Both the position numbers and the translations under genes were made by a program. Below are positions 1-49,069 of a stretch of DNA of 49,069 nucleotides, piece after piece. Source of the stretch: Amycolatopsis thermalba (lineage in GTDB: Bacteria > Actinomycetota > Actinomycetes > Mycobacteriales > Pseudonocardiaceae); NCBI RefSeq assembly GCF_003385215.1, contig NZ_PQHW01000048.1, positions 1 to 49,069 on the forward strand, in the 5' to 3' direction. Position 1 is the first letter of the stretch; each line of letters begins with the position of its first letter. Below the pieces are notes generated by a model. The model made no database searches, was not told the DNA's origin, and worked only from the letters and a program-made list of their open reading frames with translations.

Positions 1-43
1 GTGAGCGTGCCGCGCGGACACCCGCCCCGCGCGGCACGCTCAC
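1..43. terminator. Perfect 17-bp stem hairpin, probable terminator
   Basis: Positions 1-17 and 27-43 are exact reverse complements (GTGAGCGTGCCGCGCGG and its complement) around a 9-nt loop. The stem may extend further left, outside the window. There is no U tract, as is usual for high-GC actinobacterial terminators. It probably ends transcription of a gene lying upstream of the window and insulates the YnfA-family gene. Confidence 0.7.
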
Positions 44-86
44 CAGCCATCCCCCGCCGGCCGGACACCCCAACTAGGGTCGGGGC

Positions 87-419
87 GTGCTGATTCTGCG
101 CTCGATCGCGTTGTTCGTGCTCGCGGCGCTCGCCGAGATCGGTGGGGCCTGGCTCGTCTGGCAGGGCGTCCGGGAGCACCGCGGCTGGATCTGGGCCGGG
201 GCGGGCGTCATCGCGCTCGGGCTGTACGGCTTCGTCGCCACCCTGCAGCCGGACGCCCACTTCGGCCGCATCCTCGCCGCCTACGGGGGTGTGTTCGTCG
301 CCGGGTCGCTGGCCTGGGGCATGGTCGCCGACGGGTACCGGCCCGACCGGTTCGACGTCCTCGGCGCGCTCATCTGCCTCGCGGGGGTCGCGGTCATCAT
401 GTACGCCCCGCGCGGCTGA
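87..419 (+). CDS. YnfA/UPF0060 family small membrane protein
   Basis: A 110-residue, highly hydrophobic protein with four predicted membrane segments. The N-terminal part reads [20 protein letters not shown] and the C-terminal part reads [18 protein letters not shown], both typical of the UPF0060 (YnfA) family at its usual length of ~110 residues. The family is SMR-like and sits in the cytoplasmic membrane; a role in small-molecule efflux has been proposed but the substrate is unknown. The start is GTG at 87. A TAGGGT hexamer at 75-80 lies 6 nt upstream of it and there is no convincing Shine-Dalgarno, so the mRNA is probably leaderless. Confidence 0.9.
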
Positions 420-459
420 ACACCGTTTCACCGGCCGCGCCCGGGGTAGTGGCACCGGT

Positions 460-1575
460 GTGGGGCACGTCGTGGCGCTGCGAGCGCTCAAACTCGGCGA
501 CTTCCTCGTGACCGTCCCGGCGCTGAAAGCGACCCGCCGCGCCTGGCCGCACCACGAGATCATGTTCGCGACCTCCGGCTGGCTCGGTCCGCTCGTCGAG
601 CTGACCGGCTGCGTCGACACCGTGCTACCCACTCACGGCATGGCCCCGCTCGACCGCCGCGCCCACCACCCGGACGTCGCGATCAACCTGCACGGCACCG
701 GCCCGCACAGCAACACCGTGCTCGACGCCCTCCACCCCGGCCGCCGCATCGGCCACAGTGGACACGGCTGGCCCGGTCCAGTGTGGATCGACGACCTCCA
801 CGAACGCGTCCGCTGGTGCCGTCTGCTCACCGAACACGGCATCCCCGCCGACCCGGGCGACCTCCACCTGCCTCCGCCCACGCGCGCCAGTCAGGCACCG
901 GGCGCGATCGTTGTCCATCCCGGCGCCGCCTTCGGCAGCAAACGCTGGCCCGTCGACCGGTTCGCCACCGTCGCCCGTGCCCTTCGCGCGGCCGGGCACC
1001 GCGTGGTGATCACCGGTACCGCGTCCGAACGGGACCTCGCCGCCACTCTCGCGGCGCCGGTGGACCGCCTCGCGGGACGGACGGACCTGCTCGGTCTGGC
1101 CGCACTCGTCGCCGAGGCCCGGCTGGTGATCTCCGGCGACACGGGCATCGCGCACCTCGCCTACGCCTTCGGCACTCCGTCGGTCACGTTGTTCGGGCCC
1201 GTCCCGGCCCGGCACTGGGGACCGCCACCCGGCCCGCACCGCACGCTGTCAGCCGACGAGCTGCGCCGCGGGGACCCGTTCGCGCCCGATCCGGACCCCG
1301 CGTTGCTGCAGGTCCAGCCCGCCGACGTGCTCGCCGCGGCCGCCGAACTGGTTTGCGCACCAGCGGAAGTGGTAGCCGAGAGCGGACGAAGGGAGGCGAC
1401 CGTGCCGGACGACAAGCACGACGAGCTGGCCGAGTCGAAGCAGGCACTGGCCGAGGCGAAGGAGGCGGCGCGCGCCGCGAACCTCACGCGGCCCCACGAG
1501 CAGGCCGAGCAGGAGGGCGCCCCGACCGAACACCCACCCCACCAGGAGGACGACGACCACTTCTCCCCGTCCTGA
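460..1575 (+). CDS. Glycosyltransferase family 9 (heptosyltransferase-like)
   Basis: The protein opens with VVALRALKLGDFLVTVPALK, the N-terminal Rossmann motif of GT9 enzymes. It ends its second domain with VISGDTGIAHLAYAFGTPSV followed by TLFGPVPARHWGPP, the nucleotide-sugar binding motif. Such proteins in Gram-positives are cytoplasmic transferases of unknown acceptor, probably acting in cell-envelope glycoconjugates. GTG at 460 is chosen because the motif starts only a few residues later; GTG at 472 is also possible. The open frame continues ~60 residues past the catalytic fold into a charged, low-complexity tail that has its own ribosome binding site (see 1402-1575). Confidence 0.88.
   Translation: MGHVVALRALKLGDFLVTVPALKATRRAWPHHEIMFATSGWLGPLVELTGCVDTVLPTHGMAPLDRRAHHPDVAINLHGTGPHSNTVLDALHPGRRIGHSGHGWPGPVWIDDLHERVRWCRLLTEHGIPADPGDLHLPPPTRASQAPGAIVVHPGAAFGSKRWPVDRFATVARALRAAGHRVVITGTASERDLAATLAAPVDRLAGRTDLLGLAALVAEARLVISGDTGIAHLAYAFGTPSVTLFGPVPARHWGPPPGPHRTLSADELRRGDPFAPDPDPALLQVQPADVLAAAAELVCAPAEVVAESGRREATVPDDKHDELAESKQALAEAKEAARAANLTRPHEQAEQEGAPTEHPPHQEDDDHFSPS
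1402..1575 (+). CDS. Possible in-frame nested small charged protein (57 aa)
   Basis: Inside the GT9 frame a GTG at 1402 is preceded by AAGGGAGG (1389-1396), one of the better Shine-Dalgarno sequences in the window, with a 5-nt gap. From there the protein is hydrophilic: KHDELAESKQALAEAKEAAR looks helical and the rest is rich in Glu, His and Pro, ending DDDHFSPS. No stop separates it from the transferase. Either a separate small gene has fused with the transferase by loss of its stop, or the tail is made both as a domain and as a free product. No family is recognised. Confidence 0.4.
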   Translation: MPDDKHDELAESKQALAEAKEAARAANLTRPHEQAEQEGAPTEHPPHQEDDDHFSPS

Positions 1576-1779
1576 GGGGCGAGCTGTGCTGGTTGGGGCC
1601 GCGGCCGCCTTGGCGGCGGGTCAGGCCCATGGGCGCGGCCGCCGCACGTGGAGCGCACTGGGACCGCCTCGGCAAGGGTCAGGCCCGCCAGCGGGGCCCT
1701 ATCGCACTGACGGCAGCGAGGCCGCCCGCCGCGGCGCTGCCCCTTGGCGGCTGGTCGGGCACCCCGCGGTGCCGCCCTT

Positions 1780-2003
1780 GACGGCCCTCGCCCACTCCGG
1801 CGAGCAGCACCTCCGGCGGCCCGTACGGGCGCGGCGGCGGCGTGAACACGGGCGTCATCACCGTGTGCGTGTCCGCAGCGCCAGCACAACCGCCCGCCGG
1901 AGAGTTCCTGCAGGTCGTTCGCGGTCTGGGCGACCGTCCTCGGGTTGCGTGCGAACGCCACCGCGATCGCCGTGCCCAGCGAGATCCGCGCCGTGGCGCC
2001 GGA
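1780..2003 (-). pseudogene. Decayed luciferase-like monooxygenase (F420-type) remnant
   Basis: Directly after the tesB stop, the minus strand reads ARISLGTAIAVAFARNP and NDLQELSGGR (about 1997-1890). These are core motifs of LLM-class oxidoreductases. The reading frame then breaks, and in another frame (from about 1870 leftward) LRTHTVMTPVFTPPPRPYGPP followed by EVLLAGVGEG appears, which is the next conserved block of the same family. About 40-50 codons that normally separate the blocks are missing and the N-terminus is gone. I infer an internal deletion plus frameshift in a former LLM gene. This explains most of the 430-bp gap between the GT9 gene and tesB; bases 1576-1780 hold nothing else I recognise. 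Confidence 0.75.
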
Positions 2004-2005
2004 CG

Positions 2006-2809
2006 CTACCGCCTGCGGTTCCGGAACAGGCACTCCTGCGCGAGGCTCGCCAGCAGCACCCCGTCCCGCGTGCGCACGGTGCCGGTGTACCAGCCGCGGC
2101 CGCCCGCGACGCTCTGCGGCACCAGGTCCATGTGCACCCAGTCGTCGAGCCGGCCCGGCCGGTGGAACCACACCGCGTGGTCCAGGCTCGACGACGCGGA
2201 CGCCTCTTCGTTGCCGAACGCCGCGACCCCCGACGAGATGTCCGACAGGTAGGTCAGGACACAGGCGTGGATCAGCGGGTCGTCGGGCAGGTCGAGCCGG
2301 CAGCGCGCCCAGAAACGCGTCGGCCACTGGCGGTCCGGGTAGGGCTGCGGCGGCAGCGCGCCCTGCATCGAGAACAGCCGCGGCATGCCGCCGCTGGGCA
2401 GCTGCTCCGGGTCGCCCTCGGGCCGCTCGGGGTGGGCCTCGCGGTCGACGCCCTCCTCCCGGCGGTGGAAGGACGCCGACATGTTGAAGATGACCTCGCC
2501 GTTCTGCACCGCGACGACCCGGCGGGCGGAGTAGCTACCGCCGTCACGGTCGCGGTCGACGTGGAAGATCGTCGGCCGGGTCGCGTCACCCGGCCGCAGG
2601 AAGTAGCCGTGCAGCGAGTGCGGCAACCGGTCCGCGTCCACGGTGCGGCCTGCCGCGGCGAGGGCCTGCGCCGCGACCTGACCGCCGTAGAGCGGCAGGG
2701 GGTCGTCGAACACGAGGTTGGCGCGGTAGAGGTCGCGGTCGATCTCCTCGAGGTCGAGCAGGTCGGCCAGGGTGGGCTCGTCCACCGCTTTCTCACTGAC
2801 GGCGTGCAT
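2006..2809 (-). CDS. tesB: Acyl-CoA thioesterase II (TesB family)
   Basis: A 267-residue double-hotdog thioesterase. Landmarks are FDDPLPLYGGQVAAQALAAA near the N-terminus, LHGYFLRPGD, FNMSASFHRREEG, and a C-terminal half with SSSLDHAVWFHRP followed by WVHMDLVPQSVAGGRGWYTG. The family hydrolyses medium- and long-chain acyl-CoA to free acid and CoA in the cytoplasm. ATG at 2809 is chosen over an upstream in-frame ATG at 2869, because the family starts here and a TACCGT -10 hexamer (2816-2821) lies 6 nt before it. A perfect dyad (2808-2823) covers the -10 box and start codon, suggesting repression by an unknown regulator, plausibly TetR-type. Confidence 0.93.
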   Translation of the reverse strand: MHAVSEKAVDEPTLADLLDLEEIDRDLYRANLVFDDPLPLYGGQVAAQALAAAGRTVDADRLPHSLHGYFLRPGDATRPTIFHVDRDRDGGSYSARRVVAVQNGEVIFNMSASFHRREEGVDREAHPERPEGDPEQLPSGGMPRLFSMQGALPPQPYPDRQWPTRFWARCRLDLPDDPLIHACVLTYLSDISSGVAAFGNEEASASSSLDHAVWFHRPGRLDDWVHMDLVPQSVAGGRGWYTGTVRTRDGVLLASLAQECLFRNRRR

Positions 2810-2823
2810 TACCGCACGGTAAT
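2808..2823. promoter_or_regulatory. Perfect 16-bp dyad over tesB start and -10 box
   Basis: ATTACCG-CA-CGGTAAT is a perfect 7-2-7 inverted repeat. It overlaps the tesB ATG (2807-2809) and the TACCGT hexamer at 2816-2821. The position suggests a repressor operator. The regulator is not identified; TetR-type fatty-acyl regulators often use ACCG/CGGT half-sites. Confidence 0.6.
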
Positions 2824-2886
2824 ACAGGAAGTGCGTCCAGGCAGGCAGGCGGTGGTAGACAGGTATCACAACGGGAGGAGGCGTCC

Positions 2887-3300
2887 GTGACCGAGCGCAA
2901 GCCCCCTGACGTCAGCTTCGAGACCTGGGTGGAAAAGCAGATCCGCGAGGCCGCCGAGCGTGGCGAGTTCGAGAACCTGCCCGGTGCGGGGAAGCCGTTG
3001 GCGTGGCTGAAGAAGCCGCACGACGAGAACGCGTGGCTGCGGGAGAAGCTGGCGCGGGAGAACATCACCTACCTCCCGCCGTCGCTGGCCCTGCGCAAGG
3101 AGGCGGCGCAGGCCAGGGCGGCGGCGGGCGCGGCGGATTCGGAAGCCGAGGTGCGGCGGATCCTCACCGAGATCAACGAGCGGATCGTCGCCGCGATCCG
3201 GCGCCCGCCGCCGGGGCCGCCGCTGAACCTGGCGCCGTTCGACGTGGAGCACATCGTCGCCGAGTGGCGTGCGGGCCACGCCTCGAGCGGGGGACACTGA
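2887..3300 (+). CDS. DUF1992 (DnaJ-homologue subfamily C type) protein
   Basis: A 137-residue soluble protein starting with VSFETWVEKQIREAAERGEF and ENLPGAGKPL, the signature of the DUF1992 domain also found in DnaJ subfamily C member 28 homologues. The actual function is unknown. GTG at 2887 is supported by GGGAGGAGG just upstream. It is divergent from tesB, and its stop lies 2 nt before the ATG of the amidohydrolase, so the two genes are probably co-transcribed. Confidence 0.88.
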   Translation: MTERKPPDVSFETWVEKQIREAAERGEFENLPGAGKPLAWLKKPHDENAWLREKLARENITYLPPSLALRKEAAQARAAAGAADSEAEVRRILTEINERIVAAIRRPPPGPPLNLAPFDVEHIVAEWRAGHASSGGH

Positions 3301-3302
3301 TC

Positions 3303-4424
3303 ATGAACGCGCTCGCCGAGCACGTCGCCGCGGTGCCGCTGGTGGACCACCACGTGCACGGCGCGTTCACGGTCGAGCTGGAGCGGGCCGAGTTCGAGGG
3401 CCACCTCAACGAGGGCTCCCCCGATCCGATCCCGCCGTGGATGACGCAGTTCGACTCGCAGCTGGGCTTCGCGGTGCGGCGGTGGTGCGCCCCGGTGCTC
3501 GACCTCCACGCGCACGCCCCCGCCGACGAGTACTGGCAGCGGCGCGCCGAGCTGGGCGTCGAGGAGGTGACCCGGCGGTTCCTCGGGGGCGCCGGGGTGA
3601 GCGACTGGATCGTCGACACCGGGTACGCCACCAGCTCGCTGCTCGGGCTGGAGGGCATGGAGTCGGCCTCCGGCGGGCGGACGCACGAGGTGGTGCGGCT
3701 CGAGGCGCTGGCCGAGGAGCTGGCGCTGGAGAACGTGTCCGGGCGCGACTACGCCGACGCGTTCACCGCCCGGCTGGCCGCGCGGGCGGAGAACGCCGTG
3801 GGGGCCAAGTCGATCCTCGCCTACCGCACGGGTTTCGACATCGACCTGACCCCGCCGTCGCCGGCCGAGGTGACGCTGGCGGCCGGCCGCTGGCTGGACA
3901 CCGCGGGCGACGAGCCGCGGCTGGACGACGAGGTGCTGATCCGGTTCGGCCTGCACGCGGCGATCGCGCGGGGCCTGCCGCTGCAGCTGCACACCGGGAT
4001 CGGCGACCGGGACCTCGACCTGCACCGCGTCAACCCGCTGCACCTGCTGGACTTCCTGCGCGCGACGCCGGACGTGCCGGTCCTGCTGCTGCACTGCTAT
4101 CCATACCACCGCGAGGCCGGGTACCTGGCGCAGGCGTTTCCGAACGTGCACTTCGACGTGGGGCTGGGCATCAACCACACCGGGGTGCGCAGCGTGGCGG
4201 TGGTGGCGGAGTCGTTCGAGCTGGCGCCGTTCGCGAAGCAGCTGTACTCGTCGGACGCATGGGGGCCGCCGGAGCTGCACTACCTGGGCGCGCTGCTGTG
4301 GCGCCGCGCGGTGGCCACCACGTTCGGCCGGTGGGTCGCCGAGGGCGACTGGTCGGAGGCCGACGCGCGACGCGTGGCGACCATGATCGCGCGCGACAAC
4401 GCGCGGCGGGTCTACCGGCTCTGA
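3303..4424 (+). CDS. Amidohydrolase family 2 metal-dependent hydrolase
   Basis: A 373-residue TIM-barrel amidohydrolase (Amidohydrolase_2 type). H17 and H19 in LVDHHVHGAF form the metal-binding HxH. LQLHTGIGDRD, LLLHCYPYHREAGYL and the late aspartate in YSSDAWGPPE supply the remaining ligands. Relatives are related to the N-terminal half of FluG-type proteins and to decarboxylases; the substrate cannot be told from sequence. Start ATG at 3303 lies 2 nt after the DUF1992 stop, indicating coupling. The gene ends convergently towards the S4-domain gene with a 460-bp gap. Confidence 0.88.
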   Translation: MNALAEHVAAVPLVDHHVHGAFTVELERAEFEGHLNEGSPDPIPPWMTQFDSQLGFAVRRWCAPVLDLHAHAPADEYWQRRAELGVEEVTRRFLGGAGVSDWIVDTGYATSSLLGLEGMESASGGRTHEVVRLEALAEELALENVSGRDYADAFTARLAARAENAVGAKSILAYRTGFDIDLTPPSPAEVTLAAGRWLDTAGDEPRLDDEVLIRFGLHAAIARGLPLQLHTGIGDRDLDLHRVNPLHLLDFLRATPDVPVLLLHCYPYHREAGYLAQAFPNVHFDVGLGINHTGVRSVAVVAESFELAPFAKQLYSSDAWGPPELHYLGALLWRRAVATTFGRWVAEGDWSEADARRVATMIARDNARRVYRL

Positions 4425-4885
4425 CCGCGGCGCGGGGTGCGGCGTCGGGCGGGCAGCACGCTCCCCCGCGCGACGGGTTGCCGCCCCGGCGGCACGCCCC
4501 CGGCGGGTTGCCGCCCCGGACGGGGGCACGCTCTCGGTGCGCCTCCGGTGGAGGCGCCGGGGTGCGTCAGCACCGGCCAGCCGCCCCGCCGGCGCGGGGC
4601 ACGACCGCAGGCGCCACTCGTGCCTGCCCGTGCAGGCGGCGGTCCCGCTTCGCGCGCGTCACCGGCACCAGCGCCACCGGCGCGGACGGCACGGTGCGTC
4701 GGCGCTGCCTACGGCATCGCCACCGGCCGGCCGGGCCAGGCGCGCGCGGATTTCCCGGCCGGGGCCACCCAGCACCTACCGCCCAGGCGTCAGCGGCTCG
4801 GCCAGCCCAGGCGCCAGCCGACCGGGCCAGGCCGAGCGCCAGCCGGCCAGGTCAGGCCCGCGGCGGTCCAGTCGCTTGCTCAGGC
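4425..4885. repeat. Gene-free GC-rich stretch with degenerate copies of the S4 gene 3' end
   Basis: No credible gene lies here, but the stretch is not random. The 21 bases at 4632-4652 are identical to 4915-4935 inside the S4 gene (encoding KRDRRL). Bases near 4537-4566 match 4978-5006, so that the minus strand again reads RTPAPPPEA. A further stretch reads ALVPVTRAKRDRRL, compared with ALTPVARRERGAGRPTKRDRRL in the gene. Bases 4470-4535 also contain a short tandem repeat of CGGGTTGCCGCCCCGG. I infer decayed tandem duplications of the 3' end of the S4 gene. Confidence 0.6.
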
Positions 4886-5257
4886 CTACCAGCCCTGGCC
4901 GCGCAGCCGGTCCAGCAGGCGGCGGTCCCGCTTCGTGGGGCGGCCCGCTCCGCGTTCGCGGCGGGCTACTGGGGTCAGTGCCTCCGGTGGGGGCGCCGGG
5001 GTGCGGTCGATGTAGCACGTCGCCGCGTCGGGGGCTCCCACTCGCTTTTCGATGACCCGCACGACCTCCACGATCCGCGTCCGGTCATGCACCCTGGCCC
5101 GCACCGTGTCGCCGGGGTGCACGCCCGTCGCGGGCTTCGCTGGGCGGTCGTTCACCCGCACGTGCCCGCCGCGGCACGCCGCGGCCGCGTCCGATCGGGT
5201 CTTGGTCAGCCGGACCGCCCACAGCCAGCGGTCCACGCGCGTGGACTCCATGGTCAT
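4886..5257 (-). CDS. S4-domain RNA-binding protein (Hsp15-like)
   Basis: A 123-residue basic protein. The S4 domain is clear: RVDRWLWAVRLTKTRSDAA, then CRGGHVRVNDRPAKPATGV and HPGDTVRARV. The tail is Arg/Lys-rich (GRPTKRDRRLLDRLRGQGW). Family members related to HslR bind structured rRNA, for example on dissociated 50S subunits with stalled peptidyl-tRNA. Its ATG overlaps the stop of the upstream MFS gene (ATGA at 5257-5254), so the two are translationally coupled. A second in-frame ATG lies at 5251. Degenerate copies of its 3' end lie just downstream. Confidence 0.88.
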   Translation of the reverse strand: MTMESTRVDRWLWAVRLTKTRSDAAAACRGGHVRVNDRPAKPATGVHPGDTVRARVHDRTRIVEVVRVIEKRVGAPDAATCYIDRTPAPPPEALTPVARRERGAGRPTKRDRRLLDRLRGQGW

Positions 5258-6558
5258 CCATCTTGCCTCGCCGGCGCCTTCACCGGCAGGATCGCCGCCA
5301 GGCCGGCCGCCAGGATCAGCACGATCCCCGCCATGCCGGCCCGCTGGCTGTCGAAGATCGCGATGAACCCGCTGAACGCCAGCGGCCCCAGGAAACTCAC
5401 CGCGCGGCCAGTCGTCGCGTACAGGCCGAACGCCTCACCCTCGCGCTCCGGCTCCACGATCCGCGCCAGGAACGTCCGGCTCGCCGCCTGCGCCGGGCCC
5501 AGGAACACCGACAACGCCAGCCCGCACACCCAGAACGTCGCCTTGCCGGGCAGCGCGGTCAGCGCGACCCCGATGATCACCAGCGCGATCAGCGACACCA
5601 CGATCACCGTCTTCGGGCCGAGGCGGTCGTCCAGCCGTCCCCCGCTGACGGCGCCGATCCCCGCGGTCACGTTCGCCACGATCGCGAACAACACGACCTC
5701 GGTCTGGCTGAACCCGAACGTCCCGGCCGCGATCACGCCCCCGAAGGTGAAGATCGCGGTCAGCCCGTCCCGGTAGACGGCGCTCGCGGCGAGGAACCAC
5801 AGCGTCCGCCGGTCGGTTCGCCACAGGTGCGCCAGCCGCTTGGCGAGCACCTTGTAGCCGGAGAAGAAGTTGCCCCGCGCCTGTCCGCGCAACGGCGGGT
5901 TCTCCGGCACGAACAACAGCACCGGCAACGCGAACACCAGGAACCACACCGCGACGAACAACGCCACCGCGCGGATGTTCAGGCCGTCCTCGGAGGTGAC
6001 GCCGAACAACCCGACGTCCGGCTGCACGAACGCGAACAACACCACCGCCAGCGCGATGACGCTGCCGAAGTAGCCCATGCCCCAGCCGAACCCGGACACC
6101 CGGCCCATCGTCTTCGGCGTGGACACCTGCACGAGCATCGCGTTGTAGTTGACCTCGGCGAACTCGAAGAACACGCTGCCGACCGCGAGCAGGACCAGCC
6201 CGGCCAGGAGGTACGACGGTTCGTCCTCGACGAAGAACAGCCCGGCGGTGCAGGCGATCGCGACGGCGCTGTGGATCCCCAGCCACAGCTTGCGCCGCCC
6301 GCCGACGTCGCTGCGCTGCCCGGTCACCGGGGCCAGCAGCGCGACCGCGACCCCGGCGATCGTCAACGCGACGCCAAGCGCTTGCGATCCGCTCTCCGTG
6401 TCGGCGGCGACACCGTCGGTGAGGTAGACGCTGAAGACGAACGTGAGGATGACGGCGCTGAACGCGGACGCTCCCCAGTCCCAGAACGCCCAGCTCAGCA
6501 CGGCTTTCCGGGCACCTGGCGCGGCGTTGGTGGTGGCGGTCACGGCATGATTGTCCAC
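5254..6558 (-). CDS. UMF1-type major facilitator transporter
   Basis: A 434-residue protein with about 12 membrane segments. The N-terminal SWAFWDWGASAFSAVILTFV followed by FSVYLTDGVA is characteristic of the UMF1/Atg22-like MFS family. RTFLARIVEPEREGEAFGLY in the second half is also conserved there. The substrate is unknown. The frame starts at GTG 6558, with a second GTG at 6543. It overlaps the S4 gene by 4 nt. A link between membrane transport and an rRNA-binding protein is unexplained; the coupling may only reflect operon compaction. Confidence 0.88.
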   Translation of the reverse strand: MDNHAVTATTNAAPGARKAVLSWAFWDWGASAFSAVILTFVFSVYLTDGVAADTESGSQALGVALTIAGVAVALLAPVTGQRSDVGGRRKLWLGIHSAVAIACTAGLFFVEDEPSYLLAGLVLLAVGSVFFEFAEVNYNAMLVQVSTPKTMGRVSGFGWGMGYFGSVIALAVVLFAFVQPDVGLFGVTSEDGLNIRAVALFVAVWFLVFALPVLLFVPENPPLRGQARGNFFSGYKVLAKRLAHLWRTDRRTLWFLAASAVYRDGLTAIFTFGGVIAAGTFGFSQTEVVLFAIVANVTAGIGAVSGGRLDDRLGPKTVIVVSLIALVIIGVALTALPGKATFWVCGLALSVFLGPAQAASRTFLARIVEPEREGEAFGLYATTGRAVSFLGPLAFSGFIAIFDSQRAGMAGIVLILAAGLAAILPVKAPARQDG

Positions 6559-6661
6559 GAGCCGGATGAACCGCTCCGCCCGGCCGGGTGAACGGCGTCA
6601 CCAACGCCAACTGGCAAATGTTGACAAGCTCACGACCGGTAACCCGGACCCCTCCCCCGGC

Positions 6662-6676
6662 GATACCAGGGGTATC
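6662..6676. promoter_or_regulatory. Short inverted repeat upstream of small membrane gene
   Basis: GATACC-AGG-GGTATC is a perfect 6-3-6 dyad located 25 nt before GTG 6701. It may be an operator; the shape is loosely like metal-sensor sites (CsoR type), but nothing nearby supports copper control. Confidence 0.3.
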
Positions 6677-6700
6677 CGGAAGATCGCGGGAGGGTTCGCA

Positions 6701-6919
6701 GTGGGTTTCGGCCAGTCCAAGACACCGGTCACCGACCGTCCGGTCTGGCTCGTCCTGACGGCGGTGTTCGCGGTGACCGCGGCGGTGCAGGCCTACCTGG
6801 CGCTCGCCATGGGGGTGTGGTTGTCCGGCGTGCTGGCGGTCGTGCTCGCGATCGCCGCGGCGGGGTCGTTCGCCGCCGCGGCGAAGGCGACGCCGATCAC
6901 ACGTCGAAGTCGACCGTGA
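6701..6919 (+). CDS. Small two-helix membrane protein, hypothetical
   Basis: A 72-residue protein. After a short polar N-terminus (VGFGQSKTPVTDRP) come two hydrophobic segments, WLVLTAVFAVTAAVQAYLAL and WLSGVLAVVLAIAAAGSFAA, followed by a basic tail. GTG at 6701 is chosen because GGGAGG precedes it at good spacing; the open frame extends upstream to 6551 without support. It overlaps the 3' end of paaE on the other strand by 23 bp. Function unknown. Confidence 0.65.
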   Translation: MGFGQSKTPVTDRPVWLVLTAVFAVTAAVQAYLALAMGVWLSGVLAVVLAIAAAGSFAAAAKATPITRRSRP

Positions 6920-7979
6920 GCTCGTCCGACACCGGCAGCGACTGACAGGTCAGCACGAACCCGTCGGCGACCTCGCTCTCCTCGAGCGCGAAGTTGCGGC
7001 GCATGTCCACCGCCCCGGCGGTCACCTTGGCGCGGCACGTGCCGCACACGCCGCCCTTGCACGCGAACGGCAGGTCCGGCCGCGCGCGCTGGGCGCTGTC
7101 GAGCACCGGCACGTCCCGCGGCACGGTGATCGTGGTGGACCGTCCGTCCAGGACGATCGTCGCCTGGCTGACGATGCCGTCGAGCGGTTTCTCCTCGTGC
7201 CGCACCGGCTCCGGCGGCACGTCGTCCACGTAGAACAGTTCCTGGTGGATCCGTTCCGCGGGCACCCCGGCCGAGCGCAGCCGGTCCTGGGCGACCGTGA
7301 CCATGCCGAACGGGCCGCACAGCCACCAGTGGCCGACCGCCGAGACGTCCGGGATCAGCGCCAGCAGCGCCGTCAGCTTCTCGCCGTCGAGCCGCCCGGT
7401 GAACAGCTCCGCCTCGCGGGGTTCGCGGGAGAGCACGTGCACCAGTTCGAGCCGGTCCGGGTAGCGGTCCTTGAGGTCGGCCAGCTCGTCGGCGAACATC
7501 ACGGTGTCCGTGCGGCGGTTGCCGTACAGCACGGTGACCGTCGCCGCCGGGTCGCGCAGCACCGTCGCCGCGATCGACAGCACCGGCGTGATGCCCGATC
7601 CGGCCGCGATCAGCACGTGGTGCTCGGGCACCGACAGGTCCGGCGTGAAGTTCCCGGTCGGCGTGCCGACCTCGATCTCGTCGCCGGGCCGCACCTGGCG
7701 CACCAGCCACGTCGAGAACAGCCCGTCCGGCACCTCACGCACCCCGATGCGCGGCTTGCTGCCTTCGGCCGCGCAGATCGAGTACGACCGGCGTTCCTCG
7801 CGCCCGTCGATCGTCCGCCGCAGCGTCAGCGACTGGCCGGCGCGGAACGCGTAGGCCTCCGCCAGCTCGGGCGGCACGTCGAAGGTGACCGCGACGGCGT
7901 CGTCGCACAGGCGCGTCACCTCGGCCACGGTCAGCGTGTGGAAGTCGCCCCGCAGCCTGGACTTGGTGCTCGCGGTCAC
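6897..7979 (-). CDS. paaE: Phenylacetyl-CoA epoxidase reductase subunit PaaE
   Basis: A 360-residue flavodoxin-reductase-like protein with a C-terminal plant-type ferredoxin domain. The FAD domain shows RRSYSICA, the NAD domain shows AAGSGITPVLSI and LCGPFGMV, and the 2Fe-2S cluster ligands are C307, C312, C315 and C345 (CKGGVCGTC plus LTCQS). It transfers electrons from NADPH to the PaaA di-iron centre for ring 1,2-epoxidation of phenylacetyl-CoA. GTG at 7979 lies 1 nt after the paaD stop. It is the last gene of paaZABCDE. Confidence 0.96.
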   Translation of the reverse strand: MTASTKSRLRGDFHTLTVAEVTRLCDDAVAVTFDVPPELAEAYAFRAGQSLTLRRTIDGREERRSYSICAAEGSKPRIGVREVPDGLFSTWLVRQVRPGDEIEVGTPTGNFTPDLSVPEHHVLIAAGSGITPVLSIAATVLRDPAATVTVLYGNRRTDTVMFADELADLKDRYPDRLELVHVLSREPREAELFTGRLDGEKLTALLALIPDVSAVGHWWLCGPFGMVTVAQDRLRSAGVPAERIHQELFYVDDVPPEPVRHEEKPLDGIVSQATIVLDGRSTTITVPRDVPVLDSAQRARPDLPFACKGGVCGTCRAKVTAGAVDMRRNFALEESEVADGFVLTCQSLPVSDELTVDFDV

Positions 7980-7980
7980 C

Positions 7981-8472
7981 TCAGATCTCCTTGACGTGCT
8001 CGAAGGGTTCGTCGCAGGACCGGCAGCGCCGCAACGACTTGCACGCGGTGGCCCCGAACTCCGACACCAGCTCGGTGTCCGCCGACCCGCACCGCGGGCA
8101 GGACACCCGCCGCACCGGCGGGCTCAGCGTCAGCGGGACCGGCCCGGACGGCCGCCGCGGCGCGCTGCCCGGGGGCGCGATACCCGCCTCAGCCAACGCC
8201 CGGCGGCCCCGCTCGCTGATCCAGTCGGTGCTCCAGGCCGGCTGCAGCACCGTGCGGACCTCGACGCGCGAGTACCCGGCGCCCTGCAACGCGTGCACCA
8301 GGTCGTCGCGCATGGTGTCCATCGCCGGGCAGCCGGTGTAGGTGGGCGTGATCGACACGGTCACCGCACCGTCCGATTCGGACACCTCGCGCAGCACGCC
8401 GAGGTCGGCCAGGGTCAGCATGGGCAGCTCGGGATCGCGGACGGTCTCCGCGACGGCGCGGGCGCTCACCAT
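7981..8472 (-). CDS. paaD: Phenylacetyl-CoA epoxidase maturation subunit PaaD
   Basis: A 163-residue protein. Its first half is a MIP18/DUF59-type domain (VRDPELPMLTLADLGVLREV; ITPTYTGCPAMDTMRDDLV). Its tail is a cysteine cluster (C125, C128, C144, C150, C153) that probably binds metal. Family knowledge puts PaaD in Fe-S or di-iron assembly for the epoxidase rather than in catalysis. ATG at 8472 overlaps the end of paaC by 7 nt, which fixes the start and indicates coupling. A longer upstream open frame is a shadow of paaC. Confidence 0.95.
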   Translation of the reverse strand: MVSARAVAETVRDPELPMLTLADLGVLREVSESDGAVTVSITPTYTGCPAMDTMRDDLVHALQGAGYSRVEVRTVLQPAWSTDWISERGRRALAEAGIAPPGSAPRRPSGPVPLTLSPPVRRVSCPRCGSADTELVSEFGATACKSLRRCRSCDEPFEHVKEI

Positions 8473-9350
8473 CTCGCCTCCGGATGGGCGCGGGCGACGC
8501 TCTGCAGCTCGGCCAGCAGGTAACCCATGGCCTCGGTGTGCCGGCCACCCCGTCCGGTCTGCCCGTTCACCCCGGCCTTCGCGGCGGCGTCCGGCCGGTC
8601 CAGCGAACCGGCGGCGAACACCTGCGCCAGCACGTCGTGGAACTCCGCGCGCACCTCCGCGGGGTCCACGGCGACACCGGCGGCGGCCAGGCGGGACTCG
8701 GTCTCGTGCGGCACGAACAGCTCGTCCACGTACGGCCAGACCTGTGCCAGCCCGGCCTGCATGCGCTCGTGCGAGAACGCCGTGCCGTCGCCGAGCCGCA
8801 CGGCCCACTGGGCGGCGTAGTCGCGGTGGTAGGTCAGCTCCTTGACGCCCTTGTCGGCGATCGCGGCGAGCACCGGGTCCACCGACTCACGCAGCCGCTG
8901 GAACAACGCCAGCCGCCAGGTGGAGAACACCAGCAGCACCGCGATGAGCTGCCCGAAGTCGCCGCGCTCCAGCTCGGCGAGCCGGACGTTGCGGAACTCG
9001 TGCTCGTCGCGGAAGAACGCGTAGTCGTCCTCGCCGCGATCGGTCCCGTCGGCCTTGCCGGCGCGGGCGAGCAGCAGCCGGGCCTGGCCGAGCAGGTCGA
9101 GGCCGATGTTGGCGATCGCGACCTCGTCCTCCAGTTCGGGCGCGCGCGTGCACCACTGCTGCAGCCGGTGCGAGAACACCAGCGCGTCGTCGCCCAGCAT
9201 CAGGCAGTACCGCGCCAGGTCCTCACCGTCCACACCGGACGGTACCGAGGTGTCCACCCCGGCGAGCGGCTCTTCGAACCCGGTGCCGAACGCCCACCGC
9301 GAGTCGTCGTGAGCGTCGATCAGTGCCTCGTAGGCGTTGTCAAAGGACAT
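8466..9350 (-). CDS. paaC: Phenylacetyl-CoA epoxidase structural subunit PaaC
   Basis: A 294-residue ferritin-like helical protein: YCLMLGDDALVFSHRLQQWC, IANIGLDLLGQARLLLARAG, and KELTYHRDYAAQWAVRLGDGT are family hallmarks. PaaC pairs with catalytic PaaA and lacks its own active di-iron site in characterised homologues. The ATG at 9350 lies 7 nt after the paaB stop. Length is slightly above the roughly 250 residues of E. coli PaaC. Confidence 0.95.
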   Translation of the reverse strand: MSFDNAYEALIDAHDDSRWAFGTGFEEPLAGVDTSVPSGVDGEDLARYCLMLGDDALVFSHRLQQWCTRAPELEDEVAIANIGLDLLGQARLLLARAGKADGTDRGEDDYAFFRDEHEFRNVRLAELERGDFGQLIAVLLVFSTWRLALFQRLRESVDPVLAAIADKGVKELTYHRDYAAQWAVRLGDGTAFSHERMQAGLAQVWPYVDELFVPHETESRLAAAGVAVDPAEVRAEFHDVLAQVFAAGSLDRPDAAAKAGVNGQTGRGGRHTEAMGYLLAELQSVARAHPEARW

Positions 9351-9357
9351 GGTCAGC

Positions 9358-9645
9358 TCACATGTGGGGGACGTTGTCGGGGATGTCGTAGAAGGTGGGG
9401 TGCCGGTACACCTTGTCGCCGGACGGCGCGAAGAACGGGTCCTTCTCGTCCGGGCTGGACGCGGTGATGTCGGCCGCCTTGACCACCCAGATGCTCACGC
9501 CCTCGTTGCGCCGCGTGTAGAGGTCACGCGCGTTGTGCAGGGCCATCTGGTCGTCGGCCGCGCGCAGCGACCCGACGTGCACGTGGTTGAGGCCTCGCTT
9601 GCCGCGCACGAACACCTCGTACAGCGGCCACTCGCTCTTGCTCAC
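9358..9645 (-). CDS. paaB: Phenylacetyl-CoA epoxidase subunit PaaB
   Basis: A 95-residue protein beginning [20 protein letters not shown] and ending [15 protein letters not shown], a standard PaaB. PaaB bridges PaaAC heterodimers in the epoxidase complex. The start is GTG at 9645, sharing four bases (GTGA) with the paaA stop, so it is translationally coupled. The longer upstream frame is a shadow of paaA. Confidence 0.95.
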
Positions 9646-10586
9646 TTCGCCTCCGCCATCTTGCGCGCGTGCGCGGCCGCGGCCTCGCGGACCCACGCGC
9701 CGTCCTCGTGCGCCTGCCGCCGCCGCGCCAGCCGCTCGGCGTTGCACGGGCCGTTGCCTGCCACGACCTGCTTCATCTCGTCCCAGTCCACCGGGCCGAA
9801 GTCGTAGTGCCCGCGCTCGGCGTTCCACTTCAGATCCGGGTCGGGCAGGGTCACGCCGAGCGCCTCGGCCTGCGGCACCGTCATGTCCACGAACCGCTGG
9901 CGCAGCTCGTCGTTGGTGTGCCGCTTGATCTTCCACGCCATCGACTGCGCGGTGTTGGCCGATTCGGCGTCCGGCGGGCCGAACATCATCAGCGACGGCC
10001 ACCAGAACCGGTTCACCGCGTCCTGCACCATGTCCCGCTGCGCCTGGGTGCCCTTCATCATCGTCATCAGCAGCTCGTAGGCCTGACGCTGGTGGAACGA
10101 CTCCTCCTTGCAGATCCGGATCATCGCCCGGGCGTACGGCCCGTACGACGACCGGCACAGCGGCACCTGGTTGCAGATCGCGGCGCCGTCGACCAGCCAG
10201 CCGATCGCGCCGACGTCGGCGAACGTCAGCGTCGGGTAGTTGAAGATCGACGAATACTTCTGCCGGCCGCTGATCAGCTTCTCAGTCAGGTCCGCGCGGT
10301 CGGCGCCCAGCGTCTCCGCCGCCGAGTACAGGTAGAGCCCGTGCCCGGCCTCGTCCTGCACCTTGGCGAGCAGGATCGCCTTGCGCCGCAACGACGGCGC
10401 GCGGGTGATCCAGTTGCCCTCCGGCTGCATCCCGATGATCTCGGAGTGCGCGTGCTGCGCGATCTGCCGGATCATCGTCTTGCGGTAGCCCTCCGGCACC
10501 CAGTCCCGCGGCTCGATCCGCTGGTCCTTCTCGATGGTGTGCTCGAAGTGCTGTTCGAGGTCCTTCTCGGACAACGTGGCGGTCAT
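9642..10586 (-). CDS. paaA: Phenylacetyl-CoA epoxidase catalytic subunit PaaA
   Basis: A 314-residue ferritin-like di-iron oxygenase. Metal-ligand motifs are visible in [19 protein letters not shown] and [16 protein letters not shown] (the latter ExxH). It inserts oxygen into the aromatic ring of phenylacetyl-CoA to make the 1,2-epoxide, using electrons from PaaE. The ATG at 10586 overlaps the paaZ stop by one base (TGATG). Length matches the family. Confidence 0.97.
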
Positions 10587-12628
10587 CAGTTCTCCTTCGC
10601 AACCAGCGTCAGCACGTCGTACTTGGCGACGGACTCCGAGTTCTGGTTGGTCACGTCGGCGTCCCAGCGCACCTCGCCGTAGTCGGCGTTCTCGCGCGGG
10701 GTGATCTGCTTGGCGGTCAGGGTCACGGTCAGCTCGTCACCGGGCTTGACCGGGGTCAGGAAGCGCAGGTTCTCCAGGCCGTAGTTGGCCAGCACCGGGC
10801 CGGGCTCCGGCGAGACGAACAGGCCGGCGGCGAACGACACGACCAGGTAGCCGTGCGCCACGATGCCGCCGAACAGCGGGTTCGCGGCTGCCGCCTCGGG
10901 GTCGGTGTGCGCGTAGAAGGTGTCGCCGGTGAACTCGGCGAAGTGGTCCACGTCCTCCTGCGTCACCGTGCGCGGACCGGCGACCACGGAGTCGCCGATC
11001 TTCAGCTCCGCCAGGGACTTCCGGAACGGGTGCACGTCGTCTGTGTTGCGCGGCGCGCCCTCGACCCAGCGGCCGGTGACCGCGGTGAGCACCTTCGGGC
11101 TGCCCTGCACGGCGGTGCGCTGCATGTGGTGCAGCACGCCGCGGATGCCGCCCATCTCCTCGCCGCCACCGGCGCGGCCCGGGCCACCGTGCACCAGGCC
11201 CGGCATCGGCGAACCGTGTCCGGTGGACTCCTTCGCGTCGTCGGCGTCGAGCACCAGCAGGCGGCCGTGCCACGGCGCGACACCGAGGACGACCTCGCGC
11301 GCGAACTGCGCGTCGCCGGTCACGACCGACCCGGCGAGGCTGCCCTGGCCGCGGGCGGCGTAGCCGACGACCTGCTCGACCGAGGTGTAGGGCATCAGCG
11401 TGGAGACCGGGCCGAAGGCCTCGACCTCGTGCGGCTCGGCGCGCTCGGGGTCGCCCTTGAGCAGCACCGGGGAGATGAACGCGCCGCGCTCGGCATCGGC
11501 GTCGACCACCTCGACCCGCTCGGGGTCGCCGAACACGATGCTGGAGGCGTCCTGCAGGGCCTTCAGCGAGCGGCGGACCTCCTCGCGCTGCTCCAGGCTG
11601 GCCAGCGCGCCCATCCGGACACCCTCGGACGCCGGGTTGCCGATCCTGACCTTCGCCAGGCGCTCGGCGGCGGCCTCGGCGACATCGTCGAGCAGCTCCG
11701 CGGGCACGAACGCGCGCCGGATCGCGGTGCACTTCTGGCCTGCCTTGACGGTCATCTCGGTGACCAGCTGCTTGACGTAGAGGTCGAACTCGGCCGTGCC
11801 GGGCTTGGCGTCCGGGCCGAGGATCGAGCAGTTGAGCGAGTCGGCCTCGGCGTTGAACCGGACGGCCTGGCGGACGATGACCGGATGGGTGCGCAGCTTC
11901 TGCGCGGTGGAGGCCGACCCGGTGAACGACACCAGATCCTGCTCGGTGAGGTGGTCCAGCAGGTCACCGGCGCTGCCGGAGATCAGCTGCAGCGTGCCCT
12001 CCGGGATCAGGCCGGATTCGATGATCAGCTCGACGATCCGCTCGGTCAGGTAGGCGGTCTGGCTGGCCGGCTTCACCAGGCTCGGCACGCCCGCGAGGAA
12101 CGCCGGGGCGAACTTCTCCAGCGGGCCCCACACCGGGAAGTTGAACGCGTTGATCTGCACCGCGACGCCGCGCAGCGGGGTGGCGATGTGCTGGCCGAGG
12201 AACGTGCCGCCCTTGCTCAGCGGCTCCACGTTGCCGTCGACGTACACGGTGTCGTTGGGCAGCTCGCGCTTGCCCTTGCTGGAGTAGGCGAACAGCACGC
12301 CGATGCCGCCGTCGACGTCGAACTTGGAATCGCCGAGCGTGGCGCCCGTCTTCGCGGACAGCTCGTACAGCTCGTCGCGGTGTTCGCGCAGGTGGGAGGC
12401 CACGGCCTTGAGCAGCGCGGCCCGCTGGTGGAAGGTCAGCTCCCGCAGGGCGGGCCCGCCGACGCGGCGGCCGTGGTCGAGCGCGGCGGCCATGTCGATG
12501 CCGGCGGTGGAGATCCGTGCGACCTCGGCGCCGGTGACCGCGTCGTGCAGGGCTGCACCCTCGCCCTCCCCGGTCCGCCAGCCGCCGCTGACGTAGCTGC
12601 GCAGCATCCTCGTCGACTGCTGGGCCAT
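10586..12628 (-). CDS. paaZ: Bifunctional oxepin-CoA hydrolase / semialdehyde dehydrogenase PaaZ
   Basis: A 680-residue fusion. Residues 1 to ~530 are an aldehyde dehydrogenase with E261 (FNAEADSLN) and nucleophile C300 (GQKCTAIRR). The remainder is a MaoC-like hydratase ([20 protein letters not shown], then [10 protein letters not shown]). In the pathway the hydratase opens the oxepin-CoA ring and the dehydrogenase oxidises the resulting semialdehyde to 3-oxo-5,6-dehydrosuberyl-CoA. ATG at 12628 is chosen, with GCGAGG upstream; the open frame continues to 12943 only as a shadow of paaG. It is first in the leftward operon, and its promoter overlaps a PaaR-like dyad. Confidence 0.96.
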
Positions 12629-12650
12629 CGTTCCTCGCTTCCCCGGATTT

Positions 12651-12672
12651 ACCAACCGAACGTTCAGGAAGT
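12651..12672. promoter_or_regulatory. PaaR-like operator between paaZ and paaG
   Basis: The 22-bp element has left half ACCAACCG, centre AACGTT and right half CAGGAAGT. As I recall it, the PaaR (TetR) consensus of Corynebacterium has halves ACTNACCG and CGGTNAGT around NNCGNN; this site fits 13 of 16 fixed positions. It abuts a possible paaZ -10 (TAAATC, 12646-12651, minus strand) and covers the -35 zone of paaG, so one bound repressor could shut both divergent units. Confidence 0.72.
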
Positions 12673-12677
12673 CATGG

Positions 12678-12683
12678 TAGCGT
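12678..12683 (+). promoter_or_regulatory. paaG -10 box, leaderless geometry
   Basis: TAGCGT ends 6 nt before the paaG ATG (12690) and there is no Shine-Dalgarno, so transcription probably starts at the A of ATG. The matching -35 zone falls inside the PaaR-like dyad. Confidence 0.55.
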
Positions 12684-12689
12684 CTCGGC

Positions 12690-13481
12690 ATGGCTGACGA
12701 AAGCACCAGCGACGTTGTTTCCGTTTCCCGCGAAGGCGCCGTGGCCACCGTGACCCTGCTCCGGCCGGCGCTCACCAGCGAGCTGAAGACCGAGCTGCGG
12801 GACGCGCTCGAACTCCTGTCCGCGGACGAGACGGTCCGCGCGGTCGTGCTCACCGGCACCGGCCGGGCGTTCTGCGTGGGCCAGGACCTGGCCGAGCACG
12901 CCGACGCGCTGCGGGCCGACCCGGCGACGGCGTTCGCCACCATCGACGAGCACTACAACCCGATCGTCACCGCGCTGGCGACCATGCCGAAACCGGTGGT
13001 CGCGGCCATCAACGGCACGTGCGTCGGCGCCGGGCTCGGGTTCGCCCTCGCCTGCGACCTGCGGGTCACCGCGGACACCGCGAAGTTCGGCACCGCGTTC
13101 ACCGGCATCGGCCTGACCTGCGACTCCGGGCTGTCCGCCACGCTCGCGCGCGCGGTCGGCGCCGCCAGGGCGAGCGAACTCGTCCTGCTCGGTGAGACGT
13201 TCACCGCCGCGCAGGCCGCCGAGTGGGGCATTGCCGGACGGATCGTCCCCGCCGAGGAGGTCTCCTCGACCGCCGCCGAGCTGGCCGCCCGGCCTGCCGC
13301 GGGCCCGACGCTCGCCTACGCCGAGGCCAAGCGCGCCCTGGCCGCGTCCTGGGGCGCGCCGCTGCCGGACGTCCTGCGGCTGGAGGGCGAAGCGCAGGCG
13401 CGGCTGGGGCTCACCGGCGACCACCGCGGCGCGGTCGAAGCCTTCCTGAGCAAGTCGAAGCCGGTGTTCCAGGGGTCTTGA
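12690..13481 (+). CDS. paaG: 2-(1,2-epoxy-dihydrophenyl)acetyl-CoA isomerase PaaG
   Basis: A 263-residue crotonase. Oxyanion-hole segments are FCVGQDLAEH and GTCVGAGLGFALACDL. The active-site region IGLTCDSGLSATLARAVGAA has the aspartate typical of PaaG (PDCGG in E. coli) instead of the glutamates of true hydratases. The C-terminus DHRGAVEAFLSKSKPVFQGS also fits PaaG rather than PaaF. It converts the ring epoxide to the oxepin-CoA. It is divergent from paaZ. Assignment as paaG rather than paaF is by these motifs, not by assay. Confidence 0.88.
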   Translation: MADESTSDVVSVSREGAVATVTLLRPALTSELKTELRDALELLSADETVRAVVLTGTGRAFCVGQDLAEHADALRADPATAFATIDEHYNPIVTALATMPKPVVAAINGTCVGAGLGFALACDLRVTADTAKFGTAFTGIGLTCDSGLSATLARAVGAARASELVLLGETFTAAQAAEWGIAGRIVPAEEVSSTAAELAARPAAGPTLAYAEAKRALAASWGAPLPDVLRLEGEAQARLGLTGDHRGAVEAFLSKSKPVFQGS

Positions 13482-13507
13482 CAGTGCCACGGCGAGACGC
13501 ACATTAT
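13478..13507 (+). promoter_or_regulatory. Promoter of paaI-paaK inside the paaG stop region
   Basis: TTGACA (13478-13483) and CATTAT (13502-13507) are separated by 18 bp. The paaG stop codon TGA (13479-13481) is part of the -35 box. The expected start point near 13514 falls inside the PaaR-like operator at 13506-13527. Confidence 0.6.
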
Positions 13508-13527
13508 TAACCGTCCATTCGGTCAGT
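13506..13527. promoter_or_regulatory. PaaR-like operator upstream of paaI
   Basis: Left half ATTAACCG and right half CGGTCAGT flank TCCATT. It fits 14 of 16 fixed positions of the remembered PaaR consensus. It overlaps the -10 box and the likely start site of the paaI promoter, an ideal position for repression. Confidence 0.78.
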
Positions 13528-13549
13528 AACGATGGAAGGCAGTGCTGCC

Positions 13550-13954
13550 GTGTCCCAAGCCGCGCAGGCGATGTTCGCCGACGACGTCGCGTCGAAGTCG
13601 CTCGGCATCGAACTCGTCGAAGCGGACGGTGGCCGGGCGGTCGCCCGCATGACGGTCACCGAGCAGATGGTCAACGGGCACGCGATCGCCCACGGCGGCT
13701 ACATCTTCCTGCTGGCCGACACCACGTTCGCGTGCGCGTGCAACAGCCACGGCCCGGTGACGGTGGCGGCGGGCGCCGAGATCTCGTTCGTCGCCAGCGC
13801 CCGCCTCGGTGACCGGCTGGTCGCCACGGCCGAGGAACGCACGCGCTACGGGCGCAACGGCATCTACGACGTCACGGTGCACCGCGAGACCGGCACCGGT
13901 CGCGAGGTGATCGCCGAATTCCGCGGCCGCAGCCGCACGATCGGGAAGAACTGA
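13550..13954 (+). CDS. paaI: Hydroxyphenylacetyl-CoA thioesterase PaaI
   Basis: A single-hotdog thioesterase. NGHAIAHGGYIFLLADTTFA with following CACNSHG matches the PaaI active site, including the Asn and Asp of the family. It hydrolyses ring-hydroxylated phenylacetyl-CoA dead-end products and frees CoA. GTG at 13550 is preferred because GGAAGG at 13534-13539 precedes it and it leaves a normal leader after the predicted start site. ATG at 13532 (140 residues) is the alternative but would lie only 4 nt after the operator with no Shine-Dalgarno. Followed 13 nt later by paaK. Confidence 0.93.
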   Translation: MSQAAQAMFADDVASKSLGIELVEADGGRAVARMTVTEQMVNGHAIAHGGYIFLLADTTFACACNSHGPVTVAAGAEISFVASARLGDRLVATAEERTRYGRNGIYDVTVHRETGTGREVIAEFRGRSRTIGKN

Positions 13955-13967
13955 GGAGCCGGTCCCC

Positions 13968-15314
13968 ATGACGACCATGCACAGCGACGTGCCCCACGCG
14001 AAGCGTCTCGGCACCGCGCCGGCGCCGGACGACCTGACCGCCGCCGAGCGGATGAGCGTCGACGAGCTGCGCGCCACCCAGCTGGAGCGTCTGCAGTGGA
14101 CACTCCGGCACGCCTACCGGAACGTGCCGTTCTACCGCCGCAAGTTCGACGAGGCCGGGGTGCACCCGGACGACTGCCGCGAGCTGGCCGACCTGGCGAA
14201 GTTCCCCTGCACCACCAAGCACGACCTGCGCGACAACTACCCGTTCGGCATGTTCGCCGTGCCGCAGGAGCAGGTGCGCCGCATCCACGCCTCCAGCGGC
14301 ACCACCGGCAAACCGACCGTCGTCGGGTACACCGAAGCCGACATCGACACCTGGGCGACGGTGATGGCCCGCTCGATCTACGCGGCGGGCGGCCGTCCCG
14401 GGCACAAGGTGCACGTGGCCTACGGCTACGGCCTGTTCACCGGCGGGCTCGGCGCGCACTACGGCGTCGAGAAGCTGGGCTGCACCGCGATCCCCGCGTC
14501 CGGGGGCATGACCGCGCGGCAGGTGCAGATCATCACCGACTTCCGGCCCGAGGTCATCATGGTGACCCCGTCCTACATGCTGACGCTGATGGACGAGTTC
14601 GAACGGCAGGGCCTCGACCCGGCGAAGTCCTCGCTGCGGGTGGGCATCTTCGGCGCGGAGCCGTGGACCGAGCAGATGCGGCGCGAGATCGAGCAGCGGA
14701 TGGACCTGCACGCCGTGGACATCTACGGCCTGTCCGAGGTGATGGGTCCCGGCGTGGCGCAGGAGTGCGTGGAGACCAAGGACGGCCTGCACATCTGGGA
14801 GGACCACTTCTACCCCGAGGTGGTCGACCCGGTCGAGGGCACCGTGCTGGCCGAGGGCGAGACCGGTGAGCTCCTGTTCACCTCGCTCACCAAGCAGGCG
14901 ATGCCGGTGATCCGCTACCGCACGCGGGACCTGACCGCGCTGCGCCCGGGCACCGCGCGCCCGGCGTTCCGGCGCATGGACAAGGTGACCGGCCGCAGCG
15001 ACGACATGATCATCCTGCGCGGGATCAACGTGTTCCCCACGCAGATCGAGGAGATCGTGCTCGCCACCGCGGGCCTGGCGCCGCACTTCCAGCTCAAGCT
15101 GACCAAACAGGACCGGATGGACCACCTCACCGTCCTGGTCGAGGCGCGGCACGACACCCCGGCCGACCGCCGTCGCGGTGCCGCGGCGGAGATCGCCGCG
15201 CGGGTCAAGGACGGCGTCGGGGTCAGCGTCGGCGTCGAGGTGCTCGACCCGGACACGCTGGAACGGTCGATGGGCAAGCTGCGCCGCGTGATCGACCAGC
15301 GGCCGCCGGCCTGA
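13968..15314 (+). CDS. paaK: Phenylacetate-CoA ligase PaaK
   Basis: A 448-residue AMP-forming ligase. The P-loop SSGTTGKPT lies at residues 109-117, and YGLSEVMGPGVAQEC and RSDDMIILRGINVFPTQIEE are the aryl-CoA ligase adenylation and hinge motifs. It activates phenylacetate with ATP and CoA in the cytoplasm, the committed first step of the pathway. ATG at 13968 is preceded by GAGGAG. It is co-transcribed with paaI and lies 22 nt before paaR. Confidence 0.97.
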   Translation: MTTMHSDVPHAKRLGTAPAPDDLTAAERMSVDELRATQLERLQWTLRHAYRNVPFYRRKFDEAGVHPDDCRELADLAKFPCTTKHDLRDNYPFGMFAVPQEQVRRIHASSGTTGKPTVVGYTEADIDTWATVMARSIYAAGGRPGHKVHVAYGYGLFTGGLGAHYGVEKLGCTAIPASGGMTARQVQIITDFRPEVIMVTPSYMLTLMDEFERQGLDPAKSSLRVGIFGAEPWTEQMRREIEQRMDLHAVDIYGLSEVMGPGVAQECVETKDGLHIWEDHFYPEVVDPVEGTVLAEGETGELLFTSLTKQAMPVIRYRTRDLTALRPGTARPAFRRMDKVTGRSDDMIILRGINVFPTQIEEIVLATAGLAPHFQLKLTKQDRMDHLTVLVEARHDTPADRRRGAAAEIAARVKDGVGVSVGVEVLDPDTLERSMGKLRRVIDQRPPA

Positions 15315-15336
15315 GACCGGTTGGGATACTGGGGCC

Positions 15337-15951
15337 ATGACGACCGCACCCCCGGCCCGGCCCGCCCGGCGCGGCAGGCCGGGCTACGACCTGGAGTCCC
15401 TGCTGGCGGTCGCGGTCAAGCTGTTCAACGAGCGCGGCTACGACGGCACCAGCATGGAGGACCTGTCGCGCAAGCTCGGCATCACGAAGTCCGCCATCTA
15501 CCACCACGTGCCGAGCAAGCAGGAGCTGTTGCGGCTGGCGGTGAACCGCGCGCTGGACGGGTTGTTCGAGATCGTGGCCGAACTGGATTCGGTCGACGGG
15601 CGCGCGGTCGACCGGCTGGAGTACCTGGTGCGGGGCAGCGTGCGGGTGCTGGTCGACCGGCTGCCGTTCGTGACGCTGCTGCTGCGGGTGCGCGGCAACA
15701 CCAAGGTGGAGCGGGACGCGCTGGCCCGTCGCCGCGAGTTCGACCACATCGTGTCCGAGCTGGTCACCAAGGCCGTGGACGAGGGCGACCTGCGGCCGGA
15801 CATCGACCCGCCCACCGCGGCGCGGTTGCTGTTCGGCATGGTCAACTCGCTGATCGAGTGGTACCGGCCGCGCGGCGGGCAGAGCGGGGAGCAGCTGGCG
15901 GAGACGGTGGCGGCGGTCGCGTTCGACGGGTTGCGCATCCGGTCCGCTTAG
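15337..15951 (+). CDS. paaR: TetR-family repressor of phenylacetate genes, PaaR
   Basis: A 204-residue TetR regulator. The helix-turn-helix is at about residues 25-60 (GTSMEDLSRKLGITKSAIYH, then HVPSKQELL). The ligand domain ends LLFGMVNSLIEWYRP. Position directly after paaK and two PaaR-like dyads in the cluster support assignment as the local repressor, with phenylacetyl-CoA as the expected inducer from studied homologues. GATACT at 15325-15330 lies 6 nt before ATG 15337, so it may also have its own leaderless promoter. Confidence 0.88.
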   Translation: MTTAPPARPARRGRPGYDLESLLAVAVKLFNERGYDGTSMEDLSRKLGITKSAIYHHVPSKQELLRLAVNRALDGLFEIVAELDSVDGRAVDRLEYLVRGSVRVLVDRLPFVTLLLRVRGNTKVERDALARRREFDHIVSELVTKAVDEGDLRPDIDPPTAARLLFGMVNSLIEWYRPRGGQSGEQLAETVAAVAFDGLRIRSA

Positions 15952-16027
15952 GACTCCGATGCCGGGTTTCCCGGGTGAACGGCCTCACACCGGGAATGCC
16001 GGGGGTGCTCGCGGTGTCGGCACTGTC

Positions 16028-17227
16028 ATGCCGGAAGACCGCAACCTGCGGCTGATCATGGTGGTGCTCGCGTTCTCGTGCGGCACCACGGTGGCGAACC
16101 TGTACTACGCCCAGCCGCTGCTGGCCGGGATCGCGACCGCGTTCGGCGTGAGCCAGGGCAGTGCCGCGCTGGTGGTGACGCTGACCCAGCTCGGGTACGC
16201 GGCCGGGCTCGCATTGCTGATGCCGCTGGGCGATCTGGTGGAGAACCGGGCGCTGGCCTCGCGGACGCTGGTGTTCACCGCGCTGGCGCTGGTGGTCACG
16301 GCGGTGGCGCCGGTGTTCGGGGTGTTCCTGGCGGCGTCGGTGCTGATCGGGGTGACCTCGGTGGTGGCGCAGATCCTCATCCCGTTCGCCGCGCACCTCG
16401 CGCCTGAGGAGCAGCGCGGCCGGTTCGTCGGCACCGTGATGACCGGGCTGCTGCTGGGGATCCTGCTGGCGCGGACGCTGTCCAGCCTGGTCGCCGGGGC
16501 GTTCGGGTGGCGCACGATCTACTTCGTGTCGGCGGTGCTGATGCTGGTGGTGGCGGTCGCGGTGCGCCGGATGCTGCCGCACCGCCGGCCTTCGCACGAC
16601 GCGGGTTACCGGCGGCTGATGGGTTCGATTCTGACGCTGGCCCGGGAGGAACCGGCGCTGCGGCGGCGGGCGGTGTGCCAGGCGCTGATGTTCGGGGCGT
16701 TCTCGGCGTTCTGGACGTCGGTGGCGTTCGAGCTGGTCGGACGGCACGGGCTGTCCCAGACCGAGGTGGGTGTCTTCGCGCTCGTCGGAGCGGCGGGCGC
16801 GGCGGCCGCACCCCTGGCCGGCCGGCTGGGCGACCGGGGCCACGGCCGGATCGGCAGCGGGGTGGCGCTGGGGCTGGCCGCGGTGGCGATGGTGGTGGCC
16901 TGGCTCGGGGCGGGTTCGCTGGTGGCGCTGGCGCTGGCCGGGGTCGTGCTGGACCTCGCGGTGCAGGGCCACCAGGTGCTGAGCCAGCGGGAGATCTACG
17001 GCCTGCGGGCGGACGCGCGAGCCCGCATCAACACGGTGTTCATGACGACGATCTTCGTGGGCGGCGCGGTGGCATCGGCACTGGCGGGGAGTTTGTACGA
17101 CGCTTTCGGCTGGGCCGGGCCCAGTCTCTTCGGCGCCGTGCTGCCGATGATCGGGCTGGCCATTTGGGCAACAGCAACGACGCGCCAAGCAACACAAGAG
17201 AAGCTGGGTGGTCATCCCGTCGCCTGA
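16028..17227 (+). CDS. MFS transporter, drug/sugar efflux type
   Basis: A 399-residue 12-helix transporter. SCGTTVANLYYAQPLLAGIA in helix 1 and HLAPEEQRGRFVGTVMTGLL in the cytoplasmic region are typical of a broad actinobacterial efflux subfamily (YgaY/YfcJ-like). ATG at 16028 is used; the open frame upstream to 15959 has no support. The last codons (LGGHPVA) and the stop lie inside the left arm of a large inverted repeat, so the C-terminal tail may have been altered by that element. It follows paaR by 76 bp in the same direction, but a role in phenylacetate handling is not shown. Confidence 0.85.
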   Translation: MPEDRNLRLIMVVLAFSCGTTVANLYYAQPLLAGIATAFGVSQGSAALVVTLTQLGYAAGLALLMPLGDLVENRALASRTLVFTALALVVTAVAPVFGVFLAASVLIGVTSVVAQILIPFAAHLAPEEQRGRFVGTVMTGLLLGILLARTLSSLVAGAFGWRTIYFVSAVLMLVVAVAVRRMLPHRRPSHDAGYRRLMGSILTLAREEPALRRRAVCQALMFGAFSAFWTSVAFELVGRHGLSQTEVGVFALVGAAGAAAAPLAGRLGDRGHGRIGSGVALGLAAVAMVVAWLGAGSLVALALAGVVLDLAVQGHQVLSQREIYGLRADARARINTVFMTTIFVGGAVASALAGSLYDAFGWAGPSLFGAVLPMIGLAIWATATTRQATQEKLGGHPVA

Positions 17228-17345
17228 CACCGGAACGATCACCTTGAGCCAGGGCCGCAACCCTCGCTGGGTGGTGAGATGACATGCCAACCTTGCGGCC
17301 CTGGCTCAAGGTGATATGCACAAACCGGAAGGCGACGGGATGACC
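17210..17345. repeat. Nested inverted repeat A (16-bp outer, 23-bp inner arms)
   Basis: Outer arms 17210-17225 and 17330-17345 are perfect complements (16 bp, GGTCATCCCGTCGCCT). Inner arms 17238-17260 and 17293-17315 are perfect complements (23 bp). CCGG at 17230-17233 can pair with 17325-17328 between them. The inner loop is 32 nt. The MFS stop codon sits in the left outer arm. It may act as a terminator, but its size and two-tier design exceed a normal terminator; it could be a dispersed repeat element. Confidence 0.85.
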
Positions 17346-17475
17346 GCCCGGCGACCACCCCGTCAAGGTGAGACGAGGGGCTTTTCCGTCATCCCGGAGC
17401 CTGCCCGTCCGGCGAGGACATCTTTTGATCTTTTCCTGCGCTTCGCGCAGGGTCAAAGGCGCCTACGGCGCCTAA

Positions 17476-17492
17476 CGGTCACCTTGGGTGAC
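17476..17492. terminator. Compact hairpin, 7-bp stem and 3-nt loop
   Basis: GGTCACC-TTG-GGTGACC is a perfect hairpin. It overlaps the left outer arm of the second nested repeat by 4 bp. Nearby, CCTGCGC-TTC-GCGCAGG (within 17430-17455) and AGGCGCC/GGCGCCT (within 17455-17475) are further small hairpins. Confidence 0.45.
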
Positions 17493-17616
17493 CTCCCCCG
17501 CCCCCTCACCTCGAGTGTGTATTGGTCGCCGAGCAGCGGCGTCAAGGCGGGAAAGAGTACCTTGACCCCGCTGATCGGCGACCAAAAGCGGGCTGTGGAT
17601 CGGGGGCGGGGGAGGT
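17489..17616. repeat. Nested inverted repeat B (16-bp outer, 26-bp inner arms)
   Basis: Outer arms 17489-17504 and 17601-17616 are perfect complements (GACCTCCCCCGCCCCC, 16 bp). Inner arms 17521-17546 and 17559-17584 pair at 24 of 26 positions, around a 12-nt loop. The design repeats that of the element at 17210-17345 (16-bp outer arm, inner arm of ~25 bp) but with an unrelated sequence. Confidence 0.85.
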
Positions 17617-17639
17617 CTGGGGCGTAGTCGGTCAACTTG

Positions 17640-17790
17640 CGTTGCCGGGCGGCGGTTTGCTGGGCTGCCGCGCGGGCAGGCGAGTGCCGGGCCACTGCCG
17701 TTGCCGGGCGCCGGTTTGCAGGGCTGCCGCGCGGCCTGTGGCGAGGTCGGTTCCGTTGCGTTGCCGGCCGGCGGTTCGGGTGCGTATCTT
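17640..17790. repeat. Three degenerate ~60-bp tandem repeats
   Basis: GTTGCCGGGCGGCGGTTTGC at 17640 recurs as GTTGCCGGGCGCCGGTTTGC at 17699, and more weakly as GTTGCCGGCCGGCGGTTCGG at 17759, giving a 59-60 bp period. GGGCTGCCGCGCGG follows the motif in the first two copies. Together with the two nested inverted repeats this fills the 640-bp space between the MFS gene and the YbjN-like gene; no coding sequence is credible here. Confidence 0.65.
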
Positions 17791-17868
17791 CCTGGTGCCG
17801 TCCCGTTCCTAGATCATCTGTGCTTCACTTCCCGTGACCATCCGGGCACGAAGAAGGGAACTCCTGGG

Positions 17869-18276
17869 GTGACGACCTGGCGCGATCTCGCGACGTTCAT
17901 CCGGCAGCAGTACAAGGTGATCCGGGACGAACCGGACGAACTGCGCATCCGGGTGCGTTTCCAATCCGATCCCGAGGAGGAAGAGCGCACCCAGATCGTC
18001 GTCATCGCCCGGGAGGTTCTCGATCGGCGGGACGAGTGGATCCAGATCGCGACCCCGTTCGCGCGGGTGGACGAAGTGGACGTGGTCGGGGTCCTCGCCG
18101 AGGTGGGGCACACCACCGTCGTGGGCGGGGTGGTCGTCATGGGCGAGTACCTGGTGCTGCGGCACTCCCTCCCGCTGGCGAACCTCGACATCAACGAGTT
18201 CGTCGACCCGCTCGCGCTGGTCACCAGCTCCGCCGAGCTGCTCGAGGAACAACTCACCGGGCGCGACGACTACTGA
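17869..18276 (+). CDS. YbjN-like (type III chaperone fold) protein, hypothetical
   Basis: A 135-residue acidic soluble protein. The pattern of a short alpha/beta domain ending YLVLRHSLPLANLDINEF, then VDPLALVTSSAELLEEQL, resembles actinobacterial YbjN/CesT-type proteins. The molecular role is unknown. GTG at 17869 is supported by GAAGGGA about 9 nt upstream; the frame is open back to 17701 but that part lies in repeats. It lies 66 bp before rtcB in the same direction. Confidence 0.75.
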   Translation: MTTWRDLATFIRQQYKVIRDEPDELRIRVRFQSDPEEEERTQIVVIAREVLDRRDEWIQIATPFARVDEVDVVGVLAEVGHTTVVGGVVVMGEYLVLRHSLPLANLDINEFVDPLALVTSSAELLEEQLTGRDDY

Positions 18277-18342
18277 AATCCGGTTGCTCCGGGACCTTTC
18301 GCGGGTAACCCTGTGGATCCACTCCAGCGAAAGGATCTTCGG

Positions 18343-19533
18343 ATGTTCACCGCCGTCGAGGGCGCCCGCGTGCCGATCCGCATGTGGGCCGACCCGGCGA
18401 CCGTCGAGGACGCCGCGATGCGTCAGCTGCACAACGTCGCCAACCTGCCGTGGGTGCACGGTCTGGCCGTCATGCCGGACGTGCACTACGGCAAGGGCGC
18501 GACGGTCGGCAGCGTGATCGCCATGCGGGACGCGGTCTCCCCCGCCGCGGTGGGCGTGGACATCGGCTGCGGCATGAGCGCGGTCCGCACCTCGCTGACC
18601 GCCGACGACCTGCCCGACGACCTCGGCCGGCTGCGGCGCCGCATCGAGGACGCCGTTCCGGTCGGCTTCGCCATGCACCGCACCCCGGTCGACCCCGCCC
18701 GCGTGCCCGGCACCGGCGGCTGGAACGAGTTCTGGCAGGCGTTCGGGCACCTGCACACCGGCGTGCAGAACCTGCGCGACCGGGCGCGGGCGCAGATCGG
18801 CAGCCTCGGCGGCGGCAACCACTTCATCGAGGTCTGCCTCGAGCAGGGCGGCCCGGACGCCGGCCGCGTGTGGCTGATGCTGCACTCGGGCTCGCGCGGG
18901 ATCGGCAACGAGCTGGCCAAGCGGCACATCGACATCGCCCGCAAGCTGCCGCACAACGCGGACCTGCCCGACCGCGACCTGGCCGTGTTCGTCGCCGGCA
19001 CCCCGGAGATGGAGGCGTACCGGCGCGACCTGTTCTGGGCGCAGGAGTACGCGGCCCGCAACCGCGCCACCATGGTCGCGCTCGTGCAGCAGGCGGTGGC
19101 CGACACGGTGCCCGGCGTGCGGTTCGACGAGCCGATCTCGTGCCACCACAACTACGTCGCCGAGGAGACCTACGACGGCGTGGAGGTGCTGGTCACCCGC
19201 AAGGGCGCGATCCGCGCCGGCTCGGGTGACCTCGGGATCATCCCGGGCAGCATGGGCACCGGCTCCTACATCGTGCGCGGCCTCGGCAACGAGACCTCGT
19301 TCCACTCGGCGTCGCACGGCGCCGGGCGGCGCATGTCGCGGACCAAGGCCCGCAAGACGTTCACCGCGGCCGACCTCGCCGCCCAGACCAGCGGCGTGGA
19401 GTGCCGCAAGGACGAGGGCGTGGTCGACGAGATCCCGGCCGCCTACAAGGACATCGACTCGGTGATCCGGGCGCAGACCGACCTGGTGGAAGTCGTCGCG
19501 CACCTCAAGCAGGTGGTGTGCGTCAAGGGGTAG
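18343..19533 (+). CDS. rtcB: RNA-splicing ligase RtcB
   Basis: A 396-residue RtcB. Metal and guanylate motifs are all present: DVHYGKGATVGSVIA, GVDIGCGMSA, GSLGGGNHFIE, HSGSRGIGN, CHHNYV, GSMGTGSYIVRGLGNE, and SHGAGRRMSRTKA with the GMP-accepting histidine. It joins 2',3'-cyclic phosphate or 3'-phosphate RNA ends to 5'-OH ends using GTP and Mn2+, acting in RNA repair. ATG at 18343 follows GAAAGGA by 7 nt and matches the family N-terminus; the upstream GTG at 18313 is less likely. No archease or RtcR is adjacent. Confidence 0.95.
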   Translation: MFTAVEGARVPIRMWADPATVEDAAMRQLHNVANLPWVHGLAVMPDVHYGKGATVGSVIAMRDAVSPAAVGVDIGCGMSAVRTSLTADDLPDDLGRLRRRIEDAVPVGFAMHRTPVDPARVPGTGGWNEFWQAFGHLHTGVQNLRDRARAQIGSLGGGNHFIEVCLEQGGPDAGRVWLMLHSGSRGIGNELAKRHIDIARKLPHNADLPDRDLAVFVAGTPEMEAYRRDLFWAQEYAARNRATMVALVQQAVADTVPGVRFDEPISCHHNYVAEETYDGVEVLVTRKGAIRAGSGDLGIIPGSMGTGSYIVRGLGNETSFHSASHGAGRRMSRTKARKTFTAADLAAQTSGVECRKDEGVVDEIPAAYKDIDSVIRAQTDLVEVVAHLKQVVCVKG

Positions 19534-19978
19534 GCAGCGGCTTCGGCGGGTAGCTGCGCAACACGAGCGACGTGGTGACCGGCCCGAAGCGGGCCAGCGA
19601 GTCCACGACCTGCTCGAGCCGTTCGGCGTGCGTGCAGTGCACGTCGAACAGCAGGCAGTCCTCGCCGGTCACCCGGACCGTCGAGACGACGTCGGGGATC
19701 CGCTCGGCGAGGGCGAGCGCCTTCGCCAGCCGGGCGTGCGTGGTGCGCAACCGGACGACGGCGTGGATGTTCGACCCGACCGCGGCCGGGTCGACGACGG
19801 CGCGGTAGCCGAGGATGACGCCGCTCTTCTCCAGGCGCTGGATGCGCGCGGCGGCCGCCGGCTGGGACAGCCCCACCCGGCGGCCCACCTCGGCGCCGCT
19901 GAGCCGGCCGTCGGCCTGCAGCAACTCCAGGATCGCGCGGTCGATCTCGTCGAGTGATTCCATCGTTGTCGCCGCCAC
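19523..19978 (-). CDS. Lrp/AsnC-family transcriptional regulator
   Basis: About 151 residues. The N-terminal helix-turn-helix reads LDEIDRAILELLQADGRLSG then RRVGLSQPAAAARIQRLEKSG. The C-terminal RAM domain has the usual VVRLRTTHARLAKAL and VRVTGEDCLLFDVHC segments. It likely binds DNA as an oligomer in response to an amino acid. GTG at 19978 and ATG at 19963 are both possible starts. It overlaps the 3' end of rtcB by 11 bp in convergent orientation. Confidence 0.9.
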   Translation of the reverse strand: MAATTMESLDEIDRAILELLQADGRLSGAEVGRRVGLSQPAAAARIQRLEKSGVILGYRAVVDPAAVGSNIHAVVRLRTTHARLAKALALAERIPDVVSTVRVTGEDCLLFDVHCTHAERLEQVVDSLARFGPVTTSLVLRSYPPKPLPTP

Positions 19979-20087
19979 TTCCCTTGAGATCGCTTGCCAC
20001 GCCCGTCACGCACAGCTGGTCCATTCACAATCCCCTCGGGCAGCGCCCGCGAGGGGCGGGCGCCACGAATGGAAGTGGCGGTGGACG

Positions 20088-20630
20088 TTGGTCGCGTACG
20101 TCATCATCCCCGGCATCGACGGATCGGACGAGAAGCACTGGCAGACCGCGTGGGAGGCGCGGTGGGGCGCCTCGGCCGTCCGGATCGCCCCGGCCTCCTG
20201 GGCCGAGCCGGACCTCGCGGACTGGGTGGCCGCGATCGGGGCCGCCCATACGGCCGCGGTGCGCCGCGACGACCGGGTTGTGCTGGTGGCGCACAGTCTC
20301 GGCTGCTGGGCGGCCGCCGAGTGGCTGGTCTCGGCACCACCGCACGGCGTCGCCGCCTTCCTGGTCGCACCACCGGATCCGCGGGGACCGGCGTTCCCCC
20401 GCCAGGCCGCGCCGGCGTTCGCAGACCTGCGGGCCCGGCCACTGCCCTGCCCCGGCCTGGTCGTCGCGAGCGACGACGACCCCTACTGCGACCCGGCGGC
20501 GTCCGCCGCGCTCGCCGACGCGTGGCGGGTCCCCCGGCGCGTACTCGCCGGGCACGGCCACCTCAACTCCGGCAGCGGCCTCGGCGAGTGGACGGCCGGC
20601 CTGGACCTCCTCGCCGAGGTCGCCGGCTGA
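20088..20630 (+). CDS. RBBP9/YdeN-family serine hydrolase
   Basis: About 180 residues. YVIIPGIDGSDEKHWQTAWE is the family opening. AHSLGCWAA is the nucleophile elbow, ASDDDPYCD carries the acid, and GHLNSGSGLGEW carries the catalytic His. Substrate unknown. No ATG or GTG suits the N-terminus in this frame; TTG at 20088, two codons before the first strand, is the best start. It is nearly end-to-end with the DUF4865 gene on the other strand (1-bp gap). Confidence 0.85.
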   Translation: MVAYVIIPGIDGSDEKHWQTAWEARWGASAVRIAPASWAEPDLADWVAAIGAAHTAAVRRDDRVVLVAHSLGCWAAAEWLVSAPPHGVAAFLVAPPDPRGPAFPRQAAPAFADLRARPLPCPGLVVASDDDPYCDPAASAALADAWRVPRRVLAGHGHLNSGSGLGEWTAGLDLLAEVAG

Positions 20631-20631
20631 G

Positions 20632-21192
20632 CTACCACTGCCGTCCCACGCGGACGGCGGCCAGTTCCGGCACCGACAGGTGCAGCACCTCGTACCGCTC
20701 GGTGGCCTCGCCGTCATCCTCGCCGAGGATGAACCGCGCCAGCTGCCAGTGGTGCGGGTCCAGCGCGAGCGCCACGCTGTGCACGCCGGACTCACGAGCG
20801 ATCACGGACGCCCCGGCGAGTGCCTCTTCTACAGCGCTCGCCGGGTCGCCGTCCGGGATCGGCGTGATGAGACGGGAAGCCCGCCGCGGGACCGCGTCGA
20901 ACACCGGGCCGCGCTCGAACGCCAGGCCCGTCCAGTGCCGCACCACCGGGCGGCCGAAATCCCGCACGATGTTGTGGAAACCGCCGCCACCGGCCAGGAA
21001 CTCCGCCATCCGGCCGGTGTCGCGCCACAGGTAGAACGGCGCGTACTGGTTCGGGCTCTCCCGGACGAGGTACGCCTTCAGGCCGAGCCCCGCGCGGTCG
21101 TCCAGCGCGTGCCCGCGGTCGGCCACCCGCTTGCGGATGATGCCCATGTCGTAGTCGGCCGGCAGGCTGATCTCGTACTGCGTGGCGTACAC
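20632..21192 (-). CDS. DUF4865 family protein
   Basis: A 186-residue protein. The opening ATQYEISLPADYDMGIIRKR and the block SPNQYAPFYLWRDTGRMAEF, followed by RPVVRHWTGLAFE, are typical of DUF4865. Function unknown; the fold resembles monooxygenase-like ferredoxin-fold proteins. GTG at 21192 lies 7 nt after a TACACT hexamer (21200-21205), suggesting a leaderless message whose promoter overlaps the end of the methyltransferase gene upstream. Confidence 0.85.
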   Translation of the reverse strand: MYATQYEISLPADYDMGIIRKRVADRGHALDDRAGLGLKAYLVRESPNQYAPFYLWRDTGRMAEFLAGGGGFHNIVRDFGRPVVRHWTGLAFERGPVFDAVPRRASRLITPIPDGDPASAVEEALAGASVIARESGVHSVALALDPHHWQLARFILGEDDGEATERYEVLHLSVPELAAVRVGRQW

Positions 21193-21206
21193 CCGCGCGA
21201 GTGTAC

Positions 21207-21923
21207 CTACTGGTATGTACGGAGCACGTAGCCGGTGTACTGGTACTCCGCGCCGTGCTCGCGCCGCATGGCGATCTCCCGCCGCGCCGCGGCGACCGCC
21301 TCGGCCATCGCCGGGTCACTGGTGTCGGCGGCGTCGGCGCGGGCTTCCAGGTGGTCGTAGAACTCGTCGAACCAGTCGCTGTCCGGCTGCGGCAGCACCG
21401 CGTCCACCCGGTAGCCGGCCGCTTCCGCCGCGGCGGTGTTCTGCGCGGTCGTCCGCAGTGGATACTGCGCGTCCCAGAACTCCCGGACCGCCGCGGACGG
21501 CTCGCCGGTGGACCATTCGCATTCGGTGAGCACGAGCGTGCCGCCCGGCTTGAGCAGCCGCTTCCACGTGCGCAGCGCGGTGTCGAACCCGAGGACGAAC
21601 ACCGCGCTCTCGGCCCACAGGAGGTCGAACGTGCCGTCCGGGAACGGCGACTCGGCCATCGAGGCGTTGACGGTCTCCACGTCGAGCCCCTCGGCCGCCC
21701 GGGCGAGGTCGTCGAGGAACGGCTGGTGGGTGTCGAGGCCGGTCACCCGGGCACCGGCCTTCGCCAGCAGCAGCGCGGACCGGCCGGGGCCGCACCCGAG
21801 GTCGAGCACGCGGGGCCGCTCGGGCAGCGGCGCGGCGAGTTCGAGGAGGCGGAGGGTGGTGGCGTCCGACCCCGGCCCCTGCCGCGGCAGGCCGTGGAAC
21901 AACGCGAAGAACGCTTCGGTCAC
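21207..21923 (-). CDS. Class I SAM-dependent methyltransferase
   Basis: About 238 residues. Motif I is RVLDLGCGPGRSALLLAKAG, then VTGLDTHQPFLDDL, FDLLWAESAVFVLGF and LLKPGGTLVLTECEW. The fold and order match ubiE/COQ5-like small-molecule methyltransferases; substrate unknown. GTG at 21923 (VTEAFFALFHGLPRQGPGSD) is chosen because GTGAGG precedes it by 9 nt and homologous enzymes start with this block. GTG at 21938 is an alternative. It follows the anti-sigma-like gene by 43 bp on the same strand. Confidence 0.88.
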   Translation of the reverse strand: MTEAFFALFHGLPRQGPGSDATTLRLLELAAPLPERPRVLDLGCGPGRSALLLAKAGARVTGLDTHQPFLDDLARAAEGLDVETVNASMAESPFPDGTFDLLWAESAVFVLGFDTALRTWKRLLKPGGTLVLTECEWSTGEPSAAVREFWDAQYPLRTTAQNTAAAEAAGYRVDAVLPQPDSDWFDEFYDHLEARADAADTSDPAMAEAVAAARREIAMRREHGAEYQYTGYVLRTYQ

Positions 21924-21966
21924 GTGCGGCAGCCTCACGTCCGCCGCGGGGTGGCGCAACCGGATT

Positions 21967-22347
21967 TCACCCGGCCAGGTCGACCTCGGCGACGAGCACA
22001 CCGTGGTGGTCCTGCAGATCGACGCACCAGGTGCGGGCGAGGCAGTCGAGGATGTGCAGCGGGAGCCGCAGCGCCGCGTGACCGGGCAGGGTGCCGCAGC
22101 GCAGCTCGCGGATCTCGGCCCGCAGGCTCACGCCCTCGGCGTACCGCAACCGGACGGTGAACGGCGGGTGGGCGTGGCGGCAGGCGAGACTGGCGAGGGT
22201 GTCGACGACGACGAGCGCCCGCGCGACCGCTTCCTCGTCCTCCCCGCCCAGAAGCTCGCGGAGGTGCCGCCGGAGCCCGGCGAGGTGGGGCGCGCCCAGC
22301 AGGGGCACGCCGCTGGTTCTGTCGCAGATCTGGGCTGAATCCGGCAA
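21967..22347 (-). CDS. Degenerate HATPase_c-like (anti-sigma type) protein
   Basis: About 126 residues. The pattern ALVVVDTLASLACRHAHPPF followed by VRLRYAEGVSLRAEIREL, and the ending LHILDCLARTWCVDLQDHHG, tracks the anti-sigma/SpoIIAB-like ATPases so common in actinomycetes. In those the N-box reads roughly ELVTNAVRHA; here it is DTLASLACRHA, so the ATP-binding Glu/Asn pair is missing. It may bind a partner without ATP. TTG at 22347 follows GGAGG by 6 nt; TTG at 22371 is an alternative start. The family call is inferred from pattern only. Confidence 0.55.
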   Translation of the reverse strand: MPDSAQICDRTSGVPLLGAPHLAGLRRHLRELLGGEDEEAVARALVVVDTLASLACRHAHPPFTVRLRYAEGVSLRAEIRELRCGTLPGHAALRLPLHILDCLARTWCVDLQDHHGVLVAEVDLAG

Positions 22348-22425
22348 GACGGTCCTCCGCTGTTCGTTCAACGGGCATGGAGCGTCGTTGTACCCCGATC
22401 AAGAGAACGCGAAACCTGCTCGTCG

Positions 22426-22902
22426 TCAGCGGACCAGATCCGGTGCCGCGTCGGCGATCCGCTGCCGCATCGGGCGCTCACGCAAGGCCTCGATCGCCTC
22501 GTCGACCAGCCGGCTGAGCGGGTAGGCGAGCCCGGCTTCGAAATCCTTCGCCGCCGCGGAGGTCGCCGCCCACTCCGCGTCCAGCACCGGCAGCAGGTCC
22601 GCCGCCTTGGGCGTCAGGTGGACGATGCGGTGACGGGCGTCCGCACCCGGGCTCAGCGTCACCAGCTCCGCCTTCACCATCTGCGCGACCGTCTGGCTCG
22701 CCGCCGAATGGGTGACGCCGATGGCGGCGGCCAGGTCCCGGATCGGCTGCGGGCCGGCGGCCAGCGTCCGGATGACGGGCGCGAACCGCGGCCGGAACCA
22801 GTCCAGCCCGAGGTCGGCGTAGATGGCGGCGACGTCGCCGTCCAGCAGCTCCAACAGGTGCCGCAGCCGGGTGGCGAGCAGTTCGGAGCCGGGAATTGTC
22901 AC
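22426..22902 (-). CDS. MarR-family transcriptional regulator
   Basis: About 158 residues. The winged helix is visible in PIRDLAAAIGVTHSAASQTV, then AQMVKAELVTLSPGADARHR. It is divergent from the proline iminopeptidase gene and probably controls it and itself. GTG at 22902 is preceded 6 nt upstream by TATATT (22909-22914), giving a leaderless arrangement. The open frame up to ATG 22929 would run through the promoter and the dyad. Confidence 0.85.
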   Translation of the reverse strand: MTIPGSELLATRLRHLLELLDGDVAAIYADLGLDWFRPRFAPVIRTLAAGPQPIRDLAAAIGVTHSAASQTVAQMVKAELVTLSPGADARHRIVHLTPKAADLLPVLDAEWAATSAAAKDFEAGLAYPLSRLVDEAIEALRERPMRQRIADAAPDLVR

Positions 22903-22913
22903 AGCGCTAATAT

Positions 22914-22925
22914 AACAGCACTGTT
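22914..22925. promoter_or_regulatory. Dyad between marR-type gene and pip
   Basis: AACAG-CA-CTGTT is a perfect 5-2-5 inverted repeat in the 38-bp divergent gap, directly upstream of the -10 of the MarR gene. It is the best candidate operator for the MarR protein. Confidence 0.5.
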
Positions 22926-22940
22926 GCATCTGGAGGGATC

Positions 22941-23915
22941 ATGACCCAGCTCCACCCCGTCGCCGAACCCCACACCGAAGGCATGCTGGACGTCGGCGAC
23001 GGCAACCGAATCCACTGGGCCGAGTGCGGCAACCCGGCCGGCAAGCCCGCCGTGTTCGTCCACGGCGGCCCCGGCTCCGGCGGCTGGACCAGCTCACGCG
23101 GCTTCTTCGACCCCGAGCGCTACCGGATCATCCTGTTCGACCAGCGCAACTGCGGCCGCAGCACCCCGCACGCGAGCGATCCGGCGACCGACCTGACCCA
23201 CAACACGACCGAGCACCTGATCGCGGACATGGAACGGCTGCGCGAGCACCTGGACGTCGAGCAGTGGCTGCTCTTCGGCGGCTCGTGGGGTTCGACGCTG
23301 CAACTCGCCTACGCCGAGCGGCACCCGGAGCGGGTCAGCGAGATCGTGATCGCCGGGGTCACCACCACCCGCCGGCGCGAGATCGACTGGCTGTACAACG
23401 GGGTGGGCCGGTTCTTCCCGGCGGAGCTGGAGCGGTTCCGGGCCGGCGCCGGCGACGTCGAGGGCGACACCTTCGACATCCTTGCCGCCTACGCGCGCCT
23501 GCTGGCGGATCCGGATCCCGAGGTGCGGAACAAGGCCGCGCGGGACTGGAGCACGTGGGAGGACGCCGCGGTCTCGCTGGAACCCAACGGCGTGCCCAAC
23601 TCCTACAGCGACCGGCCGTCCCGCGACCTGCTCGCGATGACCCGGATCTGCGCGCACTACTTCTCCAACGCCGCCTGGCTGGAGGAGGGCGTGCTGATCC
23701 GCGAGGCCCACCGGCTCGAGGGGATCCCCGGCAAGCTCATCCACGGCCGGTTCGACATCAGCAGCCCGGTGGAGACCGCGTGGGAGCTGACCCGGGTGTG
23801 GCCGGACGCCGAACTGATCGTGATCGACGACTCCGGCCACACCGGCAGCGACGCGATGCGTGCGGCGTGGCGCGCCGCACTGGACGAGTTCGCGGTCAGG
23901 CCAGCTCGGGGATGA
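22941..23915 (+). CDS. pip: Proline iminopeptidase (peptidase S33)
   Basis: A 324-residue alpha/beta hydrolase. FVHGGPGSGG is the oxyanion segment, ILFDQRNCGRSTPHA is the S33 signature, and FGGSWGSTLQLAYAERHPER carries the nucleophile Ser. The late His is in DDSGHTG. The family removes N-terminal proline from peptides in the cytoplasm; related members act on other amides or lactones. ATG at 22941 follows TGGAGGG. It is divergent from the MarR gene and overlaps the LLM gene 3' end by 20 bp. Confidence 0.92.
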   Translation: MTQLHPVAEPHTEGMLDVGDGNRIHWAECGNPAGKPAVFVHGGPGSGGWTSSRGFFDPERYRIILFDQRNCGRSTPHASDPATDLTHNTTEHLIADMERLREHLDVEQWLLFGGSWGSTLQLAYAERHPERVSEIVIAGVTTTRRREIDWLYNGVGRFFPAELERFRAGAGDVEGDTFDILAAYARLLADPDPEVRNKAARDWSTWEDAAVSLEPNGVPNSYSDRPSRDLLAMTRICAHYFSNAAWLEEGVLIREAHRLEGIPGKLIHGRFDISSPVETAWELTRVWPDAELIVIDDSGHTGSDAMRAAWRAALDEFAVRPARG

Positions 23916-24882
23916 CCTTGTTCGTGAACAGCTCCACCGACGCGCGGTCGTAGGCGATGTCGGCGAAGTAGGTGATCGCGTAGGTCATGCCCAGGCCGCG
24001 CAGCTCGGTGAGCCGCTCGGCGATCTGCTCGGGGGTGCCGACCAGCGGACCGTTCGCGAACGAGTTCACGGTGCTCTCGAGCAGGTCGGCGGACAGGTGC
24101 GGCTCGAAGTGCGCGCGGATCCACGCGAGGCGGTCGGCCACGTCCTTCTCGGTCTCGCCGATGACGACGTGGTAGTTGGCCGAGCGGACGATGGCGTCGA
24201 AGTCGGTGCCCACGTCAGCGCAGTGCGCGGCGAGGACCTCGGACTTGTGCTTGAAGTCCTCGGCGCCCCCGGCGAAGTTGGTGTACTGGGCGTACCGGGC
24301 GGCGATCCGCAGCGTCTTCTTCTCGCCACCGCCGGCGATCCACAGCGGGATCCCGCCGTCCTGCAGCGGCAGCGGGTACGACAGGGCGCCGTCGACCTGG
24401 TAGTACTTGCCGTCCAGGGTCGCCGTGCCCTCGGCCCACAGCTGCCGCATGATCTGCACGCCCTCGTCGAGCATGCCGAGCCGCTGACCGGCGGGCGGGA
24501 AGCCGTAGCCGTAGGCCCGCCACTCGTGCTCGTACCAGCCGGCGCCGATGCCCATCTCGACGCGGCCGCCCGAGATGACGTCGGTGGTCGCCGCGACCTT
24601 GGCCAGGTAGGCCGGGTTGCGGTAGCTCATGCAGGTGCACATCTGGCCCAGCCGGACGCGGCTCGTGGTCGCGCCGAGCGCCGCCATCAGCGACCACGCC
24701 TCGTGCGTGGCCTCGGCCAGCGGGGCCGGGACGGTGTGGAAGTGGTCGTACACCCACACCGACTCGTACGGCCCGTTCTCGGCGTAGCGGGCGATGTCGA
24801 GCATGGTCTCCCACTGGCGGGCGGGCTCGATACCGGTCAGGTCCAGCCGCCAGCCTTGGGGAACGAAGAGTCCGAAGCGCAT
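23896..24882 (-). CDS. LLM-class F420-dependent oxidoreductase
   Basis: A 328-residue luciferase-like TIM-barrel enzyme. MRFGLFVPQGWRLDLTGIEP, SVWVYDHFHTVP, DVISGGRVEMGIGAGWYEHE and PLWIAGGGEKKTLRIAARYA fit the F420-dependent subfamily. It probably uses reduced F420 (or FMNH2) on an unknown substrate. ATG at 24882 lies 6 nt after TACGCT (24889-24894), so a leaderless message is likely. This is the intact relative of the decayed LLM gene near 1.9 kb, but from a different subgroup. Confidence 0.9.
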   Translation of the reverse strand: MRFGLFVPQGWRLDLTGIEPARQWETMLDIARYAENGPYESVWVYDHFHTVPAPLAEATHEAWSLMAALGATTSRVRLGQMCTCMSYRNPAYLAKVAATTDVISGGRVEMGIGAGWYEHEWRAYGYGFPPAGQRLGMLDEGVQIMRQLWAEGTATLDGKYYQVDGALSYPLPLQDGGIPLWIAGGGEKKTLRIAARYAQYTNFAGGAEDFKHKSEVLAAHCADVGTDFDAIVRSANYHVVIGETEKDVADRLAWIRAHFEPHLSADLLESTVNSFANGPLVGTPEQIAERLTELRGLGMTYAITYFADIAYDRASVELFTNKVIPELA

Positions 24883-25325
24883 GCGGCCAGCGTAGCCGGG
24901 GTGCGGGTGACCACCTGCGGACGCCTGCGTGTCCTGTTTGGACGTTTTGACGGCTTCCTCAGCGGCTGATGCGGCCCGGCATCGGCTGAGGCTTGCTCGG
25001 CGGCGGCTGCGGGCTCGGTGGCCGGCGCTGCCACGGCCGTGAACTGGTCTTGCGCACCTGACCCCCCGGGACGGTCTCGACGACATTCGCTGGCGAAGAC
25101 TAACCACACCCCGGGTGTGACTCACGCAGTGCACCCTCGTTCTGCGACGAGAGTTACCGGAGAGACTGGTGTTACCGCTGGTGTGATCCTTTTTGCATGG
25201 TTCGCGCCGGTCCGGAAGATCACGGCAGGCGCCCGGTCCGGGCGTCGAGGACGTCCGATTTCGTCACATCGGCCTGAGCGGGGTCAGGCCATGGGCCCGT
25301 CACCGACGGAGCGGGCACGACCGGG
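24883..25325. other. 443-bp gene-free stretch with several dyads
   Basis: No coding frame here looks real. It holds a bulged hairpin at 24957-24991 (arms CCTCAGC/GCTGAGG and GATGC/GCATC), a perfect CACACCC-C-GGGTGTG dyad at 25105-25119, and a GGCCTGA/TCAGGCC hairpin at 25271-25290 lying 36 bp after the MerR stop. Bases 25085-25200 are noticeably less GC-rich than their surroundings and may contain a promoter, but no gene follows it. Confidence 0.5.
25271..25290 (-). terminator. Probable terminator of the MerR gene
   Basis: GGCCTGA-GCGGGG-TCAGGCC is a perfect 7-bp stem with a 6-nt loop, beginning 36 bp downstream of the MerR stop codon in its direction of transcription. No U tract is present. 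Confidence 0.4.
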
Positions 25326-25736
25326 TCAATCCACAGTGGACCCGGCCGGCTCCCACAGGCCCGCGGCGCGGCCGGCCGCCACGTGCTCGGCGTACACCGT
25401 CACCTTGTGCCGGATCACCGCGAGGCTCTCCCGCAGCTCCGCGATCCGCTCCCGCACCCGCTCCTCGTGCTCCCGCAGCAGCGCCAGCCGCTCGGGTTCG
25501 TTGCCCGGGCCCTGCCGCACCAGGGCCGCGAACCGGCGGATCGCCTCGAGCGGCATGCCCGACGCGCGAAACCGCGTGCAGTACTCCAGCCACTCGACGT
25601 CCGCCTCGCGGTAGACGCGGCGGCCGCTCGCGTCGCGGGAGACCGGGCTCGCCAGCAGGCCCTCCCGCTCGTACAGCCGCAGCGTGTGCACACTCAGCCC
25701 GGTGCGCCGCGCGACCTCGCCGATGCTCAAGTCCAC
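25326..25736 (-). CDS. MerR-family transcriptional regulator
   Basis: A 136-residue MerR. LSIGEVARRTGLSVHTLRLY is the DNA-binding opening, VEWLEYCTRFRASGMPLEAI is the linker helix, and EHEERVRERIAELRESLAVI is the coiled-coil dimerisation helix. No metal-binding cysteine pair is seen at the C-terminus, so an organic effector is more likely. GTG at 25736 has TACGCT 6 nt upstream (25743-25748), a leaderless layout. It is divergent from the SDR, whose promoter has the 19-bp spacer that MerR proteins untwist. Confidence 0.92.
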   Translation of the reverse strand: MDLSIGEVARRTGLSVHTLRLYEREGLLASPVSRDASGRRVYREADVEWLEYCTRFRASGMPLEAIRRFAALVRQGPGNEPERLALLREHEERVRERIAELRESLAVIRHKVTVYAEHVAAGRAAGLWEPAGSTVD

Positions 25737-25750
25737 CGGCCCAGCGTAAC

Positions 25751-25781
25751 TTGACCTAGACGCCGGTCGAGCTCCTAGCGT
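25751..25781 (+). promoter_or_regulatory. MerR-type promoter of the SDR gene (19-bp spacer)
   Basis: TTGACC (25751-25756) and TAGCGT (25776-25781) are separated by exactly 19 bp, longer than the usual 17 and typical of promoters activated by MerR proteins. The hexamer ends 7 nt before ATG 25789, so the SDR message is probably leaderless. CTAG occurs near both ends of the spacer region. Confidence 0.65.
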
Positions 25782-25788
25782 CGCGGCC

Positions 25789-26712
25789 ATGATCCAGAAA
25801 CCCCTCGGCACCGGCTTCGGTGCCCGCACCACCGCCGACGAGGTCCTCGCCGGGGTGGACCTCACCGGCAAGCTCGCCATCGTCACCGGCGGCTACTCCG
25901 GCATCGGCCTGGCCACCACCCGCGCGCTCACCCGCGCGGGCGCCCACGTCGTCGTTCCCGCCCGCCGCCCGGCGGCCGCGCGCGAAGCGGCCGAAGTGGA
26001 CGAACTCGATCTCGCCGACCTCGGCAGCGTCCACCGGTTCGCGGAGAGGTTCCTCGCCTCCGGCCGCGCCATCGACATCCTCATCGCCGGCGCCGGCATC
26101 ATGGCCGCCCCGGAAACCCGCGTCGGGCCGGGCTGGGAGTCGCACTTCGCGGTCAACCACCTCGGCCACTTCGCGCTGGTCAACCTCCTCTGGCCGGCCA
26201 TCGCCCCGGGCGCGCGCGTGGTGGTGGTGTCCTCGGCCGGGCACCAGCTGTCCGGAATCCGGTGGGACGACGTCCACTTCGACGGCGGCTACGACCGCTG
26301 GCTCGCCTACGCCCAGTCGAAAACGGCCAACGCGCTCTTCGCGCGGCAGCTGGACGTCCTCGGCCGCGAGCGCGCCCGCGCGTTCTCCCTGCACCCCGGC
26401 GCGATCCTCACGCCACTGCAGCGGCACCTCGACACCGCGGACATGGTGGCCGCCGGCTGGATCGACGAGCACGGCAACCCCGCCGACCCCAGCTTCAAGA
26501 CCCCGGAGCAGGGCGCGGCCACCCAGGTCTGGGCCGCCACCTCACCCCAGCTCGACGGCCTCGGCGGCCTCTACTGCGAGGACTGCGACATCGCCGAACC
26601 CACCGAAAGCACGGAGATGATCGCGGGCGTGCGCGACTACGCCGTGGACCCCGCCCAGGCCGAGCGGCTCTGGGCACTGTCCGCGGAGCTGACCGGCGTC
26701 ACGGCGTTCTGA
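25789..26712 (+). CDS. Short-chain dehydrogenase (retinol dehydrogenase-like)
   Basis: A 307-residue SDR. The cofactor motif is TGGYSGIGLA. The structural motif reads AGAGIM in place of NNAGIM, and the catalytic residues are S in VVVSSAGHQ and YAQSK. The long form with a ~25-residue lead-in (TGFGARTTADEVLAGVDLTG) is typical of the WW-domain-oxidoreductase-like SDRs often paired with MerR in actinomycetes. Substrate unknown. Its last 53 bp, including the stop, are repeated 221 bp downstream. Confidence 0.92.
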   Translation: MIQKPLGTGFGARTTADEVLAGVDLTGKLAIVTGGYSGIGLATTRALTRAGAHVVVPARRPAAAREAAEVDELDLADLGSVHRFAERFLASGRAIDILIAGAGIMAAPETRVGPGWESHFAVNHLGHFALVNLLWPAIAPGARVVVVSSAGHQLSGIRWDDVHFDGGYDRWLAYAQSKTANALFARQLDVLGRERARAFSLHPGAILTPLQRHLDTADMVAAGWIDEHGNPADPSFKTPEQGAATQVWAATSPQLDGLGGLYCEDCDIAEPTESTEMIAGVRDYAVDPAQAERLWALSAELTGVTAF

Positions 26713-27022
26713 GCGACGCCAGCTCCCGCGCGAGGTTCACCTTGGCCGCGGCCTCCCACCGCGCCCGCGCGGCCGCCGTGGCGTACAGCGGCTCCCGCGC
26801 CGGGTTCGCCCCGACCGCCGCCTCCCACCACGACCGCGCGGGGGCCGCCGTGACGTACAACGGGCCCCGCGCCAGCACGGCCGAGCGGCTCTGGGCACTG
26901 TCCGCGGAGCTGACCGGCGTCACGGCGTTCTGAGCCACGCCAGCTCCCGCGCGAGGTTCACCTTGGCCGCGGCTTCCCACCGCGCCCGCGCGGCGGCCGT
27001 GGCGTACAGCGGCTCCCGCGCC
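26660..27022. repeat. 142-bp direct duplication, period 221 bp, at a convergent gene junction
   Basis: Bases 26660-26801 recur at 26881-27022 with only about three or four differences. Each copy contains the SDR C-terminal coding end (AERLWALSAELTGVTAF plus stop, plus strand) and the HD-gene C-terminal coding end (minus strand). The 79 bp between them is itself a diverged third copy of the HD-gene tail (LARGPLYVTAAPARSWWEAA compared with LAREPLYATAAARARWEAAA). Only the first SDR end and the rightmost HD end belong to the active genes. Confidence 0.85.
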
Positions 27023-27543
27023 AGCAGGTCCGCGAGCACGGCCGACCGCCCGGCGCGCCACAACTCGGTCGAGATCGGGGCGTACTCGGCGCGCACCGCG
27101 GTGCGGTAGCGGTCGTAGGTGGCTTCGCCGGCGGCGAGGATCGCCAGGTCGGCGTCGAGCAGCGCCTGCGCGGTCAGGTCGCCGTCCGGAGCCGCGTGCG
27201 TCAGCGTGGCCAGCACCAGCTCCTCGACCCGCGACACGTGGCCGGCGGACACCCCGGCCCGGCGCAGCCACGAGACCGCCCACTCGGCGCTGCGCCGTTC
27301 GTCCTCACCGGGCCGCCCGTCGTACACGACGTCGTGTGCGGCGGCGGCCAGGGTGAGCACCGCGCGCTCCTCCGGCGGCAACCGCAGCTCCGCCGCGAGC
27401 GCCGCCGAATCCCGCAGCACCGCGAGCACGTGCGCCGTGTCGTGGTAGCGGCGATGCGGCTCCGCGTACCGGGCGGCCAGGTCCGCCGCCACATCGCCGT
27501 CGCCACCGAGCGCCCGTACCGCGCTCACCCACTCCGTCCGCAC
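26920..27543 (-). CDS. HD-domain protein (predicted metal-dependent phosphohydrolase)
   Basis: A 207-residue helical protein of the YfbR/HD type. RRYHDTAHVLAVL gives the first His, AAAAHDVVYDG the HD pair, and LLDADLAILAA the last Asp. Such proteins hydrolyse nucleotides or nucleotide-like phosphates; the true substrate is unknown. GTG at 27543 lies 7 nt after the stop of the FAD oxidase, so the two genes form an operon. Its C-terminal coding end overlaps the second copy of the duplication by 103 bp. Confidence 0.85.
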   Translation of the reverse strand: MRTEWVSAVRALGGDGDVAADLAARYAEPHRRYHDTAHVLAVLRDSAALAAELRLPPEERAVLTLAAAAHDVVYDGRPGEDERRSAEWAVSWLRRAGVSAGHVSRVEELVLATLTHAAPDGDLTAQALLDADLAILAAGEATYDRYRTAVRAEYAPISTELWRAGRSAVLADLLAREPLYATAAARARWEAAAKVNLARELAWLRTP

Positions 27544-27550
27544 GTACCCA

Positions 27551-28948
27551 TCATCGCGCGGGACGGATGTTCTGGTTGACGTGGAAGACGTTCTCCGGGT
27601 CGTACTGGGCCTTGATCCGCGCCAGCCGGTCGTAGTTGCCGCGGTAGGACGCCCGCACGCGCTCCTGGCCCTCGTCGTCCATCATGAAGTTGACGTACGC
27701 CCCGCCGGCCGACGTCGGGTGCAGATCGGACCAGTAGTCCTTGGCCCAGCGGGTCATCTCGGCCACGTCCGACGGCTCCGGCGACACCCCGACGATCACC
27801 CCGGCCCACCCGCCGTCGCGGTAGCCGAACGCCGTCGATTCGGCCCGGACGCGCGCCGCGGCGCCGTCGATCGGGTACAGGTGCATCGTGGAGAACGGCG
27901 TCGGCAGCATCTGCCCGTACCGGACGTGCACGTCGATCGCCTCGTCGGTGATCTCCGAGAAGAAATCCGCCTTCCAGTACCACCGCAGCCCGGGCGGGTA
28001 CAGCGCGTCGAAGGCGGTCTGCAGGACGTTGTGCGGCATCTCCTGCAGGCCCACCACCAGCGGCGAACCGTGGGTCTTCACCGGCTCCAGCACCTCGTCC
28101 GCGCGGTCGTGCGACCCGGTGTAGCACCAGACGATGCCGCACGCCTTGCGTCCCCACAGCTCCTCCGGGAACGGCGGCGCCGGCGGGATGGTCAGCAGCC
28201 CGAGCCAGCCGGACAGCTCCTCCGGCAGCGACGGCAGCAGCTCGCGGTACCAGCGCATCACGTCCGCGGTGTCGGCCAGGTCGTAGAGCACCGGCCCGCC
28301 GATGATGACGCCGCGCTCGCCGATGTCGTGCGCGCGGAACGTGAACGACGTGACCACGCCGAAGTTCCCGCCACCGCCGCGCAGCGCCCAGAACAGGTCC
28401 GGGTGGGAGGTCTCGTTCGCGGTCACGAGCGTGCCGTCGGCCAGCACCACGTCGGCCGAGAGCAGGTTGTCCACGGTGAGCCCGAACTTCCGGGACAGGT
28501 ATCCGACCCCACCGCCGAGCGTCAGCCCCGCGACCCCGGTCGAGCCGAGGAACCCGCACGGCACGGCCATGCCGAACGGGACCGTGGCGTGGTCGACGTC
28601 GGCCCACGTGCACCCCGCGTCGGCGCGGACGGTGTGGTGCTCGGGGTCGACGGTGGTGCTGTGCAGCAACGCGAAGTCGATCACCAGGGCGTCGTCGGCG
28701 ACGCCGAGGCCGCCCGCGTTGTGGCCCCCGCCGCGGACGGCGATCGTGATGTCGTGCGCCCGCGCGAACTTCACGCACGCGACTACGTCCGCGGTGTCGC
28801 GAACCCGGACGACCGCGGCGGGCCTGCGGTCGATCAGGCCGTTGTAGACGGCGCGCGCGGCGTCGTAGTTGGGGTCCTGGGGCAGCACGAGGTCTCCGCG
28901 CAGGGCGGCGGCGAGTTCGGAGAACGGCGCGGTGGCGATGGTGGTCAT
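27551..28948 (-). CDS. FAD-dependent oxidase, berberine-bridge/BBE type
   Basis: A 465-residue PCMH-FAD oxidoreductase. VRGGGHNAGGLGVADDALVI contains the His that usually holds FAD covalently. GSTGVAGLTLGGGVGYLSRK and ALRGGGGNFGVVTSF are flavin-binding blocks, and the C-terminal BBE motif is YDPENVFHVNQNI. The usual second attachment Cys is not obvious: the segment after the first Gly-rich block reads PCGFLGSTG. Members oxidise sugars, alkaloids or polyketides. It has a GAGGAG site and its promoter bears SARP-like repeats. Confidence 0.92.
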   Translation of the reverse strand: MTTIATAPFSELAAALRGDLVLPQDPNYDAARAVYNGLIDRRPAAVVRVRDTADVVACVKFARAHDITIAVRGGGHNAGGLGVADDALVIDFALLHSTTVDPEHHTVRADAGCTWADVDHATVPFGMAVPCGFLGSTGVAGLTLGGGVGYLSRKFGLTVDNLLSADVVLADGTLVTANETSHPDLFWALRGGGGNFGVVTSFTFRAHDIGERGVIIGGPVLYDLADTADVMRWYRELLPSLPEELSGWLGLLTIPPAPPFPEELWGRKACGIVWCYTGSHDRADEVLEPVKTHGSPLVVGLQEMPHNVLQTAFDALYPPGLRWYWKADFFSEITDEAIDVHVRYGQMLPTPFSTMHLYPIDGAAARVRAESTAFGYRDGGWAGVIVGVSPEPSDVAEMTRWAKDYWSDLHPTSAGGAYVNFMMDDEGQERVRASYRGNYDRLARIKAQYDPENVFHVNQNIRPAR

Positions 28949-28974
28949 GGCTCCTCCTCGGGTGGGTCGCCACG

Positions 28975-29007
28975 ACGCTAGGGACCGGGCGTTCGCGCAG
29001 CGTTCGC
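28975..29007 (-). promoter_or_regulatory. SARP-type promoter of the FAD oxidase
   Basis: On the minus strand, GCGAACGC occurs twice (29007-29000 and 28996-28989) with an 11-bp period. Then 8 bp later comes TAGCGT (28980-28975) as -10 box. Direct heptamer repeats spaced one helical turn and ending 8 bp before the -10 are the known binding layout of SARP activators. The element fills the 69-bp gap between the SARP-type gene and the oxidase. Confidence 0.7.
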
Positions 29008-29017
29008 CCGCGCGGGC

Positions 29018-31993
29018 TCACGCCCGGACGCCGAGGTCGTGCTCGCACCGCCGCACCAGCGCGAGACTGCCCTGCGCCTCGGCGAGCCGCACCGCCGAGC
29101 GCAGCCGGGAGATCGCGGTGGCCGGGTCGTCGAGGGCGGCGCGCTTGCGCATCACCTCGGGCATCCACCACACGTCGTCGCGGGCCTGCCCGGCGACGAT
29201 CGCGGCGTCCAGGGTCGCGCGGCCGGCGTCCGGCGCGGACAGGTCGGCCAGTAGCGCGAGCCAGTACGGCATCCGCGCGAACGAGCCCTCCGCGCGCAGG
29301 TTGTCGATGCCGCGCCGCGCGACGCCGGGCCGCCCGGCCCGCCAGCCGCCCAGCACCAGGCCCCATTCCCGGTAGTAGGCGAACCCGTATCGGTCGCACA
29401 GCTCGCCCAGCTCGCGCACGGTGTCGCCGAGCCGGTCCACCTCACCGCACATCTGGTAGGTGATCCCGGCGTAGGCCAGCGCGACGGCGAGGCTGTACGG
29501 GTGCTCGGTGGACCGGGCGAGGTCGACGGCGTCCTGGCAGGCGGCCAGCGCCTCGCCGGTGTGGCCGAGCAGCCAGTGCGGGTGCGCGGCCCACGCGGTG
29601 GCGTGCACGTCCGGGCGGGTGCCCACGGTCAGCGACGGGGCCTCCCGGGTCAGTTTCACGGCGAGGTCGAAGTGCCGCAGCGCCTCGGCGGGCCGCCCGA
29701 GGCTCGTCGCGGACCCGCCGAACGCGAAGTGCGCCGATCCACGCAGCTCGGAGTCCGGGTCGACGAGGTTCAGCACGGTCGTGGCGACCTGGTAGGCGTC
29801 GGCGGTGCGGCCCTGCACGAAGCGCGACGCCCAGAGCCCGACCATCGCGGTGAGCATCGAATCCCGCCGCCCCAGCCGCTTGGCGAGGGCGACCGTGCGT
29901 TCCAGGGCCTGCTGCAACTGCGGGGAGGCGTACCCGTGGCGGGCGTTCAGCGGTGCCGCCATCGTCTCCAGGATCGCCAGCTCCTGACGGGCGGACTCGG
30001 CGCTGTCCGGGTGCGCGCGCACGATGTCCAGGGCCTGCTGGTGCAGCCGGATCGCCTCGGCGTGGGCGAAGGTGCTGGAGGCGAAGGCCGCGGCGCGCCG
30101 GTAGAAACCGACCGCGCGGTCCGGCCGCCCGCCTCGCGCGTACTGCTCGGCGAGGCGGCCGGAGACCGGGTCGGTGTCGCCGGCGTGCAGCAGTTCCAGC
30201 GCCTGCGCGACGCGCTGGTGCAGCAGCCACCGGTTGGGCGGGCTGACCAGGTGGTAGGCGGTGTCGCGGAGCAGGTCGTGGCTGAAGTCGTAGCCGCCGC
30301 CGATCTCGTGGATGATGCGGCGCCGCCACAGCTCGTCGACGGCCTGGACGACGGTGTCCGGTTCCAGGTCGCTGGCCTCGGTGAGCAGCGCGAGCGTGAA
30401 GTCGCGGCCGACCGCGGCGGCGAGCCCGGCGATCTTGCGCGCGGCGGGGCCGGCCTGCTCGATGCGGTTGCGCAGCACGTCGGTGAGATCGCTGCCGGGC
30501 AGTGCCTTGCCGCGGACGGCTTCGACGACGTAGAGCGGGAACCCGCCGGTGGTGGCCTGCAGCAGCGCGCGGTCGGCCGGGGTGAGCGGCTGCCCGGAGA
30601 TCAGTTCGGCCAGCCGGGCGGACTCGGTGACGTCGAGCGGGTTCAGGGGCAGCTCGGTGAGCAGGCCGGTGGCGCGCATGCGGGTGGTCCACTCGCCCAG
30701 TTGCGGCCACTCGCCGTCGGTGCGCAGGGTCGCGGCGACGAGGACCGGCGCGTCCGTGGTGAGACCGAGGCAGAACACCAGGAACGCCAGGGTTTCCTGA
30801 TCGCACCACTGCAGGTTGTCCAGCACCAGCAGCGTCGGGCGGCCGGCGCCGGTGAGCGCCCGCGCGAGCCCTTCGAAGAACCGGTGCCGCTGCCAGGCGT
30901 CGACCATCGCGCGGGGGCCGGTGTCCGGCTCGCTCCGGGACCGGCCGGCGGGCACGAGCCGGTCCACCTCGGCGCGCCACACCGGTTCCAGGTTCGCGGT
31001 CGCGGCCCGCACCGCCGGCGTGCGCAGCCAGTCCGCGACCGGCGCCAGCGGCAGCCGCCCGGGCGTGCCGAAGCACTGCGAGGTGGCCACGATCGCGCCG
31101 TGCGCGCGGGCCGCGGCGGCGAGTTCGGCGACCAGGCGGCTCTTGCCGACCCCGGCGCCGCCGCTCACCAGCACCAGTCCGGGGCGCCCGGCCGCCGCGG
31201 TCTGCCAGACGCGCGACAGGACGGCCATCTCCCTGCCGCGCCCGACGAGCCCCGTGGTGCCGGGGCGCGGGCCCGCGGCGGGGCGGTCGAGCAGGCGCCG
31301 CAGCGCGCGGCGAGTCGCCTCGTCCGGGACGACGCCGAGTTCGCGTTCCAGAGTGGACGCGCACTGGTGGTAGGTGCTGACGGCGCTGGCCCGGTCACCC
31401 ATCGCGGCCTGCAGGTCCATCAACGCGCGGTAACCGTGTTCCTCCAGCGGCCGCAGCTGGATGCGGCGGCGGGCGGCTTCGGCGGCGCCGGGCAGGTCCC
31501 CGCGGCTCTTCCGCGCCTCGCACAGCAGATCGCACAGCCGCACGCAGGAGGATTCGAGTTCGGCGCGCGGCTGGATGACCCACTCGTCGGTGGTTCCGGG
31601 CAGGAATTCACCGTGGTAGAGCGCGATCGCGGCCGGGGCGTGGTCGAGGACGGCGTGGCCGGACTGGATCGCCGCGCAGGTGAGCTGGAAGTCGCGCACG
31701 TCCACGCGGACGGTCGCGCTGTCCCGCCAGCACAGGTCCTTCGGCGTCACCACCAGGCAGTCCTCGCCGAGGGTGTGACGCAGGTGGTGCAGTTCGCGGC
31801 GGAGGTTCGTCAGGGCCTGCGGTTCGGACGAGTCGGGCCAGAACAGCTCGGCGATGCGCTGCCGCGGCTGCGGCACGCCCGCGTGCACGACGAGGAACGC
31901 GACGAGCGCGACGGTGCGTGGCGAACGTGTCACCACCGAGCCGTCCGCTTCGTCGAGGATCGCCTGCTCTCCCAAGAGGGAGACCCGCAGCAT
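29018..31993 (-). CDS. Large SARP-type regulator (wHTH-BTAD-AAA-TPR)
   Basis: A 991-residue regulator. Residues 1-95 form an OmpR-like winged helix (LTNLRRELHHLRHTLGED), 97-240 the BTAD domain, about 250-500 a STAND/AAA ATPase with Walker A GGAGVGKSR (278-286) and Walker B LLVLDNLQWCD, and the rest TPR-like helices. The design is that of pathway regulators in actinomycete secondary metabolism. TAGGCT lies 6 nt before ATG 31993, suggesting a leaderless message. It sits just upstream of the FAD oxidase, whose promoter has an 11-bp-period repeat, so a local activator role is inferred. Confidence 0.9.
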   Translation of the reverse strand: MLRVSLLGEQAILDEADGSVVTRSPRTVALVAFLVVHAGVPQPRQRIAELFWPDSSEPQALTNLRRELHHLRHTLGEDCLVVTPKDLCWRDSATVRVDVRDFQLTCAAIQSGHAVLDHAPAAIALYHGEFLPGTTDEWVIQPRAELESSCVRLCDLLCEARKSRGDLPGAAEAARRRIQLRPLEEHGYRALMDLQAAMGDRASAVSTYHQCASTLERELGVVPDEATRRALRRLLDRPAAGPRPGTTGLVGRGREMAVLSRVWQTAAAGRPGLVLVSGGAGVGKSRLVAELAAAARAHGAIVATSQCFGTPGRLPLAPVADWLRTPAVRAATANLEPVWRAEVDRLVPAGRSRSEPDTGPRAMVDAWQRHRFFEGLARALTGAGRPTLLVLDNLQWCDQETLAFLVFCLGLTTDAPVLVAATLRTDGEWPQLGEWTTRMRATGLLTELPLNPLDVTESARLAELISGQPLTPADRALLQATTGGFPLYVVEAVRGKALPGSDLTDVLRNRIEQAGPAARKIAGLAAAVGRDFTLALLTEASDLEPDTVVQAVDELWRRRIIHEIGGGYDFSHDLLRDTAYHLVSPPNRWLLHQRVAQALELLHAGDTDPVSGRLAEQYARGGRPDRAVGFYRRAAAFASSTFAHAEAIRLHQQALDIVRAHPDSAESARQELAILETMAAPLNARHGYASPQLQQALERTVALAKRLGRRDSMLTAMVGLWASRFVQGRTADAYQVATTVLNLVDPDSELRGSAHFAFGGSATSLGRPAEALRHFDLAVKLTREAPSLTVGTRPDVHATAWAAHPHWLLGHTGEALAACQDAVDLARSTEHPYSLAVALAYAGITYQMCGEVDRLGDTVRELGELCDRYGFAYYREWGLVLGGWRAGRPGVARRGIDNLRAEGSFARMPYWLALLADLSAPDAGRATLDAAIVAGQARDDVWWMPEVMRKRAALDDPATAISRLRSAVRLAEAQGSLALVRRCEHDLGVRA

Positions 31994-32039
31994 CCAGACA
32001 GCCTAGACCGCGGCGGGGACCGGATCGACGACGAAATCC

Positions 32040-33428
32040 CTAAACCCCTTGCCGGGCCAGTGCGTTGCCGAGAATCCGCGCCCCCTCGGGAAAAGCGCCG
32101 GGGTTCGGGCCGGAGTAGTTGAGCCGCAGGTACACCCCGGGCGGCTCCGCGGGGAACCACTCGCTGCCCGGGTTCACCACCACCCCGGCCGCCTCGCAGT
32201 CGCGGGCCAGGCGCGGTGCGTCGGTGGCGTCGGGCAGCCGCACCCACAGGTTCAGCCCGCCCTGCGGCACGCCGTCCAGGCGCGCCGCAGGGACGTGTTC
32301 CCGCAGCGCCTCGACGAGCAGGTCGCGGCGCGCGGCCAGCTGGCGGCGCAGGCCCCGCAGATGCGTACGCCATCCGGGCTGCGTGACGACGTCGAGCGCG
32401 ACCGCCTGCAGCAGCCCGCTCACGTACATCGACTCGCCCTGCGCGCTGGCCAGGATGCGTTCCCGGGCGGCGCCCCGCGCGACGATCCCGGCCACCCGCA
32501 CCGCCGGGGACACGCTCTTCGTCAGCGAGCGCAGGTACACCACGTGCCCGCGGTCGTCGCGAGTGGCGAGCGGGACCACCTCCGCCGAGATCCCGAAGTC
32601 GTGCGCCCAGTCGTCCTCGATCAGGAACGCGCCGTGCTCGCGGACGACGCCGAGGACCCGGTCCCCCAGCTCCGGCGACCACCGGGCCCCGGTCGGGTTG
32701 GCGAAGTTCGGTTGCGCGTAGAACGCCCGCGCCCCGGTCCGGCGGAACGCGCAGTCCAGCTCGTCCGGATCCGGGCCGTGCGGCCCGCTGGGCACCGGCA
32801 CCACCCGCACCCCGGCCTTCGCGGCGGCGAGGATCGCGCCCCAGTACGTCGGCGATTCCAGCACCAGCGGCGCCCCCGCCCCGACCAGCCCCCGGAACGC
32901 CGCGCTGAGCCCGCTCTGGCTCCCGGGGAACACGACCACGTCGCCCGGCGCCGCGCAGCCCAGCTCGGCGGCGAACCACGCCTGCAGCTCCGGCAACCCG
33001 GCGACCGGCGGCCGGCTGACCGCGGAACCGCCCCGGGCGGCACGGGTGAACGCGGCCCGCACCAGCCGTTCGGGCAGCAGCTCGCGGTCCGGGTAGCCCG
33101 AGTGCAGCGCGATCGCGTCGTTGGGCACCGAGCGCAACGCGGTCGACATCCGCGGCAGGCGGTGCGGCGGCGACCCGAGCGCCGCGGTCTGCCACCCGTA
33201 GTCGTTCGCGCGCGGCACCCGCACCGCCCGCACGAACGTCCCCACGCCGGGCCGGCTCTCCACCAGCCCGTGCGCGGTGAGCGTCCGCAACGCCTTCTGG
33301 ACGGTCACCGGGCTCGCCGCGTACTCGGCGACCAGCGTCCGCGTGGACGGCAGCCGCGCACCCGGCTCGGCGGACGCGATCCACTCGCGGAGCCCGGCGA
33401 CGATGCGGGAGCTGCTATCGTCAGACAT
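32040..33428 (-). CDS. MocR-type regulator (GntR HTH plus PLP aminotransferase fold)
   Basis: A 462-residue protein. The N-terminal GntR helix-turn-helix reads LPSTRTLVAEYAASPVTVQK and is followed by a class I aminotransferase-like domain. PLP lysine lies in LRSLTKSVSPAVRVA, and ANPTGARWSPEL and EDDWAHDF are cofactor-binding blocks. MocR proteins sense PLP or amino-type effectors. ATG at 33428 shares the CATG with a forward ATG at 33427. TACTAT on the minus strand within the palindrome lies 8 nt upstream. It is divergent from an EamA exporter, its likely target. Confidence 0.92.
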   Translation of the reverse strand: MSDDSSSRIVAGLREWIASAEPGARLPSTRTLVAEYAASPVTVQKALRTLTAHGLVESRPGVGTFVRAVRVPRANDYGWQTAALGSPPHRLPRMSTALRSVPNDAIALHSGYPDRELLPERLVRAAFTRAARGGSAVSRPPVAGLPELQAWFAAELGCAAPGDVVVFPGSQSGLSAAFRGLVGAGAPLVLESPTYWGAILAAAKAGVRVVPVPSGPHGPDPDELDCAFRRTGARAFYAQPNFANPTGARWSPELGDRVLGVVREHGAFLIEDDWAHDFGISAEVVPLATRDDRGHVVYLRSLTKSVSPAVRVAGIVARGAARERILASAQGESMYVSGLLQAVALDVVTQPGWRTHLRGLRRQLAARRDLLVEALREHVPAARLDGVPQGGLNLWVRLPDATDAPRLARDCEAAGVVVNPGSEWFPAEPPGVYLRLNYSGPNPGAFPEGARILGNALARQGV

Positions 33429-33438
33429 GAGGCAGGAT

Positions 33439-33450
33439 AGTAGCGCTACT
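33439..33450. promoter_or_regulatory. Perfect 12-bp palindrome between MocR and EamA genes
   Basis: AGTAGC-GCTACT is a perfect palindrome. It contains TACTAT-like and TACTCT-like hexamers that could serve as -10 boxes for the leftward and rightward genes. It is the best operator candidate for the MocR protein. Confidence 0.65.
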
Positions 33451-33465
33451 CTCGCTGACCGCCCG

Positions 33466-34347
33466 GTGCTATCCCCCGCGCGGGCCGGTCTCGGCTGGGG
33501 TCTGCTCGGGGTCACGGCGTTCTCGTTCACCGTCCCGTTCACCCGGGTCGCCGTCGGCGCCATGTCGCCGCTGTTCATCGGCTGCGGCCGGGCCGTCGTC
33601 GCCGCCCTGCTCGCCGCCGGCGCGCTCGCGGTCACCCGGCAACGCCTGCCGCGGGGCGTGCAGTGGTTCCGCCTCGCGATCGTCGCCGCGGGCGTGGTCG
33701 TCGGGTTCCCCGTGCTGACCTCGTTCGCGCTGACCACCGCCTCGGCCAGCCACAGCGCCGTGGTGATCGCGCTGCTGCCCGCCGCGACCGCGGTGATCGC
33801 CGTGCTGCGCGGGCGGGAACGGCCACCGGTCCGGTTCTGGGTCACGGCGGCGGTCGGCGCCGTCGCCGCGGTCGGGTTCGCGTCCCTGCAGGGCGGTTTC
33901 GGCCGCCTGCACTGGTCCGACCTGCTCCTGCTCGGGGCGGTGCTCGCGGCCGGGATCGGTTACGCGGAGGGCGGTCTGCTGGCCCGCGAACTCGGCGCGT
34001 GGCAGACGATCTCGTGGGCGCTGGTCGCGTCCGCGCCGGTGATGATCGCCCTGACCGGGTTCGCGATGTGGCAGCACCCGCCGTCCGGCACCGCCGTGGA
34101 CTGGGCCGCGTTCGCCTACCTCGGCGTGGTGAGCATGTTCCTCGGCTTCTTCGCGTGGTACCGGGGACTCGCGATCGGCCCGATGGCGCGGGTGAGCCAG
34201 ATCCAGCTGGTCCAGCCGGTCCTGACCATCTGCTGGGCGGTGCTGTTCCTGCGGGAGGCGATCACCTGGCCCACCGCGCTCGGCGGCCTCGCGGTGATCG
34301 CGTGCGCCGGTCTCGCCGTGCGCACCAGGATGGTCAGGCGAGCGTGA
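33466..34347 (+). CDS. EamA/DMT-family transporter
   Basis: About 293 residues with ten membrane segments and two EamA repeats. GWGLLGVTAFSFTVPFTRVA opens the first repeat, and MFLGFFAWYRGLAIGPMARV with SQIQLVQPVLTICWAV marks the second. The family exports amino acids or other metabolites. GTG at 33466 is preferred since it lies beyond the palindrome and the TACTCT -10 candidate (33447-33452). The frame is open back to ATG 33427, which would overlap the MocR start codon. It overlaps the ligase gene end by 14 bp. Confidence 0.88.
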   Translation: MLSPARAGLGWGLLGVTAFSFTVPFTRVAVGAMSPLFIGCGRAVVAALLAAGALAVTRQRLPRGVQWFRLAIVAAGVVVGFPVLTSFALTTASASHSAVVIALLPAATAVIAVLRGRERPPVRFWVTAAVGAVAAVGFASLQGGFGRLHWSDLLLLGAVLAAGIGYAEGGLLARELGAWQTISWALVASAPVMIALTGFAMWQHPPSGTAVDWAAFAYLGVVSMFLGFFAWYRGLAIGPMARVSQIQLVQPVLTICWAVLFLREAITWPTALGGLAVIACAGLAVRTRMVRRA

Positions 34348-35290
34348 CCTCTTCCGGCCGCCGGTCCGGCCGCAGCCCCCGCCACGACGGCGCCCGCAAC
34401 CGCCCGTCCGAGGTCCACTGCCGGAACTCCACCTCGCCCACCAGTTCCGGCTCCACCCAGTGCGCGTTGCGGGCGTACTCGCGGGGAACCGGGCTGTCGA
34501 ACGGGCTGGTGCGGCGCGCGAGCGGGCGCAGGCGGGCCTGCAGATCGTCGAGCATGCGGTCGGTGAAGCCGGTGCCGACGTGCCCGGCGAAGCGCAGCCC
34601 GGTCTCGTCGTGCAACCCGAGCAGCAGCGCGCCGAACGTGCCCGACCGCCGCCCCTCGCCGGTGGTCCAGCCCGCGATCACCACCTCCTGCGTGCGGGTC
34701 AGCGGCGTCTTCACCCAGTCCGGCGACCGGACGCCGGGCTGGTAGGCCGACCCGAGCCGCTTCGACACCAGCCCCTCCAGGCCGACCTCGCGGGCGGCGC
34801 GCAACAGCTCCGCACCCTCCACATCGGACGCCAGGAAATGCCGCCGCACCCGCACCTGCGGCCGGTCGATGCCCAGGCCCAGCAACCGGTCCCGGCGTTC
34901 CTCGTACGGCAGGCCGGTGCAGTCCCGCGTGCCTTCGCGGAGCAGGTCGAACGCGAAGAACACGACCGGCACCGAGGACAGCCGCGCGGGTGTCGGCGCG
35001 GACAGGTTCATCCGCTGTTGCAGGCGCCCGAAATCCGGCCTGCCGTCCTCGTCCAGCGCGACCACCTCGCCGTCGATCAGCAGCGTGCGGGTGTCCCGGC
35101 CGAGCACGGCCAGCTCCGGGTAGGTGGCGGTGACGTCACGCAGCCGCCGCGAGTAGAGCCGGACCTGTCCGCCGGACACCGCGGCCTGGCACCGCACCCC
35201 GTCGTACTTCCACTCGAACGCCCAGCCCTCGCTGTCCCGCACGGGTCCGGGAACGGCCAGCATGGGGGCGACGGGCTCGGGCAGCGGCAT
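34334..35290 (-). CDS. ATP-dependent DNA ligase, stand-alone LigD/LigC-type
   Basis: About 318 residues. The adenylated lysine is K28 in FEWKYDGVR, followed by LIDGEVVALDEDGRPDF, VFFAFDLL, GLEGLVSKR and DWVKTP (motifs III-V). The OB-fold half has EVVIAGWTTGEGRR then FGALLLG. There is no polymerase or phosphoesterase domain, so it is a stand-alone ligase for NHEJ-type or repair sealing. ATG at 35290 fits the family N-terminus. A GTG at 35335 sharing GTGA with the upstream LuxR stop is an alternative and would add 15 residues. Confidence 0.9.
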   Translation of the reverse strand: MPLPEPVAPMLAVPGPVRDSEGWAFEWKYDGVRCQAAVSGGQVRLYSRRLRDVTATYPELAVLGRDTRTLLIDGEVVALDEDGRPDFGRLQQRMNLSAPTPARLSSVPVVFFAFDLLREGTRDCTGLPYEERRDRLLGLGIDRPQVRVRRHFLASDVEGAELLRAAREVGLEGLVSKRLGSAYQPGVRSPDWVKTPLTRTQEVVIAGWTTGEGRRSGTFGALLLGLHDETGLRFAGHVGTGFTDRMLDDLQARLRPLARRTSPFDSPVPREYARNAHWVEPELVGEVEFRQWTSDGRLRAPSWRGLRPDRRPEEVTLA

Positions 35291-35331
35291 GTCCCCGATG
35301 CTGCGCCGGATCGGGTGCCGCCGCCAGTCGG

Positions 35332-38193
35332 TCACCCGAGCAGGCCACGCCGGTGCGCCAGGGACACCGCCTCGGCGCGGCTGCCCGCTCCCAGCTTCGC
35401 CATGACCCGCGACAGGTGCACGCTCGCGGTCTTCTCGCTGATGAACAACCGCTCGCCGACCTGGCGGTTGGTCAGCCCGTCCGCGACCAGTTCCAGCACA
35501 GCCCGTTCCCGCGGGGTCAGCACGTCGGTGGCGGGCGCGGCGGTCAGCCTGCCGCGCCGGGCCAGGTCCGCCACCGCCGACTCCAACGGCCGCGCACCCA
35601 GCTCGCCCGCGGCGTCCCGCACCAGCCGGACCTGCTCGGCCGCCGCGTCCCGCTCGCCGTGGGCCAGCAGCGCCGCGGCCCACCGCCATCGGGCGAGCAG
35701 CTGCCAGTACGGCAGGGGCGCGGCCTCCTCGACCGCGACCGCCCACGCGGCTGGCGCGTCCGCGCCGCGCAGGCGGTTCAGTTCCGCGGCGAGCCGCGCG
35801 GTCGGCGCGCGCGTGTCCGGGCTGCGTTCCTCCAGCCGGACCTGCATCGGCGACACCAGTTCGCCGCAGGCGGCCAGCTCCTCGCCCTGGCCGACCTGAT
35901 CGCCCGTGTCCGCGCCGCGGCGCCGGGCCTGCTCGGCGAGGTCGGCCAGCGCGGACACGCCGGTGACGACCGCCCACCGCATGTCGGCCAGGCTGGAGCG
36001 GGTGAGCGTGCTCAGCCGGTCGGTCACGGTGCGGATCTCCGCCACGGCGGTCGCCGGATCGCCCCGCCACTGCGCGGCTTCGGCCAGCGCGATCCCGAGC
36101 AGCACACCGGCCCGGGCGTCGTCGCGCTGGCCGGCCAGCCGCGCGCCGAGGTCCTCGACCTCGGCGAACCGCCCCTGCGCGACGAGGATCGGCGCGGAGT
36201 ACGCCCCGATCCGGGCCCGCGCGAACCGCGGCGCGCCCGGCACCTCCGCGCGGTCCAGCGCGGTGTCCCAGTCGCCGAGCACGTACAGGTCGAACAGCTC
36301 GGCGGTGCGCCCGTCGACGCCGACGTCGCTCCAGCCGAGCCCGGTCCGCTCCGCGCGCTGCCACACCCGCGCCGCCATCCGCGCCGCCCCGCGCAGATCC
36401 CCGCTCACCAGCAGGTTGCAGGTGACGTTGTGCAGCGCCCGCAGCTCGACCCGGACCGCACCGATCTCGGCGGCCCGCTCCGCGGCGGCCAGGCCCAGAC
36501 GCGTGGACAGCTCGATGTTGCCCTGCCAGTCCTCGAACGCGGCGAGCGTGACCATCCCGTCGGCCTCGACCTCCGGCGCCCCGGCCGCCCGCGCGTCGGC
36601 GATGGCCTGCTGGACGTGACCACGCAGCTCGTCGACGTCCACGTCCGGCACGCCCCACACCCAGGCGCGGGCCCGCAGCGCGAGCACCCGCGCGCGCACG
36701 ACGCTGGCCGGGCGGTCGCGCACCAGCTCCCACGCCTCGGCGACGGCCTTGGACACCTCGCCGCGGTGCACGTCGAACGGGATCAACGCGATCGCCAGCT
36801 GGTGCCGGGTGTCGGCGGCCAGCTCGGGATCGTCCCGCAGGTCCGCCTCGGCCACCGCGGACCGGGCGTAGGTGACGGCCCGCTCCACCTCACCGGCCGC
36901 GGACGCCATCGCGGCCGCCGACCGCAGCAGCGCCAGCTGGTCCCGTCCGCAGATCCGCTCCGGCCCGTCCACCGCCTCCCACAGCTGCATCGCCTGTTCG
37001 AGGTGGTGCAGCGCGTCGCCCGGCGCGTCCATCCCGGCCGCCTGGTCCGCGGCGCGCACGGACGCGGCGAGCGCGGTCGGCAGGTCGTGGCTGCGGAAGC
37101 TGTGGTGCGCCAGCGCGGCCGCGGTGCCGTTCTCCCCGGCCAGGCGGGCGAACGCGGCGTGCAGGCGCACCCGTTCCCCGGGCAGCAGGTCGTCGTAGAC
37201 CGCTTCGCGCAGCAGCGCGTGCCGGAACGCGTACCCGTCCTCCGCGGCGACGAGGACGTTGTGCAGCACGGCCTCGCGCAACGCGCTCTCCAGCGTGTCC
37301 TCGTCCAGGCCGCACACCGTGCGCAGGCTGGCGTGCGCGACGAGCTGCGCCGCGCCGGAGACCGCGCGGACCACGCGCTGCGCCTCCGGGCTGAGCCGTT
37401 CGACGCGGGCCAGCAGCAGTTCGGCCAGCCCGTCCGGCAGGGTCGCGCCGCGGCGCACGGCGGCGGTCAGCTCCTCGCAGAAGAACGGGTTGCCCTCGGA
37501 GCGTTCGGCGACGGTGTGCACGGTGGTGTCCGGCAACGCGCCCTCGGCGAGCGCGGACACGAAGGCGACCGTGTCGACGGCGCCGAGCGGGGCCAGTTCG
37601 ATCCGGGCCACCGCGGGCAGCCGGGACACCTCGGCCAGCAGCGGGCGCAGCGGGTGACGGCGGTGCAGGTCGTCGGTGCGGTAGGTAGCCACCACCAGCA
37701 GCCGCTGGGTGTCCAGCCGGGACAGCAGGAACAACACGAGGTCGCGGGTGGAGGCGTCGGCCCAGTGCAGGTCCTCCAGCGCGAGCAGCACCGGGCCGCG
37801 CGCGGCGAGGTCCACCAGCACCGCGTGCACCGCGTCGAACAGCCGCAGCCGCTCCATGGTCTGGTCGGCCCGCTCCGGCGGGGTCAGGCCGGGCAGCAGG
37901 CGGCCGAGCACGGGCCACCGCTTCGCGGCTTCCCGCTGCGCGCCCAGCGCCTCGGCGAAGGGCAGGTACGGCAACCCGGCCTCGCCGACGTCGAGACACC
38001 GGCCGGACAACACCGTCACCCCGTCGGCGCCGGCGACCAGTTCGCCGAGCAGGCGGGACTTGCCGACCCCGGCGTCACCGGCCAGCAGGACCGCACCCGC
38101 CCGCCCCTCGCGGGCGCGGCGCAGCGCGGCACGCAGGGTGTCCAGCTCGGGTTCGCGGCCGATCAGCGGAATCCCGGTGGCGAGGCGAGGCAC
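35332..38193 (-). CDS. Large LuxR-family ATPase regulator (LAL type)
   Basis: A 953-residue regulator. Walker A is GDAGVGKSRLLG (39-50), Walker B LLALEDLHWADAST. A long helical TPR-like middle follows, and the C-terminal LuxR helix-turn-helix is LTPRERAVLELVADGLTNRQ then LFISEKTASVHLSRVMAKLG. LAL regulators are ATP-responsive activators. The start is GTG at 38193; a nearby ATG at 38200 is out of frame. It ends 4 bp inside a possible GTGA start of the DNA ligase gene, so the two are likely co-transcribed. Confidence 0.92.
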   Translation of the reverse strand: MPRLATGIPLIGREPELDTLRAALRRAREGRAGAVLLAGDAGVGKSRLLGELVAGADGVTVLSGRCLDVGEAGLPYLPFAEALGAQREAAKRWPVLGRLLPGLTPPERADQTMERLRLFDAVHAVLVDLAARGPVLLALEDLHWADASTRDLVLFLLSRLDTQRLLVVATYRTDDLHRRHPLRPLLAEVSRLPAVARIELAPLGAVDTVAFVSALAEGALPDTTVHTVAERSEGNPFFCEELTAAVRRGATLPDGLAELLLARVERLSPEAQRVVRAVSGAAQLVAHASLRTVCGLDEDTLESALREAVLHNVLVAAEDGYAFRHALLREAVYDDLLPGERVRLHAAFARLAGENGTAAALAHHSFRSHDLPTALAASVRAADQAAGMDAPGDALHHLEQAMQLWEAVDGPERICGRDQLALLRSAAAMASAAGEVERAVTYARSAVAEADLRDDPELAADTRHQLAIALIPFDVHRGEVSKAVAEAWELVRDRPASVVRARVLALRARAWVWGVPDVDVDELRGHVQQAIADARAAGAPEVEADGMVTLAAFEDWQGNIELSTRLGLAAAERAAEIGAVRVELRALHNVTCNLLVSGDLRGAARMAARVWQRAERTGLGWSDVGVDGRTAELFDLYVLGDWDTALDRAEVPGAPRFARARIGAYSAPILVAQGRFAEVEDLGARLAGQRDDARAGVLLGIALAEAAQWRGDPATAVAEIRTVTDRLSTLTRSSLADMRWAVVTGVSALADLAEQARRRGADTGDQVGQGEELAACGELVSPMQVRLEERSPDTRAPTARLAAELNRLRGADAPAAWAVAVEEAAPLPYWQLLARWRWAAALLAHGERDAAAEQVRLVRDAAGELGARPLESAVADLARRGRLTAAPATDVLTPRERAVLELVADGLTNRQVGERLFISEKTASVHLSRVMAKLGAGSRAEAVSLAHRRGLLG

Positions 38194-38216
38194 GCCTCAT
38201 GATCCCACGGGCACTC

Positions 38217-39209
38217 TCAGCGCGCGGGCCGTTCGTCGGCGAGGGCGGCGACCGAATCGGCCAGCCCGAACCGGTCGCGCACCCGGCACAGGAAGTCCGG
38301 TTCGTCGAGGCGGACCAGTCGCGCCCGTCGGCTCGCCGCCTGCACGGTGATCCAGTCGCCCGGCTCCAGCACGCCCCGCAGCTGCCCGTCGACGCTCACC
38401 GCGGCCTCCCCGGAATGCTCCAGCACCCGGATGCCGACCCGCTGGTGCGGCGCCAGCACCACACTGCGGTTGAAGACCATGTGCGGCGCGACCGGGGTGA
38501 ACACCAGCGCGTCCAGGCCGGGCGAGACGATCGGGCCGCCCGCGGAGAAGCTGTAGGCGGTGGACCCGGTCGAGGACGCCACGACGAACGCGTCGGTGGA
38601 GTAGACGGCGAACTGCCGCCCGTCGACGTAGACCGCGAGGCTCGCCTGCCGGTCGCGGGCCAGTTTCTCCACCACGATGTCGTTGAGTCCCAGCACGTCG
38701 AGCTGGATGCCGTCGCCGTCGGACGGGGCCCGGCGGGTGGTCGGCGGCGGCAGCGCCGGGCCGCGCCCGTAGCGCAGCATGGGCTCGATGACCTTCGGGA
38801 TGCTCAGCGGCCGGGACGCGCACATGGTCAGCGTCATCCGCGAGTCCTCCTGGAAGGCGCCGTCGTTCACCGCGTCCAGCGCGGCCACCACGTCGTCGGT
38901 GGCGACCTCGGTGAGGAACCCGACGCGGCCCACGTTCACACCGAGCACCAGCGACTCGACCGGCGCGGCGACCCGCACCCCGCGCAGGAAGGTGCCGTCC
39001 CCGCCGACGGTCACGATCAGGTCCGGGTTGCCCGCCCGCTCGGCCTCTTCCTTCGCGTGCCGCCGGTGGCCGTCGAAGTCGTCCCACACGTCGATGTCGG
39101 TGCACGGGATGCCACGGGCGGCCGCCCAGGCGCGGACCTCACCGGCGGTGCGCCGCGCGGCCTCCTTGCCGCCGTGCACGACCAGCCCGATCCGGGAAAC
39201 GGAAGCCAT
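38217..39209 (-). CDS. nadK: NAD kinase
   Basis: A 330-residue NAD kinase. VTVGGDGTFLRG has the GGDGT active-site loop. VFTPVAPHMVFNRSVVLAP and STAYSFSAGGPIVSP are the conserved C-terminal blocks. It phosphorylates NAD to NADP using ATP (or polyphosphate in actinobacterial homologues). An insertion RRAPSDGDGI is seen mid-protein. ATG at 39209 follows GAGGAGGG closely. It is at least 20 residues longer than typical short forms. Confidence 0.92.
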   Translation of the reverse strand: MASVSRIGLVVHGGKEAARRTAGEVRAWAAARGIPCTDIDVWDDFDGHRRHAKEEAERAGNPDLIVTVGGDGTFLRGVRVAAPVESLVLGVNVGRVGFLTEVATDDVVAALDAVNDGAFQEDSRMTLTMCASRPLSIPKVIEPMLRYGRGPALPPPTTRRAPSDGDGIQLDVLGLNDIVVEKLARDRQASLAVYVDGRQFAVYSTDAFVVASSTGSTAYSFSAGGPIVSPGLDALVFTPVAPHMVFNRSVVLAPHQRVGIRVLEHSGEAAVSVDGQLRGVLEPGDWITVQAASRRARLVRLDEPDFLCRVRDRFGLADSVAALADERPAR

Positions 39210-39275
39210 GTCCCTCCTCGCGACCGGAGGCACTCGGAATCCGGCCTCCTCGGTACCCAAGCTAGTCCCGGCGCG

Positions 39276-39653
39276 TCAGGACGCGAGCGGCTCGGCGCCT
39301 TCGGGCACCGCCACGAGCGCCGGTTTGGGCAGTTCGGCGCAGCTCACCCGCAGTTCGGCCGGCCGCGGGGTCGCCCAGGTGCCCAGCATCAGGAAGGTGA
39401 CGGACTCGCCAGGGCCGAGGTCGAGCGCGTCGGGCAGCCGCCGGGTGAGGGTGCGGTCGTAGCGGTCGCCGAAGTCGACCCGGACGCCGGTCGCGAGGAC
39501 GGGGCCGGTGTTGGTGAGGCGGTACCACTGCTGCGGCTGGGCGTCGAGGCGGAACGCGGGCACCGGGCCGGCACCGCGCCGCGGCCGGGCCGACCGGCGG
39601 CCGAACCAGAACGCCGTCGCCACGGCCACGACCAGCACGGCCACCTCGATCAT
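39276..39653 (-). CDS. Small single-span membrane protein, hypothetical
   Basis: About 125 residues. One N-terminal membrane segment (MIEVAVLVVAVATAFWF) and a basic stretch are followed by a beta-rich domain: WYRLTNTGPVLATGVRVDFG, then GPGESVTFLMLGTWATPRP. This looks like an anchored Ig-like or DUF-type domain. ATG at 39653 is chosen at the hydrophobic segment; the open frame continues to 39725. Function unknown. Confidence 0.7.
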   Translation of the reverse strand: MIEVAVLVVAVATAFWFGRRSARPRRGAGPVPAFRLDAQPQQWYRLTNTGPVLATGVRVDFGDRYDRTLTRRLPDALDLGPGESVTFLMLGTWATPRPAELRVSCAELPKPALVAVPEGAEPLAS

Positions 39654-39755
39654 CAATCGCACAACGCAGTGATCGTCCGTTCGGGGCACCGCGCTACCCG
39701 CGGTGATCGAACCGTGATGTGACATCGCCGATCATCAACGTCCCGTCCACCACGC

Positions 39756-39777
39756 ATTCGGGCAGCGGTCACCCGGC
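39756..39777 (+). promoter_or_regulatory. Possible PHO box upstream of phoD
   Basis: Two adjacent 11-nt units, ATTCGGGCAGC and GGTCACCCGGC, resemble the direct-repeat units bound by PhoP in actinomycetes (about GTTCACCTGCC). The second unit fits well, the first poorly. TAGCGT follows at 39783-39788 as -10 candidate. Confidence 0.35.
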
Positions 39778-39826
39778 CTGCTTAGCGTGTGCGCGCCTTC
39801 TCCCCGAACCCCCGAAAAGGTGACGC

Positions 39827-41362
39827 ATGTCCGACCTCTCCCCCACGCGCCGTCAAGTCCTGATCGCCGGTGGCGCCGCGCTCGGCGCGGCCGCCTTCGC
39901 CGGCTGGGGCACCGCCTCCGCCAGCCCCGTCCGCGACCCGTTCACCCTCGGCGTCGCCTCGGGCGACCCGCTGCCCGACGGCGTGGTGCTGTGGACCCGG
40001 CTCGCGCCCGAGCCGCTGGCCGCGGACGGCCTCGGCGGGATGCCGTCGAAGGTCGTGCCCGTGCAGTGGCAGGTGGCCGCGGACGAGCGGTTCCGGCACG
40101 TGGTGCGCGCGGGCGCCGAGATCGCTCGGCCGGAGTCCGCGCACACCGTGCACGCCGAGGTGTCCGGCCTGCGGCCCGGCGCCGAGTACTTCTACCGCTT
40201 CCGCGTGGGCAACCAGATCAGCCCGGTCGGCCGCACCAAGACGGCACCACGGCCGGGCGCGCGGCTGGACAAGTTCTCCTTCGCGTTCGCCAGCTGCCAG
40301 AACTACCCGGACGGCTTCTACACCGCGCACGCCCACCTGGCGCAGGAGGACCTGGACCTGGTGGCGTTCCTCGGCGACTACATCTACGAGGGCAACGGCC
40401 AGGGCAGCATCGGCCGCGGCCACACCCCGGTGGCGGAGACGTTCACCCTGGCCGACTACCGCGTCCGGCTGGCCCAGTACAAGGGCGACGCGGACCTGCA
40501 GGCCGCGCACGCCGCGTTCCCGTGGGCGGTCGTGTTCGACGACCACGAGGTGGAGAACAACTGGGCCGGCGACATCTCCCAGCCGGACACCGAGCCCGAC
40601 CAGGACCCGGCCGTGTTCCGGCAGCGGCGGGCGCAGGCGTTCCAGGCGTACTGGGAGCACATGCCGCTGCGCCGCGCCCAGCACCCGACCGGGCCGGACA
40701 TCCGCATCTTCCGCCGTCTCACCTTCGGCGACCTGGTGGACGTGCACCTGCTGGACACCCGCCAGTACCGCGACGACCAGGTCGCCGGCGACGCGCGGCT
40801 GGACCCGTCGCGCACGATCCTGGGCGCACAGCAGAAGGAGTGGCTGCTGCGCAACCTGTCCGGCCCGACCGCGCGGTGGAACGTGCTGGCGCAGCAGGTG
40901 TTCTTCTCCCAGCGCGACTTCACCTCCGGCACGGCGGACTCGTTCAGCGACGACGCCTGGGACAACTACTACGTCGAACGGAACCTGGTGCGCTCGCGGC
41001 TGGCCCAGGCGAGCAACCCGGTGGTCATCACCGGGGACGTGCACGCGAACTACGTGGCCGACGTGAAGGCCGACTTCGAGGACCCGGCGTCGCCGACGGT
41101 GGCGACCGAGCTGGTGGGCACGTCGATCACCTCGGGCGGGGACGGGACCGACCAGAACCCCGGTGACCGCGTGCAGCTGGCGGAGAACCCGCACATCAAG
41201 TTCATCAACCGCAAGCGGGGCTACGTGCGCAACACGATCACGCGGGAGTCGTGGACCGCCGACTACCGGATCGTGGACTACGTGACCCGGCCGGGCTCGC
41301 CCGTCCGGACGCGGGCCAGCTTCGCCATCGAAGCCGGCCGCGCGGGGGCGCAGCAGGGCTGA
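39827..41362 (+). CDS. phoD: Alkaline phosphatase PhoD, Tat-exported
   Basis: A 511-residue PhoD. The signal peptide PTRRQVLIAGGAALGAAAFA has the twin arginine and ends near TASASP. The N-terminal domain (GVASGDPLPDGVVLWTRLAP) and catalytic Fe-Ca site blocks FASCQNYPDG, FLGDYIYEGN, VFDDHEVENNW, LLDTRQYRDDQ and VITGDVHANYV are all present. It releases phosphate from esters outside the cell and is phosphate-regulated in relatives. ATG at 39827 follows AAAAGGTG. A possible PHO box lies ~50 bp upstream. Confidence 0.95.
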   Translation: MSDLSPTRRQVLIAGGAALGAAAFAGWGTASASPVRDPFTLGVASGDPLPDGVVLWTRLAPEPLAADGLGGMPSKVVPVQWQVAADERFRHVVRAGAEIARPESAHTVHAEVSGLRPGAEYFYRFRVGNQISPVGRTKTAPRPGARLDKFSFAFASCQNYPDGFYTAHAHLAQEDLDLVAFLGDYIYEGNGQGSIGRGHTPVAETFTLADYRVRLAQYKGDADLQAAHAAFPWAVVFDDHEVENNWAGDISQPDTEPDQDPAVFRQRRAQAFQAYWEHMPLRRAQHPTGPDIRIFRRLTFGDLVDVHLLDTRQYRDDQVAGDARLDPSRTILGAQQKEWLLRNLSGPTARWNVLAQQVFFSQRDFTSGTADSFSDDAWDNYYVERNLVRSRLAQASNPVVITGDVHANYVADVKADFEDPASPTVATELVGTSITSGGDGTDQNPGDRVQLAENPHIKFINRKRGYVRNTITRESWTADYRIVDYVTRPGSPVRTRASFAIEAGRAGAQQG

Positions 41363-41372
41363 TCCGGGGTCC

Positions 41373-42563
41373 TCACCCGCCGGTCTCGCGCAGCCGGCGG
41401 GTGAGGAACTCCCGCTCGGCCGCGTTCTCCGTCCGCCGCAGGGCTTCCTCGTAGGCGCGCGCCGCTTCCTCCCGCCGGTCCAGCCGGCGCAGCAGATCCG
41501 CGCGGATCGCGTGGCACAGGTAGTACTCCGCCAGGTCGAGCTCCTCGACGAGGGCCAGCCCGGCCGCGGGACCGTCGACCTCGGCCACCGCGACCGCCCG
41601 GTGCAGCGCGGCCACCGGGGACGGTGCGACCACCAGCAGCTGGTCGTACAGCGCGACGACCTGCCGCCAGTCGGTGTCCGCGGCGGTCGGCGCGTCGCTG
41701 TGCACGGCGTTGATCGCGGCCTGGATCTGGTACGGCCCGGGCTGCCCGTGGCGCAGGCACCGCCGCACCAGCTGCTGCCCCTCGGCGATCAGCGCCCGGT
41801 CCCACCGGCTCCGGTCCTGGTCGGCCAGCAGCACCAGCTCGCCGCCCGGCCCGGTGCGGGCGGCGCGGCGCGACTCGGTAAGCAGCATCAACGCGAGCAG
41901 CCCCAGCACCTCGGGCTCGTCCGGCATCAGCCCGGCGAGCACCCGCGCCAGCCGGATCGCCTCCGCGCACAGGCCCTCGCGCCGGGCGGTGTAGCCCTCG
42001 TTGAACACCAGGTACAGCACCGCGAGCACGGCCCGCAGACGGTCCGGCAGGTCCACCTCGTCCGGCACCCGGTACGGGATGCGCGCGGCGCGGATCTTGC
42101 CCTTCGCGCGCACGATCCGCTGCGCCATCGTCTTCTCCGGCACCAGGAACGCGCGCGCGATCTCAGCCGTCGTCAGGCCACCCAGCAACCGCAGGGTGAG
42201 CGCGACCCGCGCGGCCGGGGCGAGCGCCGGGTGGCAGCACGTGAAGATCAGCCGCAGCCGTTCGTCGGGCACGGCACCCTCCTCCACCGGCTCGTCGCGC
42301 GCGTGCAGCAGGGCCGCGTGGGCCTGCCGGTCGTCGCGGGTGGCCTCGCGCCGCAACCGGTCGATGGCGCGGTTGCGGGCGGTGGTGATGATCCAGCCCG
42401 CCGGGCTGGGCGGCACGCCCTCCTCCGGCCAGCGCTGGACCGCGGTGGTGAACGCGTCCTGGACCGCTTCTTCGGCGATGTCGATGTCGCCGAAAACGCG
42501 GACCAGGACGGCCACCGCGCGCCCGTACTCCGCGCGGAAGACGCGGGCGATCTCGCCGGTCAA
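41373..42563 (-). CDS. ECF sigma factor with long C-terminal domain (DUF6596 type)
   Basis: A 396-residue sigma factor. Region 2 is [20 protein letters not shown] with [18 protein letters not shown]; region 4 is [20 protein letters not shown] with [17 protein letters not shown]. About 200 further residues of TPR-like helices ([40 protein letters not shown]) are typical of the ECF42-like type linked to YCII/DGPF proteins. Start TTG at 42563 shares TTGA with the stop of the YCII gene, proving tight coupling. No anti-sigma factor is nearby. Confidence 0.9.
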
Positions 42564-42913
42564 CCGCAGGACCCGTCGACCAGCGGCCGGACCTCGATGG
42601 GCAGTGTGGTCGCCGCCGTGAGCTTGCGGCCCCACTCCAGCGCCTCGTCCAGGTCGGCGGCCTGGATGACGGTGAACCCGCCGACGTGCTCCTTGCCCTC
42701 CAGGTACGGCCCGTCGGTGACGAGCACGTCGTCGCCCTGGGCGCGCACGACGGTCGCGGTGGACGGCGGGTGCAGGCCGGCGTTGAACACCCAGGCGCCC
42801 GCGGCCCGCAGCTCCTCCTGGAACGCCGCCACGTCCTCCATGATCGGCTCCAGGATCTCCGGCGCGGGCGGCTCGCCGTCGGGCTGGTAGATCGTGAGCA
42901 GGTAGTGCGTCAT
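42560..42913 (-). CDS. YCII/DGPF-domain protein
   Basis: A 117-residue protein with a ferredoxin-like fold. [12 protein letters not shown] opens it and [20 protein letters not shown] carries the DGPF/DGPY motif. Proteins of this family are regularly encoded next to ECF42-type sigma factors and may feed them a signal; a catalytic role is unknown. ATG at 42913 follows GAGGAGGG. It overlaps the sigma gene by 4 nt. Confidence 0.9.
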
Positions 42914-43117
42914 GGTCCCTCCTCGGGGTCGGTGTCACCCTCTACACGAACGGCGTCCCGGCGGATCGACACCCGGCCGAAAACACTTTGACGCACACCC
43001 GGTCCGGGGACGACAGTGGAGCGCACCGAAACTCCACGCGACGCCCGCCCGTTCCGGCGCGCCCGGCTCCACACCGCGCGCCCGGCCCGGTCGCCGAGGC
43101 GCGCGTGCGCGGGCCCG

Positions 43118-44119
43118 CTATCGAACGGGCCGCCCCCGGCCGGCGCGGACCGAAGCCGTGCCGGCCGGGGTGACCACCGGCGCCACCGCCTTCAGGGTCC
43201 GCAGGATCGGCGCGGTTTCCAGGTGCGTGATGGCGGGCAGCGCGAGCCGGGTCGTCAGGTAGCGGTGCAGCGCGGCGGTGTCCGCGCACAACGCGTTCGC
43301 CAGCAGGTTGGTCCGCCCGGTCGTGGCGGCGACGACGGCCAGTTCCGCGTGCCCGGCCAGTTCCGTCGCGACCGCGTCCAGGTGCGCCGGCGGCACGGAC
43401 ATCCACAGCAACGCCGAAGCCGTGATGCCGAGCAGCGCGTCGTCGATCTCGACGTCGAAGAACAACGCGCCGCGCGCGCGGAGGTCCTCGACCCGCCGCG
43501 CCACGGTCGATGCGGACCAGCCGGTCGCCGACGCCAGATCGGTGTAGCCGGCGCGGCCGTCCTGCGCGAGCGCAGCCAGCAGCGTCCAGTCCGCCTCCCC
43601 GAGTTCGGCCGGCTCGCCCGACGGCGCCGGGCGAGCCAGTTCCCGTTGCTGCGCGGGCGTCAGCGCGTCCAGGTGACCACGCCACGCGGTGGGCCCGCCG
43701 AGGTAGGTGTGCAGCAGGTAGTGGGCCGAGACCGACGTGACGCTCGCGGCGCGCGGGATGTCGCGCAGCAGCAGGGAGTTCCCCGCGCCCGGTTCGGCCC
43801 GGACGATCGCGACGATCTCCGTCCCGCCCGAGGTGAGCCGCACCCACGCCGTGTCGGTCCGCCGCGCGAGGGCGTGCGCGATGTCGTGCGCCGTGCTGGG
43901 CGCCGCGGTGAGGCGGACGATCCACTGCTGCCGGCGCGTCCCGGCGGCGTCCGGGAGGCCGGTCACGCGCAGCCCGGCTTCGCGCGCCAGCCGCTGGTGG
44001 CGCCGCACCACGGTCTGCGTCGACGTGCCCAGCACGGCGGCGATCTTCGTGAACGGCGCCCGCGCGTCGAGGTGGAGGGCGTGGAGCAGCCCGCGGTCGA
44101 GGTCGTCCAGCGCGGTCAT
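43118..44119 (-). CDS. Double-domain Lrp/AsnC-family regulator
   Basis: A 333-residue tandem fusion of two Lrp units. The first helix-turn-helix is DDLDRGLLHALHLDARAPFT then IAAVLGTSTQTVVRRHQRLA; the second is ADWTLLAALAQDGRAGYTDL then SATGWSASTVARRVEDL. RAM-like domains follow each. A monomer thus mimics a normal Lrp dimer. ATG at 44119 lies 7 nt after TACAGT (44127-44132), leaderless layout; a GTG at 44128 overlaps that box. It is divergent from the DHA2 MFS gene, the likely target. Confidence 0.9.
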   Translation of the reverse strand: MTALDDLDRGLLHALHLDARAPFTKIAAVLGTSTQTVVRRHQRLAREAGLRVTGLPDAAGTRRQQWIVRLTAAPSTAHDIAHALARRTDTAWVRLTSGGTEIVAIVRAEPGAGNSLLLRDIPRAASVTSVSAHYLLHTYLGGPTAWRGHLDALTPAQQRELARPAPSGEPAELGEADWTLLAALAQDGRAGYTDLASATGWSASTVARRVEDLRARGALFFDVEIDDALLGITASALLWMSVPPAHLDAVATELAGHAELAVVAATTGRTNLLANALCADTAALHRYLTTRLALPAITHLETAPILRTLKAVAPVVTPAGTASVRAGRGRPVR

Positions 44120-44230
44120 ATGCCGCACTGTAGCCCTTGCTGCGGAAGAATCCGGCAGATCTGGCCGAGCGAATGGAATTGCGATCGGTGGCCTTCCACC
44201 CTGTCGGCGACCGATCCGAAGGGAAGTTCC

Positions 44231-45562
44231 ATGCGTGACCGAGCGGCGGCCCTGACCGCCCTACTGACCGCCGAGGCGATGAACCTGCTGGACTCGACGA
44301 TCGTCCAGGTCGCCGCGCCCGCCGTGCACCAGAGCCTGCCCGGGCCGGTGTCGGACATCCCGTGGTTCAGCGCCGCCTACACCCTGCCGTTCGCCGTGCT
44401 GCTGATCACCGGCGGGCGGCTGGGCGACCTGGCCGGGCGCCGCGGGGTGTTCCGCATCGGCGTGACCGCGTTCCTGCTCACCTCGCTGGCCTGCGCGCTC
44501 GCGCCGGCTTCGGCCGCGTTGATCGTGTTCCGCGCCGCGCAGGGCGCCGCGGCGGCCGTGATCATCCCGCAGACCATCGGGCTGATCCGCGCGATGTTCA
44601 CCGGTGCCGCGCTGTCCCGGGCGCTCGGCGCGATCGGCCCAGTGATGGGACTCGCGGCCGTGTGCGGGCCGGTGCTCGGCGGCGTGCTGACCGAGGCGTG
44701 GTCCTGGCGCTCGGCGTTCCTGGTGAACGTGCCGCTGTCCGCGCTCGTCCTGCTGCTGGCCCGGAACCTGCCCGAGGACCGCGCCCCGGGACGCCCGCGC
44801 CTCGACCTGCCGGGCACGGCACTCGCGATCGCCGGCACCGGGCTGCTGGTCTACCCGCTGGCCGAGATGTCCACTCCGGACTACCCGCTCCTGGCGGGCG
44901 GTGTCGCCGTGCTCGTCTTCTTCGTCCTGCACCAGCGTCGCACCCGGACGCCGCTGGTCGAGCCGTCGCTGTTCGCCGGCCGCCGGTTCCCCGCCGCGCT
45001 CGTCACGTCCGCGTTGTTCTTCACCGCGACCTCCGGTCTGACCCTGGTCGTGGTCCTGCACGAGCAACTCGACGCCGGGGCGGGCGTGCGGGCCGCCGGG
45101 CTGACGCTCGTGCCGTGGTCCGCCGGGCTCGGCGTGGCGTCCTGGATCGCGGGCTCGATCCTGGTGCCCCGCTTCGGAAACCGCGTGATGCCGGCCGGGA
45201 TCGCCGTGCTGGTCGCGGGTCTGGTCACCGCGTGCGTGGTGACCGATCACGGCGTGTTCCTCGGCGCGCTCGGGGTCATCGGGATCGGCGCCGGCTTGTT
45301 CAGCCCGGCGTTCTTCACCGCGGCGCTGCACGCGGTGCGCCCGGCGGAAGTCGGCTCCGCCGCCGGGCTGCTCAACGCGGTGCAGCAACTCGGCGCCACA
45401 GTGGGCGTCGCGCTGCTCGGCGGCGTGTTCTTCGGCGGCGGAACCGTGGCGGCGTACCGGATCGCGATCGTTGTGATGATCGGCGCCGCCGGTGGTTCCG
45501 CGCTGATGGCGGGAAATCGGCGCTCTCGGTTTTCCCGGGACCGGGGTTATCGTGTTTCGTGA
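44231..45562 (+). CDS. DHA2-family MFS exporter
   Basis: A 443-residue exporter with about 14 membrane segments (EmrB/QacA type). LDSTIVQVAAPAVHQSLPGP is the conserved first helix signature, LLITGGRLGDLAGRRGVFRI is motif A, and GPVLGGVLTEAWSWRSAFLV is motif C. It probably expels drugs or a metabolite by proton exchange. ATG at 44231 follows GAAGGGAAG. Its stop is inside the GTG start of the CHASE3 gene (GTGA at 45559-45562). Confidence 0.92.
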   Translation: MRDRAAALTALLTAEAMNLLDSTIVQVAAPAVHQSLPGPVSDIPWFSAAYTLPFAVLLITGGRLGDLAGRRGVFRIGVTAFLLTSLACALAPASAALIVFRAAQGAAAAVIIPQTIGLIRAMFTGAALSRALGAIGPVMGLAAVCGPVLGGVLTEAWSWRSAFLVNVPLSALVLLLARNLPEDRAPGRPRLDLPGTALAIAGTGLLVYPLAEMSTPDYPLLAGGVAVLVFFVLHQRRTRTPLVEPSLFAGRRFPAALVTSALFFTATSGLTLVVVLHEQLDAGAGVRAAGLTLVPWSAGLGVASWIAGSILVPRFGNRVMPAGIAVLVAGLVTACVVTDHGVFLGALGVIGIGAGLFSPAFFTAALHAVRPAEVGSAAGLLNAVQQLGATVGVALLGGVFFGGGTVAAYRIAIVVMIGAAGGSALMAGNRRSRFSRDRGYRVS

Positions 45563-46923
45563 CCATTCCGCGATTCCGGCCGCGGACGTTGCGGTGGCGG
45601 GTCTTCCTGCTCGTCGCCGGGTTGCTCGTGCTGCTCACGACCACCTCGATCGTCGCCACCGCGGCCCGGGTCCACGTGAGCGACGCGGGTTCACGCGTGC
45701 GGGACACCCTGCGCCCGGCGCAGGCCGCGGTGGCCGCGCTCGGCAAGGGTTACGTGGACATGGAAACCGGCGAACGCGGTTTTCTGCTGACGCGTGATCC
45801 GCAATTCCTGCAACCCTACGATTCGGGGCGCGCGGCGGTCAGCGAAGCGGAGAACCACATCGCGCGGCTGCTGGCGGACGACGCGGAAACGATCACCCTC
45901 CTCCGCGAAGCCCGCGCCGCGGGCACCGCCTGGCGCACGCAGTCGGCCGAGCCCGCGATCGCACTGGCCCGGCGGGACGGCACGCTCGCGGACAACCAGC
46001 CGGGCAAGGCGTTGTTCGACACCCTGCGTGCCCGGCTGGCCGCGCTGCAGAACCGCGTCGACCAGCTGATCGAGGCCGAACTGGCGTCCTCGCGCCGCGT
46101 GAACGCCACCGCGAACGTGACCACCGGGGTGTGCGTGGGGCTCGCCCTCGTGCTGGGCCTGGCGAGCGTGTTCATCCTGCGCCGGTCGCTCGTGGCGCCG
46201 CTGAACCGGCTCGTCGCGCAGGTGCGGGAGGTCTCCGGCGGCGATCTGCACCGCACGGTCGAGGCGGCCGGGCCGGACGAGCTGACCGGGCTGGGCGAAG
46301 CGGTCGAGGCGATGCGGGTGCGGATCCTGTCGGAGAGCGAACAGGTGGCGGCGGCCGCGAACCGGATCGCCCGGCTGGAGGAGACCGACCGGATCGCCCA
46401 CACGCTCGGTGAGACCGCGATCCGCCGGCTCTACGGCATCACGCTGGACCTGCAGTCGGCGGCCGCCCGGTTCCCGCGGTCCGGGCCGGTGATGGCGACC
46501 GCGATCAGCGGCATCGACCGGACCATCGCGGCGCTGCGGACGTCGGTGTACGGCACGGCGGCGCCCACCCGGTCGTCCCTGCGCGCCCAGGTCAGCGAGG
46601 TGGTCGGGGAGCTGGAGACGACCCACGGCCGCGTGCCGGAGCTGGTGCTCACCGGCGATCTGGACGTGGCGCCGCCGGAGGAGGTCGTCGCCGAGGTGAC
46701 CCAGGTGCTGCGCGCCCTCGTGCGCGCCGCCGCGGTGCCGGGCGGCGGCGCGGAGGAGGTCGAGCTGGTGCTGTCCGGTCAAGCGATCCGGCTGCGGGTG
46801 GCGTGCGTGGTGCCGGACTCGCGGGTGGCCGGGGTGGAGCGGGCGGTGGCGGAGGCGTCCGGGGACGCGGTCGTGCGCCGGGAGGCGGGCCGCGTCACGG
46901 TCGAGTGGCGGCGTCCGTGGTGA
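45559..46923 (+). CDS. CHASE3-HAMP membrane protein with degenerate kinase core
   Basis: A 454-residue protein. Membrane segment 1 is at 13-36, an extracellular CHASE3 domain (METGERGFLLTRDPQFLQPY, 69-88) reaches ~186, segment 2 is at 187-207, and HAMP at about 208-262. The next helix, ETDRIAHTLGETAIRRLYGI at ~275, matches the DevS/NarX phosphoacceptor helix, which normally reads RDLHD. Here TLGE (282-285) lacks the His. The C-terminal ATPase-like region lacks the N-box (LRALVRAAAV in place of LREALTNVVRHA). It probably cannot autophosphorylate. It is coupled to the MFS gene by a 4-nt overlap and no response regulator follows. Confidence 0.82.
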   Translation: MTIPRFRPRTLRWRVFLLVAGLLVLLTTTSIVATAARVHVSDAGSRVRDTLRPAQAAVAALGKGYVDMETGERGFLLTRDPQFLQPYDSGRAAVSEAENHIARLLADDAETITLLREARAAGTAWRTQSAEPAIALARRDGTLADNQPGKALFDTLRARLAALQNRVDQLIEAELASSRRVNATANVTTGVCVGLALVLGLASVFILRRSLVAPLNRLVAQVREVSGGDLHRTVEAAGPDELTGLGEAVEAMRVRILSESEQVAAAANRIARLEETDRIAHTLGETAIRRLYGITLDLQSAAARFPRSGPVMATAISGIDRTIAALRTSVYGTAAPTRSSLRAQVSEVVGELETTHGRVPELVLTGDLDVAPPEEVVAEVTQVLRALVRAAAVPGGGAEEVELVLSGQAIRLRVACVVPDSRVAGVERAVAEASGDAVVRREAGRVTVEWRRPW

Positions 46924-47512
46924 CGACCGGGTAGGCCGGTTCGCTCATGTCCGCGAGGGCGGTTTCGCGGTCCTCGGGGGTGAGGTGGTCGAGGTAGAGG
47001 CGGCCGTTCAGGTGGTCGGTCTCGTGCTGGAAGCAGCGGGCGAGCAGGTCGCGGCCGGGCACGGCGACGGGGTTGCCGGCGAGGTCGAACCCGCGGACGG
47101 TGACCTGGGCGGCGCGCCGGACGACGGCCCGGGCGCCGGGCACGGACAGGCAGCCCTCGGGGTGGGCGCCGGTGTCGTCGCCGGTGATCTCGACGACCGG
47201 GTTGACGACGTGGCCGGCGTGCCACGGCTCGTCGTCGCCGCGCTGGTAGCTCTCCGGGCAGAGGTAGACGAACACGCGCAGCGGGACGCCGATCTGGTTG
47301 GCCGCGAGGCCCACGCCGCGGGCGGTGCGCATGCTGACGAACATGTCGGACACCAGCTGCGCCAGGTCGTCGCCGAATTCGGTGACGTCGGCGCCGGGGT
47401 GGTGCAGCACGGGGTTGCCGACGACGGTGATCGGGCGGGATTCGCCGCGCGCGTAGTGGTGGGCCAGGTCGCCGCCGGTGGCGACGTCGTAGTGGACCGC
47501 GATCTCGGACAT
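46895..47512 (-). CDS. def: Peptide deformylase
   Basis: A 205-residue deformylase. All three metal motifs are present: GVGLAANQIG, EGCLSVPG (Cys ligand) and QHETDHLNG (HExxH). It removes the formyl group from nascent proteins. An N-terminal extension of ~25 residues (MSEIAVHYDVATGGDLAHHY) and the C-terminal tail are as in the actinobacterial type with a longer N-terminus. ATG at 47512 shares CATG with a forward ATG at 47511. It overlaps the CHASE3 gene end by 29 bp. Confidence 0.95.
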   Translation of the reverse strand: MSEIAVHYDVATGGDLAHHYARGESRPITVVGNPVLHHPGADVTEFGDDLAQLVSDMFVSMRTARGVGLAANQIGVPLRVFVYLCPESYQRGDDEPWHAGHVVNPVVEITGDDTGAHPEGCLSVPGARAVVRRAAQVTVRGFDLAGNPVAVPGRDLLARCFQHETDHLNGRLYLDHLTPEDRETALADMSEPAYPVVTTDAATRP

Positions 47513-47585
47513 GGGACGAGTAAACCAACCGCGGGCGGGTATGACGGCGAGTGCCCAGTTCGACGTGGACCGGAGGCAGGCGAAG

Positions 47586-48002
47586 ATGACCAAGGCTCGC
47601 GATATCATGACGCCCGATCCCGAGTGCGTGCGTACCAGCGACACCGTGCTGGACGCCGCGAAGCGGATGGCGGAGCTGCAGGTGGGGGCGATGCCCATCT
47701 GTGGTGAGGACAACCGGTTGAAGGGCATGCTGACCGACCGGGACATCGTGGTGAAGGTGCTGGCGGAGGGCAAGGACCCGCGCGCGGTGAACGCCGGTGA
47801 GCTGGCGCAGGGAGAGGCCGTCACGATCGGCGCGGACGACAGCGCGGAGGAAATCCTGCGCACGATGTCGCAGCACCAGGTGCGCCGGCTCCCGGTGATC
47901 GACGGCCACGACCTGGTGGGGATCGTGGCGCAGGCGGACGTGGCCCGCTCACTGGACGAACCCCAGATAGGCGACCTGCTGCAGGCCCTGTCGGCGGACT
48001 GA
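47586..48002 (+). CDS. CBS-domain pair protein, Hrp1-like
   Basis: A 138-residue protein of two CBS domains: KARDIMTPDPECVRTSDTVL with MPICGEDNRLKGMLTDRDIV, then SAEEILRTMSQHQVRRLPVI with DGHDLVGIVAQADVA. It closely follows the layout of mycobacterial hypoxic response protein 1. CBS pairs bind adenine nucleotides and act as energy sensors. ATG at 47586 follows GGAGGCAGG. I saw no DosR-type box in the 73-bp divergent gap to the deformylase gene. Confidence 0.9.
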   Translation: MTKARDIMTPDPECVRTSDTVLDAAKRMAELQVGAMPICGEDNRLKGMLTDRDIVVKVLAEGKDPRAVNAGELAQGEAVTIGADDSAEEILRTMSQHQVRRLPVIDGHDLVGIVAQADVARSLDEPQIGDLLQALSAD

Positions 48003-48593
48003 CGTCCGCGCGGCCGGGGACTGCTTCGGGGCGGGGGCTGCTCGAGTCGTCGGGCGGCCCCCGCCCAGGCGCGGCGTCTGCCGCTGCGGGCGCGGCCGAC
48101 CGCGCCCGCAGCGGCACTCCCAGCCATGCGGCCCAGCAGCACACTCCCAGCCACGCGGCCTCGCAGGCCACCACGCGCCACCACCACTCCCAGGCACGCG
48201 GCTCCGCGCACGTCGCAACCGCCACGCGCCACGACCCGTTGCGGCCACGCGGCCCAGTAGCGCGCCGCACCCCACGCACACCCCCGCACAGCCTCCCCCG
48301 GGCCGGGCGCGCCCGGCCGAGGCACCGCAAGCGAAACTCCCGCCGCGAGCACCATTTCCCGTCAGCGGCAACGGATCATCGACCCCGCCGAACCGGCCCC
48401 AAGCGCCAGAACCCCTTGCTCCAGTCGGGTGATTCAACGCATTCGACCCGATAGGGTGGCGATTTCCCAGCCGCTGCGGGATTTTGTCGGTCCCCGAACC
48501 TAACCTGGTGCCATGAACTCCAACGCCCTCACCGCAGCCCGGTTCGGTCTCAAGTGGACATTCCTGCGGCGTGCCCTGCACACCGTGGCCCGG
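48003..48593. other. 591-bp gene-free GC-rich stretch with short repeats
   Basis: No credible gene. CACTCCCAGCCATGCGGCC near 48113 recurs as CACTCCCAGCCACGCGGCC near 48141 and as CACTCCCAGGCACGCGGCTC near 48185, with CCACGCGCCAC repeated between and after. Bases 48420-48520 are less GC-rich and contain GATTTTGTCGG and TAACCT just before an ATG at 48513, a possible promoter remnant; the frame after that ATG runs antisense through dodecin. Confidence 0.5.
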
Positions 48594-48809
48594 TCAGTCC
48601 GCGTCCTCCAGCCGGAACCCGACCTTCAGCCCGACCTGGAAGTGCCCGATAGCGCCGTTCTCGATGTGGCCGCGGATCTCGGTCACCTCGAACCAGTCCA
48701 GTCCCCGCAACGTCCGCGCCGCACGCTCGATCCCCCCACGGATGGCGGCGTCCAGACTCTCACTCGACGAGCCGACGATCTCGGTGACGCGATAGGTGTG
48801 CCCAGCCAT
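48594..48809 (-). CDS. Dodecin
   Basis: A 71-residue protein. TYRVTEIVGSSSESLDAAIR then ARTLRGLDWFEVTEIRGHIE and FQVGLKVGFRLED match the dodecin family in full. Dodecins form hollow dodecamers that store riboflavin/FMN (or CoA in actinobacteria) in the cytoplasm. The tryptophan that stacks on flavin is present (DWFEV). ATG at 48809 is preceded by AAGGAGG at ideal spacing. Confidence 0.95.
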   Translation of the reverse strand: MAGHTYRVTEIVGSSSESLDAAIRGGIERAARTLRGLDWFEVTEIRGHIENGAIGHFQVGLKVGFRLEDAD

Positions 48810-49069
48810 GACAGGCCTCCTTGCCCTAGGCGAATACCGGCCCCGGAATTGTCACCCGCCACGCGCGGCCCCGCATCCGCGCGCGATCTCACCGCGCGCG
48901 GCTCCCACGAGCCCATCCCCCCACCTGAAGTGGCGCCACACAACCACTCACCCGCCAGCCCGCGAGACGCCCCGAAACCACCCTCCCCCCCTTTCTCCTT
49001 TACACACCTCCGAACCCACGAGACTAGGCCTGATCTCGTATTCCTTCTTCTTCTTGACAAAAAAACATA
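48810..49069. other. Terminal stretch with AT-richer tail and imperfect dyad
   Basis: No credible gene. From about 48995 the base composition shifts: poly-pyrimidine tracts, CTTCTTCTTCTTG, and ACAAAAAAACATA close the window. An imperfect dyad CGAGACTAGGCCTGATCTCG is at 49018-49037. On the minus strand TTTTTTT precedes this dyad, so it is not a standard terminator order for a leftward gene. Confidence 0.35.

Follow-up and report, generated by a model that had tools for sequence, protein, structure and literature searches.

A dispersed two-hairpin repeat of Amycolatopsis chromosomes with sequence kinship to a non-coding locus of RepSA-type conjugative elements

Introduction

The closest described counterparts of the locus reported here are the single-strand origins of conjugative elements, the dispersed palindromes of the REP type and the clt loci of Streptomyces. 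Most single-strand origins are smaller than the element described below, and the unit of REP and REPIN sequences is short, about 20-40 nt. ICEBs1 provides the precedent for an orientation-specific single-strand origin (sso), together with its definition and an orientation test (excerpts of PMC4595007), and pIJ101 also has an sso (excerpts of PMC4170104). The known clt has 8-bp TRS repeats (same excerpts), and in Streptomyces Tra is reported to bind clt-like chromosomal regions (PMC3218068 and PMC4170104, both in excerpt).

The DNA analysed here, referred to as the window, is the whole of a 49,069-nt contig (C166) of Amycolatopsis thermalba, whose genome (the own genome) is a 7.24-Mb draft in 222 contigs. 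Members of the genus make antibiotics such as vancomycin and rifamycin. Handles starting with G, C and L denote genomes, contigs and loci, respectively. In a search of the literature, covering titles and abstracts and a few subscription papers, we found no description of the repeat that this window contains, and the text of the A. orientalis genome paper has no match to 'repeat' or 'palindrom' (PMC4048454).

Results

Anatomy of the locus

The original prediction, made from the letters of the window, had singled out two large nested hairpins, A and B, and its account of their arms proved accurate. The outer arms of A form a perfect 16-bp pair, itself nested in a 23-nt pair (17203-17225/17330-17352), and its inner arms are paired at 23/23 positions around a 32-nt loop. 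In B, the outer arms are paired at 16/16 positions, and the inner arms of 26 nt pair at 92%, with two mismatches and a 12-nt loop (Table 1). Smaller hairpins are present between A and B, and the upstream MFS gene ends inside the element, its stop codon (17225-17227) falling within an outer arm of A, both as predicted; in G003, the MFS gene terminates ahead of the element. That account lacked the third occurrence of the arm motif, at 17388-17403, with which S, the most conserved part of the element, opens. The motif GTCATCCCG is common to L, R and S, with R having it in the opposite sense.

Table 1. Features of the two-hairpin locus, in positions of the window
Feature	Position	Strand	Evidence
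MFS transporter gene, last codons and stop within the element	16028-17227	+	Pfam MFS_1
L, left outer arm of A, holds GTCATCCCG	17210-17225	+	arm search; 99.5% same-site identity
5' inner arm of A	17238-17260	+	arm search; covariation
3' inner arm of A	17293-17315	+	arm search; covariation
R, right outer arm of A; pairs with L, alternatively with the start of S	17330-17345	+	arm search; covariation
S, conserved segment GTCATCCCGGAGCCTGCCCGTCCGGCGAGGACAT	17388-17421 (~34 nt)	+	identical in 24/27 own copies located via A
Mini-hairpin within S, GTCC-GGCGA-GGAC	17407-17419	+	T-A pair exchanged or lost as a pair elsewhere
Two small hairpins in the S-to-B interval; number and sequence vary among copies	17435-17472	+	fold; copy comparison
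Left outer arm of B	17490-17505	+	arm search
5' inner arm of B	17522-17547	+	arm search
3' inner arm of B	17560-17585	+	arm search
Right outer arm of B	17602-17617	+	arm search
~59-bp direct repeats 3' of B, 3 copies, 64-100% of reference	17629-17794	+	repeat search

When the whole window was scanned for inverted repeats, three of the four A/B arm pairs ranked among the 25 longest of 93. Folded as RNA, the 451-nt region reaches -274.6 kcal/mol, its shuffles averaging -191.9 (z = -13.2; 0/100 shuffles as low), and the DNA fold departs from shuffles by z = -11.5 on the + strand and -12.4 on the - strand. The ~59-bp direct repeats share the core GTTGCCGGgCGgCGGTTtgCAGGGCTGCCGCGCGG and vary in number, comparable arrays being found 3' of B in several other copies. 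A short peptide seen by eye on the reverse strand of S was dropped as a candidate, because even third codon positions are constant.

A composite repeat present in tens of copies

The window hairpins are one copy of a dispersed chromosomal two-hairpin repeat of roughly 410-560 bp. One of the readings originally proposed, a dispersed palindromic element family, is borne out by 34 S matches in the own genome, by 2-42 in 15 of 18 genus relatives and by the covariation described below; the own count of 34 may be off, since contigs of the draft end in the repeat. Two patterns were searched in the own genome and these 18 relatives, S (≤2 mismatches) and a short S form (≤1 mismatch). The former matches in G017 (42), G010 (39), G009 (36), G003 and G013 (26 each), G005 (22), G006 (19), G002 (16), G008 (7), G012 and G014 (2 each) and G007 (1), with none in G018, G004, G016, G001, G015 and G011. 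The latter matches in G016 (22), G006 (21), G014 (17), G018 (7) and G004 and G007 (3 each), with single one-mismatch matches, maybe by chance, in the own genome, G013, G017 and G002 and none in the rest; G001, G011 and G015 have no match by either pattern. A few of the counted S matches are probably chance or conjugative-element copies.

Beyond the genus, a phylum-wide draw searched with S (≤3 mismatches in 30) returned 1 of 396 genomes, the own one; it holds no other matching genus member and therefore gives no measure of within-genus spread. Among the matches listed in named genomes, exact S occurs in Amycolatopsis, Prauserella, Saccharomonospora, Qaidamihabitans (taken from the locus list), Actinoplanes and Planosporangium, ten genomes of these other genera having 1-2 S matches each versus 21 in Amycolatopsis sp. 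2-2. A phage or plasmid origin of the repeat was rejected, as viral contigs gave no match to the exact S pattern and distant blastn gave none in plasmids or phages.

The original prediction had read A and B as two back-to-back elements, a description that does not hold: A, S and B recur jointly and in constant order as a single composite. The order is always left end, A with its outer and inner arms, linker, S, small hairpins and B, often followed by the ~59-bp direct repeats, and the unit measures ~136 nt for A alone and ~408 nt from A through B in the window. Queried with A, the own genome yields 27 good matches, and many weaker reverse-strand ones that arise because A is symmetric. S follows A in nearly every A copy and reads GTCATCCCGGAGCCTGCCCGTCCGGCGAGGACAT in 24 of the 27 own copies located via A, two others carrying one change each and one being shortened. 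With B as query, 40 places were scored out of 119 first-look candidates. Deleted derivatives are common, among them copies without A and copies of B alone. Given this fixed composite across many copies and species, the probability that the hairpins lie side by side by chance is negligible.

Several copies show particular rearrangements. L040, L044 and L055 of the own genome are B copies without full S, a shortened S remnant being visible beside L040. In G007, S breaks at the identical point in both L071 and L087, reading GCCCGCCGGC then CAATACCGCTAAGTT, a genome-specific variant. Three own copies, L003, L010 and L014/L060 (contigs C72, C184 and C199), are interrupted in the B loop after GGCGGGAAAGT, and by eye the inserts resemble insertion-sequence DNA, two alike and one different, as if targeting this loop.

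Placement between genes

Multiple copies near gene ends, which had been suggested as a check, were indeed found: of 101 distinct copies with both neighbours called by a purpose-written gene caller, 57 lie in convergent, 36 in tandem and 8 in divergent gaps, versus 28, 108 and 93 among 229 background gaps of at least 60 bp at the same loci (chi-square p = 5e-18, the copies not being independent because same-site copies of different species are included). For left genes directed at the element, the median distance from stop codon to S is 222 nt. Of the copies in tandem gaps, 14 share the direction of the neighbouring genes and 22 oppose it. Among the readings originally proposed, a chromosome-organisation site stays a candidate. 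No replication-strand bias was seen in two genomes, orientation relative to the chromosome halves being 18 versus 25 (p = 0.36) over 22 listed positions of G005 and 21 of G444, with the origin assumed at position 1. The 22 listed copies of G005 sit at 0.81-2.34 and 5.69-7.33 Mb of the 8.18-Mb chromosome, with none in the intervening 3.3 Mb.

Conservation of the fold

As judged from the aligned copies, evolution keeps the fold of the family. Compensatory changes, another suggested check, were found: in 28 sequences from four or more genera, covering the A outer stem, the A inner stem and the S mini-hairpin, 21 of 45 pairs are changed on both sides and 95.5% of cells are paired, values that 0 of 500 shuffles reach. 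Sliding the partners lowers pairing to 32-44%, a comparison that favours the unslid version inasmuch as the structure was drawn from these same sequences. The A inner stem contributes 16 of its 23 pairs changed on both sides. In the S mini-hairpin, most conjugative-element copies have C-G in place of the T-A pair (the Amycolatopsis ones are C-G), and the short form has lost both of its sides. Among the 27 own copies, 25 have T-A, one a shortened loop and one is a duplicate; among 28 copies from other genus members, 17 have T-A, 6 have lost both sides, 1 has C-G, 2 are truncated and 2 are without S. This combined tally of 27 and 28 is less biased than an earlier one of 159, which used a fixed regular expression on many loci fetched by exact S.

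R may also pair with S in place of L. With this alternative, 93.1% of cells are paired, yet changes on both sides affect no more than 1 of the 13 pairs that make up the two R:S helices; this pairing is possible, without covariation support.

Mispairs bear on which strand folds. Read on the + strand, the A inner stem of 103 copies has G-T in 29 cells versus A-C in 4 (12 versus 4 distinct, p = 0.08), the conjugative-element and other-genus rows have 15 versus 5 distinct, and the pooled count is 27 versus 9 (p = 0.004); elsewhere, the outer stem is near even (3 versus 2) and B is reversed (1 versus 6). The G-T excess of the A inner stem is suggestive of folding by the + strand, with a bias that is weak by distinct events and that strand-specific mutation could mimic.

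Shared sites and homogenisation

Many sites are common to several species. The flanks of 23 of 32 own copies match a fetched S-bearing locus of another species, with positions inspected for selected pairs only, and of the remaining nine, seven (all except L020 and L182) correspond to a site with L or S in one or more of the genomes examined. Occupancy varies: G010, G013, G017 and G003 have a copy at the window site and G001 and G012 have none, and the L013 site is filled in the own genome and G017 and empty in G010, G013 and G003. At the window site, L192 (G010) lacks A, and L195 (G013) lacks the inner arms of A and of B, with most of the rest kept in both; losses of this kind would be expected of unstable palindromes.

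Identity at sites that the own genome shares with A. deserti is 99.5-99.8% for L, R and S versus 90% for the left flanks; the value for L is 99.5% over 13 same-site pairs, and retrieval of the A. deserti loci through an exact S match biases that for S. Taken whole, same-site own/A. deserti copies are 84.7% identical (14 pairs, of which L004/L175 is doubtful) versus 83.1% for random pairs (permutation p = 0.07), and mean identity of copies is 84.3% within the own genome and 84.4% within A. deserti. Linkers and S forms track the genome: GAGCCAGCCC... occurs in most G009 copies among the matches listed, the short S in G016, G018 and G004, and a change in the form of the S hairpin affects every or almost every copy that a genome has. 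The copies thus appear to undergo concerted evolution, same-site copies being no more alike than random ones and genome-specific linkers and S forms being the outcome that recombination between copies would give; in view of the p-value of 0.07, the case leans more on the S forms and linkers. G006 is mixed, with 19 long and 21 short S forms. Among the matches listed, the S stem of G013 carries a C-to-G change at 5399989, in the copy that corresponds to the one in the window, and an S copy with GTCC/GGGC is present in G009 at C2:692096. Such mixed or broken S copies count against perfect S invariance.

Kinship with a locus of conjugative elements

RepSA/FtsK-type conjugative elements from two actinobacterial orders also bear A and S together, in the orientation of repSA and upstream of it. 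Among the 12 S regions fetched from other genera, seven have genes of an actinomycete integrative and conjugative element to the right of S; these encode an integrase, RepSA, an FtsK-type transfer protein and, in some regions, a GntR regulator. Pfam confirms RepSA (E = 3e-152 in L241, 7e-114 in L247, 7e-130 in L248 and 2e-150 in the element on contig C135 of the own genome) and likewise FtsK in the examples scanned. No conjugative-element genes were seen near S in L245, L249, L250, L251 and L252, the matches in L251 and L249 being partial or due to chance; L249 (Actinoplanes subtropicus) shows S without recognisable A.

A search for RepSA within the genus found 22 places. All ten with at least 57% identity to the query were fetched, and eight carry the element (L280 weakly); of the 12 at 40-45% identity, ten were retrieved, all lacking the element. 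In 14 of 15 element-bearing loci, RepSA is encoded 6-11 kb downstream, on the same strand; it was not seen in L246. Among the conjugative elements listed, none has a gene called immediately ahead of the A+S locus. On the Prauserella elements, shared homology ends sharply ~196 nt before and ~200 nt after S, so that the module there measures ~400 bp; by eye, its 3' half holds another nested hairpin instead of B. On this sequence evidence, the A+S half of the repeat is homologous to a non-coding locus of one RepSA type of actinomycete integrative and conjugative elements, a homology compatible with either direction of movement between chromosome and element.

When 61 A+S sequences were placed in a tree, 43 of the 44 chromosomal ones fell in one clade (99/97), which makes them a lineage of their own and not fresh escapes; the exception, L076 (G001), groups with the conjugative-element copies. 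In G010, no RepSA match accompanies the 39 S matches.

Discussion

Our preferred reading, to which we give a probability of roughly 0.45, sees the repeat as an old chromosomal family related to a conjugative-element cis-site that acts when folded as a single strand and may be a single-strand origin; this function is what we infer from the features above. On the conjugative element, the locus would work as a folded single strand, most likely as a single-strand origin or as a replication signal of a related kind that rolling-circle replication exposes. From an ancestral copy that entered the Amycolatopsis chromosome, the repeat would have spread to tens of gaps between gene ends; the chromosomal copies would since have been inherited in place, with recombination between them homogenising their sequences. 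L, R and S would be the parts read by a protein or by priming machinery. Use of the site while single-stranded is proposed because four features fit it: its fold, the preference for one strand, the constant orientation and a RepSA context of the rolling-circle type. The contrast between eight of ten and zero of ten RepSA regions speaks for this reading; against it we count the two regions with RepSA of at least 57% identity that lack the element, the lack of a RepSA match in the copy-rich G010, the weakness of the strand bias and an element size above that of most single-strand origins.

A serious rival, albeit a somewhat unlikely one, is a selfish, non-autonomous mobile repeat in the manner of REP/BIME, BOX or MITE sequences, moved in trans, perhaps by a RepSA-type HUH initiator, with no host function and merely tolerated in gaps after genes. 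The variable occupancy of the window and L013 sites, the enrichment in convergent and rarity in divergent gaps and the frequent deleted derivatives all speak for it. It accounts less readily for sites that are old and common to several species, for L, R and S staying near identical while linkers and flanks diverge, and for conjugative-element copies that hold one place and orientation. No terminal inverted repeats were seen, the one filled/empty junction compared (L013 versus L315) shows no target duplication of the MITE kind, the element ends in Amycolatopsis not being sharply defined, and a RAYT-driven REP system was rejected on 0 matches to the transposase profile (Y1_Tnp, PF01797) in the own genome, versus profile matches in 5 of 14 control genomes.

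It is also conceivable, and in our view unlikely, that the chromosome has taken over a replication or transfer signal of the conjugative element as a network of tens of strand-specific folded sites, with L, R and S under selection and co-evolving genome-wide, for example in priming DNA synthesis or in mobilising or protecting chromosomal DNA when single strands are exposed.

We consider it decidedly improbable that the locus is recognised by an FtsK/TraB-type translocase, as a clt on the element and as clt-like sites on the chromosome that let conjugation move chromosomal DNA. The elements carrying A+S do encode an FtsK-family transfer protein, and the binding of Tra to clt-like chromosomal regions sets a parallel. 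The fit is poorer because the short repeat array is absent: no TRS-like 8-bp array was seen in L283, L242 or the window copy, the only repeats being paired ones such as L and S, and clt requires no covarying single-strand fold.

The chances are similarly slim that the element is transcribed and, as a structured RNA or 3'-UTR element, affects termination, regulation or the stability of RNA. Covariation and tolerance of G-T on the + strand would suit an RNA, as would the 54 of 71 left genes on the + strand that stop 190-290 nt before S. However, no promoter-like site and no hairpin with a T-run resembling a terminator was found on either strand at 17150-17870, 0 of 4227 Rfam families reach their gathering score in the window, and the orientation in tandem gaps is more often against the genes than with them. 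L010, L012 and L025 moreover adjoin what by eye resembles a separate terminator, and the locus on the listed conjugative elements has no gene called directly before it.

If the single-strand reading is true, it ties a little-studied non-coding locus of actinomycete conjugative elements to a chromosomal repeat family of an antibiotic-producing genus. The genome-specific S forms with paired base changes would make it testable what reads the sites and how dispersed copies change together. For assemblers and annotators, the element also calls for caution, as several contigs of this draft end inside it.

Among known systems, clt and the clt-like sites of Streptomyces resemble the present case in combining a conjugative-element locus with related chromosomal copies, but clt consists of 8-bp repeats bound by TraB, which are absent here. 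REP/BIME/REPIN, ERIC and BOX sequences are likewise dispersed, palindromic, modular, intergenic and near gene ends, whereas the unit described here is far longer, has a three-part L-R-S motif and kinship to a conjugative-element locus, and has no RAYT gene. The single-strand origins, such as ICEBs1 sso1 and pIJ101 sti, share with it a non-coding nature, a strong single-strand fold, residence on a rolling-circle conjugative element and a fixed orientation to the replication gene, and in them as here structure seems weightier than much of the sequence. The likeness is one without sequence match, and the present element differs in being larger, in its two hairpins and in forming a chromosomal family of tens of copies.
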